A stretch of DNA of 64,000 nucleotides from assembly GCA_025612375.1 (NCBI GenBank), contig JAAXKN010000008.1:62001-126000 (forward strand), written 5' to 3'. Every line of letters begins with the position of its first letter. Position 1 is the first letter of the stretch. Shown piece by piece: positions 1 to 64,000 of this stretch. This DNA comes from Ignavibacteria bacterium (GTDB lineage: Bacteria; Bacteroidota; Ignavibacteria; Ignavibacteriales; SURF-24). The notes beneath the pieces are model-generated. The model was not told the origin of the DNA and made no database searches. It worked only from the letters and a program-made list of their open reading frames with translations. The translations under genes were made by a program, and so were the position numbers.

Positions 1-1500
1 TATTACAGGGGGCTTTACAGCGCAAGGTTTGACGAGAGCCTGCGCTCTTTGGTAATTCAGAGCATAGAGCACATAGGGCAGACTGAAAACAGTTCGGGCA
101 GCGAAGCGCGCTCTTCTGTATTCTTCAGGGAAATTTTAAGACTTCCCAAGAACGTCGGCGAGACGCTTATAAACATGAATGAGCTGGGCGCACTTCAGCT
201 CATACTGCCGGAGTTCGGCGACCTTATAGGGTTTTTCCAGGCAGGAGTATATCATAACTATACGGCTGACGAGCATACCTTAATTGCAATCAGCAACGTG
301 GAAAGCCTCTTTGGGCAGGAAAGTGAGCTGGGAAGGATCTATACCAGCCTCAAGGAAAAAGAAATTTTATATCTTGCAATACTCCTGCACGATATTGCAA
401 AGCCCGTCAGCGTCTCAGGCCATGAGATCATTGGCGCCGAAATCGCCTCATCGGTTATGTACCGCCTTGGCTATGATGAAAAGGAAGCCGAACAGGTAAG
501 CTTCCTGGTTGAAAACCACCTCGTAATGGAACAGATAGCTTTCAGGCGTAACCTGAACGACCCGGTGACGCTGAATAACTTTACGGCAAAGTTTTCTTCT
601 CTGATGGATCTGGACCTTTTGTATCTTATTACGTATGCCGACTTGTCGGCCGTAAATCCTGTGGTCTGGACAGAATGGAAAAGCGACCTTCTGGCCGAGC
701 TTTACCGCAAGGCCAAGGCCATGCTGGTTGAGCAGCTTACGGGCGAGGAGCTTTTGTTCTCAAGCACAATCAGCTTCCCGCAGGCCGAGGCCGACCCGAC
801 GATGCAGAAGCATATAGAATCAATTGACGACATAGGCTACATTCAGCACTTTTCAGAAGAGGAGATATTAAGCCACCTTAAAGAGATCAGCAAGGGCTTA
901 AGCCTTTCTGTTTTCTTCAAGCAGGTTAACGTTTTTACAAATATTACGATAATAGCAAAGGATTCACCGTCACTGCTTTCAAGGCTTTGCGGCGTGCTTT
1001 CAATTAACGACCTGAATATACACGACGCAAGGATATTTACGCGCAAAGACGGAATAGTTATAGACAGTTTTAATGTGACGGATTTCAGGACCCATAAGCT
1101 GGTTGAAGCCGAAAGGTATGAGAAAATTGAAAGCGACTTAAAAGCGGTTATTGAGGGAAGCTTCCAGCTGGTGCAGGAGTTCAAGCGCATGAAATCCAAG
1201 TGGTGGCGTATAGAAAACAAATTCTTCAAGCGTTCTGGCAAGGTTAAAATTGCATTTGAAGAGCACGATAAATTTACAATTATTGACGTATTCTCACCCG
1301 ACCGCCTGGGGCTGCTTTATCAGATCACAAGAAAACTTTCCGAACTGGGTTTGTCAATCTACTTCGCTAAAATTTCCACCAAGGCAGATGATGTGGTGGA
1401 TTCCTTCTACCTTTTGGACCGCAACGGAAAGAAGGTGTCTCAGAACGATTATGAATTTATTAAGGCTGAGCTGACCTCTGCCATAGAACAGATGTTATAA
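1..1500 (+). CDS. glnD: [Protein-PII] uridylyltransferase/uridylyl-removing enzyme GlnD, C-terminal part (5' end outside window)
   Basis: The reading frame is open at base 1, so the start lies outside the window; 499 residues are visible. GlnD is the cytoplasmic nitrogen sensor that adds UMP to PII and removes it. The visible part has the HD phosphohydrolase domain (His at visible residue 92, the pair LLHDIAKP around 128-134) responsible for deuridylylation. Two C-terminal ACT domains follow, at about 316-361 and 426-481, and in this family they bind glutamine. The N-terminal nucleotidyltransferase domain would be upstream. murI follows after 20 bp on the same strand. The domain order HD-ACT-ACT is characteristic; a GlnD-like paralogue remains possible because the catalytic domain cannot be seen. 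Confidence 0.88.
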   Translation, partial: YYRGLYSARFDESLRSLVIQSIEHIGQTENSSGSEARSSVFFREILRLPKNVGETLINMNELGALQLILPEFGDLIGFFQAGVYHNYTADEHTLIAISNVESLFGQESELGRIYTSLKEKEILYLAILLHDIAKPVSVSGHEIIGAEIASSVMYRLGYDEKEAEQVSFLVENHLVMEQIAFRRNLNDPVTLNNFTAKFSSLMDLDLLYLITYADLSAVNPVVWTEWKSDLLAELYRKAKAMLVEQLTGEELLFSSTISFPQAEADPTMQKHIESIDDIGYIQHFSEEEILSHLKEISKGLSLSVFFKQVNVFTNITIIAKDSPSLLSRLCGVLSINDLNIHDARIFTRKDGIVIDSFNVTDFRTHKLVEAERYEKIESDLKAVIEGSFQLVQEFKRMKSKWWRIENKFFKRSGKVKIAFEEHDKFTIIDVFSPDRLGLLYQITRKLSELGLSIYFAKISTKADDVVDSFYLLDRNGKKVSQNDYEFIKAELTSAIEQML

Positions 1501-1520
1501 GAATTATAGGATCAAGTAAA

Positions 1521-2363
1521 GTGAATTTCATGGAAAAAGAAAAGCCGATAGGTGTATTTGATTCAGGTATCGGCGGACTGACGGTTGTAAAAAGAATTTC
1601 TTCAATTTTACCCACAGAAAACATAGTTTATTTCGGGGATACTGCCCGCGTGCCCTACGGCTCAAAATCCAATGCAACCGTAGTGGATTATTCTCTGCAG
1701 GATGCGGGATTCCTTATGAGCAAAAACGTCAAGGTTATTGTTGTTGCCTGCAATACGGCCTCATCAGTTGCTCTGGATGAGCTGAGAAAATATTTTAATG
1801 TGCCGGTTATAGGCATGATTGAGCCCGGTGCCTCATTTGCGCTGAAAAATACAGTAAGCGGGAAAATTGGCGTTATCGGTACAAACACCACGATAAATAA
1901 CCAGGCGTATTCAAAAGCAATACACCGCCTGAATCCTGAGGTTGAGGTCTTCGAAAAGGCATGCCCCCTGTTTGTACCTCTGGCAGAAGAAGGGTGGATA
2001 GAGCACAAGGCAACTTACCTTATTGCAGAAGAGTACTTAAAGGAATTAAAAGAGGCTGGGATAGACACCCTCGTGCTCGGCTGTACGCACTACCCGATCC
2101 TTTACAAGGTGATACAGGAAGTTATGGGACCTGACGTAAAACTTATAGATTCAGGTATTGCAGCAGCAGCGGTAGTAAAAAGCGAGCTGGAAAGGATTGG
2201 CTTCTGTACAAACTCATATTCCAACGGTCTTCAGGACTTTTATGTCAGCGATATACCGCAGAAATTTAAGGAGATAGCGGAACTTTTTATGGGGCGGGAG
2301 CTTCAGTATATAAAGAGAATAGATCCTGAAAGCCTGGCTATGGTAAAGCCAGAATTGAAATAG
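1521..2363 (+). CDS. murI: Glutamate racemase
   Basis: This 280-residue cytoplasmic enzyme converts L-glutamate to D-glutamate for peptidoglycan. The signature is complete: FDSGIGG near the N-terminus with Asp14 and Ser15, the first catalytic cysteine in ACNTAS (Cys77) and the second in GCTHYP (Cys188). The length is normal. The GTG at 1521 has an AGGA nine bases upstream. An in-frame ATG at 1530 gives MEKEKPIGVF and is an alternative start, but it lacks well-spaced ribosome-binding sequence. A strong hairpin terminator follows the stop codon. Confidence 0.96.
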   Translation: MNFMEKEKPIGVFDSGIGGLTVVKRISSILPTENIVYFGDTARVPYGSKSNATVVDYSLQDAGFLMSKNVKVIVVACNTASSVALDELRKYFNVPVIGMIEPGASFALKNTVSGKIGVIGTNTTINNQAYSKAIHRLNPEVEVFEKACPLFVPLAEEGWIEHKATYLIAEEYLKELKEAGIDTLVLGCTHYPILYKVIQEVMGPDVKLIDSGIAAAAVVKSELERIGFCTNSYSNGLQDFYVSDIPQKFKEIAELFMGRELQYIKRIDPESLAMVKPELK

Positions 2364-2373
2364 AAAGCTTTAT

Positions 2374-2406
2374 AGGTGCCAGGAACACTTCCTGGCACCT
2401 TTCTTT
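2374..2406. terminator. Intrinsic terminator between murI and the convergent Nudix gene
   Basis: A perfect 12-bp stem (2374-2385 with 2389-2400) closes a 3-nt loop and is followed by a short T-rich stretch. It sits 11 bp after the murI stop. It may also act for the convergent gene on the other strand, although the T-run on that side is poor. Confidence 0.8.
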
Positions 2407-2410
2407 CATT

Positions 2411-2444
2411 ACTTTTTAATTTTTCATTTTTAATTTTTAATTGA
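2411..2444. repeat. 34-bp AT-rich repeat, copy 1
   Basis: These 34 bp are identical to 9918-9951. They consist of phased TTTTTAA runs. On the minus strand the repeat covers the stop codon and last codon of the Nudix gene. The second copy covers the stop codon of the radical SAM gene in a different register, so the match does not come from shared coding sequence. Confidence 0.85.
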
Positions 2445-2964
2445 CTTTCGCCATCAGTATGCCCGAGAGACTTTTGGCGTCTACCAGTTCACCGTTTTTA
2501 ATTTTATCCTCAATTTCCTCTTTTGTAAGCTCAAGCACTTCCATGCCGTGTTCACCTTCCTCGCGGTTGTGATTGCCGGGGGTAAGTCCCTTTGCAAGGT
2601 ATATGTGAAGCACTTCGGTACAGAAGCCGGGAGTTGTATAGATGGCGCCGAGCTTTGTTATTTCCTCAGCCTTGTAGCCTGTTTCCTCCTCGAGCTCGCG
2701 TACGGCGCATTTCATGGGGTCTTCGCCCACCTCAAGTTTTCCTGCCGGAAGTTCAAGAAGAACCTTCTGAAGAGGGTAGCGGAACTGCTTTACAAAAACT
2801 ATTTTGCCGTCATTTTTTATTGGAACCACAACAGCTCCTCCCGGATGGATTGCTATTTCGCGGACTCCGGGGTTGCCGCTATTGTACTCTATCTGATCTA
2901 CCTGAAGGTCAAATACTTTGCCTCTGAATAAAGTTTCGCTTTTAATTACTTTGAAATTTTTCAT
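2437..2964 (-). CDS. nudF: Nudix hydrolase, ADP-ribose pyrophosphatase type
   Basis: A 175-residue cytoplasmic Nudix protein. The Nudix box G-x5-E-x7-RE-L-x-EE-x-G is complete at residues 75-97, with Glu81, Arg89, Glu90 and Glu93/94 as expected for Mg2+ binding. The N-terminal strand arrangement and the conserved KQFRYP segment (59-64) match ADP-ribose/ADP-sugar pyrophosphatases of the NudF/YqkG type, which hydrolyse ADP-ribose to AMP and ribose-5-phosphate. Exact substrate is inferred from family resemblance. The stop codon lies inside the 34-bp AT-rich repeat. It is convergent with murI. Confidence 0.9.
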   Translation of the reverse strand: MKNFKVIKSETLFRGKVFDLQVDQIEYNSGNPGVREIAIHPGGAVVVPIKNDGKIVFVKQFRYPLQKVLLELPAGKLEVGEDPMKCAVRELEEETGYKAEEITKLGAIYTTPGFCTEVLHIYLAKGLTPGNHNREEGEHGMEVLELTKEEIEDKIKNGELVDAKSLSGILMAKVN

Positions 2965-3062
2965 TAAATGTCCTTGTTTAAAAATAAAGAGCAGGATAAA
3001 AGTTAAATAATATTAACAGTGTATCCTGCCCAAACGGATTACTCTAAATTTTAACTTAAGTT

Positions 3063-3422
3063 TTATACAAATCTTCTCTCATAGTACGGGATGAGTTCGC
3101 TGCCTAAAAATTTCAGCACGGCAGTTATTACACCCAGGTCATCCAGATACCCGATTAAAGGGGCCAGATCCGGGATGGCGTCAATAGGAGAAATAAAGTA
3201 TATAAGTGCTCCCACTACGATCGCCTTGCGGTGCCATGATACGTACGGGTCGCGCATATATCTGAACAGTGCTTTAATATCCCTGGTAAATGAGATTCTT
3301 TTTCCCACTTTCTCCAGTTTTGTCCACAGCTCTTCACTTACGAATTCTTCTCCCTTGCGGTATTCCTCTTCGCTGGTGTAGGGGCGTTCCAGTTCATCCA
3401 GATCCGGGCGGTAGTCACTCAT
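3063..3422 (-). CDS. DUF1232 (YkvA-like) small membrane-associated protein
   Basis: A 119-residue protein. The segment from about residue 60 (SWHRKAIVVGALIYFISPIDAIPD) is the DUF1232 signature, with the ISPIDAIPDL core and one or two short hydrophobic helices. The family is widespread and has no established biochemical role. The start codon overlaps the stop of the upstream S9 peptidase gene (ATGA, 3419-3422), so the two are probably translationally coupled. Confidence 0.88.
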   Translation of the reverse strand: MSDYRPDLDELERPYTSEEEYRKGEEFVSEELWTKLEKVGKRISFTRDIKALFRYMRDPYVSWHRKAIVVGALIYFISPIDAIPDLAPLIGYLDDLGVITAVLKFLGSELIPYYERRFV

Positions 3423-5467
3423 ATTCCTTGCCTCTTATAATGTTTATTAAACCAGTCAAAAACCGTATTCCACCATAAACGGGCATTCTGGGGTCTTACA
3501 ACAAAGTGAGTTTCCTCGGGGAAATAGAGGAATTTGCTTTCAACCCCTTTTCTCTGCAGAGAAGTAAAATTCTGGAAAGCCTGTTCTTCAGGCACGCGGA
3601 AATCCATACCTCCCTGCACAATGAGCATCGGGGTTTTGAAATTCTCCACGTACTCATGAGGGGAAAACTTTCTGTAAAGGGGTCTGTTTGTCCACGGTTT
3701 GCCCTTGTTCTCCCACTCGGGGAACCAGAGTTCCTCTGTAGTGCCGTACATGCTTTCAAGATTAAACACCCCGTCGTGGCATACCAGTGCGTTAAAGCGG
3801 TCCGTGTGGCCTTCAATCCAGTTGATCATGTATCCGCCGTATGATGCACCGGCTGCGAAGGTATTTTTCCTGTCAATAAAGTTGTATTTACTAATAACAT
3901 AATCATAGGCATTCATTAAATCAACATAAGGCTTGCCGCCCCAGTCGCCTGAGATTTCATCTGTAAACTTCTGCCCGTATCCTGTTGAGCCTCTCGGGTT
4001 CGGAGCAACAACCACGTAGCCCTGGGCAGCGAACATCTGAAGGTTCCATCTGTAGTGGAAGTCATCTTCCCAGTGCCCCTGCGGTCCGCCGTGAATTAAG
4101 AACATTAAAGGATACTTCTTGTTGGGATCGAAAAACGGGGGCTTAACCAGAATAGACTGAACCTTTGCACCTGCGGCGCCTTTGCTCCAGAAGGTTTCAA
4201 TAGGATTCATCTCGAGACGGCTTAAGAGTTCGGTGTTTGAGGAGGTGAGCTGCTTAACACTTGAGCCGTCTGAGTTCATTGAAAAAATTTCTGTGGGGAG
4301 GTTCGTTCTCATCTGGCTGAAATAAACAGTTTTGCCGTCGGGAGAAATTCCGAAGAGGTTATTTATATGATCTTTCAAGAGTATGTCAATTTTGCCGGTT
4401 GCAACATCCAGCCTGTAAATTGAGTTATAAACCTCGTTTGCACAATCAAAATAAATTGCTTTTGAATCGGGTGACCAGGTTATGTCGCCAACGGAACGGT
4501 CGAAGCCTTTGGTCAAATCCTTTGTTGATCCGGTCTTCCTGTCGTAGAGCATAAGGCGCTGGCGGTCTGCCTCAAAGCCAGCCCGTTCCATGGAGCAGTA
4601 GGCAATGTACTTTCCGTCAGGGGAGTAGACGGGGCTGTTGTCGTTGCCGCGGCTGATGGAAATTTTTGTATAAGGTGTTTTCCCATCCTTATTTGCGTCT
4701 TTAAGCTTAACTATAAAAATATCATTGTTTGTGCTTACGGCTAAAGTTTCAGCTTCGTTCATTGTGAATGCAATTTCCTGTCCGTCAGGCGAGAAGCTGT
4801 AGTCGTTTGAGCCTCCTAAGGCAATAGGCGGCACGTCAGCTTTGCTGTTTAGTGTCAGGTCGGTATATTCCTTTTTATCTTTATCCATTAAGAACAGGTG
4901 GCTTCTTTTGTCGCCTCTCCAGTTGTCCCAATGCCTGTACATGAGTTCAGTAAAAATGGAAGCCTTAACCTTGCTTTTATCTTTTTCCTCGTCTTTCTGC
5001 TTATTGCACTCCTGAGTGGTGCACTCCGGGTAAACAGAAGAAACGAATGCAATTTTACTGCCGTCATTAGAGATAACTTCTCCGCCGGCCGCAGAGTATA
5101 TATCTGTCAGTTCCTTATCGCCTGAGCCGTCAAGGCTGCATTCGTGGAGCTGTCCTCCGACAGAATAAACAATTCCTTTCCCGTCGGGAAGGAAGCGGGG
5201 CTCGGTTTCATTTTTATCTGAATTTTTAAGAACTCTTAAATTTGAACCGTCGCTGTTAACGATCCAGATATCCGCATTGCCCTTGTTTTCATCCATGCTG
5301 TAGGATGTAAGTACAAATGCAATTGTCTTCCCGTCTGCAGAGATTACGGGGGAGGTGACTCTTTTCATTGCCCACAGGTCGTCGACCGTAAGGGCATGCT
5401 TCTGCTGCGGGTATATTACTGATGCAGCCGTTAAAAACATTGCAGCAGCAAAAAGAAATTTTTTCAT
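3419..5467 (-). CDS. Exported S9 family prolyl oligopeptidase / dipeptidyl aminopeptidase
   Basis: A 682-residue serine peptidase with an N-terminal signal peptide (about residues 1-20, ending near YPQ), so it acts in the periplasm or outside. The first 400 residues carry repeated PD40/WD40-like strands of the type SPDGKxIAF that form a propeller. The C-terminal alpha/beta hydrolase domain has the triad Ser542 (GASYGGY), Asp622 (GGMDFRVP) and His654 (ETHF). The length is typical of S9C acylaminoacyl peptidase-like enzymes. Likely role is peptide scavenging. It is the first gene of a two-gene unit with DUF1232. Confidence 0.93.
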   Translation of the reverse strand: MKKFLFAAAMFLTAASVIYPQQKHALTVDDLWAMKRVTSPVISADGKTIAFVLTSYSMDENKGNADIWIVNSDGSNLRVLKNSDKNETEPRFLPDGKGIVYSVGGQLHECSLDGSGDKELTDIYSAAGGEVISNDGSKIAFVSSVYPECTTQECNKQKDEEKDKSKVKASIFTELMYRHWDNWRGDKRSHLFLMDKDKKEYTDLTLNSKADVPPIALGGSNDYSFSPDGQEIAFTMNEAETLAVSTNNDIFIVKLKDANKDGKTPYTKISISRGNDNSPVYSPDGKYIAYCSMERAGFEADRQRLMLYDRKTGSTKDLTKGFDRSVGDITWSPDSKAIYFDCANEVYNSIYRLDVATGKIDILLKDHINNLFGISPDGKTVYFSQMRTNLPTEIFSMNSDGSSVKQLTSSNTELLSRLEMNPIETFWSKGAAGAKVQSILVKPPFFDPNKKYPLMFLIHGGPQGHWEDDFHYRWNLQMFAAQGYVVVAPNPRGSTGYGQKFTDEISGDWGGKPYVDLMNAYDYVISKYNFIDRKNTFAAGASYGGYMINWIEGHTDRFNALVCHDGVFNLESMYGTTEELWFPEWENKGKPWTNRPLYRKFSPHEYVENFKTPMLIVQGGMDFRVPEEQAFQNFTSLQRKGVESKFLYFPEETHFVVRPQNARLWWNTVFDWFNKHYKRQGI

Positions 5468-5775
5468 TAATGCCTCAAGATGATTAAATTAATTAAAGGT
5501 AAAAATATATAACTGGTGCCTCAAAAGTCAACATATTATTAAGCTCTGTAAAAGGGTGTGGAGAAGCGTGAGGGGTTAAGGACGTAAGCTGCAGTAAAAG
5601 CTTCATTGCATGAAAGTTCAGCAATAGAGAGCTCGCTTTTACATTTCATCTGATTGTTCTCAAAGCTCACGGTTTCAAAGAAAAGGGCACTATTTTATCT
5701 CTTTTAGTGGTTTGATATTAGCGGCCTTTTTTATTAGTTTTAGGTGCTAAAAACAAAGTTGTTGCAAGGAGAATT
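5468..5775. other. 308-bp intergenic region, divergent
   Basis: No gene is recognisable. The region separates the minus-strand S9 peptidase gene from the plus-strand pyrophosphorylase gene and must hold both promoters. An imperfect hairpin is present (GTAAAAGC at 5594-5601 with GCTTTTAC at 5635-5642, and an inner ATTGC/GCAAT pair). AAGGAG at 5766-5771 is the ribosome-binding site of the next gene. Confidence 0.6.
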
Positions 5776-6753
5776 ATGCGGGCGATTATTCCGGTTGCGG
5801 GTTTCGGCAGCAGATTAAAACCTCACACGTATTCAATACCCAAAGTGTTACTGAACGTGGGAGGCAAGCCGATAATAGGTCACATAATTGACAAGATATT
5901 AAGCGAGAATATTACCAAAGCCACGTTTGTTATAGGCCATCTGGGGGAGATGATTAAAGATTATGTTACGGATAACTACCCGGAACTGCAGGCCGACTTT
6001 GTTGAGCAGAAAGAGATGCTGGGTTTAGGCCATGCAATTCACATGGCTGTTCCTACTTTCGATGAAAAAGAGATATTTATAATCCTGGGCGATACCATTT
6101 TTGACGTCGACCTGAAGGATGTCTTAAGGAACAAACAGACCGCTCTTGGCGTTAAGACTGTGGAAGACCCGGGCCGTTTCGGCGTTGCAGTATGTGAAAA
6201 TGGAAAGATCGTAAGGCTTGTTGAAAAGCCGAAGACACTCGTTTCTAAGCTTGCTCTTGTGGGGCTTTATTATATCTCTGACGCTGAAAAGCTGGTTAAT
6301 TCATTAAATGAGCTGATTAGGCGCGATATAAGAACCAAAGGAGAGCTCCAGCTTACTGACGCTCTTCAGATAATGATAGAGTCGGGCGAGAATATTACTA
6401 CTTTTCCTGTTGAAGGATGGTACGACTGCGGAAAACCGGAGACGCTGCTTTCTACAAACCAGTTCATTCTGGAAAGGGATGCAGTCAGACACGATATTAA
6501 GTCTGTTGTTATAAACGAGCCGGTCTTTATTGCCCCGGGAGCCGTGGTTAAAAACTGCGTTATCGGCCCGTATGCAACTATTTCAGAAGGATGCACTATT
6601 GTAGACAGCATAATTAAAAACTCCATTGTGGGTTCCGGCGCTACAGTAAAATGTGCAATACTCGATCACTCGCTTATAGGCAATTCAACTCAGGTAAAAG
6701 GAAATTTTAAGAGACTGAATGCCGGGGATTCTTCAGAAATAGAATTCTTCTAA
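5776..6753 (+). CDS. Nucleotidyltransferase family NDP-sugar pyrophosphorylase with hexapeptide-repeat tail
   Basis: A 325-residue protein. Residues 1-235 form a sugar-nucleotidyltransferase domain with the nucleotide loop GFGSRLKPHT followed by PK at the start, and LGDTIFD as the metal-binding region. The C-terminal 90 residues are left-handed beta-helix hexapeptide repeats (IAPGAVV, IGPYATI, IVGSGATV). This is the layout of glucose-1-phosphate thymidylyl/uridylyltransferase and mannose-1-phosphate guanylyltransferase-like proteins; the NTP and sugar cannot be decided by eye. AAGGAG four bases before the ATG supports the start. metK follows after 80 bp. Confidence 0.9.
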   Translation: MRAIIPVAGFGSRLKPHTYSIPKVLLNVGGKPIIGHIIDKILSENITKATFVIGHLGEMIKDYVTDNYPELQADFVEQKEMLGLGHAIHMAVPTFDEKEIFIILGDTIFDVDLKDVLRNKQTALGVKTVEDPGRFGVAVCENGKIVRLVEKPKTLVSKLALVGLYYISDAEKLVNSLNELIRRDIRTKGELQLTDALQIMIESGENITTFPVEGWYDCGKPETLLSTNQFILERDAVRHDIKSVVINEPVFIAPGAVVKNCVIGPYATISEGCTIVDSIIKNSIVGSGATVKCAILDHSLIGNSTQVKGNFKRLNAGDSSEIEFF

Positions 6754-6833
6754 TAAAAACAGGGCCTCTTTGGAATGAGGCAAAATAAAATTTATTAACA
6801 GTTACTTTCAATCATAAACAAAGGTAGAAGAAA

Positions 6834-8153
6834 ATGTCATATTTTTTCACATCTGAATCCGTATCAGAAGGGCATCCGGATAAAGTAGCCGATGCTATTT
6901 CGGACGGAGTATTAGATGCCATTTACAAAACTGATCCAAATGCAAGAGTAGCCTGCGAGACTTTCGTTACAACGGGACTTGTCTTAGTAGGCGGCGAGAT
7001 AACAACTAAAGCCTATGTAGATATACAGGACGTGGTAAGGAAAACTGTTGAGAAGATAGGCTACACAAGTGCAGACTATAAGTTTGACAGTGAATCCTGT
7101 TCAGTCCTTAACGCCATACACTCACAGTCACCCGACATCGCAATGGGTGTCGATAAAGGTGGAGCAGGCGACCAGGGCATTATGTTCGGCTATGCATGCG
7201 ACCAGACTGAGGAACTTATGCCTATGCCGATTGTTTATGCTCATAAGCTCGTTTTGAAGCTTGCCGAGATCAGAAAGAAGAATAACGGGCTTATGCCATA
7301 CCTGAGGCCTGATGCCAAAAGCCAGGTTACAATTGAATATGACGACAACAACAACCCCTTAAGAGTGGATGCTGTTGTAATCTCTACCCAGCACGACGGC
7401 GACGTCTCACAGAAGACAATCAAAGAAGACGTCATTGAAGAGGTAATAAAGAAAGTAATCCCTGCAAAGTTCCTGGACAATAAGACAAAGTACTTTGTTA
7501 ATCCTACAGGACGCTTTGAAATTGGCGGCCCCCACGGAGACTCAGGCCTTACAGGACGCAAGATCATTGTTGACACATATGGCGGCTGGGCACCTCACGG
7601 CGGCGGCGCATTCAGTGGAAAAGACCCCTCGAAGGTTGATAGAAGCGCAACCTATGCAGCCCGCCACATTGCAAAGAACGTTGTGGCTTCAGGGCTTGCC
7701 AAAGAGTGCCTGGTCCAGGTGGCTTACGCAATAGGCGTAGCCAAACCGGTTTCAATACTCATTGAGACAAACGGCACGGGTGTCATTTCTGACAAGGAGA
7801 TTTCAAAGATAATAATGAAGGAAGTTGACCTTACTCCTAAGGGTATCATTGAACGCCTGAAACTCCGCAGACCCATTTATCAGAAGACCAGCGCTTACGG
7901 TCACTTTGGTAGGAATGACAAGGACTTCACATGGGAGAAGCTGGACTTAGTACCCGTATTCAAGAAATACGTTCCCAAGGCAGTAAAGGTGAAAGCTCCT
8001 GCAGTTAAGGCCTCAGCAGTAAAAGCTGCAGCCGAGAAGACTCCTGAAGTCAAGTCTGTTAAGGCTCCGGTAAAGGCTAAGGCTCCGGTAAAGGCTAAGG
8101 CTCCGGTAAAGGCTAAGGCTCCAGCTAAGGCTAAGGCAGCTAAAAAGAAGTAA
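6834..8153 (+). CDS. metK: S-adenosylmethionine synthetase with histone H1-like lysine/alanine/proline tail
   Basis: MetK makes S-adenosylmethionine from methionine and ATP. The catalytic body (about residues 1-381) has GHPDK at 17-21, the [12 protein letters not shown] loop and [17 protein letters not shown], and ends in the usual GHFGR and FTWEKLD region. The protein then runs on for 58 residues (382-439) that are almost only Lys, Ala, Pro and Val, with 19 lysines and two acidic residues. Ordinary MetK stops near the beginning of this tail. The tail is encoded in part by perfect 18-bp tandem repeats and is in frame to a TAA. ahcY follows after 53 bp. Confidence 0.95.
8061..8132 (+). repeat. 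18-bp tandem repeat inside metK
   Basis: Three perfect 18-bp units begin at 8061, 8079 and 8097 and a fourth, degenerate unit begins at 8115. Each encodes the hexapeptide KAPVKA. Because the unit is a multiple of three, copy number can change without breaking the frame, so tail length may vary between strains. Confidence 0.93.
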
Positions 8154-8206
8154 TAGTCTTAAAGAAGTAAATATCTACTAAAAAAATAAAGAAATAAAGG
8201 TGTGAA

Positions 8207-9526
8207 ATGGACGAAGTAGTAGAAAAAGATTACGTAAAATACAAGGTGAAGGATATCACTCTTGCCGAATGGGGAAGAAAAGAAATCCTCTTAGCTGAGG
8301 CCGAGATGCCGGGCCTTATGGCCTTAAGGCGTGAATACGGCCCGAGTAAACCCCTGAAGGGTGCAAGAATAGCCGGATGCCTGCACATGACAATCCAGAC
8401 GGCGGTCTTAATTGAGACACTGGTTGAACTTGGAGCCGAGGTCACATGGTCATCGTGCAACATCTTCTCCACACAGGACCATGCGGCAGCAGCCATAGCC
8501 AAGGCCGGTATACCGGTCTATGCATGGAAAGGGGAGACCTCGGAGGAGTTTGACTGGTGCATAGAGCAGACACTCTTCTTTGGTGAGGACAGAAAACCCT
8601 TGAACATGATCTTAGATGACGGTGGCGACCTTACAAATATGGTCTTGGACAAGTACCCGGAGCTCGTTAAAGGTATTAAGGGCCTGTCTGAAGAAACCAC
8701 AACAGGTGTCCACAGACTCTATGACAGAGTTGAAAAAGGAACGCTTCCAATTCCTGCAATCAATGTCAATGATTCAGTAACAAAGAGCAAGTTCGACAAC
8801 AAGTACGGATGCCGTGAAAGCCTGGTTGATGCCATCAGGCGTGCAACAGACCTCATGATGGCAGGAAAAGTTGCCGTTGTGGCGGGCTATGGTGACGTTG
8901 GTAAGGGATCGGCTCAGAGTCTTAGGAGTGCAGGAGTTCGCGTAATTGTAACTGAAATAGACCCCATATGCGCCCTTCAGGCTGCAATGGACGGCTATGA
9001 GGTTAAGAAGATGATGAACGCCATTCCGAGGGCAAACATTGTTGTTACATGCACGGGTAATAAGTCAATCGTAAGGGAAGAGCACTTCCGCTTAATGAAA
9101 GATAAGACCGTGGTCTGCAACATTGGTCACTTTGACACAGAGATCGATATGGCATGGTTAAATAAGAACTACGGACAGACAAAAGACACCATAAAGCCTC
9201 AGGTGGATAAGTACACAATTGACGGCAAGGAAATTATTGTTCTGGCTGAAGGACGTCTTGTAAACCTTGGATGCGCTACAGGCCACCCATCGTTTGTAAT
9301 GAGCAACTCTTTTACCAATCAGTGCCTGGCACAGATCGAGCTCTGGATGAATTCAGAGAAGTACGAAAACAGGGTCTACATGCTTCCAAAGCATTTGGAT
9401 GAGAAAGTGGCACGTCTGCACCTGGATCAGATCGGTGTCGAGCTTGATACCTTAAATCAGGATCAGGCCGACTACATCGGTGTCAAGGTTGAAGGCCCTT
9501 ATAAGCCTGAGTATTACAGGTACTAA
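8207..9526 (+). CDS. ahcY: S-adenosylhomocysteine hydrolase
   Basis: A 439-residue NAD-dependent enzyme that splits S-adenosylhomocysteine into adenosine and homocysteine and so relieves product inhibition of methyltransferases. Family signatures are present: [16 protein letters not shown], the Rossmann loop [14 protein letters not shown], and the C-terminal [11 protein letters not shown] with the terminal KPEYYRY that reaches into the partner subunit. AAAGG lies six bases before the ATG. With metK immediately upstream and metH at 21.4-25.1 kb it forms the activated methyl cycle. A strong terminator follows. Confidence 0.97.
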
Positions 9527-9546
9527 GATAGAGCAGCATTTCACAC

Positions 9547-9581
9547 AAAAAAAAAGCCCGGAACACAATTCCGGGCTTTTT
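9547..9581. terminator. Intrinsic terminator after ahcY
   Basis: A nine-bp GC-rich stem (9555-9563 with 9569-9577) with a five-base loop is flanked by an A-run on the left and a T-run on the right. It ends the metK-ahcY unit and is symmetrical enough to work in both directions. Confidence 0.9.
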
Positions 9582-9936
9582 CATAATTTACTTTTCGTTT
9601 AACCTCGAACTTCGAACCCGTCCTACTATGGACTGAAGCTTCAAATTGACTCATAGAGAGCTCCGGAGGAGTCGGCCGCGGCCGATCTGTAGAAAAAGCG
9701 ATGCTCTATATCCTCTTCAGAGCTCCGGAAGAGCGACTTGTATGACCGGTGAACACGGCAATACCCTATTTACAAGTCGTTCCTCCGGAACTCTATGGGT
9801 GGGGGTGGATATCCGTATTTCTACAGACAAGTCATTCCTCCGGAATTCTGAATAACTTTGATATGAGGCCATTTTTCTACGTCCGGATATCTATTGGGCT
9901 TCCGGGCTTTTTCTTATACTTTTTAATTTTTCATTT
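9582..9936. other. 355-bp intergenic region filled with palindromic repeats
   Basis: No gene is recognisable between ahcY and the convergent radical SAM gene. The region holds four copies of a TCCGGA-centred repeat (listed separately), a short CGAACTTCGAAC motif near 9605, and the second copy of the 34-bp AT-rich repeat at its right edge. Confidence 0.7.
9657..9849. repeat. Cluster of four TCCGGA intergenic repeats, two in each orientation
   Basis: Consensus is AGAGYTCCGGAGGARYGAC followed by TTGT and TGTAGAAA. Plus copies are at 9657-9695 and 9719-9744, minus copies at 9771-9794 and 9818-9849. Copies 1 and 4 keep the TGTAGAAA end and the two inner copies are shorter. The inverted arrangement would let the region fold into large hairpins. 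No transposase is near, so these may be non-autonomous or degenerate elements. Confidence 0.75.
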
Positions 9937-9951
9937 TTAATTTTTAATTGA
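9918..9951. repeat. 34-bp AT-rich repeat, copy 2
   Basis: Identical over 34 bp to 2411-2444. On the minus strand it supplies the last three codons and the stop of the radical SAM gene. Confidence 0.85.
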
Positions 9952-10974
9952 AAATACTCCTGCAACCGGGCTGCCGCATAAATAGCATTTGCCCTCCTGA
10001 AGCCTGTTTGAAATTACGCTGTGCCAGTCACGCTTAATAAGAGGTGTGTGACAGCTGGGGCAGTACGTGGTCTGTCCTTCGGTATTGTGAACGTTGCCCA
10101 CATAGCAGTATTTTATTCCGGCCTCATTGGCAATCCTTCTTGCCATATCAAGTGTGGATGATGGCGTGCGGCTTTTATCCGTCATCCTGAAATCAGGATG
10201 AAAAGCTGTAAAGTGGTGCGGCACCGAGTCTCCAAGGTTTTCTACAACCCAGCCCGTCATTTTCTTAAGCTCTTCCTCGGAATCATTTTCTCCCGGAATA
10301 AGAAGCGTTGTGATCTCAAACCATATGTCAGTCTCGTTTTTAAGCCAGACCAGAGTATCCAGTACCGGGTTCAGGTGTGAGTAAGTGACCTTATGGTAAA
10401 AGTCCTCAGTAAAACCTTTTAAGTCCACGTTTGCAGCATCAATATATTTATAGACGTCCTTACGGGCTTCTTTGTCAATATAACCTGCCGTAACCATTAC
10501 GGATTTCAGCCCCTCCTCACGCGCAATCTTTGAAATGTCTATTACGTACTCACCGAAGATTGTCGGGTCGTTATAAGTATAAGCAATTGAAGGAGCGCCG
10601 TACTGTTTTGCCAGCTCCACAACTTTTTCCGGTGAGGCCTCGAATGAATTCTCATCGTCAAGCCTTGCCTTGCTGATTGACCAGTTCTGGCAGAATTTGC
10701 ACCCAAGGTTGCAGCCTGCCGTGCCGAAACTTAAAATGGAAGTCCCGGGCAGAAAGTGGTTTAACGGCTTTTTCTCTATCGGGTCAAGTCCGAATCCTGT
10801 CGGCCTTCCGTAGCCTAAGGAATAAAGCTCTCCTCCGATGTTCTGCCTTATAAAGCAGAAACCTGCCTGCCCCTCGCCAAGCTTGCAGTAACGCGGGCAC
10901 AAAGTGCAGAGAACTTTCCCGTCCTCAGTCTTTTCCCACCATTGGGCTAATTTATATTTTTCTTTCGTTTCCAT
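9937..10974 (-). CDS. amrS: AmmeMemoRadiSam-type radical SAM enzyme (AmrS-like)
   Basis: A 345-residue radical SAM protein. The iron-sulfur/SAM motif CxxxCxxC is Cys88, Cys92, Cys95 (GCNLGCKFCQN). An N-terminal set of cysteines (23, 26, 30, 40) and a C-terminal cysteine pair set (YCPSCH, CYLCG) are those of the AmmeMemoRadiSam system radical SAM family. Members are usually found with partner proteins AmmeMemo A and B, which are not in this window. The substrate is not established. The last residues IKN come from the AT-rich repeat, so the natural C-terminus may have been altered by repeat insertion. Confidence 0.88.
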   Translation of the reverse strand: METKEKYKLAQWWEKTEDGKVLCTLCPRYCKLGEGQAGFCFIRQNIGGELYSLGYGRPTGFGLDPIEKKPLNHFLPGTSILSFGTAGCNLGCKFCQNWSISKARLDDENSFEASPEKVVELAKQYGAPSIAYTYNDPTIFGEYVIDISKIAREEGLKSVMVTAGYIDKEARKDVYKYIDAANVDLKGFTEDFYHKVTYSHLNPVLDTLVWLKNETDIWFEITTLLIPGENDSEEELKKMTGWVVENLGDSVPHHFTAFHPDFRMTDKSRTPSSTLDMARRIANEAGIKYCYVGNVHNTEGQTTYCPSCHTPLIKRDWHSVISNRLQEGKCYLCGSPVAGVFSIKN

Positions 10975-11082
10975 TATGATAATTTAAGTTTAAATATGTT
11001 TTACTAACCAAAAATTGCAAAATAATTGAATGATAATAAATCCCATTTAATAGTAGTCATTTTTAGGGGAAGATTATGCGGT

Positions 11083-11130
11083 TTAAAAAAGAAAACACCC
11101 GTAAAGGAACAGTAGTTCCGGTAACGGGTG
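11083..11130 (-). terminator. Intrinsic terminator of the Lon-family protease gene
   Basis: Read on the minus strand, CACCCGT pairs with ACGGGTG (11124-11130 with 11096-11102), with an inner GGAAC/GTTCC stem. A T-rich run (complement of 11083-11095) follows. It lies about 50 bp beyond the stop at 11179. Confidence 0.8.
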
Positions 11131-11178
11131 CCTTTCTCAATCTCTAAACTCCGGCGTTAAGGGAGCAGGTCTTAAAGA

Positions 11179-13695
11179 TTATTTTTTCTTTTTTGTCCTG
11201 GCCGGTACAATGGCGGGATCCTTTTTCCCCTCCGTCTGTCCGTTTTGTTTCATTACTCCGTTGGTTCCGTTTTTCTTAGCTGCGGGTTTAATTTTGGCGT
11301 ACATTTCCTTAAGCTTCTTTTCCACCAGTCCGAATACGGTATTCTGTTCAAAATGTCCATTTTTATTCAGCTTCCCGGCCTTTACGCCCGTCAGAATCTC
11401 AAGGGCTTCTTCTATTCTGGAGATGGCGTAAACGTGAAAAGTCTTATTTTTTACCGCATCGATTACATCATCTCTTAACATCAGGTCCTTTACGTTCTGT
11501 ATGGGGATAATTACGCCCTGATGTTTACTTAAGCCGCGCCTTTTGCAGACGTCAAAAAATCCTTCAATTTTCTCGTTAATGCCGCCTATGGGCTGAATGT
11601 TCCCTTTCTGATCTACAGATCCTGTTATTGCAAAGGACTGCTTAACAGGGAGCTCTGAAAAAGTTGACATGAGCGCGCAGACCTCGGCAGCCGAGGCGCT
11701 GTCGCCGTCTATCATACCGTAACCCTGCTCAAAGACGAGGCTTGCCGAGAAAGAAAGCGGTATCCTCTGGCCGAAAGTCTCCCTGAAATATCCTGAAATT
11801 ATAAGTACGCCTTTATTATGAGTGTTGCCGCTAAGGCCCGCCTCGCGTTCGACGTTAATGAGGCTCCCGGTTCCAAGTGAAACAGAAGCCGTAATTCTGG
11901 TCGGTTTGCCGAAGGAAAAATAATCTGACCCGTAGACAGCAAGCCCGTTAATCTGGCCCGTTTTTTGGCCGTCGGTATCAATTAAGATGCTTCCTTCTTC
12001 AATCATCTCAGAGATCTTCGCTTCATAAAGTGCGTGGCGCTCGCGGCTGTTACTATATGCCTGATGGACGTGATATGCACATACTATAGACTCGCCATTA
12101 TCTTTAGCCCAGAAATTTGATTCTCTTAAAAGGTCGGCAATAAAGGAAAACCTTGTCGTCAGCTTTTCCTTCTGCCCGGCGTAGCGCGAACTGTATTCAA
12201 TAACGGCTCCAATGGCAGACTTGTCGAACTCCATGAGCTTTTCGTGCTCGATGAGCTTTTTAATAACTCCCGCATATTCATTTAAGTTATGGTCAGTTCT
12301 CTTCATCTCATAATCGAAGTCGGCCTTGATCTTAAAGATCTTCTTAAAATCGTCCTCATATGCCGCCAGCATGGAATACATGTACTGGTTGCCGATGAAA
12401 ATTACTTTTGTGTTGCATTCAATAGGCTCCGGTTTTAAGACCGTTGGCGAGAACTGGTAGTTGCTGAAGAAATCCTGTATTTCCAGCTTTCCGTACATTA
12501 AAACGCGCTTTAATGTCTTCCAGACTCCCGGCTCCTGAAATGCATCCATGGCATTTAAGACCAAATAGCCGCCGTTGGCCTTAAGGTAAGATCCTGCCTT
12601 GATCTTTGTAAAATCTGCATACCAGCCGCCGTGCCCGTCGCTGAACTTCTCAATAGTGCCGAAAAGGTTGTTGTAGGAAGGGGTGGTCTCAATAACAATA
12701 GGGCATTCATTAGTATGAGTATTGTCCAGTATTATATTTACCTCATACTCCTTATAGTAATCTATAACAATCCCTTCTTCGGTTTCCTCTGTCTTCGGGC
12801 GGACACCCTTGAATACGTCAAGCGAGTTGAGTATGTTTTCCTCCACCGCGTCCAGGTACCAGCCGACTTTCTCGCCCCTGTATTTGTCCTTAATATTACT
12901 GATGGCGCCTTTTACAATAACGTTGACGGTTTCTTTTTCCAGATGCTGGAGCTTCTCCTGGTAATCCTGGCTGAGCTTAAGCCCTTTTTTAAATACGCTT
13001 TGAAGCTCTTCCTGGTACATGGCGTATTTGGTGGAAATTTCAATGGCCTTTTCTTTATTTATCTTGCCTTTGCGGACCTGCTCTTCTAACTGCTGAATGA
13101 AAATGGGCTGGTTTTCTACTAAGGGAAGCACCTCGGGACGCGAGGCCTCACCGACTTTTACCTGTCCTAAGGAAAAATTTTCCTTCTTCAGTTTCTCCTC
13201 AAAGGAATTCATTAAAACCTGTTCCTGGCTGCTGAACTCAGAAAGGATCTTCTTTCTTTCAACTTTATAGGATTCAGCTTCAAGTGCCTGCGGGATCTTG
13301 TTCTGCAGGTATTGAATTGTAGAGGAGATGTCGTGCTTGAACTTCTGAGCTTCACCTGCCGGGAATATAAGAAGAATGGGATTGTCCTGGTCCTCAAAAT
13401 TGTTGACGTAGGCGTAATCGTTAAGGACCGGGCATTTGGGCCTGATGGTCTCCAGCATCTGTTTTACCGTAGTGGCCTTGCCGGTTCCGGAGAGACCTGT
13501 AATAAATATATTGTAGCCCGGACTCCACAGCTCCACGCCGATCTTCAGGGCTTTTAAGGCCCTTTCCTGCCCGATAATTTCATTTATTGGTGCAATCTCT
13601 CCCGTGGAATCGAAGTTAAACACTTCGGGGCTGCATCTGAGTTTGAGTTCTTCAGGTTTTAATTCCTTATGCCCAAGGGACTTAACAGCTTTCAT
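11179..13695 (-). CDS. ATP-dependent protease of the Lon family (LonB/COG1067 type)
   Basis: An 838-residue cytoplasmic AAA+ protease. A Walker A loop GLSGTGKAT is at residues 67-75, followed by a long helical insertion, and the C-terminal Lon protease domain carries the catalytic dyad Ser666 (GDSASAAE) and Lys709 (GGINEKIEG). It lacks the classical LonA N-terminal substrate domain, as COG1067 Lon-like proteases do. The last 35 residues are a Lys/Gly/Asn-rich tail ending KTKKKK-like. Role is inferred to be degradation of damaged or regulatory proteins. A terminator follows. Confidence 0.92.
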   Translation of the reverse strand: MKAVKSLGHKELKPEELKLRCSPEVFNFDSTGEIAPINEIIGQERALKALKIGVELWSPGYNIFITGLSGTGKATTVKQMLETIRPKCPVLNDYAYVNNFEDQDNPILLIFPAGEAQKFKHDISSTIQYLQNKIPQALEAESYKVERKKILSEFSSQEQVLMNSFEEKLKKENFSLGQVKVGEASRPEVLPLVENQPIFIQQLEEQVRKGKINKEKAIEISTKYAMYQEELQSVFKKGLKLSQDYQEKLQHLEKETVNVIVKGAISNIKDKYRGEKVGWYLDAVEENILNSLDVFKGVRPKTEETEEGIVIDYYKEYEVNIILDNTHTNECPIVIETTPSYNNLFGTIEKFSDGHGGWYADFTKIKAGSYLKANGGYLVLNAMDAFQEPGVWKTLKRVLMYGKLEIQDFFSNYQFSPTVLKPEPIECNTKVIFIGNQYMYSMLAAYEDDFKKIFKIKADFDYEMKRTDHNLNEYAGVIKKLIEHEKLMEFDKSAIGAVIEYSSRYAGQKEKLTTRFSFIADLLRESNFWAKDNGESIVCAYHVHQAYSNSRERHALYEAKISEMIEEGSILIDTDGQKTGQINGLAVYGSDYFSFGKPTRITASVSLGTGSLINVEREAGLSGNTHNKGVLIISGYFRETFGQRIPLSFSASLVFEQGYGMIDGDSASAAEVCALMSTFSELPVKQSFAITGSVDQKGNIQPIGGINEKIEGFFDVCKRRGLSKHQGVIIPIQNVKDLMLRDDVIDAVKNKTFHVYAISRIEEALEILTGVKAGKLNKNGHFEQNTVFGLVEKKLKEMYAKIKPAAKKNGTNGVMKQNGQTEGKKDPAIVPARTKKKK

Positions 13696-14070
13696 TTTAG
13701 CGCTCTGGATGGTGAATGTATAAGATGAAAATAAGAAATTAAAAGAATAAATCCTGAAAAATTTATGAAACAGGAATTATTAAACTTTTATTAATTAAAA
13801 TTAAAGTGTTCATATCCTAATAAATCTTATAAACATAAAATAATATTTCCCCCGGGTAGTTTTTGCTTGCAAAATGATTTTGCACAAATTAGATTTGGGG
13901 AGAAAAAAGTGCCCTGATTTTATGCTAAAGTATTTGCTGTTGCTCACCGATGATTTACAGTAAGGTTTTCATTCGATATGGCCTGCTTTGTTCTTTTGGT
14001 TGCTCTTAATCTTACTTGTGCCCGGATATAGTTATATCAAATAAATCTAGATAATTCTTGCAGGGGGGAA
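13696..14070. other. 375-bp AT-rich intergenic region, divergent
   Basis: No gene is recognisable. It must hold the promoters of the Lon-like gene (minus) and the T9SS cargo gene (plus). A palindrome TGCAAAA-TGA-TTTTGCA is at 13868-13884 and could be an operator. GCAGGGGGG just before the ATG at 14071 serves as ribosome-binding sequence. Confidence 0.5.
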
Positions 14071-16443
14071 ATGCAAAAAATCTACCGTCTTATTGCTGTT
14101 ATATTCTCAATAGCAGTACTGTCTTCTTCTATTCATGCGCAAAATGGAGAAGGGGGTCTGAATATAACTGATGGACCCGGCTTTGGCTGTGGTTTTCTTG
14201 AAGGAGGCTATGCTTCCGATCTAAGCGCTTATAAAGGGGATACACTTAAATTTTATATTTCATCTCATGCCGCTGAATATGACCTGAAAATTTACAGGTA
14301 TGGCAAAGAAAAAGAACTTGTTGCCACAATTCCGAATGTAAAAGGGGGCCTCAGGCAGGTAAAAGAAGAAGATGCTGTATACCTGAACGGGTGCAAATGG
14401 CCCGAAACGGCACAAATTGTCATTCAGAAAGACTGGAAGCCGGGGGCCTACCTGGCAGAATTTCCGACACTTAGCGATACCATAAATCCGGTCCTTTTCT
14501 TCGTCAAGGATAAAGAAACAACAAACAGGCTCGTTGTAGTTTGCGCCACAAATACCTACCAGGCATATAATATGTTTGGCGGAAAAAGCGCATATGCCGG
14601 ATACAGCAGCGAGGGCGGGCCTGGTATCTGGTTTAACTACTCGGTAAAACTCTCCTTTTTCAGACCTTTTAACTTAAACAATCATACTAATGTGAACCGC
14701 GGCAGTTTTGCTGCTTACGATTCAAAACTGATTAAATGGCTCGAAGAGGAAGGCTACGACGTGGATGTTGTTTCGGACACGGACCTCGACCGCGATTCCT
14801 TATATATCAGCAAACACAAGGTTCTTCTTCTGACAGGTCACAGTGAATACTGGAGCCGTAAAATGAGGGATAATGTTGTGGCATTCCTGAATAACGGCGG
14901 CCACTTTATGTGCCTGAGCGGAAATACCTGCTGGTGGCAGATAAGGTATGAAAATAATTATCATACATTTGTCTGCTATAAGCATGAACCGTCTGACCCG
15001 TTTTTCAATACGGAAAAAGGGACACAGGAATGGTACACAATCGACAGAGAAAACCCTTTCCTCGGGACAAGCTATGAAAATGGCGGCCAGACAAACTATG
15101 GCACATGTCTGCCGTGGAAGGATGGCTTCGGAGGCTACATTGTCAGAAACTCACAGCACTGGGTCTATGATAATACAGATCTCTCTGAAGGTGACACGCT
15201 TGGATACTATGCCGATTCCTCTATTGTAGGCTATGAAACAGATGCCGCGTTATTTACCTACAGAAACGGTATGCCTGTTGTTACGGGAAGCGACAAAACC
15301 CCGCTGAACTTCAAATTACTGGGAATTTCACCCGCAAACCACGCTTCGGCCAATATGCCGGAAGAGTGGGCTACAATGGGAATTTTTAAGTATAACAAGG
15401 ATAAGAACCCCAACGCCGGATATGTCTTTAATGCCGCAACAGTCAGGTGGGCCTGGGGGCTTCAATCCCATTCGACAAAGGTTTCCATTGTGACTAGAAA
15501 TGTACTGGAGCATTTTCTTAAAAACTCTTTCCCTCCTGAATTTGTCTCCTGGTTCCCTTATGCTGCAAAGGCGGAGACGCGGCTGAAGAAGTTTATGCCT
15601 TTTAATTACAGGAAAATGGAGCTGCAGAAGAGAGGCAGAACATATTTCAGCGCCTTTGCTGTGGATGGAAATAAGCAGAATCTTTCTTATTACTGGACGG
15701 TAAATGATACCGTGCAGGCCTCGGGCGAAAGGGTACTGAGGTTTAACGCTTGTGACCACATAAAGGGACTTAATGTAATAAAAGCCTTTGCTTACAATTC
15801 ACAGGATACCGCCTCAATCAGATGGGAAGTAAATGTAATCGATGGCGCCGGGGATATCAGGATTGTGAGCAGACCGGCAGCTAACTACACTCCCGGAAAG
15901 ATTTTTACTTATGTGCCCGGAATAACAAGCAGAACAGACGCACGCGTACACTACAGGATAGACCATTTGCCTGACTGGATGACATTCGATCCCGAAAACG
16001 GCACGTTTGCCGGAACTCCGCCCACTGATGCTCCGGATGTAGACAGTATTTCGATTGCAGTTGTAGACGACAAGGGTGATATTGATAATCAGACATTTAA
16101 GATTACCAGTGCCGCAACCTCATCTCTTACTGATAACACTGAGCAGCCGGATCATTTTGAGCTCTATCAGAATTATCCGAACCCGTTTAACGGAATGACA
16201 AAAATAAGGTTTTTTGCAAAGGAACCTTCACGTGCAGAGCTGTTAATTACAAACCTTCAGGGCCAGAGGGTACGCAGCTACAGGTTTGACCAGCTTCCTG
16301 CGGGTTATCACGATGTAATGTGGGATGGCCAGAATGAATCCGGAAGACAGGTAGCCTCAGGCATTTATCTCTACAGGGTAAACTGTATTACGCCTCAGGG
16401 CTCCGGCGTCAATATGATCAGGAAAATGGCTTATATCAAGTAG
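14071..16443 (+). CDS. Secreted T9SS cargo with N,N-dimethylformamidase large-subunit-like domain
   Basis: A 790-residue exported protein with a signal peptide at 1-24 (ending HAQ). Residues about 150-510 resemble the C-terminal domain of the N,N-dimethylformamidase beta subunit, with TNTYQAYN, the GHSEYWS motif and GGHFMCLSGNTCWW. Residues about 610-690 form a putative Ig/cadherin-like domain (LPDWMTFDPENGTFAGTP). The last 90 residues are a type IX secretion sorting domain (FELYQNYPNPFN, GQRVR, ASGIYLYRV). The substrate is unknown; an amidase is suggested only by fold resemblance. It stands alone between a divergent Lon gene and a shared terminator. Confidence 0.87.
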   Translation: MQKIYRLIAVIFSIAVLSSSIHAQNGEGGLNITDGPGFGCGFLEGGYASDLSAYKGDTLKFYISSHAAEYDLKIYRYGKEKELVATIPNVKGGLRQVKEEDAVYLNGCKWPETAQIVIQKDWKPGAYLAEFPTLSDTINPVLFFVKDKETTNRLVVVCATNTYQAYNMFGGKSAYAGYSSEGGPGIWFNYSVKLSFFRPFNLNNHTNVNRGSFAAYDSKLIKWLEEEGYDVDVVSDTDLDRDSLYISKHKVLLLTGHSEYWSRKMRDNVVAFLNNGGHFMCLSGNTCWWQIRYENNYHTFVCYKHEPSDPFFNTEKGTQEWYTIDRENPFLGTSYENGGQTNYGTCLPWKDGFGGYIVRNSQHWVYDNTDLSEGDTLGYYADSSIVGYETDAALFTYRNGMPVVTGSDKTPLNFKLLGISPANHASANMPEEWATMGIFKYNKDKNPNAGYVFNAATVRWAWGLQSHSTKVSIVTRNVLEHFLKNSFPPEFVSWFPYAAKAETRLKKFMPFNYRKMELQKRGRTYFSAFAVDGNKQNLSYYWTVNDTVQASGERVLRFNACDHIKGLNVIKAFAYNSQDTASIRWEVNVIDGAGDIRIVSRPAANYTPGKIFTYVPGITSRTDARVHYRIDHLPDWMTFDPENGTFAGTPPTDAPDVDSISIAVVDDKGDIDNQTFKITSAATSSLTDNTEQPDHFELYQNYPNPFNGMTKIRFFAKEPSRAELLITNLQGQRVRSYRFDQLPAGYHDVMWDGQNESGRQVASGIYLYRVNCITPQGSGVNMIRKMAYIK

Positions 16444-16453
16444 TATGGAATTA

Positions 16454-16493
16454 AAAAGGTTAAGACCGGTAAATCTGCCGGTTTTAACCTTTT
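16454..16493. terminator. Bidirectional terminator shared by convergent genes
   Basis: A long stem pairs 16454-16469 with 16478-16493 (one G-T pair), with A-rich and T-rich outer ends. It ends the T9SS cargo gene and, read on the other strand, contains the stop codon of the SUI1 gene (16484-16486) within its stem. Confidence 0.88.
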
Positions 16494-16843
16494 ACTTTTA
16501 TACCCTGCTTTTCAAAGTAAGTGCGCACCAGGTCCCTCTTTTCTCCCTGTATCTCAATTATACCGCGTCCTTCCTGGGTTTTATATGTCCCCCCGGAACC
16601 GCACTTTTTCTTAAGTTCGCTTGTAAGATCCTTCAGGTAACCTTCATTTAATGGAAGCTTGTCTATGACAGTTACGGTTTTGCCGTGCCTGCCCGACTTT
16701 TCAATCCTCAGGACGGGCGTAAATTTCATAACTCTTGCGTCTTCTTCTTTCGGACACGTGCATTCAGACAAAAGCTCCTTGCATCGGGGACATTTTTTAT
16801 TGACCTCAGGGTCTGTCGAGTATACTAATCTGTAGTTCTTCAT
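16484..16843 (-). CDS. SUI1/eIF1-like translation factor, YciH family
   Basis: A 119-residue protein. An N-terminal cysteine cluster (Cys18, 21, 28, 30) may bind zinc. The C-terminal SUI1 domain (about 50-119) has KKKCGSGGTYK and IEIQGEKRD, the core of the eIF1 fold. Bacterial homologues are thought to influence initiation fidelity, with no settled role. I chose the ATG at 16843 because MKNYRLVYSTDPE is the conserved start of the family; an ATG at 16876 would add eleven unconserved residues. The stop codon lies inside a terminator stem. Confidence 0.9.
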   Translation of the reverse strand: MKNYRLVYSTDPEVNKKCPRCKELLSECTCPKEEDARVMKFTPVLRIEKSGRHGKTVTVIDKLPLNEGYLKDLTSELKKKCGSGGTYKTQEGRGIIEIQGEKRDLVRTYFEKQGIKVKG

Positions 16844-16904
16844 ATGGTAAATATAATGGGATTGTAAGGGTTTCACAAATTTAATATAATTTTTGTAGGA
16901 TAAC

Positions 16905-16948
16905 TTCTTACAAAAAAAGTAGACTTTTTAGAAGTCTTTTTGTAAGAA
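16905..16948. repeat. Strong hairpin upstream of the unknown 392-aa gene
   Basis: TTCTTACAAAAA (16905-16916) pairs perfectly with TTTTTGTAAGAA (16937-16948), and inside it GACTT (16922-16926) pairs with AAGTC (16932-16936). A five-base bulge separates the two stems. It ends only four bases before a possible -35 box. Confidence 0.75.
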
Positions 16949-16952
16949 AAGA

Positions 16953-16979
16953 TTGACTTATTCTCTTTCATGTTATAAC
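16953..16979 (+). promoter_or_regulatory. Possible promoter of the unknown 392-aa gene
   Basis: TTGACT at 16953-16958 and TATAAC at 16974-16979 resemble sigma-70 boxes, but the 15-bp spacing is short. The hairpin at 16905-16948 lies immediately upstream. Confidence 0.4.
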
Positions 16980-17091
16980 TTATTAAAAGGGCCGCACCTC
17001 CGGAAGGGGGAAAAGCGGAATAATAACCGGTATTCATAATGCTTCTATCCTGGTTATGGTTTCTGAAAATAATATTTCTCATTAAAAAAGG

Positions 17092-18270
17092 ATGCAGGCT
17101 GTGAATCAAAACGCAATTAAAGACCTTATGAAAAGCAATAATAAAAACCTGTCTGAAGACAATATACCTGAATTTATACTGGAGAATATTGAGAAGGAAA
17201 AAAAGTTCGGGGCAATGATCAGTGAGATTAAGAAGGACCTGAAAAGTAATCCGGCCTACAGGGAGTTCTTCGGCCGGTATAACCCGTCCAGCATAGATTC
17301 CTTCATTGATACCTATGCCCTGAAGAAAACCCGTTACCTTACCTACGGAGAGATGCTGAAGGAAAATGAGGAAAACGCATTCCTCAGGCGCCAGATGGAA
17401 GCTGAGGAACGCTTGTGGGAAATTCAGAGAAAGAAACTTTTCAACATAGAATGCCAGTGGAGAGCCGAACTGATAAAGATCAAAGGTATAGAGATAACAC
17501 TGGACTTTGAATACTGGGAGAAAAACATCGAGAACTGCCCCTTTATAGAGCCAATCTCTGAAGAGGATTTCGGCCTGTATTATGAATATATACTTAGTGA
17601 TAATTTCCGCGATTTTGAGCTGGATTATATGTGGATGGGCTATAATGAGATAAAAGAAAGCCTGAATGCAAACGATGACATCCCCCCATGGTACGAATTT
17701 TATGATAACCGCATGGCAACGGGCTCTCTTATGATGCTTCCGGATATAAGAGGTGAGAAAGAGGAGTATTACCTTGGCATCTGGAGAAAAAGTAACTCTG
17801 AAAAGGAGAAAAAGCAGCACCGCCCGCGCAGGCTCCAAAAACCCGATCCCAGGCCTCCTTTGCACGCGCATGACCTTGGGGCAATTGAAAACTTCATAAA
17901 GACATTCGAGGAAGGAAGAATTCTTGAATACTTCAGGCTTTATGAGAGGGAACTGAGCGACTCAAATAATGAGCTTGAACAGGCAATTGCAATTTTGAAA
18001 AATGCCGGCGAAAAGGTGCCTGTAGATTTTTCGGACGACTGGCGCCAGGCGGTTATTCAGGCCGCCAGAAAGTATGAGCAGAAAAACCTGGCCATTGCAT
18101 GCAAAAAGGCTTTTCAGCAGTACCAGTACAGGACAAAAATAGGTATTGCCCATGAAGTCCACTCTAGTGATGAAAACATACAGTGGGCGCAGGATTGGTC
18201 GCAGCAGGTCAAAAACAATATAACTCAGGCCAGGACTTTGCTGGGAGAGCCGGCTGACCTTAACTTTTAA
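17092..18270 (+). CDS. Hypothetical protein, 392 aa, no recognised family
   Basis: I do not recognise this protein. It has no signal peptide or membrane segment and is rich in Glu, Lys, Arg and aromatic residues, consistent with a soluble helical protein. A long charged helix with heptad-like spacing spans about 90-135, and PRRLQKPDPRPPLHAHD around 240-260 is a proline/basic linker between an N-terminal and a C-terminal helical region. The start is preceded by AAAAAAGG. A hairpin lies upstream and a good terminator downstream, so it is probably a single-gene unit. The antisense frame at 16873-17871 is a compositional shadow. Confidence 0.75.
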   Translation: MQAVNQNAIKDLMKSNNKNLSEDNIPEFILENIEKEKKFGAMISEIKKDLKSNPAYREFFGRYNPSSIDSFIDTYALKKTRYLTYGEMLKENEENAFLRRQMEAEERLWEIQRKKLFNIECQWRAELIKIKGIEITLDFEYWEKNIENCPFIEPISEEDFGLYYEYILSDNFRDFELDYMWMGYNEIKESLNANDDIPPWYEFYDNRMATGSLMMLPDIRGEKEEYYLGIWRKSNSEKEKKQHRPRRLQKPDPRPPLHAHDLGAIENFIKTFEEGRILEYFRLYERELSDSNNELEQAIAILKNAGEKVPVDFSDDWRQAVIQAARKYEQKNLAIACKKAFQQYQYRTKIGIAHEVHSSDENIQWAQDWSQQVKNNITQARTLLGEPADLNF

Positions 18271-18283
18271 CCTTTACTTTTGC

Positions 18284-18318
18284 AGGGTGGAGCCTTAAAA
18301 ACTTCACCCTCTTTTTTT
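18284..18318 (+). terminator. Intrinsic terminator after the 392-aa gene
   Basis: A nine-bp stem (18284-18292 with 18302-18310, one G-T pair), a nine-base loop, then C and seven T residues. Confidence 0.88.
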
Positions 18319-18424
18319 GCACTTCAGAAACCACCCGCAAAGCCCCGCTTGAAGCTTGATATTAAATATAAAAGGTATATCTTAATCAAAAGGCCTTTCA
18401 GATATTAATAAAGGAGGAATTAAG

Positions 18425-19471
18425 ATGATCGATCAGATCCGGAAGTACCTGGGTGAAGAAGCAGATGAGCTGCTTTCTTATAAGGCAAAATTCCCGAAAG
18501 AAAGCCTTCACCTGCCCGGTCCCGATTTTGTGGACAGAATATATTATCATTCAGACCGCAACATTAATGTGCTTAAAAACCTGCAGTGGATCTTTATGAC
18601 AGGACGCCTCTCAGGAACAGGCTATATGTCTATACTCCCTGTAGATCAGGGGATCGAGCACTCGGCAGGGGCATCCTTTGCGCCGAATCCTGAATATTTT
18701 GACCCGGAGAACATTATTAAACTGGCCATGGAAGGGGGATGCAACGCTGTAGCTTCAACGCTCGGTGTGCTGGGTATGATGTCAAGAAAATATGCCCACA
18801 AGATTCCTTTTATCGTAAAATTAAATCACAATGAACTCCTTACATATCCGAATAAATATGACCAGATCATGTTCGGAAGCGTTGCACAGGCTTACGATAT
18901 GGGTGCTGCCGCCGTGGGAGCTACAATTTATTTCGGAAGTGAGGAAAGCGCGCGCCAGTTAATAGAGGTAAGTGAGGCCTTCCGCTACGCTCATGAGCTT
19001 GGCCTGGGAACAGTTCTCTGGTGCTACTTAAGAAATTCAGGCTTTAAGACCGACAAGGATTACTCGCTGGCAGCCGACCTTACAGGACAGGCAAATCACC
19101 TGGGCGTTACAATTGAAGCAGATATAATAAAACAGAAACTGCCTGAAAATAACGGCGGCTTCAAGGCGCTCAAATTCGGAAAGTTTGACGAAAAAATGTA
19201 TACGGATCTTGCTACTGAGAACCCAATTGATATGACACGCTATCAGGTAATCAATAACTATATGGGGCGGGCAGGACTTATAAACTCCGGCGGTGCCTCG
19301 GGGAAAAACGATTTCGGTGAGGCCGCAAGAACGGCTGTCATTAATAAGCGTGCCGGCGGAATGGGGCTTATCTCAGGACGCAAGGCGTTCCAGCGCCCGA
19401 TGAAAGAGGGAGTGCAGCTGCTGAATCTTATACAGGATGTTTATCTGGCAAAGGAAATAACAGTTGCATAA
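18425..19471 (+). CDS. fbaB: Class I fructose-bisphosphate aldolase, FbaB/DhnA type
   Basis: A 348-residue Schiff-base aldolase of glycolysis and gluconeogenesis, cleaving fructose-1,6-bisphosphate to glyceraldehyde-3-phosphate and dihydroxyacetone phosphate. Length and sequence ([45 protein letters not shown]) match the E. coli FbaB group rather than class II enzymes. A near-perfect Shine-Dalgarno AAGGAGG (18411-18417) lies seven bases before the ATG, which fixes the start and suggests high expression. Confidence 0.93.
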
Positions 19472-19611
19472 GGCATTCAAGATAAGAGAAATAGTAAGGC
19501 AAAGGTAAGAGATTGCGGCCAGGAAGAAGAGGATAAACCGACCTCCGGCTAAACCGCATAAATTTTACTTTTGCCTTTTATTCTAATCAAAGCCTGAAGG
19601 CTTCTATAGTA

Positions 19612-20031
19612 TTAAAGTTTCATCAGGTAGTCCGCAATTTTCCCCAGATCCTTAATGTCCAGGTTGTTAAATGGCGGCATTACAACGGAAGAATACTGCT
19701 GCCTGAAGCGGGCAAACCGTTCAGAATCCATGAATGACGAAGGATTCCTCAGGTAAGCAATCAGCTCGTCACGCTTCCAGTTCTCTTTTACGTTTACAAG
19801 TGAAGGAGCAAGATTTGTCCCTTTCAGGTCGCTTCCGTGACAGCTTGTGCAGCCGTTGTTTTTGATGAGAGTCGTGACACTGACTTCCTTGTCCGCGGGC
19901 TGAAGGCTTTCCATCTGTCCATTCATACTTGCTGAACTTGCAGGCTCATTATTATTTGAAATGCGGGATATGCCAAAAAGAATAATAAAAAGACCCAGGA
20001 AAGCTGCGACCCAGATTTGTGTTTTAGTCAT
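19612..20031 (-). CDS. Membrane-anchored monohaem cytochrome c
   Basis: A 139-residue protein with one N-terminal membrane helix (about residues 6-23), a Ser/Asn-rich linker, and a cytochrome c domain. The haem motif is Cys61-Thr-Ser-Cys64-His65, and Met118 in VVMPPF is the likely sixth ligand. It probably shuttles electrons at the periplasmic face of the inner membrane. I chose the ATG at 20031 because it places the membrane helix at the N-terminus; the in-frame ATG at 20094 would put a charged stretch before it. No oxidase genes are adjacent. Confidence 0.9.
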   Translation of the reverse strand: MTKTQIWVAAFLGLFIILFGISRISNNNEPASSASMNGQMESLQPADKEVSVTTLIKNNGCTSCHGSDLKGTNLAPSLVNVKENWKRDELIAYLRNPSSFMDSERFARFRQQYSSVVMPPFNNLDIKDLGKIADYLMKL

Positions 20032-20126
20032 AAATCTATCCCTTTTTTCAGTTATTAAGGCGGTTGTGAATTTAATATAAGGTACATACTCCACAGATTC
20101 AATAGCCGCGATTCAGATTCCCGGGG

Positions 20127-20159
20127 ACGGAATATCGGGGGCTAAAAGCCCGCAAATTT
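20127..20159 (+). repeat. GGGGCTAAAGCCC-type intergenic repeat, copy 1
   Basis: This 33-bp stretch (ACGGA, ATCGGGGGCTAAA, GCCC, AAATTT) matches the reverse complement of 59491-59519 apart from a few substitutions and small indels. It lies in the divergent gap between the cytochrome and topoisomerase genes. Confidence 0.7.
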
Positions 20160-20233
20160 CGCCACTGGAAACCTAATTACCCATATGAGACGTTATAATA
20201 TATATGCCAATTTGAAAAAAAGAGACGGACCTT

Positions 20234-21358
20234 ATGAAAAATGAAAACGCACTCGATGCAATTATAAATGAAAAGCTCGAAGCTCTTATTGTAACTGAAC
20301 CGGAGGAGGTGGCTGAAGCTGCAGGACTGCGCTATGTTTCGGACGAGGACCCCGGCTTCAGCCGGAAGGGGCAGGGTAAAGGCTTCATATACCTGGAAAA
20401 AAACGATAACAAACTAACTGATCCAAAACACGTCATCAGAATTGAAGCCCTCGTAATCCCTCCAGCGTGGACGAATGTCTGGATCTGTCCCTATTCAAAC
20501 GGGCATATACAGGCTACCGGGCGCGATCAGAAAGGACGCAAGCAGTACATCTATCACGCCGGATGGGAGGATATACGCAATACAAATAAATTCAACCTAA
20601 TGATAAGATTCGGGGAAACACTTCCTCTTATACGCGCAAGAGTCGATGAGGACTTAAGAAAGCATGGCCTTCCAAGAGAAAAGGTTATGGCCATACTGGT
20701 AAGGCTCCTTGAGGAAACCTTAATCCGTATAGGAAACCACGAGTACGCAAAGCAGAACGACTCCTACGGGCTTACAACCCTGCGAAATAAACACATGGAA
20801 ACAGATGGCTCAAAGGTCAGATTCATCTTTAAGGGTAAAAGCGGAAAACAGTGGGATGTGGATATTGAAAACAAGCGCCTGGCAAAACTTATTAAACAGT
20901 GCCAGGAACTCCCCGGGCAGCACCTTTTCCAGTACCTGGATGAAGAGGGAAACCGCCAGACGGTTGATTCGGCCGACGTGAACAGCTATTTGAAGGAAAT
21001 TATTGAACAGGATTTTACGGCCAAGGACTTCAGGACCTGGGGCGGCACGGTGCGTGCCGCAAAAGAATTATACGACCTGGGCATGGCTGAAGACGAAAAA
21101 GATAAACAGAAAAACATTGTCCTTGCAATTAAGAAGGTCTCCAGAGCCCTGAACAATACGCCCTCGGTCTGCAGAAAGTATTATATCCATCCCGAAATAA
21201 TTTCCGCATATATGGATAACAGTCTTTTTGAGCATATGGAAAGCGCCTCTAAAAATGTGGAGAGTTCCCGGTTTGCCCTAAGCACAGAAGAAAATGCGGT
21301 TTTGAATATACTAAAGGAAGGGCTTCTGCAGAAAGAGGTGCTCCTTAATTCGGCTTAA
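20234..21358 (+). CDS. DNA topoisomerase IB (poxvirus-like)
   Basis: A 374-residue type IB topoisomerase that relaxes supercoils through a 3'-phosphotyrosine. The N-terminal DNA-binding part has IPPAWTNVWICP and QATGRDQKGRKQYIYH; the catalytic domain has RIGNHEYAKQNDSYGLTTLR, KGKSGK and the active tyrosine in KYYIHPEI (Tyr317). Length is normal. The start at 20234 has only weak ribosome-binding sequence. A terminator follows. Confidence 0.95.
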   Translation: MKNENALDAIINEKLEALIVTEPEEVAEAAGLRYVSDEDPGFSRKGQGKGFIYLEKNDNKLTDPKHVIRIEALVIPPAWTNVWICPYSNGHIQATGRDQKGRKQYIYHAGWEDIRNTNKFNLMIRFGETLPLIRARVDEDLRKHGLPREKVMAILVRLLEETLIRIGNHEYAKQNDSYGLTTLRNKHMETDGSKVRFIFKGKSGKQWDVDIENKRLAKLIKQCQELPGQHLFQYLDEEGNRQTVDSADVNSYLKEIIEQDFTAKDFRTWGGTVRAAKELYDLGMAEDEKDKQKNIVLAIKKVSRALNNTPSVCRKYYIHPEIISAYMDNSLFEHMESASKNVESSRFALSTEENAVLNILKEGLLQKEVLLNSA

Positions 21359-21360
21359 TA

Positions 21361-21390
21361 AAAAAGAGGCCCTTTTTTCAAAGGGCCTCT
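21361..21390. terminator. Bidirectional terminator between topoisomerase IB and metH
   Basis: An 11-bp stem (21365-21375 with 21380-21390) with a four-base loop lies between the convergent genes. The T-run is clearest for minus-strand transcription of metH. Confidence 0.85.
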
Positions 21391-21417
21391 TACTGTCTAC
21401 TACATACTACCAGCTTC

Positions 21418-24400
21418 TTACTGACCGGCGCTTCCGTTGTAATTAAGAATGGGTGAAAGCCACTTTTCTGTTTCCTGCAGGCTCATACCCTTTCGCTTGT
21501 GGTAATCCAGTACCTGGTCGCGCGAGATCTTGCCCACGTTAAAGTATTTTGCCCCGGGATGTGCAAAGTAGAGTCCGCTTACAGAAGCAGCAGGATACAT
21601 TGCCATATTTTCAGTAAGGCGTATAGAGGTACTTGCCTCAGCCTGAAGAAGGTCAAAAAGAGTTCTTTTTTCAGTGTGGTCGGGCTGTGCCGGATAACCC
21701 GGTGCGGGCCTGATTCCGGTGTACTTTTCTTTTATCAAGTCTTCGTTACTGAGAGCCTCACCCGAGGCATAACCCCAGTATTTTTTCCTTACCAGTTCAT
21801 GCAGGTGTTCGGCAAAGGCTTCAGCCAGACGGTCGGCCAGAGCCTTAACGAGTATAATGCTGTAATCGTCGTGCTCATGCTGGAATTTCTCAATTATAGA
21901 TTCAATTCCAACTCCGGCCGTAACGGCAAATGATCCTATATAATCTTTAACGCCGGAATCCTTAGGTGCAATATAGTCAGACAGTGCAAGATTAGGATAG
22001 CTGCCTGTCTTAAGCCCCTGCTGGCGCAGTGTATGGAAAACTGCAAGTACGCCCGAGCGGCTTTCGTCAGAGTAGACTTCAATGTCGTCTCCTAAGCTGT
22101 TGGCAGGGAAGATTCCGAATACACCCTGTGCCTTAAGAAGATTCCGTTCGACAATTTTGTCCAGGAGGTTATTGGCGTCTTCAAAGAGTTTTTTCGCCTC
22201 AGCGCCGTAGTCGGGGTTGTCAAATATTGCAGGATACTTTCCTTTTAATTCCCAGACCGAGAAGAAAGGCGTCCAGTCTATATAATTTCTGAGCTCCCTG
22301 ATGCTGTAATCTTCAAGGACAGTAATTCCCGGGTACTTCGGTTTCCTGACAGGAATTTTCTGCCAGTCGGATTTAAGTCGGTTTTCCCGTGCCTCACCAA
22401 TCGAAATATAGTTTTTAGCTTCCTGTCTTTTCTGGTGGTCTTCTCTTAAAAGCTCATATTCCTTTTTTACCTTTTCCACGTAGGAGCCGCATGCCTCAGG
22501 GTTAAGAAGGCTGTTTACAACAGGAACGCTTCTGGAGGCATCCAGAACGTGAATAACCGCGCCCGAATAGTTAGGTGCAATTTTAACTGCCGTATGAATT
22601 CTGGAGGTTGTGGCACCGCCAATTAAAAGGGGGAGCTTCATTTTCTGGCGTTCCATTTCCTTTGCCACTTCCGTCATCTCGTCCAAAGAGGGCGTAATAA
22701 GTCCGCTCAGGCCTATAATATCTGCTTTTTCAGCAATTGCAGCCTCAAGAATCTTTGCCGTGGGCACCATTACGCCCATATCAATTATCTCGTAATTATT
22801 GCACCCAAGCACAACGCCTACAATATTTTTCCCAATGTCGTGCACGTCGCCTTTAACGGTTGCCATGAGGACTTTCCCGGCCGCTCTGGAACCCGGATTT
22901 TTAGCCTTTTCAGCTTCAATATAAGGGATCAGGTATGCAACCGACTTTTTCATTACGCGTGCGCTTTTTACTACCTGCGGCAGAAACATCTTGCCTGAGC
23001 CGAACAGGTCGCCAACGACGTTCATTCCCGCCATGAGCGGGCCTTCAATAACTTCAAGCGGGCTCGTAAATTTTTTCCTGGCTTCTTCTGTGTCCTGTTC
23101 AATATAGTCAACTATGCCTTTTATCAGAGCGTGCTTCAGCCTTTCTTCAACCGGGCTTTCCCTCCAGGCTTCTTCCTTTACTTCCGATTTGTCCTTCTGC
23201 TTGATCTGTTCGGCAAATGAAACCAGTCTTTCTGTTGCATCAGGCCTGCGGTTTAAGATCACGTCTTCAACCAGTTCCAGCAGGTCCTTTGGAATTTCCT
23301 CGTATACTTCAAGCTGTCCGGCATTTACTATTCCCATATCCAGGCCGGCTTTAATGGCATGGAAGAGGAATGCCGAATGCATGGCTTCTCTCACACGGTC
23401 GTTGCCGCGGAATGAGAACGAAAGGTTGCTTACACCTCCGCTTACCTTGGCCATGGGCAGATGCTGCTTGATGTATCGCACGGCATCAATGAAATTAACC
23501 GCATAGTTATTGTGCTCTTCAATTCCTGTTGCAATGGTGAGTATGTTCGGATCAAATATAATATCCTGCGGCGGGAAGCCTACCTCTTCGGTAAGAATTT
23601 TATAAGCCCTCGTGCAGACTTCAATCTTGCGTTCAAGCGTGTCGGCCTGCCCCTTTTCGTCAAAAGCCATTACAACAGCCGCCGCGCCGTACTGAAGGAC
23701 CTTGCGGGCATGCTCTTTGAACTTTTCCTCGCCCTCTTTCATGCTGATGGAGTTAACGATGCATTTTCCCTGGACGCACTTAAGTCCCGCTTCAATTACC
23801 GACCACCTTGAGGAGTCGATCATAATGGGAAGTTTTGCAATGTCGGGCTCGCTTCCCAAGAGGTTAAGAAACTTTACCATTGCCTTTTCAGAATCCAGAA
23901 GCCCTTCGTCCATATTAACGTCTAACACCTGAGCTCCGCCTTCAACCTGCTGGCGTGCAACGGCGAGTGCCGCTTCATAGTCATCGGAAAGAATAAGGCG
24001 GGCAAATTTCTTGCTTCCTGTAACGTTTGTCCTTTCGCCTACATTCACAAAGTTGCTCTCGGGCCTTACTACCAGGGGCTCCAGTCCGCTCAGTCTTAAA
24101 TACGGTTCAGTCTGCGGTATTCCGCGCGGTTTTAATTTTACAACCGCCTCTGAAATCGCCCCGATGTGATCCGGCGTAGTGCCGCAGCAGCCGCCTACAA
24201 TATTTATGAAGCCTTCCTTTGCGTAATCTTCCAGAACGGAAGCCATGTCGCGCCCAGTTTCGTCGTATCCGCCGAACTCGTTCGGGAGCCCCGCATTAGG
24301 GTAAAGGCTGATAAAGCAGCTTGCAATACGTGAAAGCTCTTTAATAAAGGGGCGCATCTGTTTTGATCCGAGTGCGCAGTTAAGCCCCACGCTGAGAAGA

Positions 24401-25119
24401 TTTTTTGTATGTGAAACCGATATCCAGAATGCTTCTGTAGTCTGGCCCGAAAGCGTCCTGCCGCTCTGATCGACTATAGTGCCTGAGATCATTACGGGCA
24501 GCTCCCGTCCGGACTGTCTTCTGTGTTCCTCGACGGCGTAAATTGCAGCCTTGCAGTTGAGTGTGTCGAAGATGGTTTCAATAAGCAGTATGTCAACGCC
24601 TCCCTCAGAAAGGGCTTTTACCTGCTCCAGATACGCATTTGCCAGATCATCGAATGAAGTTGCGCGGTAGCCCGGGTCGTTCACGTCGGGAGAAAGCGAG
24701 GCTGTCTTGTTTGTCGGTCCCATGGAACCTGCAACAAATCTCGGCTTGGAAGGGTCCTTCCGTGTAAATTCATCTGCTGCTTCCCTGGCCAGCCTGGCCG
24801 CGGCGTAGTTCAGTTCATAGACCAGGTGTTCTGTTTTGTAATCGCTTTGCGAAATTGAAGTGCTGTTAAATGTATTGGTCTCAACAATATCGGAACCTGC
24901 TTCAAAGTAGGCCCTGTGTATATTTTTTATTATTTCAGGCTGTGTGAGACAGAGCAGGTCATTGTTTCCTTTCAGGTCGTGGGGATGGTCCTTAAATCTT
25001 TCTCCTCTGAAGTCAGATTCTTCCAGTTTATGACGCTGGATCATTGTTCCCATTGCCCCGTCCAGTACAAGTATTCTTTTCTTAAGCAGTTCTGAAATAT
25101 ACTTGAAATTATTAGGCAT
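21418..25119 (-). CDS. metH: Cobalamin-dependent methionine synthase
   Basis: A full-length 1233-residue MetH. Domains in order are the homocysteine-binding domain with zinc cysteines in GLNCALG and GGCCGTTP (about 1-330), the methyltetrahydrofolate-binding domain (about 355-615), the B12 cap and cobalamin domain with DVHDIGKN (about 650-890), and the AdoMet reactivation domain with [15 protein letters not shown] near the C-terminus. It regenerates methionine from homocysteine, the step between ahcY and metK. No cobalamin riboswitch is evident in the 190 bp upstream. The terminator at 21361-21390 ends it. Confidence 0.97.
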
Positions 25120-25267
25120 CAGGCTCTTATTTATCTTTCTTAAATTAAATGTGAAAATATATATCTTTTTTGAAAAGGTGTAATAATATAGTTAAATTAG
25201 ACCTCAATTAAAAACCAGAATTTTGGAATAGCCGGTATATACAAGGCCGGCAGGAAGTTCAATTGTG

Positions 25268-25289
25268 TTCCGGAAAAGATTATCCGGAA
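25268..25289. repeat. Short inverted repeat before hldD
   Basis: TTCCGGA (25268-25274) and TCCGGAA (25283-25289) form a seven-bp inverted repeat 23 bp before the hldD start. It is a possible operator or leader hairpin. Confidence 0.4.
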
Positions 25290-25311
25290 TTTTAACGTCG
25301 GAGAGATTATT

Positions 25312-26298
25312 ATGATAGTTGTAACGGGCGGTGCCGGCTTTATCGGAAGCGCAATCGTATGGCGCCTGAACCAGATGGGTAATGAAGATATAATTATTGT
25401 GGACTCCCTTGGAACAGGGGAGAAGTGGAAGAACCTTGTGGGCTTAAAGTACCGCGATTTTTTTAATAAAAATGATTTCCTGCACAGGGTAATGGAGGAA
25501 AACGTTCCCTTTAATATAGAAGCTATTATACACATGGGGGCGTGCAGTTCCACTACGGAAAAAGATGCCGATTACCTCCTGGAAAATAACTACAGATATA
25601 CTACTGAACTGGTGAAGTACTCACTTCCCCGTAAGGCAAGATTTATTTATGCCTCATCTGCCGCAACATATGGCGAGGGAAGCCACGGCTATAACGATAA
25701 TGAAAATGAACTTGAAAGGCTCGAGCCGCTTAATATGTACGGATACTCCAAGCACATGTTCGACCTCTGGGCAAAGAGGATGAAGGTGCTGGACAAAATA
25801 GCGGGCATGAAGTTCTTTAACGTCTACGGCCCCAATGAATACCATAAAGCCGATATGAGAAGCGTTATACATAAGGCTTACGGGCAGATACTCCAAACCG
25901 GAAAAGTAAAACTGTTCAAATCATACAATGAAAAGTACAAAGACGGCGAACAGATGCGCGACTTTGTTTATGTTAAGGACGTTGTTGACATGACGCTTTT
26001 CTTCCTTGAGAACAGGGACAAAAACGGAATTTATAACGTTGGTTCAGGCGGGGCAAGAACATGGAATGACCTTGTCAACGCCATCTTCAGCGCGCTTAAT
26101 ATGAAGCCCGAGATTGAATACATCGATATGCCGGAAGTCTTAAGAAATAAATATCAGTATTTTACAGAGGCTAATCTCAGTAAAATAACTGAAGCAGGCT
26201 ATAATAAGCCTCTGACTTCGCTTGAAGACGGGGTTAAGGATTACGTAATTAATTACCTGAAGGAAGGTAAGTATCTGGGTAACGACCTGACCAGGTAA
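25312..26298 (+). CDS. hldD: ADP-L-glycero-D-manno-heptose-6-epimerase
   Basis: A 328-residue short-chain epimerase that makes the heptose donor for lipopolysaccharide core, acting in the cytoplasm. The NAD(P) loop is GGAGFIGS (6-13), followed by MGACSSTTE (about 75-83), which is diagnostic for HldD/RfaD, and the catalytic Tyr143-x3-Lys147 in YGYSKHMFD. Its presence supports a Gram-negative envelope with heptose-containing LPS. It is divergent from metH. Confidence 0.93.
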   Translation: MIVVTGGAGFIGSAIVWRLNQMGNEDIIIVDSLGTGEKWKNLVGLKYRDFFNKNDFLHRVMEENVPFNIEAIIHMGACSSTTEKDADYLLENNYRYTTELVKYSLPRKARFIYASSAATYGEGSHGYNDNENELERLEPLNMYGYSKHMFDLWAKRMKVLDKIAGMKFFNVYGPNEYHKADMRSVIHKAYGQILQTGKVKLFKSYNEKYKDGEQMRDFVYVKDVVDMTLFFLENRDKNGIYNVGSGGARTWNDLVNAIFSALNMKPEIEYIDMPEVLRNKYQYFTEANLSKITEAGYNKPLTSLEDGVKDYVINYLKEGKYLGNDLTR

Positions 26299-26352
26299 GA
26301 AAATTGTTAAAAAGGGGATAAGGCATTATCCCTTCAGCAAAACCGGTGAAAG

Positions 26353-26811
26353 ATGAAACTTGCTACTTTGTGTTACGTTAAGCGTAACGGCAGCACACTG
26401 ATGCTGCACAGGATCAAGAAAAAAAACGACATGCATGAAGGCAAATGGAACGGCCTGGGCGGCAAGCTTGAAAAAGGAGAAACCCCCGAGGAATGCGTCA
26501 TTCGTGAGGTTCAGGAGGAGTCGGGTCTTAAGATCAATTCCCCCAGGCTGCACGGATTTATAACATTCCCTCTCTTTGACGGAGTTGAAGACTGGTACGT
26601 TTTTGTCTACAGTACAGACAGTTTTGAAGGGGATTTGATAGATTCAAACGAAGGCGTCCTGAAATGGATTCCCGACAATGAGCTTTTTAATCTGAACCTC
26701 TGGGAAGGGGATAAAACCTTCATCGGGTGGATGCTTGAGGGCAGGTTCTTCAGTGCAAAATTCAGCTACAAAGAAGGTCACCTCACGGATTACAGCGTCG
26801 TGTTCCACTAA
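26353..26811 (+). CDS. Nudix hydrolase, MutT/8-oxo-dGTP diphosphatase type
   Basis: A 152-residue Nudix protein with a complete box at residues 37-59 (GKLEKGE...REVQEESGL). The preceding KWNGLGGKLE and the C-terminal WIPDNELFNLNLWEGD resemble MTH1/MutT-like 8-oxo-dGTP diphosphatases that clean the nucleotide pool. Substrate is inferred. It follows hldD after 54 bp on the same strand. Confidence 0.87.
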   Translation: MKLATLCYVKRNGSTLMLHRIKKKNDMHEGKWNGLGGKLEKGETPEECVIREVQEESGLKINSPRLHGFITFPLFDGVEDWYVFVYSTDSFEGDLIDSNEGVLKWIPDNELFNLNLWEGDKTFIGWMLEGRFFSAKFSYKEGHLTDYSVVFH

Positions 26812-26932
26812 AACGTTCAACGTTCAACGTCAGGAAAAGATATATCAAAGGATTAGACTAATATGTTCTAATAAATGGCTGCACTTGTGCCGCCAATATC
26901 CTTTAATAACGTCGAACGTTGAACGTCGAACC
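26812..26932. repeat. CGTTCAAC repeat pair between convergent genes
   Basis: AACGTTCAACGTTCAACGTC at 26812-26831 and an inverted relative at 26908-26932 share a 13-bp core (26813-26825 and 26914-26926). They flank about 75 bp without other features, between the convergent Nudix and hydrolase genes. A related CGAACTTCGAAC is present near 9605. Confidence 0.65.
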
Positions 26933-27723
26933 TATTTGATCCTTCTGCTTAAAAATCCCGCTAAGACGTCGTTAACAAATTCCGCATTTTCAAGGGGCGT
27001 CAGGTGCCCGGCTCTTGGTGTTGCGGCAAATTCCGAATCCTTGATTTTTTCTGCCATTGCACGCATTACGGGAGGGGGAATTAGTTTGTCCAGCGATCCG
27101 CAAAGGACAAGCGTTGGGATTTTAATTTTCTCTAAGAAAAGATCCATATCTGTCCTTCCTGCCATTGCAAGCAGGCAGCCTTTTACACCCGTGGGGTTTG
27201 ATCTTATTGATTTATTAAGCGTGTCCTCATACATATCTTTCATTTCGCTAAGCGCCATGTCGCTAAAGCAGTTGGGCACGAAGCCCCGGATAAACTTTTC
27301 AATTCCCTGCGCATTGATTTTTTTAATCCCTTCGGCACGTTTAAGCTTTCCTTCGTTGTCATCAGCTGCGGCTTTTGTATTCATAAGCACCAGTCCGCTG
27401 AAGCGTTCCTGATCTCGTTCCACGGCCCTTAAGGCAATGTAGCCTCCCATTGAAAGCCCGCAAATGACCGGTTTCATCAGCTTCAGCTCATCAATTATCT
27501 GGAACATGTCGTCTGTAAAGCTTTCAATTGTGTACTGTCCGTCGCCCGCTTCACTTTTCCCAAGTCCGCGCACGTCGTAAGTTATGCAGTAATAGTTCTG
27601 TTTCAGGAATTCAACCTGGTTTTGCCACATCGTATGGTCAAAAGGGAAGCCGTGAATAAATATTACGGGTTTGTTATTCTTATGGCCGTCTTCAAAGACC
27701 TGAAGGCCGTTGATCTGTTTCAT
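26932..27723 (-). CDS. Alpha/beta-fold hydrolase
   Basis: A 263-residue cytoplasmic alpha/beta hydrolase. The nucleophile elbow is GLSMGG (Ser91), the acid is Asp212 (CGSLDKLIP) and the base His240 (AGHLTPLE). The oxyanion region IFIHGFPFDHTMW is at 21-33. This pattern fits 3-oxoadipate enol-lactonase/BioH-like esterases; the substrate cannot be named. The stop codon touches the right copy of the CGTTCAAC repeat. Confidence 0.9.
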   Translation of the reverse strand: MKQINGLQVFEDGHKNNKPVIFIHGFPFDHTMWQNQVEFLKQNYYCITYDVRGLGKSEAGDGQYTIESFTDDMFQIIDELKLMKPVICGLSMGGYIALRAVERDQERFSGLVLMNTKAAADDNEGKLKRAEGIKKINAQGIEKFIRGFVPNCFSDMALSEMKDMYEDTLNKSIRSNPTGVKGCLLAMAGRTDMDLFLEKIKIPTLVLCGSLDKLIPPPVMRAMAEKIKDSEFAATPRAGHLTPLENAEFVNDVLAGFLSRRIK

Positions 27724-27846
27724 CTTACTTAATAAAATTTGTTAAAGAATATTTAATGTAAATCTTACGATAAATTGATAATTTAATCAAATTATTTTTA
27801 TAACTTATTTGAATTGTGCGGCTTCTGTAAAAAAGAATTTTTAAAA

Positions 27847-29070
27847 ATGGAAAAATATAAATTAGTGATAGTAGGCGGCGGGGCAGCAGGACTTATGGCG
27901 GCAATTTCTGCCTCCGGGGCCGGTATGAAGAGTGCAGCCATTCTAGAAGGAAACCCGAGGTGCGGAACCAAAATCCTTATGTCGGGCGGTTCACGCTGCA
28001 ACGTTACAAATGAATCTGTAAGGCCCGAAAACTTTTTCGGCGGAAGCAGAAATTTTATAAAGAATGTCTTGAGGGCCTTCAGCGATAAGGATGCCCTTGC
28101 TTTCTTCAGGCGGCTTGGAGTAGGACTGAAACTGGAGCAGGGAGGAAAATATTTTCCTGAGGATGACAGTGCCGCTTCAGTCCTGAATGCGCTCTTAAGA
28201 AAAGCAGGTGAACAAAACGTTAAAATTTACCTTTCATCCAAAGTTGAAGACATTGATTTTAACGGGACAAGTTTTATTCTCTCAACAAGGAAAGGTCAGT
28301 TTGAGGCTGAGAAGGTAATAGTAACTACAGGAGGGAAATCATATCCTTCAACAGGAAGTGACGGAACGGGCTACAGGCTCGTAAAGAAATTCGGCCACAC
28401 GGTAAAAGAACCCATGCCGGCACTTACTCCTGTTCTTCTAAATGAGCCCGCGCTTACCTCTCTTTCGGGCATTACAATTCCTGCACGTCTGACGCTTACG
28501 CTGAATGAAAAGAAGCACATGGAAGTTGAAAACTCGCTTCTTATTACTCACTTCGGCATAAGCGGTCCCGCGGCCTTAAACATCAGCCGGGAGGTTGTAA
28601 GGCTTCAGAATGAAAACATAAAGCTGAAGCTTAATTTTATTCCCACTTATAATGAAGAAAGCCTTAGCGCCATTCTGAAAAACCAGATCAGGCAGAATTC
28701 TGAAAAATCCGTCCTCAACGTTTTCAGGGAAATGCTCCCTGTAAACCTCTGTAATGTTTTATTTGGCATGTCAAAAATCCCGCTGGACAAAAGATTCTAC
28801 TCTTTAACAAAAGAAGAGATCAGGAAACTCAGCAATACATTTACAGCATACGAACTGAAATTTACCGGCGTCAAGGGCTTTAAGCAGGCGGAGGTAACTG
28901 CAGGCGGCGTCCCGCTTGAGGAAGTGCGGTTTCAGACTATGGAGTCGCGCATTCAGAATGGGCTCTATCTTGCAGGCGAGATACTGGACGTCGACGGCTT
29001 TATCGGGGGCTACAACTTCCAGTGGGCCTGGTCCACCGGCTTTATTGCCGGCAGGGCATCGGCGCTCTGA
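27847..29070 (+). CDS. FAD-dependent oxidoreductase of the HI0933/BaiN (YhiN) family
   Basis: A 407-residue flavoprotein. The N-terminal dinucleotide-binding loop is GGGAAGLMAA, followed by GRKILMSGGSRCN-like sequence (CGTKILMSGGSRCNVTN) that is diagnostic for the HI0933 family, and the C-terminal GEILDVDGFIGGYNFQWAWSTG. Members are annotated as aminoacetone oxidases or BaiN-like; function is unsettled. I chose the ATG at 27847 because MEKYKLVIVGGG places the Rossmann strand at the N-terminus. A GTG at 27814 would add eleven residues. Confidence 0.92.
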   Translation: MEKYKLVIVGGGAAGLMAAISASGAGMKSAAILEGNPRCGTKILMSGGSRCNVTNESVRPENFFGGSRNFIKNVLRAFSDKDALAFFRRLGVGLKLEQGGKYFPEDDSAASVLNALLRKAGEQNVKIYLSSKVEDIDFNGTSFILSTRKGQFEAEKVIVTTGGKSYPSTGSDGTGYRLVKKFGHTVKEPMPALTPVLLNEPALTSLSGITIPARLTLTLNEKKHMEVENSLLITHFGISGPAALNISREVVRLQNENIKLKLNFIPTYNEESLSAILKNQIRQNSEKSVLNVFREMLPVNLCNVLFGMSKIPLDKRFYSLTKEEIRKLSNTFTAYELKFTGVKGFKQAEVTAGGVPLEEVRFQTMESRIQNGLYLAGEILDVDGFIGGYNFQWAWSTGFIAGRASAL

Positions 29071-29145
29071 CTGCATAAAATTCCATCTGCAATGTTTTTA
29101 CCGGACAATAATATTGGAAGCATCCGGAAAATCTGATATATTTAC

Positions 29146-29182
29146 GCGTCTGCTTTTTACGCCCCGCAGAGGCCTTTTTTTT
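29146..29182 (+). terminator. Probable terminator after the FAD oxidoreductase
   Basis: An eight-bp stem with one mismatch (29146-29153 with 29166-29173), a 12-base loop and then eight T residues, 76 bp after the stop. Confidence 0.72.
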
Positions 29183-29242
29183 GTTCTTCTGTTTTTCAGA
29201 AAGATGTCCGAATTAAAAAAAAACTAAAATCCGGGTCCATTT

Positions 29243-30373
29243 ATGAGAGCGCTTCTTTTTATCATTTCTATTTTATCCCTAGTCCCTGCTTATGCGCAGG
29301 ACTTAATAACCGAAGACAAGTCTTCAGAAGTTAAACTGATAGTTGATTCCGATCCTGCTGATGCAGAGGTTTATGTCGACGGCAAGTTATACGGCCTTAC
29401 ACCCTTAAGCGTCAAGGGGCTTGCGCCTGGTACATATGAAGTCCGGATCAAAAAAGAGCCGTTTAGCACTTTTACACAGAAAGTGGAATGCCCCGCTTTG
29501 GGCTACAAAGAGGTGTTCAGCGTCCTCAGCGGGAAATATGCCCTATTAAACCTGGAATCATCAGTCTCGGGTGCCGAAATTTTCCTGGGGGACTCACTCC
29601 TCGGCACGGCACCCCTCTTGAACGTGCGCATTCCCTTGGGCAGGCATGCTATTCGGGCTAAAACAAAAGATTATTTCGACTGGACCGCGGAGATAAATGC
29701 TTCCCCCACACAGTACAATTTCAAGGCAGTCATGAATTATATGTATGGGTACCTGTCGCTGGACAAAAGCCTGGAGGGAGCTCAGGTATCTATTGACGGC
29801 AAGAAAGTGGACGCCTCAGAGCTTAACAATTATAAGCTCGGAATGGGTGAGCACAAAATTGAAGTTAACCACTCCTCCTTCAGGATTCCCGCAGAAGAAG
29901 ATTTTCTTGTCGGCAGCGAGACAAGAAACAACGTGAAAATTGAATCCGGCTATTTTTCATTAAAAGCATTCTTCAGATCGCTTTTACTGCCGGGATTAGG
30001 GCAGTATAAGGATAACGCAAAGCTTAAGGGAATTTCAGTCTTTTCCGGAACACTCCTTTCCGGTATGCTGTGGCTCAGTTCAGAGCTTTCCAATTCGAAA
30101 AAGCTGAAAGAGTATAATGACACCAGGGATGAATATTCAAAGTCAAATTCCACGGCAAAAACCGCTGATGCTCATTACAGGCTCTTAAGCACTTACGATG
30201 CCGTAAAAAAGTCAAACAACATGAAAAATATTACAATGGGCGCTTTTATTGCCGTATATGCGTATAACGTTCTCGATGCACTCATTTTTCATTCCAGTGG
30301 GCAGCGCTTGATAATAACACAGGAAAAACCCCAGGGAAATTTGTTTAATATCGGCCTGAGCATGGCGCTTTAA
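29243..30373 (+). CDS. Exported PEGA-domain protein with C-terminal membrane segment (DUF5683-like)
   Basis: A 376-residue protein with a signal peptide (1-18, ending AYAQ). A PEGA domain is at about 30-85 (VDSDPADAEVYVDGKLYGLTPLSVKGLAPGTYEV cut short here), and one or two diverged copies follow to about 215. The C-terminal part (FRSLLLPGLGQYKDNAKLKG onward) with hydrophobic helices resembles DUF5683. PEGA domains are thought to bind the cell surface or polysaccharide. It lies 39 bp before the WD40 lipoprotein gene on the same strand, so the two are probably co-transcribed. Confidence 0.8.
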   Translation: MRALLFIISILSLVPAYAQDLITEDKSSEVKLIVDSDPADAEVYVDGKLYGLTPLSVKGLAPGTYEVRIKKEPFSTFTQKVECPALGYKEVFSVLSGKYALLNLESSVSGAEIFLGDSLLGTAPLLNVRIPLGRHAIRAKTKDYFDWTAEINASPTQYNFKAVMNYMYGYLSLDKSLEGAQVSIDGKKVDASELNNYKLGMGEHKIEVNHSSFRIPAEEDFLVGSETRNNVKIESGYFSLKAFFRSLLLPGLGQYKDNAKLKGISVFSGTLLSGMLWLSSELSNSKKLKEYNDTRDEYSKSNSTAKTADAHYRLLSTYDAVKKSNNMKNITMGAFIAVYAYNVLDALIFHSSGQRLIITQEKPQGNLFNIGLSMAL

Positions 30374-30412
30374 CATTAAAAAAAGATTTTTATATAAGCT
30401 GAAAAAACAACT

Positions 30413-31717
30413 ATGGAAAGAAAACATTTTTTTACTGCAGCAGTTTTAATTTTGACCTTTGCAGTCTCGGGCTGCACTGAAATTACTCCGCCTGAATTTA
30501 ATAACGCCAGCGATCCACTCTTGGCTTCTTATCCTGTGCCTGTACCTTCTGCTCTTATGGCCTCTCTCCGCAGCTCTACGGAAGTGGTCCTGGAATGGGG
30601 CTCTGTATGGACTTATGAAAAGGGATGCATTGTGGAAAGATCCATCAATGGCGGATCGTTTGAAAAGATTGCCGATCTGCCGGCATTTTCAACTGAGTAC
30701 GTCGATTCCGGACTCGACACGACTAAAAACTACTCCTACAGGGTAAAGAGGTTTTCAGACATCTCAGAAAGCAAATATTCCAGAGTTGCAATGCTGCAGG
30801 CACCGCTTAAAGGCGCATTAAGAATGAAACCGATTTCAAGCTCAACCTATAACACCGGGGTTTTCTCACACAACCAGAATTTTCTGGCCACATATTACAA
30901 CAATAAATCCGGTCAGATCGTTTTCTGGAAAGCGCCGCAGTATACAGTCGATAATTTTATCAGCTATACTGGGAAACCTATAAAAACGATGTCCTTCAGT
31001 CCCAACGACAAACTGCTTGCCTGCGGCAGCCCTGATGACTACACCGTCTATATCTACGACATGAACTCCAAGACACTTCATAATTCAATAAAAGGAATTA
31101 CGGGCGGAATTACGTCAATCGGCTTCAGTCCGGATGGAAAATTCCTGGCCGTGGCATTACTGAGCCGTGATATTCTGATATATAACACAAGCTCCTGGAC
31201 CCTTTCATATACTCTGAGCCGGCATTCAAGCAACGTTAACGCGCTTTGCTTCAGTCCCGACGGTTTGCTCATGGCCAGCGGGAGCGCCGACGGAATGGTT
31301 ATCCTCTGGAATACTTCCGACTGGACGGCCGTAAGGACATTTTCTACGGGTGAAAGTAACGTAAAGTGTCTTACATTCAGCCCCGACGGTCAGATAATTG
31401 CCGCCGCGGCAGGAATGAACTACTACCAGTTTGAGACTTCTACGGGCAATAAGCTCAGAAGCATTTCTTCCGGCAGTAATGCAGCACTTACTGTTACATT
31501 CTCAAATGACGGGAAAAGATTTGCCGGAACCTGCGGCACGGGTGTGTCCATTTTCGATTCAAATTACCAGCTGATACCTCTGGATTTCGGGGGCGCTTCA
31601 ACCTCAACGTATTCTTTCAAAAGCGTTCTGGCTGCCCCGGGTGACGGGCTTTTTATAACTCTGGGATATCCTGTTGTTCTCTGGGCACCGGGAAACTGGA
31701 CGATAAGCTATCTGTAG
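30413..31717 (+). CDS. WD40-repeat lipoprotein with fibronectin-like domain
   Basis: A 434-residue protein with a type II signal peptide; the lipobox is AVSGC with Cys21 as the acylated residue. A fibronectin type III-like domain (about 40-125) is followed by WD40 propeller blades marked by repeated FSPDG motifs (for example SIGFSPDGKFLAVA, ALCFSPDGLLMASGSADGMVILW). The protein probably sits on the periplasmic or outer face of a membrane as a binding scaffold. Function is not known. Confidence 0.87.
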   Translation: MERKHFFTAAVLILTFAVSGCTEITPPEFNNASDPLLASYPVPVPSALMASLRSSTEVVLEWGSVWTYEKGCIVERSINGGSFEKIADLPAFSTEYVDSGLDTTKNYSYRVKRFSDISESKYSRVAMLQAPLKGALRMKPISSSTYNTGVFSHNQNFLATYYNNKSGQIVFWKAPQYTVDNFISYTGKPIKTMSFSPNDKLLACGSPDDYTVYIYDMNSKTLHNSIKGITGGITSIGFSPDGKFLAVALLSRDILIYNTSSWTLSYTLSRHSSNVNALCFSPDGLLMASGSADGMVILWNTSDWTAVRTFSTGESNVKCLTFSPDGQIIAAAAGMNYYQFETSTGNKLRSISSGSNAALTVTFSNDGKRFAGTCGTGVSIFDSNYQLIPLDFGGASTSTYSFKSVLAAPGDGLFITLGYPVVLWAPGNWTISYL

Positions 31718-31746
31718 TCTTGCATCTGAAGTCTGGCAGCAGAAGC

Positions 31747-33219
31747 TTAGTAGCTGAATATGTGGCTCTGCCACGGATTTAAGTCTATAAATAATCCTGT
31801 GTGGAAGACCTCCTCGGCACTTCTCCAGTACTCCATGTCGTGCAGGAGGTCCGTAATCTCAAAGTGATCTTCGTAGCCTCTTACGTCCAGCTTTATTCTT
31901 GACTGGGAGTGGAATTCAGAGAAGTTTATGACAACAAGGCGCTTTTCTTCCCCCATGGTCCACTGCCAGGCAAGTATATTCCTGCAGGTATCGTTCTCGC
32001 TCCAGGCCGGAAGCACATCCAGAAGCTTCCATTGGCCTTCCTGGAATATTTCTGACTTTGTAATTGTGAGGAGCTTATCGTAAAAGTCCACTATGCACTC
32101 TACCGGGCGCTCCTGTTGCTCGCGCCCTAGCTGGACCGGGAGTTTAATTCTTCTGCCTTCAAACTGGCCGTCAAAATAAAACCTCATTCCCTGAATTGTG
32201 CTTATAATTATGGCGGCTGCCTGAGCTTTGTGCTTGCCCATTACAGCGTAGGAACGTTCTTCATCGTGATTTTCAATAAACCTTACCGATTTTGCCTGGT
32301 AATCTGGTTCAGCCATAAGGTGCAGCTTTATCTCCGGCACATTTCCCGACAAAATGCGGTCTGTGAGCTTCTTATCGTAAGTATAATCAAAGCCCAGCTG
32401 CTGAAGCTCCCATTCAAGATCCCAGTAGGCCTCAGCCATAAAGATGAAATCGGGGTACTTTTCCTTTACTTTTTCAATTGCATACTTCCAGAACTTCCGG
32501 GCAGGTTTTTGAAACCCCATTTTACTCAGTGTGCCGCGCCAGGTATTATAGAAAACATTCTCCAGTGGGAGCATTGCCATGTCGCACCGGACGCCGTCGC
32601 ACAGGCCGGCAATTTTCAAGAGCCGTTCCGTCATAAATTCAACTGCCTCGGGACTGAAATAGTTGACCTGTGCCGTATCTTCCCATGCCGGGAAGAACGG
32701 GTCGCGCCCGTGTGCAAATATCCTGTCTTTCCCCTCGGGCTTAAAGTAGGTGTGGCTGTCGCGCCCGAAAATATCCTCGTCGGCCTGCAGGAAAATTTCC
32801 GGGTTCGTGTCCAGAAGGTGCGAATCTGCGCTGAAGTGGTTTGGAATAAAGTCCAGAAAGAGCTTTAAGCCCATATTGTTCAGCTTTTTCCTTAAATTTA
32901 TGAGGGCGTCCTCACGTCCAAGTTCAGGGCTTATGGTATAATCGTCAAGTGCATATGGCGAGCCTATGACGTCACTTTCTTTCCAGTTTCTGAGACCCTT
33001 GTCGTAGTTCCGGATGAGAAAATCCTTAAAGCAGCACCTGGGGATTAACGAGGGGCAGGTTTTCCATACACCCATCAGCCATACTATGTCCATTCCCTTT
33101 TCGGAAAGGTTACTCCACACCTCTTCGGGAATGCTCTCTAAGGGGGCTTTCCCTTCCTGGCCGTTAAACTTTTTAATCCAAACGCGAGTATTTATTTCGT
33201 AAAGTTTAGGATTATGCAA
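31747..33219 (-). CDS. Alpha-amylase family glycoside hydrolase (GH13)
   Basis: A 490-residue GH13 enzyme without a signal peptide, so intracellular. The conserved regions are present: DFIPNH near 123, the nucleophile Asp213 in GVRCDMA, the acid/base Glu263 in MAEAYWD and Asp319 in IENHDEER. Substrate could be maltodextrin, glycogen or trehalose-type sugars; the odd opening YEINTRVWIKKF is shared with intracellular members of the family. It is convergent with the WD40 lipoprotein gene with only 29 bp between. Confidence 0.9.
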   Translation of the reverse strand: MHNPKLYEINTRVWIKKFNGQEGKAPLESIPEEVWSNLSEKGMDIVWLMGVWKTCPSLIPRCCFKDFLIRNYDKGLRNWKESDVIGSPYALDDYTISPELGREDALINLRKKLNNMGLKLFLDFIPNHFSADSHLLDTNPEIFLQADEDIFGRDSHTYFKPEGKDRIFAHGRDPFFPAWEDTAQVNYFSPEAVEFMTERLLKIAGLCDGVRCDMAMLPLENVFYNTWRGTLSKMGFQKPARKFWKYAIEKVKEKYPDFIFMAEAYWDLEWELQQLGFDYTYDKKLTDRILSGNVPEIKLHLMAEPDYQAKSVRFIENHDEERSYAVMGKHKAQAAAIIISTIQGMRFYFDGQFEGRRIKLPVQLGREQQERPVECIVDFYDKLLTITKSEIFQEGQWKLLDVLPAWSENDTCRNILAWQWTMGEEKRLVVINFSEFHSQSRIKLDVRGYEDHFEITDLLHDMEYWRSAEEVFHTGLFIDLNPWQSHIFSY

Positions 33220-33305
33220 ATCTCTTGTATTCCTCTCAATTAAGTAATCTGACTTTAAGAAAAGCCCGATTATTCACGCTATCGGTCTAAAACACTCTGC
33301 CTTAG

Positions 33306-35282
33306 TTATGTGCTTTCTTTCTGAATCAGCTTTTTTTCTTCAAGCAGGTAATTCCTGGCTTTCATCAGGCGCAGAATTTCATTTTCATCGGCAGAGTTCT
33401 TAATGTTATTATAATTTATTTTAAGTTCTTTATCTATCCTGAAAAGACGGAACTGTTTTATAGTATCCCTGGCGTAACGTATGAGGTTCTGGCTTTCATC
33501 GTCCCCAGGGTTGATTTCCTCCCAGGTTCTGCTTATAGAATGCTTTTCCATGGACATATTAATTACGAACTGTTTTGTCTTCTCGTCCTCAATCTTGTCA
33601 ATCAGGGCGCCCGGAAGTACATCCTCACCGCTCTGGAAGGTGTCGTAGACCAGCTCTGCCAGGTATTGCGACATTGGTTCGGTAAAATCTTCAGGTGTAA
33701 GATGGTTAAAAATATACTTAATTATCTTCTTTTCTCCCTCAAACAATAGCCCTATGATCTCTTTTTCCACGGGTGAGGCCTCGGGAGCTGCCGGTTCCTG
33801 CTTTTTCCTTAGGGCCTCCGGCAGGCTGCTCTGAGGGAAATTATCCGCGGGAGAGTAATCATCCTGGGAAAACTCACCCTGTGAAAAATAACTCTCGGGA
33901 AAACTCTCCTGCGTGGAATTATTATGCTGAAAACTATCCTGCGGAGCCTGCCTTGAGGCCTGATGAACTCTTGAAGGCGAGGAAGAGCTTTTTTTCAGCT
34001 TTTCCAGCTCTGATTCCAGGAGTTTTTCACGCAGGTTGAATTTCTTTGCTATGGATTTAATAAGGAGGTTTCTCTTCAGCTCGTCGTTGACGTAAGAAGC
34101 CGACTGAACGAGCTCCCGGAGGGCTTTTGTCTGCTCTTCGGGATCATTGAACATCCCTTTTTTTTCATACTGAAGAGTCTGGTACTCAAGAAAGTTCAGC
34201 GCTCTTTTCATTTGCTCTTCAAAAGCCTGACGCCCCATATTGTGAATATAGGAATCGGGATCCTCTCCGTCGGGAAGCTCGGCTATTTTGACCTCAAAAT
34301 TCTGTTTTAGCAGGATTTCAATACTTCTAAGGGAGGCCTTTACGCCTGCGGGATCCGAGTCGTAGAAAACAACGATGTTTTTCGTGTAGCGTGAGAGCAT
34401 CTGTGCCTGCTCTTCTGTAAGGGCCGTGCCGCAGGAAGCCACAACGTTTTTAACCCCGTGCTGGAAAAGGGAGATCAAATCCAGGTAGCCTTCCACCAGG
34501 ATTGCCTTGTCGAGCTTTCTAATCTCGTCTTTGGAATGATAGAGCCCGTAGAGCGTTTTCCTCTTAAAATAAACGGGGGATTCAGGAGAATTGAGGTATT
34601 TGGCCAGGTTGGGGTTTTTCTCCATAATGCGCCCGCCGAATGCTATTACGCGCCCGTTGGGAGAAAATATCGGGAATATTATTCTGTCACGGAACTTATC
34701 GTAATAGTTGCTCCCGTCTTTTTTATCTATAAGTCCCAGCTGCTGCGCTTTTTCCAGCTCAACATTATTGCTCTTTGCATGCCTAAGGAATCCGTCCCAT
34801 TCTGGCAGGGCGTAACCGAGGCCGAAGGCACGCTGAGTCTGTAAATTTATCTTTCTTCCCGCAAAGTACTTCCTTGCGGCTTCACCCAGAGGGCTATGAA
34901 GGAGGTTACCGGAGAAAAACTTTGCCGCCAGGGTGTTGATGTCATAAAGCACCTCCATTTCCGATTGCTTTTCGGTATGGACATTTTCATTGGTATCGAG
35001 TATAATTCCTGAGCGTTTGGCAATCTCCTGCACGGCTTCGACGAAGGAGATGCTTTCATAATCCATGAGGAACTTAAATACGTTGCCGCCGGCATGGCAC
35101 CCGAAACAGTGGTATATCTGCTTTTCGCTGCTGACAATAAAGGACGGGGTTTTTTCCTGATGAAAAGGGCAGAGGCCCAGATAGTTTTTACCCCTCTTCT
35201 TTAACTGAACAAATTCTGAAATTACGTCTACTATGCTTATAGAGGAACGGACTTCCTCTATCTTGTGCTCTGGAATTATCAT
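33306..35282 (-). CDS. dnaG: DNA primase
   Basis: A 658-residue replication primase. The CHC2 zinc ligands are Cys38, His41, Cys59 and Cys62. The catalytic core has FGGRIME and the Toprim VVFYDSDPAG. A low-complexity Ser/Gln/Pro-rich linker (about 435-505) precedes the helicase-binding C-terminal domain. No rpoD or rpsU neighbour is seen, so the classical macromolecular synthesis operon is not kept on the visible side. Confidence 0.96.
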   Translation of the reverse strand: MIIPEHKIEEVRSSISIVDVISEFVQLKKRGKNYLGLCPFHQEKTPSFIVSSEKQIYHCFGCHAGGNVFKFLMDYESISFVEAVQEIAKRSGIILDTNENVHTEKQSEMEVLYDINTLAAKFFSGNLLHSPLGEAARKYFAGRKINLQTQRAFGLGYALPEWDGFLRHAKSNNVELEKAQQLGLIDKKDGSNYYDKFRDRIIFPIFSPNGRVIAFGGRIMEKNPNLAKYLNSPESPVYFKRKTLYGLYHSKDEIRKLDKAILVEGYLDLISLFQHGVKNVVASCGTALTEEQAQMLSRYTKNIVVFYDSDPAGVKASLRSIEILLKQNFEVKIAELPDGEDPDSYIHNMGRQAFEEQMKRALNFLEYQTLQYEKKGMFNDPEEQTKALRELVQSASYVNDELKRNLLIKSIAKKFNLREKLLESELEKLKKSSSSPSRVHQASRQAPQDSFQHNNSTQESFPESYFSQGEFSQDDYSPADNFPQSSLPEALRKKQEPAAPEASPVEKEIIGLLFEGEKKIIKYIFNHLTPEDFTEPMSQYLAELVYDTFQSGEDVLPGALIDKIEDEKTKQFVINMSMEKHSISRTWEEINPGDDESQNLIRYARDTIKQFRLFRIDKELKINYNNIKNSADENEILRLMKARNYLLEEKKLIQKEST

Positions 35283-35517
35283 AAAATTAAATTAGGTTTC
35301 ATGGCTTTTTGTGTCGTAGCATGCGGCAAACTATTAATAACGTTCCATAGTAAAATAATCTAATCGACGCTTACAATCCATAAATTAATGAAATAAAAAT
35401 GTGCGCGAATCCACCCCGGGCTCCATTGAGAAGCTTATATGCGTTTGGCTAATTGACTGCTCTTCATTATATTCAGGTTTGATTTTATGATGTATTAATA
35501 TCTTAAGAGATAGACGG

Positions 35518-36105
35518 ATGGATCCAATAAATATACTCCTGGGACTGAATTTAATTGCCACTTTAGGGGCAAATATGGGCGGGGCAAAAAAAGGCTTCAG
35601 AAGCGCCATTACGGTTGTAAAGGAACGCCCGAAGACATTCCTTCAGAACTTGCCTCCGAACGTTTCGCTCATTGTGCTCGTCTTTACAATCGTCTCAATT
35701 TTTCAGATCGGAACGCTTTCTTACGGAAAGTACCCCACGCTTAACTCGCTTCGCCTTTTCGGCCTGTTTTTTAACGTGGCATTCTCATGGTTCCAGGTAT
35801 GGGCTTATAAGTCGATGGGTGAAAGCTATTCACAGGATATTTTAATTACTAAAAATCATGAGCTCGTAACCAAAGGCCCTTTTAAGGTTGTAAGACACCC
35901 GCAGTATCTGGGACAGATACTTACGGACCTGGGGGCAGCCCTTGCACTTCTGAGCTATATTGTTCTGCCGCTGGTGCTTTTTCTGGAGGTCCCCCTTCTT
36001 ATACTAAGGGCAAGAGAAGAAGACAGGCTGCTTGCTAAACACTTTAAGGAAAAATATGATGACTACAGAAAAAAGACAGGATTTCTGCTTCCTTTTATTG
36101 GATAA
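35518..36105 (+). CDS. Isoprenylcysteine carboxyl methyltransferase-family membrane protein
   Basis: A 195-residue membrane protein with four or so hydrophobic segments. The C-terminal block GPFKVVRHPQYLGQIL (about 120-135) followed by LRAREEDRLLAKHFKEKYDDYRKK is the ICMT/PEMT-like methyltransferase signature that binds AdoMet. Bacterial substrates are mostly unknown and may be lipids. It ends 18 bp before the amidase gene on the same strand. Confidence 0.85.
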   Translation: MDPINILLGLNLIATLGANMGGAKKGFRSAITVVKERPKTFLQNLPPNVSLIVLVFTIVSIFQIGTLSYGKYPTLNSLRLFGLFFNVAFSWFQVWAYKSMGESYSQDILITKNHELVTKGPFKVVRHPQYLGQILTDLGAALALLSYIVLPLVLFLEVPLLILRAREEDRLLAKHFKEKYDDYRKKTGFLLPFIG

Positions 36106-36123
36106 AATGAGGAATACGTACCG

Positions 36124-37815
36124 ATGAGAATGAGGCTTTTGTTATTTTCTATCCTTATTGCTGCCCAGAGCATACTCGCGCAGGGAAGTATTACCTTCAG
36201 TTCCCGCCAGGGACAGGTAAAAGACCTTAAATCAATTAATAAAAAAGGCGTTGAATTTATTTCTGTCCGTGATCTTGCCTCGGCACTTAAAGCCACGGTT
36301 TTCTTTAATCCCTCAAACGGAAAAATTGAAGTCGGGTTCGGCAGCTCTACACTAAAACTGACCTCCGGCAGCAAGTTCATTGTGCTGATTAATAAATCAG
36401 ACGGCAGCCAGGAAGTAAAACAGATCCCTCTTCCCGTCATTCAGGAAAATAACGACTTGTTCGTTCCCTTTGAATTCTGCAGCGCTATCTTCTCATCTGC
36501 AAGCAAGGACAATCTGACCTTCAATACAAAGCTTAGTGAAATTACCGAGGGGAGTAAGGGGTCTGAGTACAAAGAAACAGAAAAACCTCTTCTTGTAAAA
36601 AACGAGAATGAAAAGAAGGAAGAGATTAAAAAAGAAGAAACTAAAAAAGAAACGCCTGAAAAGAAGTCTGAGACTGAAAAGAAAACCAAAACTGAAAAGA
36701 AAACTGAGACTGAAAAGAAGACTGAAACAGAAAGTTTAGATTCAAAATACGATATTCAGATGGTCTCTATAGAGACTAAATCAAACGGAACTTTAATAAA
36801 TATAAAATCGAAGAAAAAGATCGGACGCTACAGCAGCACAATAAAAGACGGCACGTTGTATCTGAATATACTTGGCTTGAGCGCCGATGAAAATAAAATT
36901 GAAAGCCTGAAACCGGAAGGGCTCGTAAAAAAGATCAATGTAAAAAAAGTCGGATCAAACACACAGATGGAGTTCTCTTTAGCCGACGGGTATTCAAAGT
37001 CGGAAACATTCCCCGGTGAGAACGGCCAGGCACTCCTTATTACAATTCACAACAAACTTCTCTCCAAAATGTCTTCCACGCAGGAAAAGCAGAAGGAGAG
37101 ATGGACTCTTAACACTGTTGTAATTGATGCCGGCCACGGCGGAAAAGATCCCGGTACAATTGGCGTTGACGGCGTAAAGGAAAAGGAGATCAATCTTGCA
37201 ATTGCACTCAGGCTCGGGAAAATGATCCAGGAGAACATGGAAGACGTTAAGGTGGTCTATACACGCTCGAAGGATAACTTTGTTGAGCTTTACAAGCGCG
37301 GTAAAATAGCAAACGAGAATAACGGAAACCTTTTTATCTCAATCCACTGCAATGCCACGCCTCAGAAACCTTCAGGCGCAAACGGCTTTGAGATTTACCT
37401 TTTAAGACCCGGAAGAACAAAAGAGGCCATATCGATAGCCGAAAGGGAAAACAGCGTAATTCAGTATGAGGACAACCGCTCGCACTACCAGAAACTGACG
37501 GACGAGAACTTTATACTTGTTACAATGGCTCACTCCTCGTATATGCGCTATTCAGAACAGTTCTCGGATATGTTAAATAAACAGTTTAACCATGACCTTG
37601 AAGTCTCATCCAACGGCGTCAAGCAGGCGGGCTTCTACGTGCTTGTTGGGGCATCCATGCCGAGCGTTCTGGTGGAGACGGGATTTCTTTCAAACAGAAA
37701 AGACGCCTCATACTTAAAGAGCAAACAGGGGCAGGGCAATATTGCTGAATCGATCTTTAAGGCCATAAAATCTTTTAAGTCGGAATACGACAAGGTAATT
37801 CAGGCGGGATTGTAA
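36124..37815 (+). CDS. Exported N-acetylmuramoyl-L-alanine amidase (amidase_3) with AMIN-like domain
   Basis: A 563-residue peptidoglycan amidase with a signal peptide (1-20). A copper-amine-oxidase-N-like domain (about 25-135) is followed by a Lys/Glu/Thr-rich repetitive linker (about 155-210), an AMIN-like beta domain (about 215-310) and the zinc amidase domain from VVIDAGHGGKDPG (about 337) to the end. Catalytic features include the first His in DAGHGG, KEKEINLAIA with its Glu, ISIHCNA, and VLVETGFLSN. It cleaves the amide between MurNAc and L-Ala, likely for cell separation. Confidence 0.92.
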   Translation: MRMRLLLFSILIAAQSILAQGSITFSSRQGQVKDLKSINKKGVEFISVRDLASALKATVFFNPSNGKIEVGFGSSTLKLTSGSKFIVLINKSDGSQEVKQIPLPVIQENNDLFVPFEFCSAIFSSASKDNLTFNTKLSEITEGSKGSEYKETEKPLLVKNENEKKEEIKKEETKKETPEKKSETEKKTKTEKKTETEKKTETESLDSKYDIQMVSIETKSNGTLINIKSKKKIGRYSSTIKDGTLYLNILGLSADENKIESLKPEGLVKKINVKKVGSNTQMEFSLADGYSKSETFPGENGQALLITIHNKLLSKMSSTQEKQKERWTLNTVVIDAGHGGKDPGTIGVDGVKEKEINLAIALRLGKMIQENMEDVKVVYTRSKDNFVELYKRGKIANENNGNLFISIHCNATPQKPSGANGFEIYLLRPGRTKEAISIAERENSVIQYEDNRSHYQKLTDENFILVTMAHSSYMRYSEQFSDMLNKQFNHDLEVSSNGVKQAGFYVLVGASMPSVLVETGFLSNRKDASYLKSKQGQGNIAESIFKAIKSFKSEYDKVIQAGL

Positions 37816-37820
37816 GGGAT

Positions 37821-37863
37821 TAAAAAGAAAAAGGGACAGAAGTTTTTAATTCCTCTGCCCCTT
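37821..37863 (-). terminator. Terminator of carAB, possibly bidirectional
   Basis: A 12-bp stem with two mismatches (37831-37842 with 37852-37863) is followed on the minus strand by a T-rich run (complement of 37821-37830). It lies between the convergent amidase and carB genes. Confidence 0.62.
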
Positions 37864-37886
37864 ATTCCGTTTCATTTATTTATTTT

Positions 37887-40800
37887 TCAGTTGTATTCGT
37901 CCCAGCTCTTTATTTCAAGGGTTGCCGGGGAGTACATTCTTAGAGATTTAATGTAGCGCTTTGCAAACTGCGTGTTTGTTATAAGCGGTACATTCATATC
38001 AACAGCTTTCCTTCTTATGACGTAATCGCTGTCAAGCTCGTTTTTCTCATTTGTCTTCGGGATATTTATAACTAGGTCTATCTTGCCTTCTGAAAGGTAG
38101 GTGACAATATTCGGTTCAACGTTGTCATAAGGCCTGTATAACACTTCGGCCTCCATGCCGTTTTCCTTCAGGAAGTCAGCCGTACCTTTTGTTGCATAGA
38201 ATTTTAGGCCGCGTTCATGGAGCATCTTTATGCTGTCAAGAAGTTCAGCCTTATCCTTTAAGGTTCCGGTTGAAAGCATTACGGCTTTCTTCGGCTCGCG
38301 GTGCCCGGTGGAAAGTGAGCTCTTTAAGAAGGCTTCGTTAAAGTCGTCTCCCAGGCAGGCAACTTCTCCTGTCGAGGACATTTCAACGCCTAAGACCGGA
38401 TCCGAGCCTTTAAGACGCGTAAATGAGAACTGCGAGGCCTTAACACCCACGTAATCCAGATCGAAGGACGAGCGGTCAATTCTGTTGACCCTTTCGCCCA
38501 TAATGAGCTTTGTGGCAATATCTATAAAGTTTATTTTCAGCACTTTGGATACAAAGGGGAAGCTTCTGGATGCCCTCAGGTTGCATTCAATAACCTTTAC
38601 GTCGTTATCCTTTGCTATGAACTGAATGTTGAACGGTCCCGTTATCTCAAGCGCCTCGGCAATCTGTTTTGTAATTATCTTTACGCGGCGCATCGTTTCA
38701 AGGTAAGTCCTCTGCGGCGGAAGCACCAGTGTGGCGTCCCCGGAGTGCACACCGGCATTCTCCACGTGCTCTGAAATTGCGTAGCAGAAAACTTCTCCCT
38801 GGTCGGCAACGGCATCGGCTTCAATTTCACGAGCGCCTGTGATGAATTTGCTTATTACAACAGGGTGCTCTTTGCTGATCTCGGAAGCCTTGTCGAGATA
38901 GAACTCAAGCTCATCTTCATCAAGCACTATACTCATTGCAGCGCCGCTTAAGACGTAGCTGGGCCTGATGAGTACAGGGTATTCTACTCTTGAGGCAAAT
39001 TCCTTTGCTTCCTTAAGGTCTGTAAGCTCACTCCACTGCGGCTGATCCACTTTAAGTTCATCCAGTATCTGCGAGAACTTATGCCTGTTCTCGGCGTTAT
39101 CGATCTGGCTTGGGGAAGTGCCAAGAATCTTAACTCCCGTTTCGTGCAGTTTTACTGCAAGGTTATTTGGAATCTGGCCTCCCATGGAGACGATGATGCC
39201 ATCAGGATTTTCCTTTTCATATATATCGAGCACGCGTTCAAAGGTAAGCTCTTCAAAATAAAGCTTGTCGCAGATGTCATAATCCGTGCTTACAGTCTCG
39301 GGATTGCAGTTTATCATAATTGTGCGGTAGTCGAGCTTGTTTAATGTCTGTACCGAGTTGACGCAGCACCAGTCGAACTCAACCGAGGAGCCGATTCTGT
39401 AGGCTCCGCTTCCAAGGACAACGATCTGTTCTTTCTCACCCGTTTTAATGTCATCTTCCTGACCGTTATAAGTCATATAAAGGTAGTTTGTCTTTGCCGG
39501 GTATTCTGCTGCAAGAGTGTCAATCTGTTTTACAACAGGAATAATGTTAAGGTCTTTTCTTTTCTTGCGCACAGAAAGCTCTTCTTCTTTCAATATAAGA
39601 GCAATCTGCTTGTCAGAGAAGCCTTTCTGCTTGGCATCCCTTAAAAGGTCTCCGGAAACTTTTGAAAGCTTTTTCTTTGAGAGTTCCTTTTCAACCTCCA
39701 CAATGTTCTTCATCTTGTAGAGGAACCACGGGGTGATCTTTGAAAGCTCATGAATTTTTTCTACAGAATATCCTTCCTGCAGTGCCCGTGCAATTGCAAA
39801 CATTCTTTTATCTGTCGGAGCTTCAATTGCCTTATCCAGGTCGCCTAATTCAATTTCGTTGCATACAAAGCCGTTCATACCCACGTCCAGCATGCGTATG
39901 GCTTTCTGAAGCACCTCTTCAAAGCTGCGCCCGATGGACATTACCTCACCCACAGACTTCATTTCGCTTCCTAAAAGTGTAGACACCTGGCTGAACTTCT
40001 GAAGGTCCCACCTCGGGAATTTAAGCGTAATATAGTCCAGGGCCGGTTCAAAGCATGCGCTTGTTTCCTGTGTAATAATATTTTCAACCTCATTAAGCGC
40101 GTAGCCCAATGCAAGCTTTGTTGCAATGAATGCCAGGGGGTATCCCGTTGCCTTGCTGGCCAGGGCGCTTGAGCGGCTGAGGCGGGCATTTACTTCAATA
40201 ATTCTGTAGTCATCCGAATTGGGATCAAGCGCGTACTGTATGTTGCATTCGCCGATAATTCCAAGGTGGCGTATGAGCTTAATTCCGATTGAGCGGAGCT
40301 TGAAGTTCTCCTTGGCCGAAAGCGTCTGAACGGGAGCAACAACAATGCTGTCTCCGGTGTGAATACCCATCGGGTCGACGTTTTCCATGGAGCAGATTGT
40401 AATACAGTTGTTGTAGCGGTCGCGTACAATCTCGTATTCAACTTCCTTCCAGCCGTAGAGGGATTCTTCTAAAAGTATCTGGTTTGTGAATGAAAAAGCC
40501 CTTTTTGCTTTCTCGGCCAGTTCCTCTTTATTTTTTACTATGCCTGAACCCAGCCCGCCAAGAGCGTAAGCGATTCTGACCATCAAGGGGTATCCGATCT
40601 CCTCAGCAGCGGTAAAAGTCTCCTCATATGAATTTACGGTGCGGCTTTTGGCTACCTTAAGGCCAATTTCAGTTACCTTGTTTGCAAAGAGCAGGCGGTC
40701 TTCTGTATTTTTTATCGCCTCTACCTGGGTTCCCAGTACCTTCACGTTATACTTATCCAGTATCCCTTTTTCATAAAGTTCCACGCCCACGTTTAAGGCC

Positions 40801-41081
40801 GTCTGCCCTCCGAAGCCCAAAAGAATGCTGTCGGGCTGTTCCTTCTGTATGATCTTTTCCACAAATTCAGACTTGATCGGAAGGAAATAAACCTTGTCTG
40901 CAAACTGCTCGGAGGTCTGTATGGTTGCTATGTTCGGGTTTATGAGGACAGTCTGTACGCCGTCTTCTTTAAGGGCCTTAATGGCCTGGCTTCCCGAGTA
41001 ATCGAATTCTCCTGCCTGGCCTATCTGAAGGGCCCCGGAGCCTAGAATTAAAACTTTATTTGCTTTTCTTTTTATAATCAT
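37887..41081 (-). CDS. carB: Carbamoyl-phosphate synthase large subunit
   Basis: A full-length 1064-residue CarB, which makes carbamoyl phosphate from bicarbonate, ammonia and two ATP for arginine and pyrimidine synthesis. It has two homologous ATP-grasp halves, each opening with VLGSGAxxIGxxxEFDxxxxQ-type sequence (about residues 12-30 and 560-580), and a C-terminal MGS-like allosteric domain (about 935-1064). The start overlaps the carA stop by four bases (ATGA at 41078-41081), so the two subunits are translationally coupled. Confidence 0.97.
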   Translation of the reverse strand: MIIKRKANKVLILGSGALQIGQAGEFDYSGSQAIKALKEDGVQTVLINPNIATIQTSEQFADKVYFLPIKSEFVEKIIQKEQPDSILLGFGGQTALNVGVELYEKGILDKYNVKVLGTQVEAIKNTEDRLLFANKVTEIGLKVAKSRTVNSYEETFTAAEEIGYPLMVRIAYALGGLGSGIVKNKEELAEKAKRAFSFTNQILLEESLYGWKEVEYEIVRDRYNNCITICSMENVDPMGIHTGDSIVVAPVQTLSAKENFKLRSIGIKLIRHLGIIGECNIQYALDPNSDDYRIIEVNARLSRSSALASKATGYPLAFIATKLALGYALNEVENIITQETSACFEPALDYITLKFPRWDLQKFSQVSTLLGSEMKSVGEVMSIGRSFEEVLQKAIRMLDVGMNGFVCNEIELGDLDKAIEAPTDKRMFAIARALQEGYSVEKIHELSKITPWFLYKMKNIVEVEKELSKKKLSKVSGDLLRDAKQKGFSDKQIALILKEEELSVRKKRKDLNIIPVVKQIDTLAAEYPAKTNYLYMTYNGQEDDIKTGEKEQIVVLGSGAYRIGSSVEFDWCCVNSVQTLNKLDYRTIMINCNPETVSTDYDICDKLYFEELTFERVLDIYEKENPDGIIVSMGGQIPNNLAVKLHETGVKILGTSPSQIDNAENRHKFSQILDELKVDQPQWSELTDLKEAKEFASRVEYPVLIRPSYVLSGAAMSIVLDEDELEFYLDKASEISKEHPVVISKFITGAREIEADAVADQGEVFCYAISEHVENAGVHSGDATLVLPPQRTYLETMRRVKIITKQIAEALEITGPFNIQFIAKDNDVKVIECNLRASRSFPFVSKVLKINFIDIATKLIMGERVNRIDRSSFDLDYVGVKASQFSFTRLKGSDPVLGVEMSSTGEVACLGDDFNEAFLKSSLSTGHREPKKAVMLSTGTLKDKAELLDSIKMLHERGLKFYATKGTADFLKENGMEAEVLYRPYDNVEPNIVTYLSEGKIDLVINIPKTNEKNELDSDYVIRRKAVDMNVPLITNTQFAKRYIKSLRMYSPATLEIKSWDEYN

Positions 41082-42145
41082 TTAAGTGACCTCACAAACA
41101 TATCAAAAATGAATTCCGAATCATCCGGTCCCGGCGAAGCCTCGGGGTGGAACTGGGCGCCGAATATCGGTTTGGAAATGTGAATAATACCCTCGTTAGT
41201 GCCGTCGTTATCGTTGTTGAACCATTCTCTCCAGTCCTCGGGCAGTGTCTCTGTGTTAATTGCGTAGCCGTGGTTCTGGCTCGTTATATAGCATCTTCTT
41301 GTGCCGGCTTCATTGCAGGGCTGGTTATGGCCGCGGTGGCCGTATTTAAGCTTGTATGTATCGGCTCCTGCTGCAAGGGCAAGTATCTGGCTTCCCAGGC
41401 AGATGCCTAAGATAGGGCGTCCGCTCTGAATTTCTTTCTTTGTATTTTCAATTGTAACTTTGCACATCTTGGGATCTCCCGGTCCGTTTGAGATCACCAC
41501 GCCGTCTGCGGCTTCCCTTGTAAAATCATAATCGTAAGGCACCCTCATAACGGAGATATCCCTTTTGAGGAATGCCTGGAAGATGTTGTTCTTGGCCCCG
41601 CAGTCGACAACCACAATTTTCTTCTGGCTTTTTGCATAAAAGACGGGTTCTTTTACGCTTACTTCACCTACGAGGTCTGTCTGGTTCGGATCCTCAAAAT
41701 CCTGTTCTTCGCCCGTTTCAGTTACAATCTTGCCCAGCATGGTTCCTTTTTCACGGAGTTTCCTGGTGAGCATTCTCGTATCTATGCCGTAGATGCCGGG
41801 AATGTCCTGCTGGCACATCCAGTCGGATAGTGAGCGCGAGGCGTTCCAGTGCGAATAGTTTTCCGAGTAGTCGGATACGATTAGTCCCCTTACGTGAATC
41901 TGTTCAGATTCAAAATGCTTTAAGAGGTTGTTTTCCCTCGTGTCATCCGGCACGCCGTAGTTGCCTATGAGGGGATAGGTGCAGACGAGAATCTGTCCGC
42001 GGTAGGAGGGATCTGTCATGGTCTCAGGGTAACCTACCATACCGGTATTAAAGACCACTTCGCCCGTGGCATTCTTAAGGCTCCCGAAGGAATACCCGCT
42101 GAATTCCGATCCGTCCTGAAGTACAAGTTTAACTTTATTTTTCAT
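41078..42145 (-). CDS. carA: Carbamoyl-phosphate synthase small subunit
   Basis: A 355-residue glutamine amidotransferase subunit that delivers ammonia to CarB. The class I glutaminase nucleophile is Cys249 in GICLGSQ and the His/Glu pair is in FHPEASPG. The N-terminal CPSase small-chain domain (about 5-140) is complete. The transcript would start in the 42146-42300 region, which contains a perfect inverted repeat. Confidence 0.96.
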   Translation of the reverse strand: MKNKVKLVLQDGSEFSGYSFGSLKNATGEVVFNTGMVGYPETMTDPSYRGQILVCTYPLIGNYGVPDDTRENNLLKHFESEQIHVRGLIVSDYSENYSHWNASRSLSDWMCQQDIPGIYGIDTRMLTRKLREKGTMLGKIVTETGEEQDFEDPNQTDLVGEVSVKEPVFYAKSQKKIVVVDCGAKNNIFQAFLKRDISVMRVPYDYDFTREAADGVVISNGPGDPKMCKVTIENTKKEIQSGRPILGICLGSQILALAAGADTYKLKYGHRGHNQPCNEAGTRRCYITSQNHGYAINTETLPEDWREWFNNDNDGTNEGIIHISKPIFGAQFHPEASPGPDDSEFIFDMFVRSLK

Positions 42146-42232
42146 TTATATGATTGCCTGGTTATTAAAATCTTAAAGTACAAAACAGAGCTAAAAAATA
42201 TTAAGCCAAAATCCGCCAATTTAGTTCCTTTA

Positions 42233-42270
42233 TTATACAATCTGTTTAAATCCGGCCGCAGATTGTATAA
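42233..42270 (-). promoter_or_regulatory. Perfect 12-bp inverted repeat upstream of carA
   Basis: TTATACAATCTG (42233-42244) and CAGATTGTATAA (42259-42270) are exact reverse complements separated by 14 bases. The repeat ends 88 bp before the carA start and follows the terminator, so it lies in the carAB promoter or leader. It could be an operator or an RNA hairpin. No run of U follows it, so it is not itself a terminator. Confidence 0.6.
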
Positions 42271-42284
42271 TTATGCAAATTGCC

Positions 42285-42313
42285 AAAAAAAAAGCCACTT
42301 CAAAAAGTGGCTT
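42285..42313 (-). terminator. Intrinsic terminator upstream of carAB
   Basis: AAGCCACTT (42292-42300) and AAGTGGCTT (42305-42313) form a nine-bp stem with a four-base loop. On the minus strand it is followed by nine T residues. It may end the 42567-43588 transcript, or act as an attenuator if the carAB promoter is further upstream. Confidence 0.85.
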
Positions 42314-42566
42314 CTTTAAAAAACTATTTTTCCTTCATCCTGTGAAGTATTTACCCCGGGCCCCTTTTTGAAAGGGGAAAAATAAGCTTCTGGAAAGTTT
42401 CCTGTATTAAATTCCTTTGTATTTCTATAAAAAGTAATTTCCAATATCCTTACTGCCGGTTAAAATTTATGCAAAATTCTGACATTAAATATAATTAAAA
42501 TGCCGCATAATATCAATGAAACAATTCTGGTGGCTTTCATTTTGCACCAGAGGGCAGAAGGAGTGA

Positions 42567-43133
42567 TTACCTGAATTTAAGTGCCAGCCTGGGGTTGTCT
42601 TCTCTGATGAAGCAGAACAGTATGCCCAGTATTATCTGGAAGCCGGTAATAAAATTAAAATAAACTATTCCGCTATTCCATTCAAATATAACATTGATAA
42701 ACTTAAGCATCATGGATGTTTCATATGTAAGCAGCAACAGATGAAAAACCTGAATCATTCCGTTTTTATAAACGTAACTTACCGTGTACTTGAAAAGAAC
42801 AAAGACGATCATGAGGTGGATGATACCTATTAAGATTATCAGGTCTGAAGCCCGCAGGAAAGATATTGCAGCTATGTAAAGTATAAAAGCAGGAATGAGA
42901 TAAAGGAGTCTTAAATACCTGTTTTGCTGAGGTAGAGATAAAAAAAGACCTGCCGAGAATAAAATAAACAGTGGAATTGACCATTCCAGGTTAAAATAGC
43001 CCAATGCCATTGTGACCGGGTCAGAAAGGCCAAGTATCAGGAAGTAATAAAAAAACCTGCCCCTGAACTGCCTCAGGGGCGGGAAAATCCAGATAATTAC
43101 AGATAAATAAGTTATCAGTTTTGCAATAATCAT
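42567..43133 (-). CDS. Hypothetical integral membrane protein, 188 aa
   Basis: An unrecognised protein with about six hydrophobic segments spread over the whole length and few charged residues outside short loops, ending REDNPRLALKFR. I chose the ATG at 43133, which begins two bases after the upstream stop. A TTG at 43145 would overlap the upstream gene. It is probably co-transcribed with the exported protein before it and lies downstream of the two-component genes on the same strand. Confidence 0.75.
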   Translation of the reverse strand: MIIAKLITYLSVIIWIFPPLRQFRGRFFYYFLILGLSDPVTMALGYFNLEWSIPLFILFSAGLFLSLPQQNRYLRLLYLIPAFILYIAAISFLRASDLIILIGIIHLMIVFVLFKYTVSYVYKNGMIQVFHLLLLTYETSMMLKFINVIFEWNSGIVYFNFITGFQIILGILFCFIREDNPRLALKFR

Positions 43134-43135
43134 AT

Positions 43136-43588
43136 TTAGAAGCAATTAGGAGGACACAATTTGGCCATATCCATGGTGCTTTCGGCGTATGTAAGAGTAA
43201 CTACGTCCGCTCTTTTTTCAATGTGTACCTTATCCTCGCTTCCTCTGCTGAGCAGGTCCCTTACTACCGAGACACTGAATTTCCTGAATATTTCGGTAGG
43301 AAAAGAATTTTTCATCTGCCCATAATTAAATATCACCTTTTTTTTGCCGTTAGCAATGTAAAGGTCGTCGCTGTCGTAATTAAACATAACATAGTCGCCT
43401 GCCTGATCAAGAAGAGCCTTTACTGCATTAACGTCAATATCGAACTTCTTAAGCACGGGACCGAACATCTGGTCGGCCTCGGCCTTTGTGAATATTTTTC
43501 CAATGACTTCCTGTGCGGAAAGAAGGTTTGGGACAAAAAACATAAAAAATGAGAAAAATAATAAAGTTTTAAGTATTGGGGTTTTCAT
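43136..43588 (-). CDS. Hypothetical exported protein with C-terminal cysteine pair, 150 aa
   Basis: An unrecognised protein with a signal peptide (about 1-24, ending LLSAQ). The mature part contains an alternating hydrophobic pattern (YVMFNYDSDDLYIANGKKKVIFNY cut here) suggesting beta-strands, and it ends KLCPPNCF with two cysteines close to the C-terminus. The ATG at 43588 places the signal peptide first; an ATG at 43639 would precede it with a non-signal stretch. It overlaps nothing and is followed after two bases by the membrane protein gene. Confidence 0.75.
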   Translation of the reverse strand: MKTPILKTLLFFSFFMFFVPNLLSAQEVIGKIFTKAEADQMFGPVLKKFDIDVNAVKALLDQAGDYVMFNYDSDDLYIANGKKKVIFNYGQMKNSFPTEIFRKFSVSVVRDLLSRGSEDKVHIEKRADVVTLTYAESTMDMAKLCPPNCF

Positions 43589-43630
43589 CTCTTTTCCAGA
43601 TTTTAGTACGAAAAAATACGGAACTATTTG

Positions 43631-43649
43631 CCGCATCACTTTAATGCGG
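43631..43649. promoter_or_regulatory. Short CCGCAT inverted repeat upstream of the exported protein
   Basis: CCGCAT (43631-43636) and ATGCGG (43644-43649) form a six-bp inverted repeat with seven bases between, in the 139-bp gap between the response regulator and the exported protein gene. It may be an operator. Confidence 0.35.
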
Positions 43650-43727
43650 AGCGTCGAAAAAACGCATAAAAGAATTAATAAGCAAAATAAATCTAAAAAA
43701 TCCTGTCCTTAAGTTAAAATATTTAGG

Positions 43728-44393
43728 CTAAATAATCTTATTTAAAATAGCATATTTAATCATCTGGGAGGAAGACGATACTTTCAGCTTTTTCATAAGA
43801 CTGCCTCTGTGCGTTTCAACAGTTTTCCTGCTGATACCGAGTATTGAACCTATTTCAGCACTGCTAAGGCCTTCACAGACATACCTGAGGACTTCCAGCT
43901 CCCTGGGACTCAACTGCACATCCTCACGGCTAACGGTTTCTGTGTTATTTGCTGCAGAATACTTTTTAACAATTTCATCCAGCCTGCTTTCGGTGTAACC
44001 CTTTCCGAAATACTGGTCCCCCTGGTAGACAGACTTAATGGCGAGCACCAGTTCGCCTTTTACAATACTTTTATGCACAAGTCCTTTTCCACCTGCATTA
44101 AGCACCTGATAGACATATTCATCACCCTCATAAACTGATACAAAGAGTACTTTTGCTGCAGGATCTTTTTTTGTTATCTGTTTTACAGCCTCAATACCTG
44201 ACATTACAGGCATTGAAATATCCGTCAGAACTACGTCGGGATGTATCTCGGTGTATTTATTAATAAGATCACGCCCGTTATCCGCCTCGCCGACGACATA
44301 AATATCGTCAATGCTGTCCAGCAGGCTTACTATTCCGCCCCTGACCAGGTTGTGATCATCTGCAATAAGTACTCTTACAGGTCCTTCACTCAT
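43728..44393 (-). CDS. NarL/FixJ-type response regulator
   Basis: A 221-residue two-component regulator. The receiver domain has the acidic pair in ADDHN (Asp12, Asp13), the phosphorylation site Asp58 in LTDISMP and the conserved Lys in the SVYEGDEYV region. The C-terminal LuxR-type helix-turn-helix (about 155-215) has LSPRELEVLRYVCEGLSSAEI. The ATG at 44393 is one base after the kinase stop (TGAAATG), so the genes are coupled; an ATG at 44423 would lie inside the kinase gene. It is the obvious candidate to bind the palindromes at 45873-46238. Confidence 0.93.
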   Translation of the reverse strand: MSEGPVRVLIADDHNLVRGGIVSLLDSIDDIYVVGEADNGRDLINKYTEIHPDVVLTDISMPVMSGIEAVKQITKKDPAAKVLFVSVYEGDEYVYQVLNAGGKGLVHKSIVKGELVLAIKSVYQGDQYFGKGYTESRLDEIVKKYSAANNTETVSREDVQLSPRELEVLRYVCEGLSSAEIGSILGISRKTVETHRGSLMKKLKVSSSSQMIKYAILNKII

Positions 44394-44394
44394 T

Positions 44395-45582
44395 TCAATT
44401 CGCTCCCAGCGGGAAATCCGCAAATATAATTGTTCCGTCCTCAGGAGAAGAAGTTATTCTGAAAGTTCCGTTGTGGCTTTTTGCCCTCTCCTGCATATTC
44501 CTGATTCCCATCCCTTTTTTATTGCGGGGTTTATTCAGGTCAAACCCTATACCATCATCGGAAATAATGAGCCGGATTGAAGAGTTTTTTTTAAGGAGCT
44601 GAATATTAAATTCGCGGGCGCCTGAATATTTGATAATATTACTTAAGGCTTCCTGTACTATCCTGAAGATCGTGGTTTCAAGGCCCGAGTCCAGCCTTTC
44701 TTCCATATCTATAAAGTTTATGTTTCCCTGCATATTGCTCTTCCGCTTTATGTTGTCCACAAGCGTTATTAAAGCCGGTATAAGTCCTATTTCCACCAGT
44801 ATAATCGGTTTCAGGGAATGTGAAATTTCCTTCAGGTCGTTTGTAATCTGTCCTAATATGCGTGAGATTTCCAGGTATTCGGGTGAATTTTCATTTCCCG
44901 TAAGGTCCGTGAGTCTTTTCTGAAGATAGAGCCTCAGGAGAATAAGGTTCTGTCCTACGCCGTCGTGCAGTTCGCGTGAGATCCTTTGGCGTTCTTCTTC
45001 AATTTTATTCTGCAGGTGATTTGAGAACTCCTCCAGCTCCTTCTGAGATTTTTCCAGCTCCTCCTGCTGAGTCTTAAGCTGTGTGATGTCGTGCAGATAG
45101 ATCTGTGCGATATTTAAGTAGCCAATACCATTTATCTGGACGGAGTAGTGTTTTCCCATGGTTTCTTCATAGAACAGGAAGCTTTCATTTTTTTCAATAA
45201 AATTTTTCAGTTCAGGATGAAAAGATGGAAGTATGGTGCTTATATGTTTTCCGGTAAACTCATTAAAGCCTTTGCTGTTTGCCGCGGGATTGGTGAAAAT
45301 TATTTCGCCCGTGGAATCAATCCTCAAAAGTGGGTCGGGGTCAAGGTCTGCAAAAAGCGCCATAAGGCGTACATTCTGCATCTTCAGCCTTTTTTCCATA
45401 TTGGAGTAATTTCTCTGCTGTGGTATAACTACATACCGGGCGGTAAGATAGAGTATTACCAGCACCAGGACTGTAATCAGCAGTGAAAAGTTGACGGGGT
45501 TGCGGTAATCCTGCAGGAGCTTAAGATACTCCTTTACCTCGTCAAAAATATTACTTTGCAAAATGTAAAAAGCTAACTTCAT
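44395..45582 (-). CDS. Membrane sensor histidine kinase, NarX/DesK type (HisKA_3)
   Basis: A 395-residue kinase. One membrane helix is at about 33-53, followed by a PAS-like domain (about 75-165), a coiled coil (about 168-198), and the HisKA_3 dimerisation helix with phospho-acceptor His206 in ISRELHDGVGQN. The ATPase domain has the N box EALSNIIKYS and the G box DDGIGFD and GMGIRNM. There is no large extracytoplasmic domain, so it likely senses an intracellular or membrane signal. It follows the 76-aa gene after six bases and precedes its regulator. Confidence 0.93.
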   Translation of the reverse strand: MKLAFYILQSNIFDEVKEYLKLLQDYRNPVNFSLLITVLVLVILYLTARYVVIPQQRNYSNMEKRLKMQNVRLMALFADLDPDPLLRIDSTGEIIFTNPAANSKGFNEFTGKHISTILPSFHPELKNFIEKNESFLFYEETMGKHYSVQINGIGYLNIAQIYLHDITQLKTQQEELEKSQKELEEFSNHLQNKIEEERQRISRELHDGVGQNLILLRLYLQKRLTDLTGNENSPEYLEISRILGQITNDLKEISHSLKPIILVEIGLIPALITLVDNIKRKSNMQGNINFIDMEERLDSGLETTIFRIVQEALSNIIKYSGAREFNIQLLKKNSSIRLIISDDGIGFDLNKPRNKKGMGIRNMQERAKSHNGTFRITSSPEDGTIIFADFPLGAN

Positions 45583-45588
45583 TTGAGT

Positions 45589-45819
45589 TTAACTTACCAC
45601 CTTTTCAACGAAAGCGTCAATGAACTTGTTGATTTTTTTTGACGTATCTGCATTTTGGCCGGCGTAGTCGATTGCCTCATATACGGAAACCTCGTCCAGT
45701 TCAGGGATTTTTTCCTGAATTTCTTTTGACAGATAGTACTTGTCCTGATACTGTGCACAGTCGAAGTACTGTCCTTCAAGGATTTCGCGCAGGGCTTTTT
45801 TCATTTTCTGCTTATTCAT
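45589..45819 (-). CDS. Hypothetical 76-aa protein, first gene of the two-component operon
   Basis: An unrecognised small soluble protein (MNKQKMKKALREILEG...). It is mostly predicted helical, acidic-basic mixed, with no signal or membrane segment and one cysteine. The ATG at 45819 is preferred over a TTG three bases earlier. GGA lies about eight bases upstream. It begins the transcript that continues into the kinase six bases later, and its promoter (boxes at 45845-45872) carries an operator next to the -35 box. It may be an accessory or anti-kinase subunit. Confidence 0.7.
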   Translation of the reverse strand: MNKQKMKKALREILEGQYFDCAQYQDKYYLSKEIQEKIPELDEVSVYEAIDYAGQNADTSKKINKFIDAFVEKVVS

Positions 45820-45844
45820 CAAAACATTCCAATATCAGAATGCA

Positions 45845-45872
45845 AACATACAGTTTCCTGTGAGAAAATCAA
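45845..45872 (-). promoter_or_regulatory. Predicted promoter of the 76-aa/kinase/regulator operon
   Basis: On the minus strand TTGATT (45867-45872) and TATGTT (45845-45850) are separated by 16 bp. The -35 box directly touches operator S0 at 45873. The expected start of transcription is near 45838, about 19 bases before the ATG. Confidence 0.6.
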
Positions 45873-45907
45873 TCGGTAGAATTACTGAGGGTCAGTAATT
45901 CTACTGA
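45873..45907. promoter_or_regulatory. Operators S0 and S1 (TCAGTA-N4-TACTGA) on the kinase side
   Basis: S0 is TCGGTA-GAAT-TACTGA (45873-45888, one mismatch) and S1 is TCAGTA-ATTC-TACTGA (45892-45907, perfect). Their centres are 19 bp apart. S0 adjoins the minus-strand -35 box. Confidence 0.8.
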
Positions 45908-45911
45908 GTTT

Positions 45912-45927
45912 AAAAGTATACACTTTT
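45912..45927. promoter_or_regulatory. Palindrome B1 (AAAAGT-N4-ACTTTT)
   Basis: AAAAGT-ATAC-ACTTTT at 45912-45927, centre 20 bp from S1. It is the exact reverse complement of B2 at 46170-46185. Confidence 0.7.
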
Positions 45928-45974
45928 ACTTGCTTTGTGCGAATTTAGCCCTTTTCCCAACGTTATTTCTTAAA

Positions 45975-45991
45975 TCAGTATTTTTTACTGA
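45975..45991. promoter_or_regulatory. Operator S2 (five-base spacer variant)
   Basis: TCAGTA-TTTTT-TACTGA, perfect half-sites but a spacer of five instead of four. It lies in the interior of the region. Confidence 0.65.
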
Positions 45992-46097
45992 CTGGCGGAA
46001 AAATCTGATTCTCTTTGATTATCCTTTATAGGTTTACTGCTTTTTCTTGCTGCCGGGCCTGAAAAAAGTGAAAAATTTTTTTTCAGGATTGGGTGAC

Positions 46098-46113
46098 TCA
46101 GTAAAAATACTGA
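46098..46113. promoter_or_regulatory. Operator S3
   Basis: TCAGTA-AAAA-TACTGA, within a longer ten-plus-ten palindrome (46096-46115 including AC and GT). The left flank GGGTGAC is shared with S4 read in reverse. Confidence 0.75.
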
Positions 46114-46169
46114 GTTCTTTAAAAAGCTTTGAAAACAAGCTGAATTCACACAAATTTATTGCGCTTTTT

Positions 46170-46205
46170 AAAAGTGTATACTTTTAAACTCAGTAAAAAT
46201 ACTGA
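46170..46205. promoter_or_regulatory. Palindrome B2 with operator S4
   Basis: B2 is AAAAGT-GTAT-ACTTTT (46170-46185) and S4 is TCAGTA-AAAA-TACTGA (46190-46205), centres 20 bp apart. The 36-bp block is the inverted copy of 45892-45927 with two differences, both in the S spacer. Confidence 0.8.
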
Positions 46206-46222
46206 GTCACCCCCCTTAAAAA

Positions 46223-46238
46223 TCAGTATTTATACTGA
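46223..46238. promoter_or_regulatory. Operator S5 on the TIR side
   Basis: TCAGTA-TTTA-TACTGA ends one base before the plus-strand -35 box TTGACA. Its centre is about 43 bp before the predicted start of transcription, a class II activator position, and 33 bp (about three helical turns) from S4. Confidence 0.8.
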
Positions 46239-46267
46239 TTGACAGACCTTAAGTAATAGCTTATCTT
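46239..46267 (+). promoter_or_regulatory. Predicted promoter of the TIR operon
   Basis: TTGACA (46239-46244), a 17-bp spacer and TATCTT (46262-46267) make a good sigma-70-like promoter. The -35 box touches operator S5. A leader of about 100 bases would precede the TIR start codon. Confidence 0.72.
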
Positions 46268-46372
46268 TGCCACAGGTAATTAAAAGACGGTTTCCCCCTT
46301 CTTTTTCTAAGGAAATCAGGCTTCCCGTCTTAAAAAATTAAACATGAAACTGTAAAATAAACAGGTGCCTCA

Positions 46373-46840
46373 ATGGTAAGCTTGTATTTTTCTTATTCGC
46401 ATAAAGACCACCTCCTCAGAGATGAAATGGAAATCCGCCTCTCGGAACTCAAAAGCCAGGGAATTATTGATGAGTGGTTCGACAGCCGCGACCCTGCCTG
46501 CAGCGCAAATAATGAAGCAACTAACCTCTACTTTGAAACTGCCGATATAATACTGCTTCTGGTAAGACCTTATTTTGTTGCTTCCGACAGCAGGTACAAC
46601 TATGAAATGGAAAGAGCCATGAGAAAGCATGAAAACGGCGAGGCCAGGGTGATACCTGTTATTCTGGATCCCGGACACTGGCAGGGGACACCAACCGGTG
46701 AAACGATGCTTGAACTGTTCCCCGGAAATCCTGAGGCCAACGGCGACATATTTCGTGAAATAACCTCTGCAATCTGTGCCGCGGTAGAGGAAATTAGAGG
46801 CTCGTCACTTCCTGAACTGAAACTCGCAGGAGAGGCTTAA
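46373..46840 (+). CDS. Stand-alone TIR-domain protein
   Basis: A 155-residue protein that consists almost entirely of a bacterial TIR domain: LYFSYSHKD at the start, a BB-loop region around 33-50, ADIILLLVRPYFVASDSRYNYEMERAM, and RVIPVILDPGHW. Glu78 in YNYEMERA aligns with the position of the catalytic glutamate of NAD-cleaving TIR enzymes. The usual Gly in the BB loop is replaced (DPACSANNEA), so activity is uncertain. There is no fused sensor domain. It is followed after six bases by the 154-aa gene. Possible roles are NAD hydrolysis, nucleotide signal production or scaffolding. Confidence 0.85.
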   Translation: MVSLYFSYSHKDHLLRDEMEIRLSELKSQGIIDEWFDSRDPACSANNEATNLYFETADIILLLVRPYFVASDSRYNYEMERAMRKHENGEARVIPVILDPGHWQGTPTGETMLELFPGNPEANGDIFREITSAICAAVEEIRGSSLPELKLAGEA

Positions 46841-46846
46841 AAAACA

Positions 46847-47311
46847 ATGATTATAAAAGATCAGTACCTTATAAGCTCCGCCGGCTTCAGGCCGGGCATG
46901 AGCATAATATTCAGTAAGAAGAACAAAAACGATTTTATCCGCGCTGCATACATATATGCTGCCGACTATTTTAACGACTCATTAAGAAAACTGCACCTGG
47001 AATTTCCCCAAATTGAAACCGCCTTTTGCTCCCTTGACGAAAGCCACTTTATGGCATCTGTATATTTGAACGGTACTGCTGTAAGCAGCTGCAGGATCTG
47101 GTTCGGAGGAAATAACAGAATAACTTTCCTGACCGAATGCTCTGTGCCGGAGGGCTCTCATTGCGATTTTCTTGCCGCGGAGGAGGAAAAAGGAAGACTG
47201 TTCCTGAAATCCCTTCCTGATATCGAAAAGGAAAATAAGCTGACAATTAAACTCAGCGCCGAATACCTCTGGAAGAAATTTACTTTCCCATTAAAGAATA
47301 TTTCAAATTAA
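46847..47311 (+). CDS. Hypothetical protein, 154 aa, second gene of the TIR operon
   Basis: I do not recognise this protein. It has no signal or membrane segment. The sequence mixes helices in the first half (NDFIRAAYIYAADYFNDSL) with alternating hydrophobic strands (FMASVYLNGTAVSSCRIWFGG, RITFLTECSV) and ends in a charged helix. The six-base gap after the TIR stop indicates co-translation and a shared role. Confidence 0.72.
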   Translation: MIIKDQYLISSAGFRPGMSIIFSKKNKNDFIRAAYIYAADYFNDSLRKLHLEFPQIETAFCSLDESHFMASVYLNGTAVSSCRIWFGGNNRITFLTECSVPEGSHCDFLAAEEEKGRLFLKSLPDIEKENKLTIKLSAEYLWKKFTFPLKNISN

Positions 47312-47331
47312 GCTCTCTTGAGGACAAATAA

Positions 47332-47526
47332 ATGAAAGATTACGCCAACTACACAAACTGGAATCCTTCAAAGGGCGACTATATTAAAAGCACCCTCATC
47401 GAACAAAGAAATCTGAAGAAGAAAAGCCGCAGGAAGATAACTTTATTATCCGGCACCTTCATGGGCATTCTTTTACTCATTGCTTTGATAGTTGCTTTAA
47501 GTAAAAATACTGCGCTGTTTGGCTGA
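47332..47526 (+). CDS. Hypothetical 64-aa single-pass membrane protein
   Basis: A small protein with a soluble N-terminal half, a basic stretch (LKKKSRRK, about 29-36) and one membrane helix (about 37-58), so the N-terminus is predicted cytoplasmic. It starts 20 bases after the 154-aa gene. It could anchor the TIR or 154-aa protein to the inner membrane. The end of the gene contains a weak match (47498-47513, two mismatches) to the TCAGTA-N4-TACTGA palindrome. Confidence 0.68.
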   Translation: MKDYANYTNWNPSKGDYIKSTLIEQRNLKKKSRRKITLLSGTFMGILLLIALIVALSKNTALFG

Positions 47527-47629
47527 GAGTATAATATTTTCTTCGCCGGGGAAGAAAATTGGTACTTACTTAACAGAACCTTTCTTATTTTTCGCCGTCT
47601 AAATTTTCAGAAGGAAGAAGGGAATAGGC

Positions 47630-50266
47630 ATGAAAAAATTTACGGTTCTGTTATTGTTCTGTTTTTTGTACCAATCCGGCCTCAGCGCCCTGCCGGGAAC
47701 ACCAAAGCAGGTCAGGGCTTTTAAGGCAGCCAGAGAAATTGTAATTGACGGATACCTGAACGAACAGATATGGCAGAACCAGGCCATTCAGGATTTTACA
47801 CAAAAAAATCCTAAAGAAGGGGAAAAGGCCTCGGAAGTAACTCATGCCTGGATAGCTTACGACGAATCCTATCTTTATATAGCTGCAAAACTTTACGACT
47901 CACATCCCGATTCCATTGTAGGCCGCCTGGCAAGACGTGATAACCAGATAGATTCCGACTGGTTCGGCGTTGGGCTCGACCCCTATCTGGATAAAAGAAC
48001 AGGCTATTTCTTCCTCATCAATCCTTCTGAAACCGTCGTCGACGGGGTGTTCTATAACGACAGCTGGCAGGATAACTCCTGGGATGGCGTGTGGTACTAT
48101 GCCGCAAGAAGAGATGACCAGGGCTGGAACGTGGAGATGAAAATTCCTTTTTCACAGCTGAGGTATAAATACTCTGAACAGATGACCTGGGGAATTAACC
48201 TCTACAGGAACATACAGCGGAAAAACGAAGAAGACTACTTCCAGATGGTATCTAAAAAGGAAAGCGGCTTCGTTTCCCACTTCCCTGAGCTTATAGGACT
48301 TTCGGGAGTGGAAAAAAAGCAGAGGCTCGAAATCCTCCCCTATGTGGTCTCAAGAGCTCAGTATCTCGTGCACGATGCACAGGACCCCTTCTATAAACAA
48401 AACCAGTACAAGGTTTCTTTGGGAGGCGACATGAAGGTGGGCCTGGGGAGCAACCTTACGCTGGATGCAACATTTAACCCGGACTTCGGTCAGGTGGAAG
48501 TGGATCCCGCGGTAGTTAACCTTAGCGCCTTTGAAACTTTTTATGACGAAAAACGCCCCTTCTTTATAGAGGGATCCAACATATTCAGCTTCGGATCTGG
48601 CGGATCAAACAATAACTGGGGCTTCAACTGGGGAAACCCGAACCTTTTCTACTCACGCCGGATAGGCCGCACCCCGCAGGGCGAGGCAAATGATAACGAC
48701 TACTCCGACTTTCCGAATGAGACAAGAATTATTGGCGCGGCTAAGCTTACGGGCAAAATCGGAAGCGGCTGGTCGGTAGGCGCGGTAAATGCCGTAACAC
48801 AAAGGACATTTGCCGAACTGGACTTAGGCGGGGTAAGAACACAGCAGGAAGTTGAACCCCTTACCAACTATACGGCTTTAAGATCTCAGAAGGAATTTAA
48901 TTCAGGAAACCAGGCCCTTGGATTTATGTTTACCTCAGTCATGCGCAGCCTTAAGGATGAAGGTCTCAAAGAACGCTTAAGCGATCATTCATATGTGTTC
49001 GGGCTGGACGGCTGGACAATGCTGGATGAGAATAATACATACGTCCTTACAGGCTATATGGCAGGCTCATACGTGCACGGAACAAAAGACTATATGATAA
49101 GCATGCAGGAATCCCCCGTACGCTATATGCAGAGGCCCGACGCAAAGTACGCGGTTCTGGACAGCAATATAAATTCCATGGCGGGCTTTCTGGGCAGGGT
49201 AACGCTGAATAAGCAGAAAGGAAATTTCTATGTAAATGCGGCCTTTGGCGCCGTGTCCCCGGGCTTTGAGGTAAATGACCTCGGCTACCAGTGGAGGGCT
49301 GACGTTATAAACTCACACGTTGTTGTGGGCTACAGGTGGTTTGATCCCGACAATTTTATGTTTAGAAATAAACAGCTCTATGCGGCACACTTCAGAAGCT
49401 ATAATTTTGACGGCGATGCCCTTGTATCGGGTTATTTTGTAATGTCAGACCTGCAGTTCCTGAATTACTACGGAATGAATGTGCAGGCCATCTATTTCCA
49501 GCGGGGCTATCACAACACTCTTACGCGGGGAGGCCCCATTGTAAGTAACCCCGCGGGCTATGAAATAGATCTGAGCGGATCGACAGACAGCAGGAAAAAT
49601 GTGGTGCTTAACGTTTCCGGCTCTTATTCGGGCGATGAAATGAAAAGCCTCTACCGCAACGTATCGGCCGATATTGAGTGGAGGCCCGCCACGCAGGCAA
49701 CCTTCAGCATAGGTCCTTCTGTAAGCACGGTAAGTGAGAACCTGCAGTGGATAGATAACTTCAGCGACCCCGTGGCCGTAAATACATACGGCACGCGATA
49801 CGTGTTCGGAAAGATGAAGCAGACAACCATTTCAGCCAACATCAGGCTCAACTGGACGTTTACCCCAACGCTCAGCCTGCAGGTGTTCATGCAGCCTTTG
49901 ATATCAACGGGAAAATTTACTGATTTCAAGGAGCTCTCGGCCCCAAGATCATTAAGCTACAGAACCTATGAAGCCTCACAGGTAAGCTACGATAAAGAGA
50001 ATAATCAGTATACTGTAAAGCCGGATAAGAATGCCGAGGCATTCACGTTCGATAACCCCGACTTTAACTTTAAGTCCTTAAGGGGCAACGTGGTCCTAAG
50101 GTGGGAATTCATGGCGGGATCGTCATTATACCTCGTATGGACGCAGTCGAAATTAAACGAAGACAACCCGGGCGATATGTCCTTCAGGCGCGACTTTACA
50201 AACCTCCTGAATGCCCAGCCCGACAACATATTCCTCCTCAAGTTCGCCTACTGGCTGAACTACTAA
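47630..50266 (+). CDS. DUF5916 outer-membrane protein with CBM9-like domain
   Basis: An 878-residue exported protein with a signal peptide (about 1-19). Residues about 30-220 form a carbohydrate-binding family 9-like domain (EIVIDGYLNEQIWQN, VTHAWIAYDESYLYIAAKLYD, WNVEMKIPFSQLRY). The rest is rich in alternating aromatic strands typical of an outer-membrane beta-barrel and matches the DUF5916 layout, including DPAVVNLSAFETFYDEKRPFFIEG. Function of the family is unknown; a role in polysaccharide or peptide handling is guessed. It begins 103 bp after the TIR operon and may or may not share its promoter. Confidence 0.88.
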   Translation: MKKFTVLLLFCFLYQSGLSALPGTPKQVRAFKAAREIVIDGYLNEQIWQNQAIQDFTQKNPKEGEKASEVTHAWIAYDESYLYIAAKLYDSHPDSIVGRLARRDNQIDSDWFGVGLDPYLDKRTGYFFLINPSETVVDGVFYNDSWQDNSWDGVWYYAARRDDQGWNVEMKIPFSQLRYKYSEQMTWGINLYRNIQRKNEEDYFQMVSKKESGFVSHFPELIGLSGVEKKQRLEILPYVVSRAQYLVHDAQDPFYKQNQYKVSLGGDMKVGLGSNLTLDATFNPDFGQVEVDPAVVNLSAFETFYDEKRPFFIEGSNIFSFGSGGSNNNWGFNWGNPNLFYSRRIGRTPQGEANDNDYSDFPNETRIIGAAKLTGKIGSGWSVGAVNAVTQRTFAELDLGGVRTQQEVEPLTNYTALRSQKEFNSGNQALGFMFTSVMRSLKDEGLKERLSDHSYVFGLDGWTMLDENNTYVLTGYMAGSYVHGTKDYMISMQESPVRYMQRPDAKYAVLDSNINSMAGFLGRVTLNKQKGNFYVNAAFGAVSPGFEVNDLGYQWRADVINSHVVVGYRWFDPDNFMFRNKQLYAAHFRSYNFDGDALVSGYFVMSDLQFLNYYGMNVQAIYFQRGYHNTLTRGGPIVSNPAGYEIDLSGSTDSRKNVVLNVSGSYSGDEMKSLYRNVSADIEWRPATQATFSIGPSVSTVSENLQWIDNFSDPVAVNTYGTRYVFGKMKQTTISANIRLNWTFTPTLSLQVFMQPLISTGKFTDFKELSAPRSLSYRTYEASQVSYDKENNQYTVKPDKNAEAFTFDNPDFNFKSLRGNVVLRWEFMAGSSLYLVWTQSKLNEDNPGDMSFRRDFTNLLNAQPDNIFLLKFAYWLNY

Positions 50267-50285
50267 GAGACAGAGAAATGTGTTT

Positions 50286-50319
50286 AACCGGGAAGGGGTA
50301 AGACAGCCTCTTTCCGGTT
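50286..50319 (+). terminator. Hairpin after the DUF5916 gene
   Basis: A 13-bp stem with two G-T pairs (50286-50298 with 50307-50319) encloses eight bases. The downstream sequence is AT-rich but lacks a pure T-run. Confidence 0.55.
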
Positions 50320-50391
50320 ATAATAAAATAATCAAAATTCCTTCGCGCGTAAGCTGTTAAGTAAAATGTTTACCTGGCCTTTTCCCCGATA

Positions 50392-50898
50392 TTATTTGCT
50401 CATCCCCTTCCATCTATTTATCCTGCTTTCAACTTCAGAAGCCGGCAGCCACATACTATTTTCAGCTATAAACTCCAGCTTTTCAGCAGCAGCAGACGGA
50501 TCCATAATTTTATTCTTTACCAGTTCATCCAGTATCCAGATCATTCCTTTTACCTCAATCCCATTCCTCGTAGCAAACGCTCTTAAGGCCCTGTCACTGC
50601 TTAATAATATTCCATTTTTTATTTGGGTCAGTAAAAATACTGAACAATCGGCATCAGAAAGTGACCTGTTCTCAGAGAGTTCAAATATTTGGGCAACTTC
50701 CTCGCCGTTGTATGAATAGATATTTATCCTTTTATCCTTGACGTACTTGCCGATTTTTCTTTTTTGCCCTGTATCCTCAATCTCATTAATAACAAAATCA
50801 CTTGTCCAGAATTCATAATCCAGCTTTAGGCATAAATCCATCAGTTCAGAATCCAATAAGCTGAAAATTATATTGGCATCTTTAACTATTATTCTCAT
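50392..50898 (-). CDS. PIN-domain protein
   Basis: A 168-residue protein. The four acidic positions of the PIN nuclease fold are visible as Asp7 (VKDANI), Glu39 (INEIE), Asp84 (SDADCSV) and Asp102 (SSDRAL), so it probably cleaves RNA with Mg2+ or Mn2+. It overlaps the stop of the upstream HTH-ImmA gene by four bases (ATGA at 50895-50898), which points to a linked pair. Such PIN/ImmA pairs resemble toxin-antitoxin or phage-regulator modules. A perfect copy of the TCAGTA-N4-TACTGA palindrome lies in its coding sequence (50628-50643). Confidence 0.87.
   Translation of the reverse strand: MRIIVKDANIIFSLLDSELMDLCLKLDYEFWTSDFVINEIEDTGQKRKIGKYVKDKRINIYSYNGEEVAQIFELSENRSLSDADCSVFLLTQIKNGILLSSDRALRAFATRNGIEVKGMIWILDELVKNKIMDPSAAAEKLEFIAENSMWLPASEVESRINRWKGMSK
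50628..50643. promoter_or_regulatory. Isolated TCAGTA-N4-TACTGA palindrome inside the PIN gene
   Basis: TCAGTAAAAATACTGA, identical over all 16 bases to sites S3 and S4. It is in frame within codons for FSVFLLT on the minus strand. Whether it binds anything is unknown. Confidence 0.5.
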
Positions 50899-51947
50899 AA
50901 TATCGGATTATGCTCCAGATCAAATTTATCTATTCCAACATTTGCTAAAACGGCGGCTTTACTTATAGTGATTATGCCTTCAGCAAGTGCTCTGGACAAT
51001 AGTTTTTTAAACCTTTTGGGATTTTCCTCTCCTGCATACTTACCGGGTTCATTTTTAGTCCATCCGTGCTTTGAGAATTTTATACATACCTCCTTATATT
51101 TGGAGGCAGTTATAATCTCCAGCTCATATGCCCGCCTGATTATTGCCTGTAGTGAGATGCCATATTCTTCCTTTATGGCACACAGTTCGTCCAGGCGGAA
51201 ATAATTTCTTTTCTGTCCAAATTCCCTGAATAATACTTCCTTTGGAAGCAGCAGCGCACCTGAAAAACTATGGCAAAGCCGTTCTTTTTCTTTTGCATCA
51301 CCGGATTCAATATTTAATAAAATATGGGCCAGCTCATGTGCTGCCGTAAACCTTTTGCGCGTCAGGTCCTGAATATTTTTATTTACAACTATTAAAGAAT
51401 AATCTTCCGTCCTTGCTGCAAGGCCGTCAAAAGTCTCAGGAGCATCAGCTTCATAAACTTTTAATTCATTATCCTCAAGCGTTTCAATCAGGTTTGGCAT
51501 GGAATCTAACCCCAGCTTCCATTCTTCACGGAGTTTAACTGCAGCAGCTTCTGCATCGGCCAGACTTTTTATTTTAATGTCCTTTAACGGGTTTACAAAT
51601 TTTTTATCCATACCCAGCAAACATTCCAATTCCAGGTATCTTTCCAGATAATCTTTGGCAATTTCCTTGATCGATTTTTCCTCTTTAACCGTCAGTTTAG
51701 ACTTTTTCCTAAACTCAAATTCATTTACCGGAGCATCAATTCTTCTGAAAAAGTAATCAGTTTTAACATTAAGCGCCCTTGACAATGCAATTAAAGTAGT
51801 ACTATCCGGTTTCCTCAGGCCCTTCTCGTAATTCTGCAGAGCCTGTTTGGTTACTTTTCTGCCTATTGAAGCTGCCAGATCCTCCAAAGACAGCCCGGCC
51901 ATTATTCTGGCCGATTTCAGACGATTTCCAAATAATTCTTCAAACAT
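50895..51947 (-). CDS. XRE-type HTH regulator fused to ImmA/IrrE metallopeptidase
   Basis: A 350-residue protein. An N-terminal helix-turn-helix (about 5-60: SARIMAGLSLEDLAASIGRKVTKQALQNYEKG) is joined through a helical linker to an ImmA/IrrE (COG2856) zinc metallopeptidase with HELAH at 204-208. Such proteins sense stress and cleave a partner repressor. I chose the ATG at 51947 because AGGGAGG lies just before it; a TTG at 51977 would sit inside the promoter. It is translationally coupled to the PIN gene. The promoter lies within an inverted repeat, suggesting autoregulation. Confidence 0.92.
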   Translation of the reverse strand: MFEELFGNRLKSARIMAGLSLEDLAASIGRKVTKQALQNYEKGLRKPDSTTLIALSRALNVKTDYFFRRIDAPVNEFEFRKKSKLTVKEEKSIKEIAKDYLERYLELECLLGMDKKFVNPLKDIKIKSLADAEAAAVKLREEWKLGLDSMPNLIETLEDNELKVYEADAPETFDGLAARTEDYSLIVVNKNIQDLTRKRFTAAHELAHILLNIESGDAKEKERLCHSFSGALLLPKEVLFREFGQKRNYFRLDELCAIKEEYGISLQAIIRRAYELEIITASKYKEVCIKFSKHGWTKNEPGKYAGEENPKRFKKLLSRALAEGIITISKAAVLANVGIDKFDLEHNPIL

Positions 51948-51960
51948 ATAACCTCCCTTA

Positions 51961-51998
51961 TGTTGACAATTTAGCATAAATAGTTGTTTTTGTCAACA
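51961..51998 (-). promoter_or_regulatory. Promoter and operator of the HTH-ImmA/PIN pair
   Basis: On the minus strand TTGACA (51991-51996), a 17-bp spacer and TAAATT (51968-51973) form a sigma-70-like promoter. TGTTGACA (51961-51968) and TGTCAACA (51991-51998) are an eight-bp inverted repeat covering the -35 and -10 ends, a good position for repression by the HTH protein itself. Confidence 0.68.
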
Positions 51999-52063
51999 CT
52001 CTTTAAATTCCCTCTCTGAGGAATCCATAACCGGTATCAGTAGGAGAATAAAGCCATATGAAG

Positions 52064-52100
52064 TAAAACAAAAAGCCCCGAATTAAAAATCCGGGGCTTT
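52064..52100 (-). terminator. Intrinsic terminator of galM
   Basis: AAAGCCCCG (52072-52080) pairs with CGGGGCTTT (52092-52100). On the minus strand the stem is followed by TTTTTGTTTT. Confidence 0.85.
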
Positions 52101-52145
52101 CCTGTTCATACTTTGCCAGATGCTCTGATCATTCTGTTTAACAGC

Positions 52146-53294
52146 TTATTTCACGCTGAAACGGTACATTGTGGTCGACTTGTACTCTTTCCCGGGCTCA
52201 AGAATTGTACTTGGGAATTCAGGATGATTCGGGGAATCGGGGAAGTGCTGCGTCTCAAGACACAACGCGTTGCGGAATCCGTAGGCGCTGCCGCTTTTAC
52301 CCTTAAGTGTGCCGTCCAGGAAATTGCCCGAGTAAAACTGAACGCCCGGCTCTGTGGTCAGTACTTCCATAAAACGCCCTGTTGTTGACTCGTAAACCGT
52401 TGCCGCTGTTTTTAACTCGCCGTCATTTGTGGTGCTGAGAACCCAGTTGTGGTCGTAGCCTCTTCCAAACTCCAATTGCTCGTCCTTATCATTTATCCTT
52501 TCGCCAACTTTGTGCGCCGTTGTAAAGTCAAAAGGAGTATTTTTTACTTCCTTAAGCTCACCAGTCGGTATAAGTCCCTTGTTTACAGGAGTAAATTTGT
52601 CTGCATTTATCATCAGCTCATGATCCAGGATGTCGCCCGAGCCCTCGCCCTTCAGATTGAAATAGGAATGGTTTGTAAGGTTTACGGGAGTTGCCTTGTC
52701 TGTAGTTGCAAGGTATTCTACCTTAAGTGCGTTGTCATCCGTAAGAGAGTAAGTTACAGTAACATCCAGGTTTCCCGGGTAGTGCTCCTCACCGTCACGG
52801 CTTAAATAGTGAAGCTTTAACTGCGGAACGTTGTTCTGAACGGACGCCTCGGCCTGCCAGACAACCTTGTCGAAGCCTTTAATTCCGCCGTGAAGAGAGC
52901 ACGGTATACCGCCCGGAGTGTTGTTAATTGCAAGCTTGTATTCTTCTGTCCCAATCTTAAAAGTCCCGTATGCAATGCGGTTGCCGTAGCGCCCGATGAT
53001 TGCGCCGAAATACGGGCAATTCTTTATGTATTCATCCTGCGTGTACCCCTCAATGGAGTTAAAACCAAGCACAACGTCTGAAAAGTTATTATTATTGTCC
53101 GGCACAACAAGCCTTACAACTATGCCCCCGTAATTCGTGATATCGGCTTTCATACCCTTGCTGTTGCTTAAAGTGTATAAGGAAACATTCACTCCATCAG
53201 GAGTTTTTCCGAAAGGACTTTCGCTTGTTGTCTGCGCCAGGCAGACGGCAGATAAGATAAAGAAAGTAAATATGGAAAGTATCAGTTTTGACAT
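52146..53294 (-). CDS. galM: Exported aldose 1-epimerase (galactose mutarotase)
   Basis: A 382-residue mutarotase with a signal peptide (1-20, ending CLAQ), so it works in the periplasm. Catalytic residues are His209 in NLTNHSYFNL and Glu347 in CLETQHFPDSPNH, with His135 in SLHGG. It interconverts alpha and beta anomers of galactose, glucose or related aldoses. Periplasmic location suggests a role in handling sugars before uptake. No other sugar genes are adjacent. Confidence 0.93.
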   Translation of the reverse strand: MSKLILSIFTFFILSAVCLAQTTSESPFGKTPDGVNVSLYTLSNSKGMKADITNYGGIVVRLVVPDNNNNFSDVVLGFNSIEGYTQDEYIKNCPYFGAIIGRYGNRIAYGTFKIGTEEYKLAINNTPGGIPCSLHGGIKGFDKVVWQAEASVQNNVPQLKLHYLSRDGEEHYPGNLDVTVTYSLTDDNALKVEYLATTDKATPVNLTNHSYFNLKGEGSGDILDHELMINADKFTPVNKGLIPTGELKEVKNTPFDFTTAHKVGERINDKDEQLEFGRGYDHNWVLSTTNDGELKTAATVYESTTGRFMEVLTTEPGVQFYSGNFLDGTLKGKSGSAYGFRNALCLETQHFPDSPNHPEFPSTILEPGKEYKSTTMYRFSVK

Positions 53295-53546
53295 GTAATA
53301 CCCCTAATTATGTATTTATAATTGAAAAAGGATTTACTGACTGACTACACCAATTCCGGAACAGAATCTTTTATACGACAAATTTAATTTTGTAAATATT
53401 TTTTTGATAAGCAACTCTTGAGAATAGCTTTATTTTCTTTAAATTGCGCCCTCAAATTCTGTTTTATTTCTCGTGTTTTTGATATATTGTTGCAATATTG
53501 CGAAAGAAAGTGAATGTAAGATTTTTAGAACTTTGCCCCGGATTTT

Positions 53547-54674
53547 ATGAGCATAAAAATATTTCATACTGCAGATATCCATATAGGCCTCAGGTTCTCC
53601 GGCAGGGATTACCCGCAGGACTTAAAGGAACGCCTCGTAGAGGAGCCGCTGGAAACACTCAAAAGAATGGTCCAAACGGCTAACGGGAGGAAGTGCGACC
53701 TGTTCGTAATTGCTGGCGATATGTTCGACAGGACAAACATTGCCAAAACTGAAGTGAGGAAAGCTGCCCAGGCATTAAATGAATTCCAGGGCACTGCGGT
53801 CTGTGTGCTCCCCGGAAACCACGACTTTATTGAGGATGATCCGGAATCTATCTGGACCGCATTCCGCGAGAAAATGAGTGAACACCTATTGATATTTCTT
53901 GAAAGGCCGGAACCTGTTAGCATTAAAATAGGGGAAAGGGACGCCATCTTCTATCCCGGAGCCTGCCGCACAAAGCACTCCTCTGAAAACATGATCGGAT
54001 GGATCAAAGAGGCTGAAAAGAAAAAAGAGGCTCTCCATATAGCTGTTGCCCACGGCAGCGTTGAAGGGGTTTCACCCGATATGGGGCAGAACTATTTCCC
54101 TATGACCGTTGATGAGATGAGGCAGAGCGGAGTAAATTTCTTTCTCCTCGGGCATACACACATTCAGTTCCCAAAGTCAGGCGGAAGCATGAACCCTGTC
54201 TTCTTTATGCCTTCAACCCCTTGCCCCGACGGCTTCGACTGCATGCACGAAGGCTACGCATGGATAATTGAGGCGATGGACGACAATTCCTTAAAGTATG
54301 AATCCATAAGAACCGGCACATATACATTTAAGACGTGGGAAAAAAAAGTTTATTCACTCCAGGACCTGGAAAGGCTTAAAAGTGAAATTCTGACGCTTCC
54401 AAAAGAAACTACACTCATGAAGCTTAAGATGACCGGGCGCTTAAATAACACAGAGCTCGAAATGCTCCCTGATTTTATTAACGGAATAAAGGAAAGCCTT
54501 GCCTACCTGGAGGCGGATACGCAGGACGTCATTCTTAACATAGATAAAGATTATATAGAAAAAAGCTTTTCTTCCGATTCTCTTCCTTACCGCCTGCTGA
54601 GCAAAATTGAAAACAGCCAAAACGAACTTGCCCTCCAGCTTGCATTCGGACTCATAGAGGAGGCAAAGAAATGA
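53547..54674 (+). CDS. SbcD/Mre11-like DNA repair exonuclease subunit
   Basis: A 375-residue metallophosphoesterase. The metal motifs are visible in order: FHTADIHIG (Asp10, His12), IAGDMFD, PGNHDF, AVAHGS and LLGHTHI. The C-terminal part (about 260-375) would be the capping and ATPase-binding region. It overlaps the Rad50-like gene by four bases (ATGA at 54671-54674). The protein would nick or resect DNA ends together with that ATPase. Confidence 0.92.
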   Translation: MSIKIFHTADIHIGLRFSGRDYPQDLKERLVEEPLETLKRMVQTANGRKCDLFVIAGDMFDRTNIAKTEVRKAAQALNEFQGTAVCVLPGNHDFIEDDPESIWTAFREKMSEHLLIFLERPEPVSIKIGERDAIFYPGACRTKHSSENMIGWIKEAEKKKEALHIAVAHGSVEGVSPDMGQNYFPMTVDEMRQSGVNFFLLGHTHIQFPKSGGSMNPVFFMPSTPCPDGFDCMHEGYAWIIEAMDDNSLKYESIRTGTYTFKTWEKKVYSLQDLERLKSEILTLPKETTLMKLKMTGRLNNTELEMLPDFINGIKESLAYLEADTQDVILNIDKDYIEKSFSSDSLPYRLLSKIENSQNELALQLAFGLIEEAKK

Positions 54675-57091
54675 TAATAAGCCGCATTAAGCTGAACCCC
54701 TTTGCAGGCACCGGCAACAGAACTATAGAATTTGACAAGGGGCTTAACGTCATCCTTGGGCAAAATGAATCGGGCAAAAGCACGCTTGTTAATGCCATTA
54801 AGTCGGTCCTCTTTGTTGATACCAATCTTACGCCTTCAAAGTTCAAATCCGTTATGGGAGGCTTTATCCCTATCGGCGGCGGCGATACGGTGCACGTTGC
54901 CATGGAGATCGTTTCTGACGGCGAAACCTTATGCCTCGAAAAGTACTGGGGTGCCGCAAAAAGCTCCCGCCTCAGTTTCCCGGGCGGCGGATATTTTACC
55001 TCAGGCGAAGAGATCACGGAAAAAATGAATTCAATACTGGGGCTTAACCGCGGCACGTACGAAAATGTGCTCATAATACGCCAGGCCTCTTTAGCCGAAA
55101 CCATTAAACAGATGGAGGCAAAAGGGGAGGCCTCGGAATCTATCCAGCAAATCTTAAGAAACTCCCGCTTTAAGATGGACGGCGTCTCAGTCCCCAAACT
55201 AAAGGAGCTTACAGACTCTAAGGTGAAGGAATACTTCTCACGCTGGGACAGGCTTTCAGGCAGGCCCGAGGGAATGAGGGATTACGGAAACGAGTGGAAA
55301 AAAGACGTTGGAAAAATTCTTGATGCTTACTACAGCTCAAGGAAGGCTGAGGACCTTTATAACAAGGCGCGTGATTTTGAAAAGCGCCTGGATGAGATAA
55401 TCCTGAAAATAAGGGAAATCTCGGAAGAGAAAAACTGTCTTGAAGCTTTTGTCGTGCGCTATAAGGCGGCCTATGAGGCCTCGGGTAAAAGACAGAACCT
55501 CACTCTGCAGAAAACTGTCATTTCGGAAAGACTCCAGAAGCTCGTGGAAGTCCAGAAGCTCTGGCCAAGAGCCGATATTGAAATACAGTACCTGACTGAA
55601 AACCGCAACGACCTACTGGCAAAAATTAAATCCCTCGATGAAGAGGAAAAGAAGGCTGAAGTCTATGAGGCGCAGCGCTCCATAAGAGATAAGTTTGAGC
55701 GGGCAAAAAAGATCATGGACGAGGGCATGCTTGAAAAAGAAAAGCTGGAAAGCCTTCAGAAGGTAACGGATCAGGACATTAAGGATGTGGAAAAAGCTTC
55801 AAGAAGCCTGGACGCATTAAGAATAAAATTTGAAGCCCAGAAGCTGAGGCTGAAGATTCATGCCGGGAAAAACATTAAGTTAAATATAACTGAAGGCCTT
55901 AATTCCCCTAAGGATATAGAACTGAAGATTGACGAGTCTTACGAAAGTATCATAAGCGGAAGCGTCGTTCTTAAAGACGGAGGCTTCAGCATTTCTGTTT
56001 CTTCAGATAACGAGAACATTCAGGAAATCCTGCAAAGGCTTGAAGACTCCCGCAGGAACTACATGGAGCTCCTCGGAAAGTTTTCCGCCATAAATGAAAG
56101 CGAGCTCAGGCAGAAAGCCGAAGTGTACAAAGAGCAGCTGGAAAAAGTAATGAGGCTGCGCGAAAGCCTCAGGCATGAAATTGGCAATAAGAGCTTCCCC
56201 GACCTGCAGAAGCAGTACGAAAGCCTGGAGGAGGCAAAGCCGCAAAGGTCGCTGTCTGAAATTCTGAAGGAGTCCGCCGAGTTCGGTAAAAAGCTTGCAC
56301 GCGTAGAAAAGGACATTGAGGAAAAATCAAAACAGATCAGGCAGTGGCAGAGCAGCTATATTTCGGAAGACGATTTAAGCCGCATCCTTACAGAGCAGAA
56401 AATTGAAGAGATGAGGCTGGATGAAGAAATTAAAAGGCTCCAGCCTTTGCCCAGGGAGTTCTCCGATACCGCCCTGTTTATAAGGGAATATGAAAAGAAG
56501 AAGTCCCTTTATGAGGAGAAAAAAGACAGGCTTAACGACCTTAAGGTTGAAAAAGCCGAACACGAGAAAAACCACCCGGGTTCTTCTGCCGAGGAGCTCT
56601 TAAGCGAAGTTTCGGAAACAAGAGAAGCTTTTGAAAGGGCAAAGAAGGAAGGGGAAGGCTACCTCCTTATAGAGCAGGAACTGAAGAATATACTTGAAGA
56701 GATTGACCGCGATACGTTCGAGCCCCTTAAAAAAGAGGTCGACGCTTTTCTTAAGACGCTTACAATAGATAAGTATTCCGGAACATCCATGAAAGAGATA
56801 GTGCCCGAAGGGGTGCATTCCAACGGCAGTGTGATGCCTGTCGAACTCCTTTCAGCCGGCACAAAGGACATTCTGGCCCTTGCCGTAAGACTCGGCATGG
56901 CGGGCTTTTACCTTAACGGACGCAGGGGATTTATTATAATGGATGACCCTTTAGTTAATCTCGATCCCGGGCGTCAGAAGGTTGCCGTAGATTGCATAAG
57001 AAAAGTTGCAGAGGAAAAGCAGGTGATTGTTCTTACATGCCACCCTTCTCATGCTGAACTTTTCCAGACGGGTATCATTGCCTTAAAATAA
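54671..57091 (+). CDS. SbcC/Rad50-like ATPase, short form without visible zinc hook
   Basis: An 806-residue coiled-coil ATPase. Walker A is GQNESGKST (30-38), the signature is LLSAGTKDILALAVRLGM (about 726-743), Walker B ends in MDDPLVNLD (Asp758, 759) and the H-loop is CHPSH. Between them are about 450 residues of Glu/Lys-rich coiled coil. No CxxC is present, so the zinc hook of classical Rad50/SbcC (about 1000 residues) is missing. It resembles the YhaN/short Rad50-like group. It is translationally coupled to the nuclease. Confidence 0.9.
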   Translation: MIISRIKLNPFAGTGNRTIEFDKGLNVILGQNESGKSTLVNAIKSVLFVDTNLTPSKFKSVMGGFIPIGGGDTVHVAMEIVSDGETLCLEKYWGAAKSSRLSFPGGGYFTSGEEITEKMNSILGLNRGTYENVLIIRQASLAETIKQMEAKGEASESIQQILRNSRFKMDGVSVPKLKELTDSKVKEYFSRWDRLSGRPEGMRDYGNEWKKDVGKILDAYYSSRKAEDLYNKARDFEKRLDEIILKIREISEEKNCLEAFVVRYKAAYEASGKRQNLTLQKTVISERLQKLVEVQKLWPRADIEIQYLTENRNDLLAKIKSLDEEEKKAEVYEAQRSIRDKFERAKKIMDEGMLEKEKLESLQKVTDQDIKDVEKASRSLDALRIKFEAQKLRLKIHAGKNIKLNITEGLNSPKDIELKIDESYESIISGSVVLKDGGFSISVSSDNENIQEILQRLEDSRRNYMELLGKFSAINESELRQKAEVYKEQLEKVMRLRESLRHEIGNKSFPDLQKQYESLEEAKPQRSLSEILKESAEFGKKLARVEKDIEEKSKQIRQWQSSYISEDDLSRILTEQKIEEMRLDEEIKRLQPLPREFSDTALFIREYEKKKSLYEEKKDRLNDLKVEKAEHEKNHPGSSAEELLSEVSETREAFERAKKEGEGYLLIEQELKNILEEIDRDTFEPLKKEVDAFLKTLTIDKYSGTSMKEIVPEGVHSNGSVMPVELLSAGTKDILALAVRLGMAGFYLNGRRGFIIMDDPLVNLDPGRQKVAVDCIRKVAEEKQVIVLTCHPSHAELFQTGIIALK

Positions 57092-57186
57092 TTTGCCGGC
57101 GGCCCCTAAAATTGAATTGATCTGAAATGTTCTATTAAGTATCTCATTATATGAGCATTTTTTATACTATTCCGGTTCTCTAAAAG

Positions 57187-58041
57187 ATGAGTGAAATTGT
57201 TACTGAGAGGAAAATAATAGATCTTAACCCTTCACAGCTTAGGATGGTAAAAAGCGGCTGGGGAGATTCTGCCGTTGAGAATTCCACGGTTGAAAAGATA
57301 ACCTACATTTCGGACGGCCTTAAAGTTAAGGGCTTTATTGCATACCCGAAGGAAAGCGGGAAATTCCCCTGCGTAATCTGGAACCGCGGAGGCTCTGGAA
57401 ACGAGGGGGCAATAGACGATTTTACCGCGCGCGGCATTTTCGGGCAGCTCTCGGGCTGGGGCTATGTGGTCCTTGCTTCGCAGTACCGCGGAAACGTGGG
57501 TGGCGAAGGGCACGACGAGTTTGGCGGAAGCGACGTAAATGACGTACTGAACCTGATCCCCCTGGCTTCTCAAATCCCTCAGGCCGACAATGAAACCTGG
57601 GGAATTGAAGGCTGGAGCCGCGGCGGAATGATGACATACCTTACTCTTACACGAAACCACAGCTTCAAAGCTGCCGTTATTTCAGGCGGCATTGCCGACT
57701 TGCACTGCAGCGCCTCTGAAAGCCGCTTCATGCGCACGCTTTATGAAAGAAACCTTGGAAGCTACGACTCTGAAACCTTCAAAGAGGCCTGCTTCAAACG
57801 CTCCATTGTAAATTTCCCGGAAAAGCTTTCAAAGAATACCCCCATCCTTCTTCTTCACGGAACGGCAGACGAAAGAGTCTCCCCGAAGGATTCACTCACA
57901 CTTTCAGAAAAACTGCTCAAAGAAAAAATAACTTTCCGCCTCGTAATGATAGAAAACGGAGATCACTTCCTGCGCACTCATAAAAAAGAGGTCGACGAAA
58001 TGCGGAAACAATGGTTTAATAAATATCTGAAAGGGAAATAA
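57187..58041 (+). CDS. Alpha/beta hydrolase of the prolyl oligopeptidase-like group
   Basis: A 284-residue cytoplasmic hydrolase. The triad is Ser144 (GWSRGG), Asp228 (TADERV) and His260 (NGDHFL). It has no propeller domain and no signal peptide, so it is a compact S9-like or dienelactone hydrolase-like enzyme. Substrate unknown. It follows the SbcCD-like pair after 95 bp. Confidence 0.87.
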   Translation: MSEIVTERKIIDLNPSQLRMVKSGWGDSAVENSTVEKITYISDGLKVKGFIAYPKESGKFPCVIWNRGGSGNEGAIDDFTARGIFGQLSGWGYVVLASQYRGNVGGEGHDEFGGSDVNDVLNLIPLASQIPQADNETWGIEGWSRGGMMTYLTLTRNHSFKAAVISGGIADLHCSASESRFMRTLYERNLGSYDSETFKEACFKRSIVNFPEKLSKNTPILLLHGTADERVSPKDSLTLSEKLLKEKITFRLVMIENGDHFLRTHKKEVDEMRKQWFNKYLKGK

Positions 58042-58089
58042 TGAAATACTGTCTGTTAAAATCTGATTCCGGAACCAGCGGTAAATAAT

Positions 58090-59436
58090 ATGAACCTAAA
58101 AAGGGTAAGAGTATTAAAAGAGGGTACAAATAAGCCTGGTGCGGTAATATACTGGATGAGCCGCGACCAGAGAGTTTATGACAACTGGGCCTTTATTTTT
58201 GCCCAGGAACTGGCCTTAAAGCAGAAGCGCCCCTTGGCCGTTGTCTTCTGCCTTGTGCCGGCGTTCCTTGATGCGGCATACAGGCAGTATGCATTTATGC
58301 TTAAGGGATTAAAGGAGGCTGAAAATGAACTCAGGCTTTATAACGTCCCTTTTCACATACTGACGGGGGAGCCAAAGGACGTGCTGGTAAAATTCATATC
58401 TAAAATGAATGCTGCAGCCGTCGTTACCGACTTTGATCCTTTGAGGATAAAAAGAAAGTGGAAAAATGAAGTGGCATCAAAGACAGACGTTCACATCTAT
58501 GAAGTCGATGCGCACAATATTGTCCCCTGCTGGGTCGCCTCCACTAAGCAGGAATTTGCGGCATACACTTTCCGCCCCAAAATCAACCGGCATCTGGCAG
58601 AATTTCTTGAGGATTTTCCTCTCCCCGTAAAAATGCCTGAGAACACATTCCCCATGCAGAAGGAAATTGACTGGAGTAAAATTGAAAAGTCGCTGAAAAT
58701 AGATTACAGCGTAAAGGAGGCTGACTGGCTTACGCCGGGAGAAGGTGAGGCTTTAAGAACACTGAACGTTTTTATTGAAACAAAGGCCGCGCTTTATACC
58801 GAAGAGAGGAATAACCCTAATAAAAACGTGCAGTCGAACCTTTCGCCATACCTGCACTTCGGGCAGATTGCCTCTCAAAGGGTCGCACTTAATATGGGAA
58901 GCTTTGTTACAAATCCCGGCATAACGGAGGCTTTCTTAGAGGAATTGATAGTAAGAAAAGAGCTTGCCGATAATTTCTGCTGCTACAATGAAAATTACGA
59001 TTCGTTTGATGGATTTCCCGAATGGGCGAAGTATACCCTGAACGAGCACAGGGCAGACCCCAGGGAGTGCATATATTCACTTGAGGAATTTGAAAAAGCT
59101 CACACGCACGACAATCTCTGGAATGCCGCACAGATAGAAATGGTAACTACGGGCAAGATGCACGGATACCTCCGTATGTACTGGGCAAAAAAGATCCTCG
59201 AATGGACCACGGGTCCTGAAGAGGCAATGAAGATAGCTGTTTATCTTAATGATAAATATTCGCTCGACGGCCGCGACCCGAACGGCTACACGGGAATTGC
59301 GTGGTCCATCGGAGGCGTGCACGACCGCGGCTGGGGAGAACGGAAAGTCTACGGCAAAATCCGCTACATGAGCCAGTACGGCTGCCGCAGAAAGTTCGAC
59401 GCCAAAAGCTACATCAACAAATATCTCGGGGAATAA
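58090..59436 (+). CDS. Class II deoxyribodipyrimidine photolyase
   Basis: A 448-residue FAD photolyase that repairs cyclobutane pyrimidine dimers with light. The opening IYWMSRDQRVYDNWA is typical of class II enzymes rather than class I (PhrB). The FAD-binding helical domain carries LSPYLHFGQIASQR, LIVRKELADNFC, GKMHGYLRMYWAKK and DGRDPNGYTGIAWSIGGVHDR. It follows the hydrolase gene after 48 bp and is followed by palindromic repeats. Confidence 0.94.
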   Translation: MNLKRVRVLKEGTNKPGAVIYWMSRDQRVYDNWAFIFAQELALKQKRPLAVVFCLVPAFLDAAYRQYAFMLKGLKEAENELRLYNVPFHILTGEPKDVLVKFISKMNAAAVVTDFDPLRIKRKWKNEVASKTDVHIYEVDAHNIVPCWVASTKQEFAAYTFRPKINRHLAEFLEDFPLPVKMPENTFPMQKEIDWSKIEKSLKIDYSVKEADWLTPGEGEALRTLNVFIETKAALYTEERNNPNKNVQSNLSPYLHFGQIASQRVALNMGSFVTNPGITEAFLEELIVRKELADNFCCYNENYDSFDGFPEWAKYTLNEHRADPRECIYSLEEFEKAHTHDNLWNAAQIEMVTTGKMHGYLRMYWAKKILEWTTGPEEAMKIAVYLNDKYSLDGRDPNGYTGIAWSIGGVHDRGWGERKVYGKIRYMSQYGCRRKFDAKSYINKYLGE

Positions 59437-59454
59437 TAGTTCACGACTGAATTG

Positions 59455-59589
59455 CCACGAGCTTCAGCTCGTGGACTAGGGAACAAAAAAATTTTGGGCT
59501 TTAGCCCCCGATCCTCCGTGAAGAATCTGGGGCTAAAGCCCCGGGGGAGAGAGAATCGCCTTTCCACGATCATCCGCGGACGATCGTGG
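59455..59589. repeat. Nested palindromic repeat block after the photolyase gene
   Basis: Three palindromic units are strung together: CCACGAGC/GCTCGTGG (59455-59474), GGGCTTTAGCCCC with its inverted copy GGGGCTAAAGCCC (59496-59508 and 59529-59541), and CCACGATC/GATCGTGG (59564-59589). The two outer units are related in sequence. The middle unit resembles 20127-20159. The block can form large hairpins and resembles REP/BIME-like intergenic elements. Confidence 0.8.
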
Positions 59590-59708
59590 CTATTCATAAA
59601 AAGAATCCGTCTCACAATCTCCCCATCCTTTTTAAATTCCTTTTTGTTAAAATTAGTTTATTTTATAATTTTGTTTAATATTTAATATTCATAGAGAGGG
59701 AGGATAAA

Positions 59709-60209
59709 ATGTACTATAGGATCTCTGATTTCCAGAAGGACTGGCAGTTTGAACTCGAATCTACCGTAAAGGTTTTTAAGAATCTTACCGACGCTTCATT
59801 AAACCAGGAAGTAGTGCCGGAAGGGCGCACGCTCGGATTTATTGCATGGCATATTACTCTGTCCATAGGCGAAATGATGCAAAGAACAGGGCTCACAGTC
59901 GATTGCCCTCCCGAGGACGCTCCAATGCCCGGAACTGCTCAGGAGATCTGCAGCGTTTATGAAAAGGCCGCAAAGTCTCTCCTGGACCAGGTTACTTCAA
60001 ACTGGACGGATGAATCCCTCCTTATAGAAGACGATATGTACGGCGAGAAATGGGCACGCGGCAATACGGTTTCTGCCCTCAGCGCTCACCAGATCCACCA
60101 CCGCGGGCAGATGACCATCCTAATGCGCCAGGCGGGGCTTAAGGTTCCCGGCGTATACGGACCCTCAAAAGAGGAATGGGCACAGATCGGAATGCCGGCT
60201 GCTAAATAA
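59709..60209 (+). CDS. DinB-family protein
   Basis: A 166-residue four-helix protein. The DinB/YfiT-type metal-binding histidines are His48 (AWHIT) and His127/His131 in HQIHHRGQM. Members are thiol or metal-dependent transferases of unknown substrate, often induced by DNA damage. GAGGGAGGA shortly before the ATG supports the start. Location downstream of photolyase fits a stress role but the repeat block intervenes. Confidence 0.9.
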   Translation: MYYRISDFQKDWQFELESTVKVFKNLTDASLNQEVVPEGRTLGFIAWHITLSIGEMMQRTGLTVDCPPEDAPMPGTAQEICSVYEKAAKSLLDQVTSNWTDESLLIEDDMYGEKWARGNTVSALSAHQIHHRGQMTILMRQAGLKVPGVYGPSKEEWAQIGMPAAK

Positions 60210-60258
60210 ACCGTACTAAAATAAAAAAGAATTTTCTTAATAAACTTAAGAGGCTGTA

Positions 60259-61509
60259 ATGTTTGATCCAAATTATAAGTTTACCTGCGTGGAAAGATTT
60301 TTGCGTTACGTTAAGTACGATACGCAGTCCGACGAGGAATCCACAACTTTTCCAAGCACCGCTAAACAGCTCATACTTCTGCGCGACCTGGCAAAAGAGC
60401 TTAAGGATATGGGCCTTGAAGATGCTCACGTCGATGAGCACGGCTATGTAATTGCAACGCTTCCTTCTAATACCAGTAAGGATGTACCCGTAATCGGCTT
60501 TATTGCGCACGTCGATACTTCACCTGCCGTTTCGGGCTACAACGTAAACCCTGTAATAAACAGGAACTATCAGGGCGGCGATATCGTGCTGTCAAAAGAT
60601 AACTCGCAGGTAATTGAAGTCGAGAAAAACCCCGACCTTAAAAATATGACCGGGTACGATATTATTACTACAGACGGCACTACGCTCCTCGGAGCCGACA
60701 ATAAGGCCGGAGTATCCGAAATCATGGACGCTATAAATTATTTCCTTTCTCATCCTGAAGAGAAGCACGGCACAATTAAAATATGCTTTACACCCGACGA
60801 GGAAGTTGGACGCGGCACCGAAAAGTTCAACGTCGAAAAGTTCGGCGCAAAGTACGCCTATACGGTCGACGGCTCTTCCAGAGGCGAAGTTGAAATTGAA
60901 ACCTTCAGCGCCGATGCCGTTGTGGTTAAGTTCTTCGGGAAGAATATCCACCCCGGATACGCCAAGGGCAAAATGGTCAACTCAATGAAGGTTGCCTCTT
61001 ACTTCGTAAACAGCCTGCCCAAGGACACTCTTTCTCCTGAAACAACTGAGAAAAGGGAAGGCTTCGTACACCCTACGTCATTAAACGGCAACGAGGAACT
61101 GACTACTGTAAAATTCATCATACGCGACTTTGTTACCGAAAAGCTGAAAGAATATGAAGACACGGTTAAGGACCTGGCACAGAAGGCTGTTGCACAGTTC
61201 CCCGGTTCACGCATGGATTTTGAGGTAATCGAGCAGTACAGAAATATGAAGTATGTTCTCGATAAGCACCCGCAGGTGGCTGAATATGCGGTCGAAGCCC
61301 TTAAGAGGCTCGATATTGAACCTATCATGTCCCCGATCCGCGGCGGCACGGATGGTTCACGCCTTTCATATATGGGGCTTCCTACGCCGAATATATTTGC
61401 AGGCGAACACAGCTTCCACAGCCAGCTCGAATGGGTTGCAATTCAGGATATGGAAATCTCAGTCAAGAATATCGTAACCATTGCACAGGTGTGGGAAGAG
61501 AAGTCTTAA
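60259..61509 (+). CDS. pepT: Peptidase T (tripeptide aminopeptidase)
   Basis: A 416-residue dinuclear zinc peptidase of the M20 family that removes the N-terminal residue of tripeptides in the cytoplasm. The metal and catalytic motifs are IAHVDTSPA (His84, Asp86), LLGADNKAG, FTPDEEVGRG and the later GGTDGSRLSYMGLPTPN. The family-specific YDTQSDE opening and overall length match PepT. A terminator follows. Confidence 0.95.
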   Translation: MFDPNYKFTCVERFLRYVKYDTQSDEESTTFPSTAKQLILLRDLAKELKDMGLEDAHVDEHGYVIATLPSNTSKDVPVIGFIAHVDTSPAVSGYNVNPVINRNYQGGDIVLSKDNSQVIEVEKNPDLKNMTGYDIITTDGTTLLGADNKAGVSEIMDAINYFLSHPEEKHGTIKICFTPDEEVGRGTEKFNVEKFGAKYAYTVDGSSRGEVEIETFSADAVVVKFFGKNIHPGYAKGKMVNSMKVASYFVNSLPKDTLSPETTEKREGFVHPTSLNGNEELTTVKFIIRDFVTEKLKEYEDTVKDLAQKAVAQFPGSRMDFEVIEQYRNMKYVLDKHPQVAEYAVEALKRLDIEPIMSPIRGGTDGSRLSYMGLPTPNIFAGEHSFHSQLEWVAIQDMEISVKNIVTIAQVWEEKS

Positions 61510-61583
61510 AATAAAATGTAACAGCAGGAAAGAACTTTATTTTCTTAAGCTGCATTTTATTAATGAGCGTATTTTGTTATCTT

Positions 61584-61608
61584 AAAACCCGGCTTTATGC
61601 CGGGTTTT
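61584..61608. terminator. Intrinsic terminator after pepT
   Basis: A perfect 10-bp stem (61584-61593 with 61599-61608) with a five-base loop, A-rich on the left and T-rich on the right. Confidence 0.87.
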
Positions 61609-61668
61609 GAATATTAGCCTTAAAGGTATTAATTTCCGGAATAGAAATTAGAATACAGGTTTTATTTT

Positions 61669-62520
61669 ATGGCCGATCCCCTTAAAAAAGCTACAACGCT
61701 GGCTCTTTTTCTGAATATCATACTTTTTCTCATGAAGCTGACGGTGGGAATTATATCCAATTCACTTACGGTTATATCCGAGGCGGTGAATTCTTCTACT
61801 GATATAATATCTTCACTTGCAATTAAGTACAGCGTCAGGATATCATCCATGAAGCCCGATGATCAGCATCAGTTCGGCCATACTGCCGCACAGCCTATTG
61901 CAACATTTATAGTTGCAGTCTTTGCGGGCGTCCTGGGTCTGGATATTGTGCAGGAGTCGGTCAAAAGAATTATTACCCCGGCGGACATCAATATCTCACT
62001 TCCTGTCTACCTGGTCCTGGGCGTTACAATTGTGGTTAAACTTATAATGAACCGCTACCAGGTATACGTCGGGAAAAAGTATAACTCAACTGCCGTGCGC
62101 GCGCAGGCCGTGGACTCCATTAACGACGTAATGGCTTCTTCGCTTGCACTCCTGGGCGTCATCGCTGTTCAGATTGGATATCCCAGGGTTGACGGCATCG
62201 GGGGACTATTAGTCGCGTTCTTTATCCTGCGCTCGGGTTATGAAATTGCAAAGGAAAATATCGACTACCTTATGGGCAAGGCCGCCGATCAAAACCTGAT
62301 CATGGAAATTACCAGCCGCGCACTGAAAGTCGGTGGCGTTGAAGGCCTGAACGACCTGAGGTCACACTACGTCGGCGATAAGTTTCACATTGAAATTCAT
62401 ATAGAGGTAAAAAGATCCGTCAGCACAAAAGAATCCCACGACATCGGTAAAGAGGTTCAGTATGCAATTGAAGCCCTTCCCGAGGTAAGAAAAGTCTTCG
62501 TGCATATAGACCCGGTATAA
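61669..62520 (+). CDS. Cation diffusion facilitator (CDF) transporter
   Basis: A 283-residue inner-membrane metal exporter with six helices and a cytoplasmic ferredoxin-like C-terminal domain (about 205-283). The transport site in helix 2 is Asn41-x3-Asp45 and in helix 5 Asp149-x3-Asp153, rather than the Zn-type DxxxD/HxxxD. The helix 5 DxxxD points to manganese, iron or cobalt rather than zinc, as inference. HQFGH in the loop is a typical CDF feature. Confidence 0.92.
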   Translation: MADPLKKATTLALFLNIILFLMKLTVGIISNSLTVISEAVNSSTDIISSLAIKYSVRISSMKPDDQHQFGHTAAQPIATFIVAVFAGVLGLDIVQESVKRIITPADINISLPVYLVLGVTIVVKLIMNRYQVYVGKKYNSTAVRAQAVDSINDVMASSLALLGVIAVQIGYPRVDGIGGLLVAFFILRSGYEIAKENIDYLMGKAADQNLIMEITSRALKVGGVEGLNDLRSHYVGDKFHIEIHIEVKRSVSTKESHDIGKEVQYAIEALPEVRKVFVHIDPV

Positions 62521-62568
62521 AACACAAAATACATTTTATAAAATTATTTGAAAAATTGAGGAGCAGGC

Positions 62569-63507
62569 ATGAAAAAAGCCTTTTTGTTCGTTTTATTCCT
62601 TTTCTTCCACCAGGCCTACGGACAGAATATACCGGCCTACTACACATTGGATAAAGATCTTTCAAAATCGCTTCAGGAAATAGTGAACTCACTCGGCCTG
62701 AATAAGGATTTTAACGTTGGTGAGGATGGCCTGGAACAGATCTCATTTGCCGTAATAGACCTCAACGGTCCCAAACCCGTGATCGGTGGTGTGAACATGG
62801 ATAACTTTATTTATCCTGCCAGCGTTTATAAGATGTATGTGGCGGCACAGGTGCTTGCGCAGGTAAGCGAAGGGAAGCATTCACTGCTCGAACCCTACGT
62901 TGTCAAGGCTCCCAATGATGTAGACAGCAGGACCGAGCTTAAAGATCCGCGTCCGGTTATAAAAGAAGGCGACACCCTGACAATCAATTACCTTCTGGAT
63001 CTTATGATCACAAGAAGCGACAACTCGGCCGCCAACTGCATGATTGATATTGCAGGCCGTCCCGCTATCAACGATATGATGCACCGCTATGGCTGGCAGG
63101 GAAGCGAAGTAACACGCAAGTTCTTAAAAAGGAAATTTGAGGACCCGGGCTACGATACCGTGCGCAGCACAATGACATGTGCACTCCACGGGGCCGATTT
63201 TATGTACAGGATCTACACCAATGATATGATTAATCCCTGGGTGAGCATGCAGCTTAAGACATTCTTAGGGCGTCAGCTGGATAAGTCCAAACTCTTCGCG
63301 GGATTGCCGCCGAACGTAATGTATTACAACAAGACCGGCTGGTTCAGCTACTGGACAAACGATGTGGGCATTGTTGATGATGGAAAGATAAGATACATAA
63401 TTTCGTGCTTCATGCCGCTTACAGAAGACGAGGCAGGACCCAAGATGAAAGAGATCTCCGCGCGCGTCTACAAACTGATATCCGAGCGCCACAAAAAGCA
63501 GTCATAA
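62569..63507 (+). CDS. Exported serine hydrolase with class A beta-lactamase fold
   Basis: A 312-residue exported protein with a signal peptide (1-18, ending AYGQ). The three class A motifs are present: Ser85-x2-Lys88 (SVYK), Ser150-Asp-Asn and Lys255-Thr-Gly. The general-base Glu of the omega loop (ExxLN) is not evident, so it may be a penicillin-interacting or peptidase-type enzyme rather than an antibiotic-degrading beta-lactamase. GAGGAG five bases before the ATG supports the start. Confidence 0.88.
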   Translation: MKKAFLFVLFLFFHQAYGQNIPAYYTLDKDLSKSLQEIVNSLGLNKDFNVGEDGLEQISFAVIDLNGPKPVIGGVNMDNFIYPASVYKMYVAAQVLAQVSEGKHSLLEPYVVKAPNDVDSRTELKDPRPVIKEGDTLTINYLLDLMITRSDNSAANCMIDIAGRPAINDMMHRYGWQGSEVTRKFLKRKFEDPGYDTVRSTMTCALHGADFMYRIYTNDMINPWVSMQLKTFLGRQLDKSKLFAGLPPNVMYYNKTGWFSYWTNDVGIVDDGKIRYIISCFMPLTEDEAGPKMKEISARVYKLISERHKKQS

Positions 63508-63523
63508 TTTACCATTTCGGTAG

Positions 63524-63543
63524 GGGCGCACGGCGGTGCGCCC
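63524..63543. repeat. GGGCGCAC/GTGCGCCC palindrome
   Basis: An eight-bp stem (63524-63531 with 63536-63543) with a four-base loop, 17 bp after the serine hydrolase stop. A short T-rich tail follows, so it may double as a terminator; it also resembles common intergenic palindromes. Confidence 0.65.
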
Positions 63544-63685
63544 TTCGTTAAATCATCCCGCACATAAAAAACAATATTTTTCCGCTGTGATTTTTCCCCT
63601 TTCCTTTTTCCAGGAAAATTTTATTATTAAATAAAGAGTGGATCCCGCCGGAGAACGATAATAAAACAAAGTAAGGGAGGGGAGC

Positions 63686-63847
63686 ATGTTGTACATATTC
63701 CTGTACCTGGCCGTATTTGTATTATGGGTAGTAATTGAGATGGTAACTGCGCCGAAAGGGTATGAAGATGAAAACGGGTTCCACTACGGAACACCGCCGG
63801 CAAGCGACCTGAAAAGGGAACTCCGAAGAAGCATTAATCTCAACTGA
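63686..63847 (+). CDS. Small membrane protein, 53 aa
   Basis: A short gene with a strong Shine-Dalgarno (AAGGGAGGGGAG, 63673-63684) directly before the ATG. The product has one N-terminal membrane helix (about residues 2-22, YIFLYLAVFVLWVVIEMVT cut here) and a hydrophilic tail ending LRRSINLN. A strong terminator begins 15 bases after the TGA, so it looks like a complete independent unit. Function unknown. Confidence 0.72.
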   Translation: MLYIFLYLAVFVLWVVIEMVTAPKGYEDENGFHYGTPPASDLKRELRRSINLN

Positions 63848-63861
63848 CATTGAACAAAACC

Positions 63862-63902
63862 AAAAAAGGCTGTCCTGAAAGCAATTCGGGGCAGCCTTTT
63901 TT
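63862..63902 (+). terminator. Intrinsic terminator after the 53-aa gene
   Basis: AAAAAAGGCTG (63862-63872) pairs with CAGCCTTTTTT (63892-63902), with an inner CCTGAA/TTCGGG stem. A T-run is included. The remaining 98 bp to the window end show nothing recognisable. Confidence 0.92.
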
Positions 63903-64000
63903 GTTAATCTCCCCATCCCGACTGAATCTTTTGGCATCAACCCATTTACAAATTGTTTTTGCTTTAAAGCCGCTGACCGCGGCATCTGGATATAACAGCT

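Follow-up and report, generated by a model that had tools for sequence, protein, structure and literature searches.

The heptamers of NarL and NarP have the sequence TACYYMT and a 7-2-7 arrangement. Within the NarL family, the ComA box of Bacillus subtilis (TTGCGG-N4-CCGCAA) is a canonical 6-4-6 inverted repeat (PMC4797271); the lactococcal CesR box has the sequence TCAGHCTnnAGDCTGA, and LiaR of S. mutans requires an adjacent stretch of A residues (PMC4447274). Here we have analyzed a related arrangement in an Ignavibacteria bacterium, within a stretch of 64,000 nucleotides hereafter called the window. An array of six nearly identical 16-bp palindromes spans positions 45873-46238, between two divergent operons that encode a two-component system and a TIR-domain protein. 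From its sequence features, this array quite probably serves as the control region, in both directions, of a LiaR/NarL-type regulator, which would exert class II activation on both operons.

Architecture of the Palindrome Array

The array comprises four exact copies of TCAGTA-N4-TACTGA and two variants, of which one has a single mismatch and the other a spacer of five nucleotides; direct reading and a scan of the window confirmed all six at the positions given in the original prediction. Palindrome 1 (45873-45888) reads TCGGTA-GAAT-TACTGA, where a G replaces an A of the left half (TCAGTA-ATTC-TACCGA on the minus strand), and is the putative proximal operator of the minus-strand promoter. Palindrome 2 (45892-45907) is exact and lies 19 bp, or about two turns, from palindrome 1, while palindrome 3 (45975-45991), TCAGTA-TTTTT-TACTGA, has the five-nucleotide spacer. 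Palindromes 4 (46098-46113), 5 (46190-46205) and 6 (46223-46238) are exact; the fourth has the extended form ACTCAGTA-N4-TACTGAGT, the fifth precedes the sixth by 33 bp, or about three turns, and the sixth, AATCAGTA-N4-TACTGATT, is the putative proximal operator of the plus-strand promoter. The six belong to a larger inverted arrangement, whose two arms, at 45892-45928 and 46169-46205, show 95% complementarity over 37 nt. Each promoter also has one copy of a second palindrome of 18 bp, TAAAAGTRTAYACTTTTA, located three bases behind the distal TCAGTA site (left copy at 45911-45928, right mirror copy at 46169-46186). No further copies of it were found in the window beyond this mirror pair, which possibly represents a site for another factor.

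The original argument that such a palindrome should hardly recur by chance is borne out by the counts. When up to two mismatches are allowed, the window contains 12 matches versus 1.6 expected, a number that no shuffled sequence reached. The entire genome of 5.2 Mb has 12 exact sites, five of which are in the window, versus two for the reversed control pattern; the hundreds of unrelated sites that had been named as speaking against the proposal are thus not seen. Of the 12, those at C8:112628 (window position 50628) and C9:88823 fall within ORFs; two such sites equal the number expected by chance and are consistent with a chance background. The former, at 50628-50643 of the window, is an exact TCAGTA-N4-TACTGA within the ORF of a PIN-type protein. 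A literature search with the motif strings found no use of them as a binding site.

Promoter Geometry

The -7 consensus of Bacteroidota promoters is TAnnTTTG (PMC7366714). The position of TAnnTT with respect to the palindrome was analyzed in 87 sites, 59 intergenic and 28 coding. Of the intergenic sites, 29 have it beginning 22 nt beyond the palindrome and six have it at 23 nt, versus about two per other position (binomial 3e-25 for the fixed-spacing excess), whereas none of the coding sites has it at 22 or 23 nt. The consensus of the 29 sites with 22-nt spacing is AAAAA-TCAGTA-N4-TACTGA-TTYTTTT, followed by TATATT, and a relaxed search upstream of histidine kinase (HK) genes indicated that the promoter-proximal half TACTGA is better conserved than the distal half. 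The same palindrome is found at a fixed promoter distance across the whole bacterial order.

On the minus strand of the window, palindrome 2 is followed by three bases, palindrome 1 and, 22 nt further, TATGTTTG (45843-45850), the putative -7 box of the two-component operon promoter, which matches TAnnTTTG. On the plus strand, palindrome 5 is followed by 17 bases and palindrome 6, with TTGACA directly after it and TATCTTTG (46262-46269), the putative -7 box of the TIR operon promoter, starting at 23 nt. The control region is thereby composed of two predicted promoters that are mirror images of each other, placed back to back. Given the spacing of 22-23 nt, the centre of the palindrome would lie near -42, an estimate based on the box, which is taken as -12 to -7 with the palindrome then extending from about -50 to -35 of a predicted start site. 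Such a centre near -41.5, combined with fixed spacing, would be the position of a class II activator at start sites so predicted.

The Two Divergent Operons

The first gene of the minus-strand operon is an ORF of 76 aa (45589-45819), whose homologues precede the HK gene also in genomes G074, G024 and G118 and in the C13 copy of the present genome; it has no match among curated families (NCBIfam) and may assist the two-component system as an accessory protein. It is followed by the sensor HK (44395-45582), with HisKA_3 (2.6e-9), HATPase_c (3.6e-11) and weak PAS matches, and by the NarL/LiaR-type response regulator that is the proposed binder (43728-44423). The latter contains a receiver domain (Response_reg, 3e-25) and a C-terminal GerE helix-turn-helix (4e-20), and together with the adjoining gene for a HisKA_3 kinase this is the make-up of NarL/FixJ-type regulators. 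The operon continues with a 167-aa protein (43136-43639), of a family that recurs beside HK and regulator in five genomes, and with a hydrophobic protein of 192 aa (42567-43145), which has no Pfam match and by eye resembles the tandem 190- and 196-aa proteins after the C13 regulator. A 180-aa homologue of the 167-aa protein in G118 has its own palindrome pair in the promoter (L130:3489-3617; G118:C8) and is therefore likely to be a direct target.

On the plus strand, the TIR-domain protein (46373-46840, TIR_2) matches residues 1-114 of ThsB and the following 154-aa protein (46847-47311) matches residues 179-316, corresponding to the second half of a ThsB-like protein; the E values of the ThsB model for these consecutive ORFs are 2e-35 and 7e-18. 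Both products therefore resemble ThsB of the Thoeris system, from which they differ in being split over two ORFs. A 64-aa ORF with a hydrophobic stretch (47332-47526) is a possible third gene of this operon, and no ThsA candidate was recognized by reading the ORFs from 46.3 to 50.3 kb. A fused 318-aa homologue of the split pair is present in G145 (L235:952-1908). TIR homologues occur in only three of the 164 genomes of the order, this one included, and the palindrome is absent at those of the other two, G145 and G149; control of the TIR genes thus appears local to this lineage. At 50392-51977 of the window, 3 kb from the TIR genes, lie the genes of a PIN-type protein and an ImmA/IrrE-XRE-type protein, and a pair of the same types adjoins the fused TIR gene of G145 (L235:2214-3319). 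The recurrence of this pair beside TIR genes in two genomes suggests a travelling module.

Association of the Motif with the HK/Regulator Family

The genome carries four paralogues of the HK/regulator pair, in the window (C8), C13, C24 and C65. The HK promoters of the first three have an exact or one-mismatch palindrome, which in C13 and C24 is exact and followed at 22 nt by TATATTTG and TATATTTAG, respectively; the C65 promoter has GTAGTA-N4-TACTAC in the same place, 22 nt from TATATTTGC. A relaxed search of the genome (GTA-N4-TAC, 25-26 nt, TAnnTTTG) returned just four matches, one at the TIR promoter and the other three at promoters of HK operons. Across the 164 genomes of the order, hand-summed exact sites amount to 90 versus 13 for the control. 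Seven other genomes (G001, G019, G020, G024, G026, G074 and G118) have exact sites within 400 bp upstream of HKs of the family, versus about 0.01 expected by our own arithmetic (1 kb for each HK, with about 78 sites, 92 HKs and 585 Mb); G001 has just one exact site and one HK, the site lying 297 bp upstream of the HK. The combination of GTA-N4-TAC and a -7 box is found upstream of 19 of the 83 HKs of the order, versus 0.35 expected. For the other 64 this search found none, and their regulators may therefore use other motifs.

Within a few kilobases of promoter-linked sites, the HK family is encoded in 10 genomes and the regulator family in 9, more than any other; next come secreted proteins of the T9SS type, a lipoprotein family, the families of the 76-aa ORF and of the 167-aa protein, and a membrane protein family. 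The candidacy of the adjacent NarL-type regulator, proposed from the window alone, is strongly supported by this tracking of the family in both genome and order, and its predicted binding to the palindromes can be considered well supported at the level of sequence. As to whether the motif always lies near the regulator, it is found at the promoters of three of the four paralogues in the genome, but a number of promoter-linked sites have no HK in their vicinity, and in G115 and G127, which also carry sites, there is no HK at E ≤ 1e-45.

The presence of the motif is clustered on the phylogenetic tree of the regulators (12 changes versus 17.6 after shuffling). A correlation between recognition helix and motif (Fisher p 0.0005) disappeared on independent pairs, when relatedness was considered, and no residue-level link between regulator and motif was established. 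The extended palindrome AATCAGTA-N4-TACTGATT occurs in about 20 places when the 391 genomes of the class are searched; of 21 sites, 19 belong to the order, and the control gave no match. A class-wide search for half palindromes was too unspecific for interpretation. A search of genome contigs for related loci produced one distant match in Chloroflexota.

The control region has its right half repeated at C2:102912-103097 (L026:5913-6097), with 77% identity over 186 nt. This copy fronts a putative lipoprotein of 356 aa and has three palindromes, with a -7 box at 23 nt by eye. Upstream scanning of homologues of this lipoprotein found an exact promoter-linked site only in G024, in front of a distant homologue, besides the C2 gene; the family is thus not a uniformly conserved target. 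In two homologous promoters, those of C50 and C57 (L028:4037-4052 and L029:4013-4028), TTGAC comes after TCAGTA-N4-TACTGA, and about 16 nt behind lies another palindrome, GGTA-N4-TACC. They precede genes for secreted proteins, of which that of C50 has a type IX sorting domain and that of C57 matches it weakly. Sorting domains of this type and the TAnnTTTG boxes suggest a bacterium of the Bacteroidota type, probably an ignavibacterium, in keeping with the lineage of the genome.

Proposed Mechanism and Alternative Explanations

In the mechanism that we propose, the HK, responding to a presumed signal, would phosphorylate the regulator, and phosphorylated dimers would bind the 6-4-6 palindromes, phosphorylation presumably being needed for this binding. 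On the proximal palindrome at each end (centre about -42, 22-23 nt from TAnnTTTG) the dimer would stimulate RNA polymerase in the manner of a class II activator, and cooperative binding would be provided for by the next palindrome, located 19 or 33 bp further back. One end would drive the regulator's own operon, from the 76-aa ORF through HK and regulator to the 167- and 192-aa proteins, and the other the TIR operon. It is a further and rather doubtful step to suppose that the two-component system directly induces the split ThsB-like TIR protein from the shared bidirectional promoter, with an envelope-stress-type signal arming a TIR anti-phage response before or during infection.

A site so near the core promoter could repress instead. 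The same regulator would then be mainly a repressor, its dimers covering the -33 region and blocking RNA polymerase at both operons until phosphorylation or dephosphorylation; the palindrome does end at about -35, beside the -33 element, and six sites could permit looping between both ends. We consider this unlikely, for the fixed spacing and the centre near -42 fit class II activation, and at most promoter-linked sites the palindrome is followed by TTYTTTTT and no TTG -33 element can be recognized there, as expected for an activator replacing that element. Relatives of NarL and LiaR with 16-bp inverted repeats are, moreover, mostly activators. The sites far from HK/regulator pairs, and those of the two genomes without a strong HK match, would be accommodated by a different regulator, encoded elsewhere, with the two-component family among its targets. 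This is quite unlikely, because no regulator family besides HK and regulator recurs next to promoter-linked sites, the diverged C65 paralogue has a correspondingly diverged palindrome, and the shape of the site suits the family of the adjacent regulator.

The C2 copy and the mutual inversion of left and right arms, together with single-strand folding far better than that of shuffles (z -12), recall mobile or repetitive DNA of the MITE or REP type, in which the palindromes would be terminal or internal inverted repeats. We have rejected this very improbable reading, since one other copy, and a partial one, exists in 5.2 Mb instead of many copies, and since between genera the spacing from palindrome to box is common but the flanks are not; the sites also track one gene family, and a duplicated promoter region in C2 is compatible with activation by the adjacent regulator. 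RNA hairpins or terminators in transcripts are extremely improbable too: the stems are self-complementary and some are followed by T runs, but their fixed position is upstream of -7 boxes and between divergent genes, where there is nothing to terminate.

Class II activation by the adjacent regulator would provide a testable operator/promoter grammar, AAAAATCAGTA-N4-TACTGATTTTT, 22-23 nt and TATATTTG, for a two-component family in a poorly studied order, so that regulons may become readable from sequence. A promoter of the Bacteroidota type would here be paired with class II spacing, and in this genome a two-component system would probably control a TIR/ThsB-like operon. The original prediction did not include the fixed distance to the promoter, the bidirectional layout, the second copy of the control region or the lack of conservation of the TIR link.

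Comparison with Known Systems

The nearest solved relatives of the regulator are chains named VraR (3e-33), followed by NarL (2e-27). Among the 25 families shown for it there is no LiaR/VraR equivalog, the best being MctR, below cut-off; the HK matches the LiaS model with 3e-30, far below the cut-off (105 versus 450 bits), and no LiaF was recognized in the two-component operon of the window. With the CesR/LiaR box of Firmicutes (LiaSR, cell-envelope stress) the palindromes share the 16-bp inverted repeat, the TCAG...CTGA ends and the flanking A stretch, and autoregulation of the two-component operon, here proposed, would be a further likeness. They differ from that box, and fall outside its consensus, in having an inner TA-N4-TA instead of HCTnnAGD, and the system as a whole differs in its Bacteroidota-type -7 box, its set of targets and its 76-aa first gene. 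The ComA box is similar in being a 6-4-6 repeat upstream of the RNA polymerase site with second sites nearby (PMC4797271), yet its half-site sequence is different and ComA also uses direct repeats, none of which was seen here. What is common with NarL and NarP is the GerE/LuxR domain family, whereas half-site, spacing and symmetry are not. The new specificity originally claimed for the regulator thus holds with respect to the NarL heptamer, but has to be tempered by the length, ends and A-tract flank in common with the CesR/LiaR box and by the VraR-type nearest relatives. In view of the traits shared with LiaR and ComA, and of curated models that are not reached, the protein would best be described as a NarL/LiaR-type regulator that has a half-site of its own, being neither a LiaR orthologue nor the bearer of a wholly new specificity.
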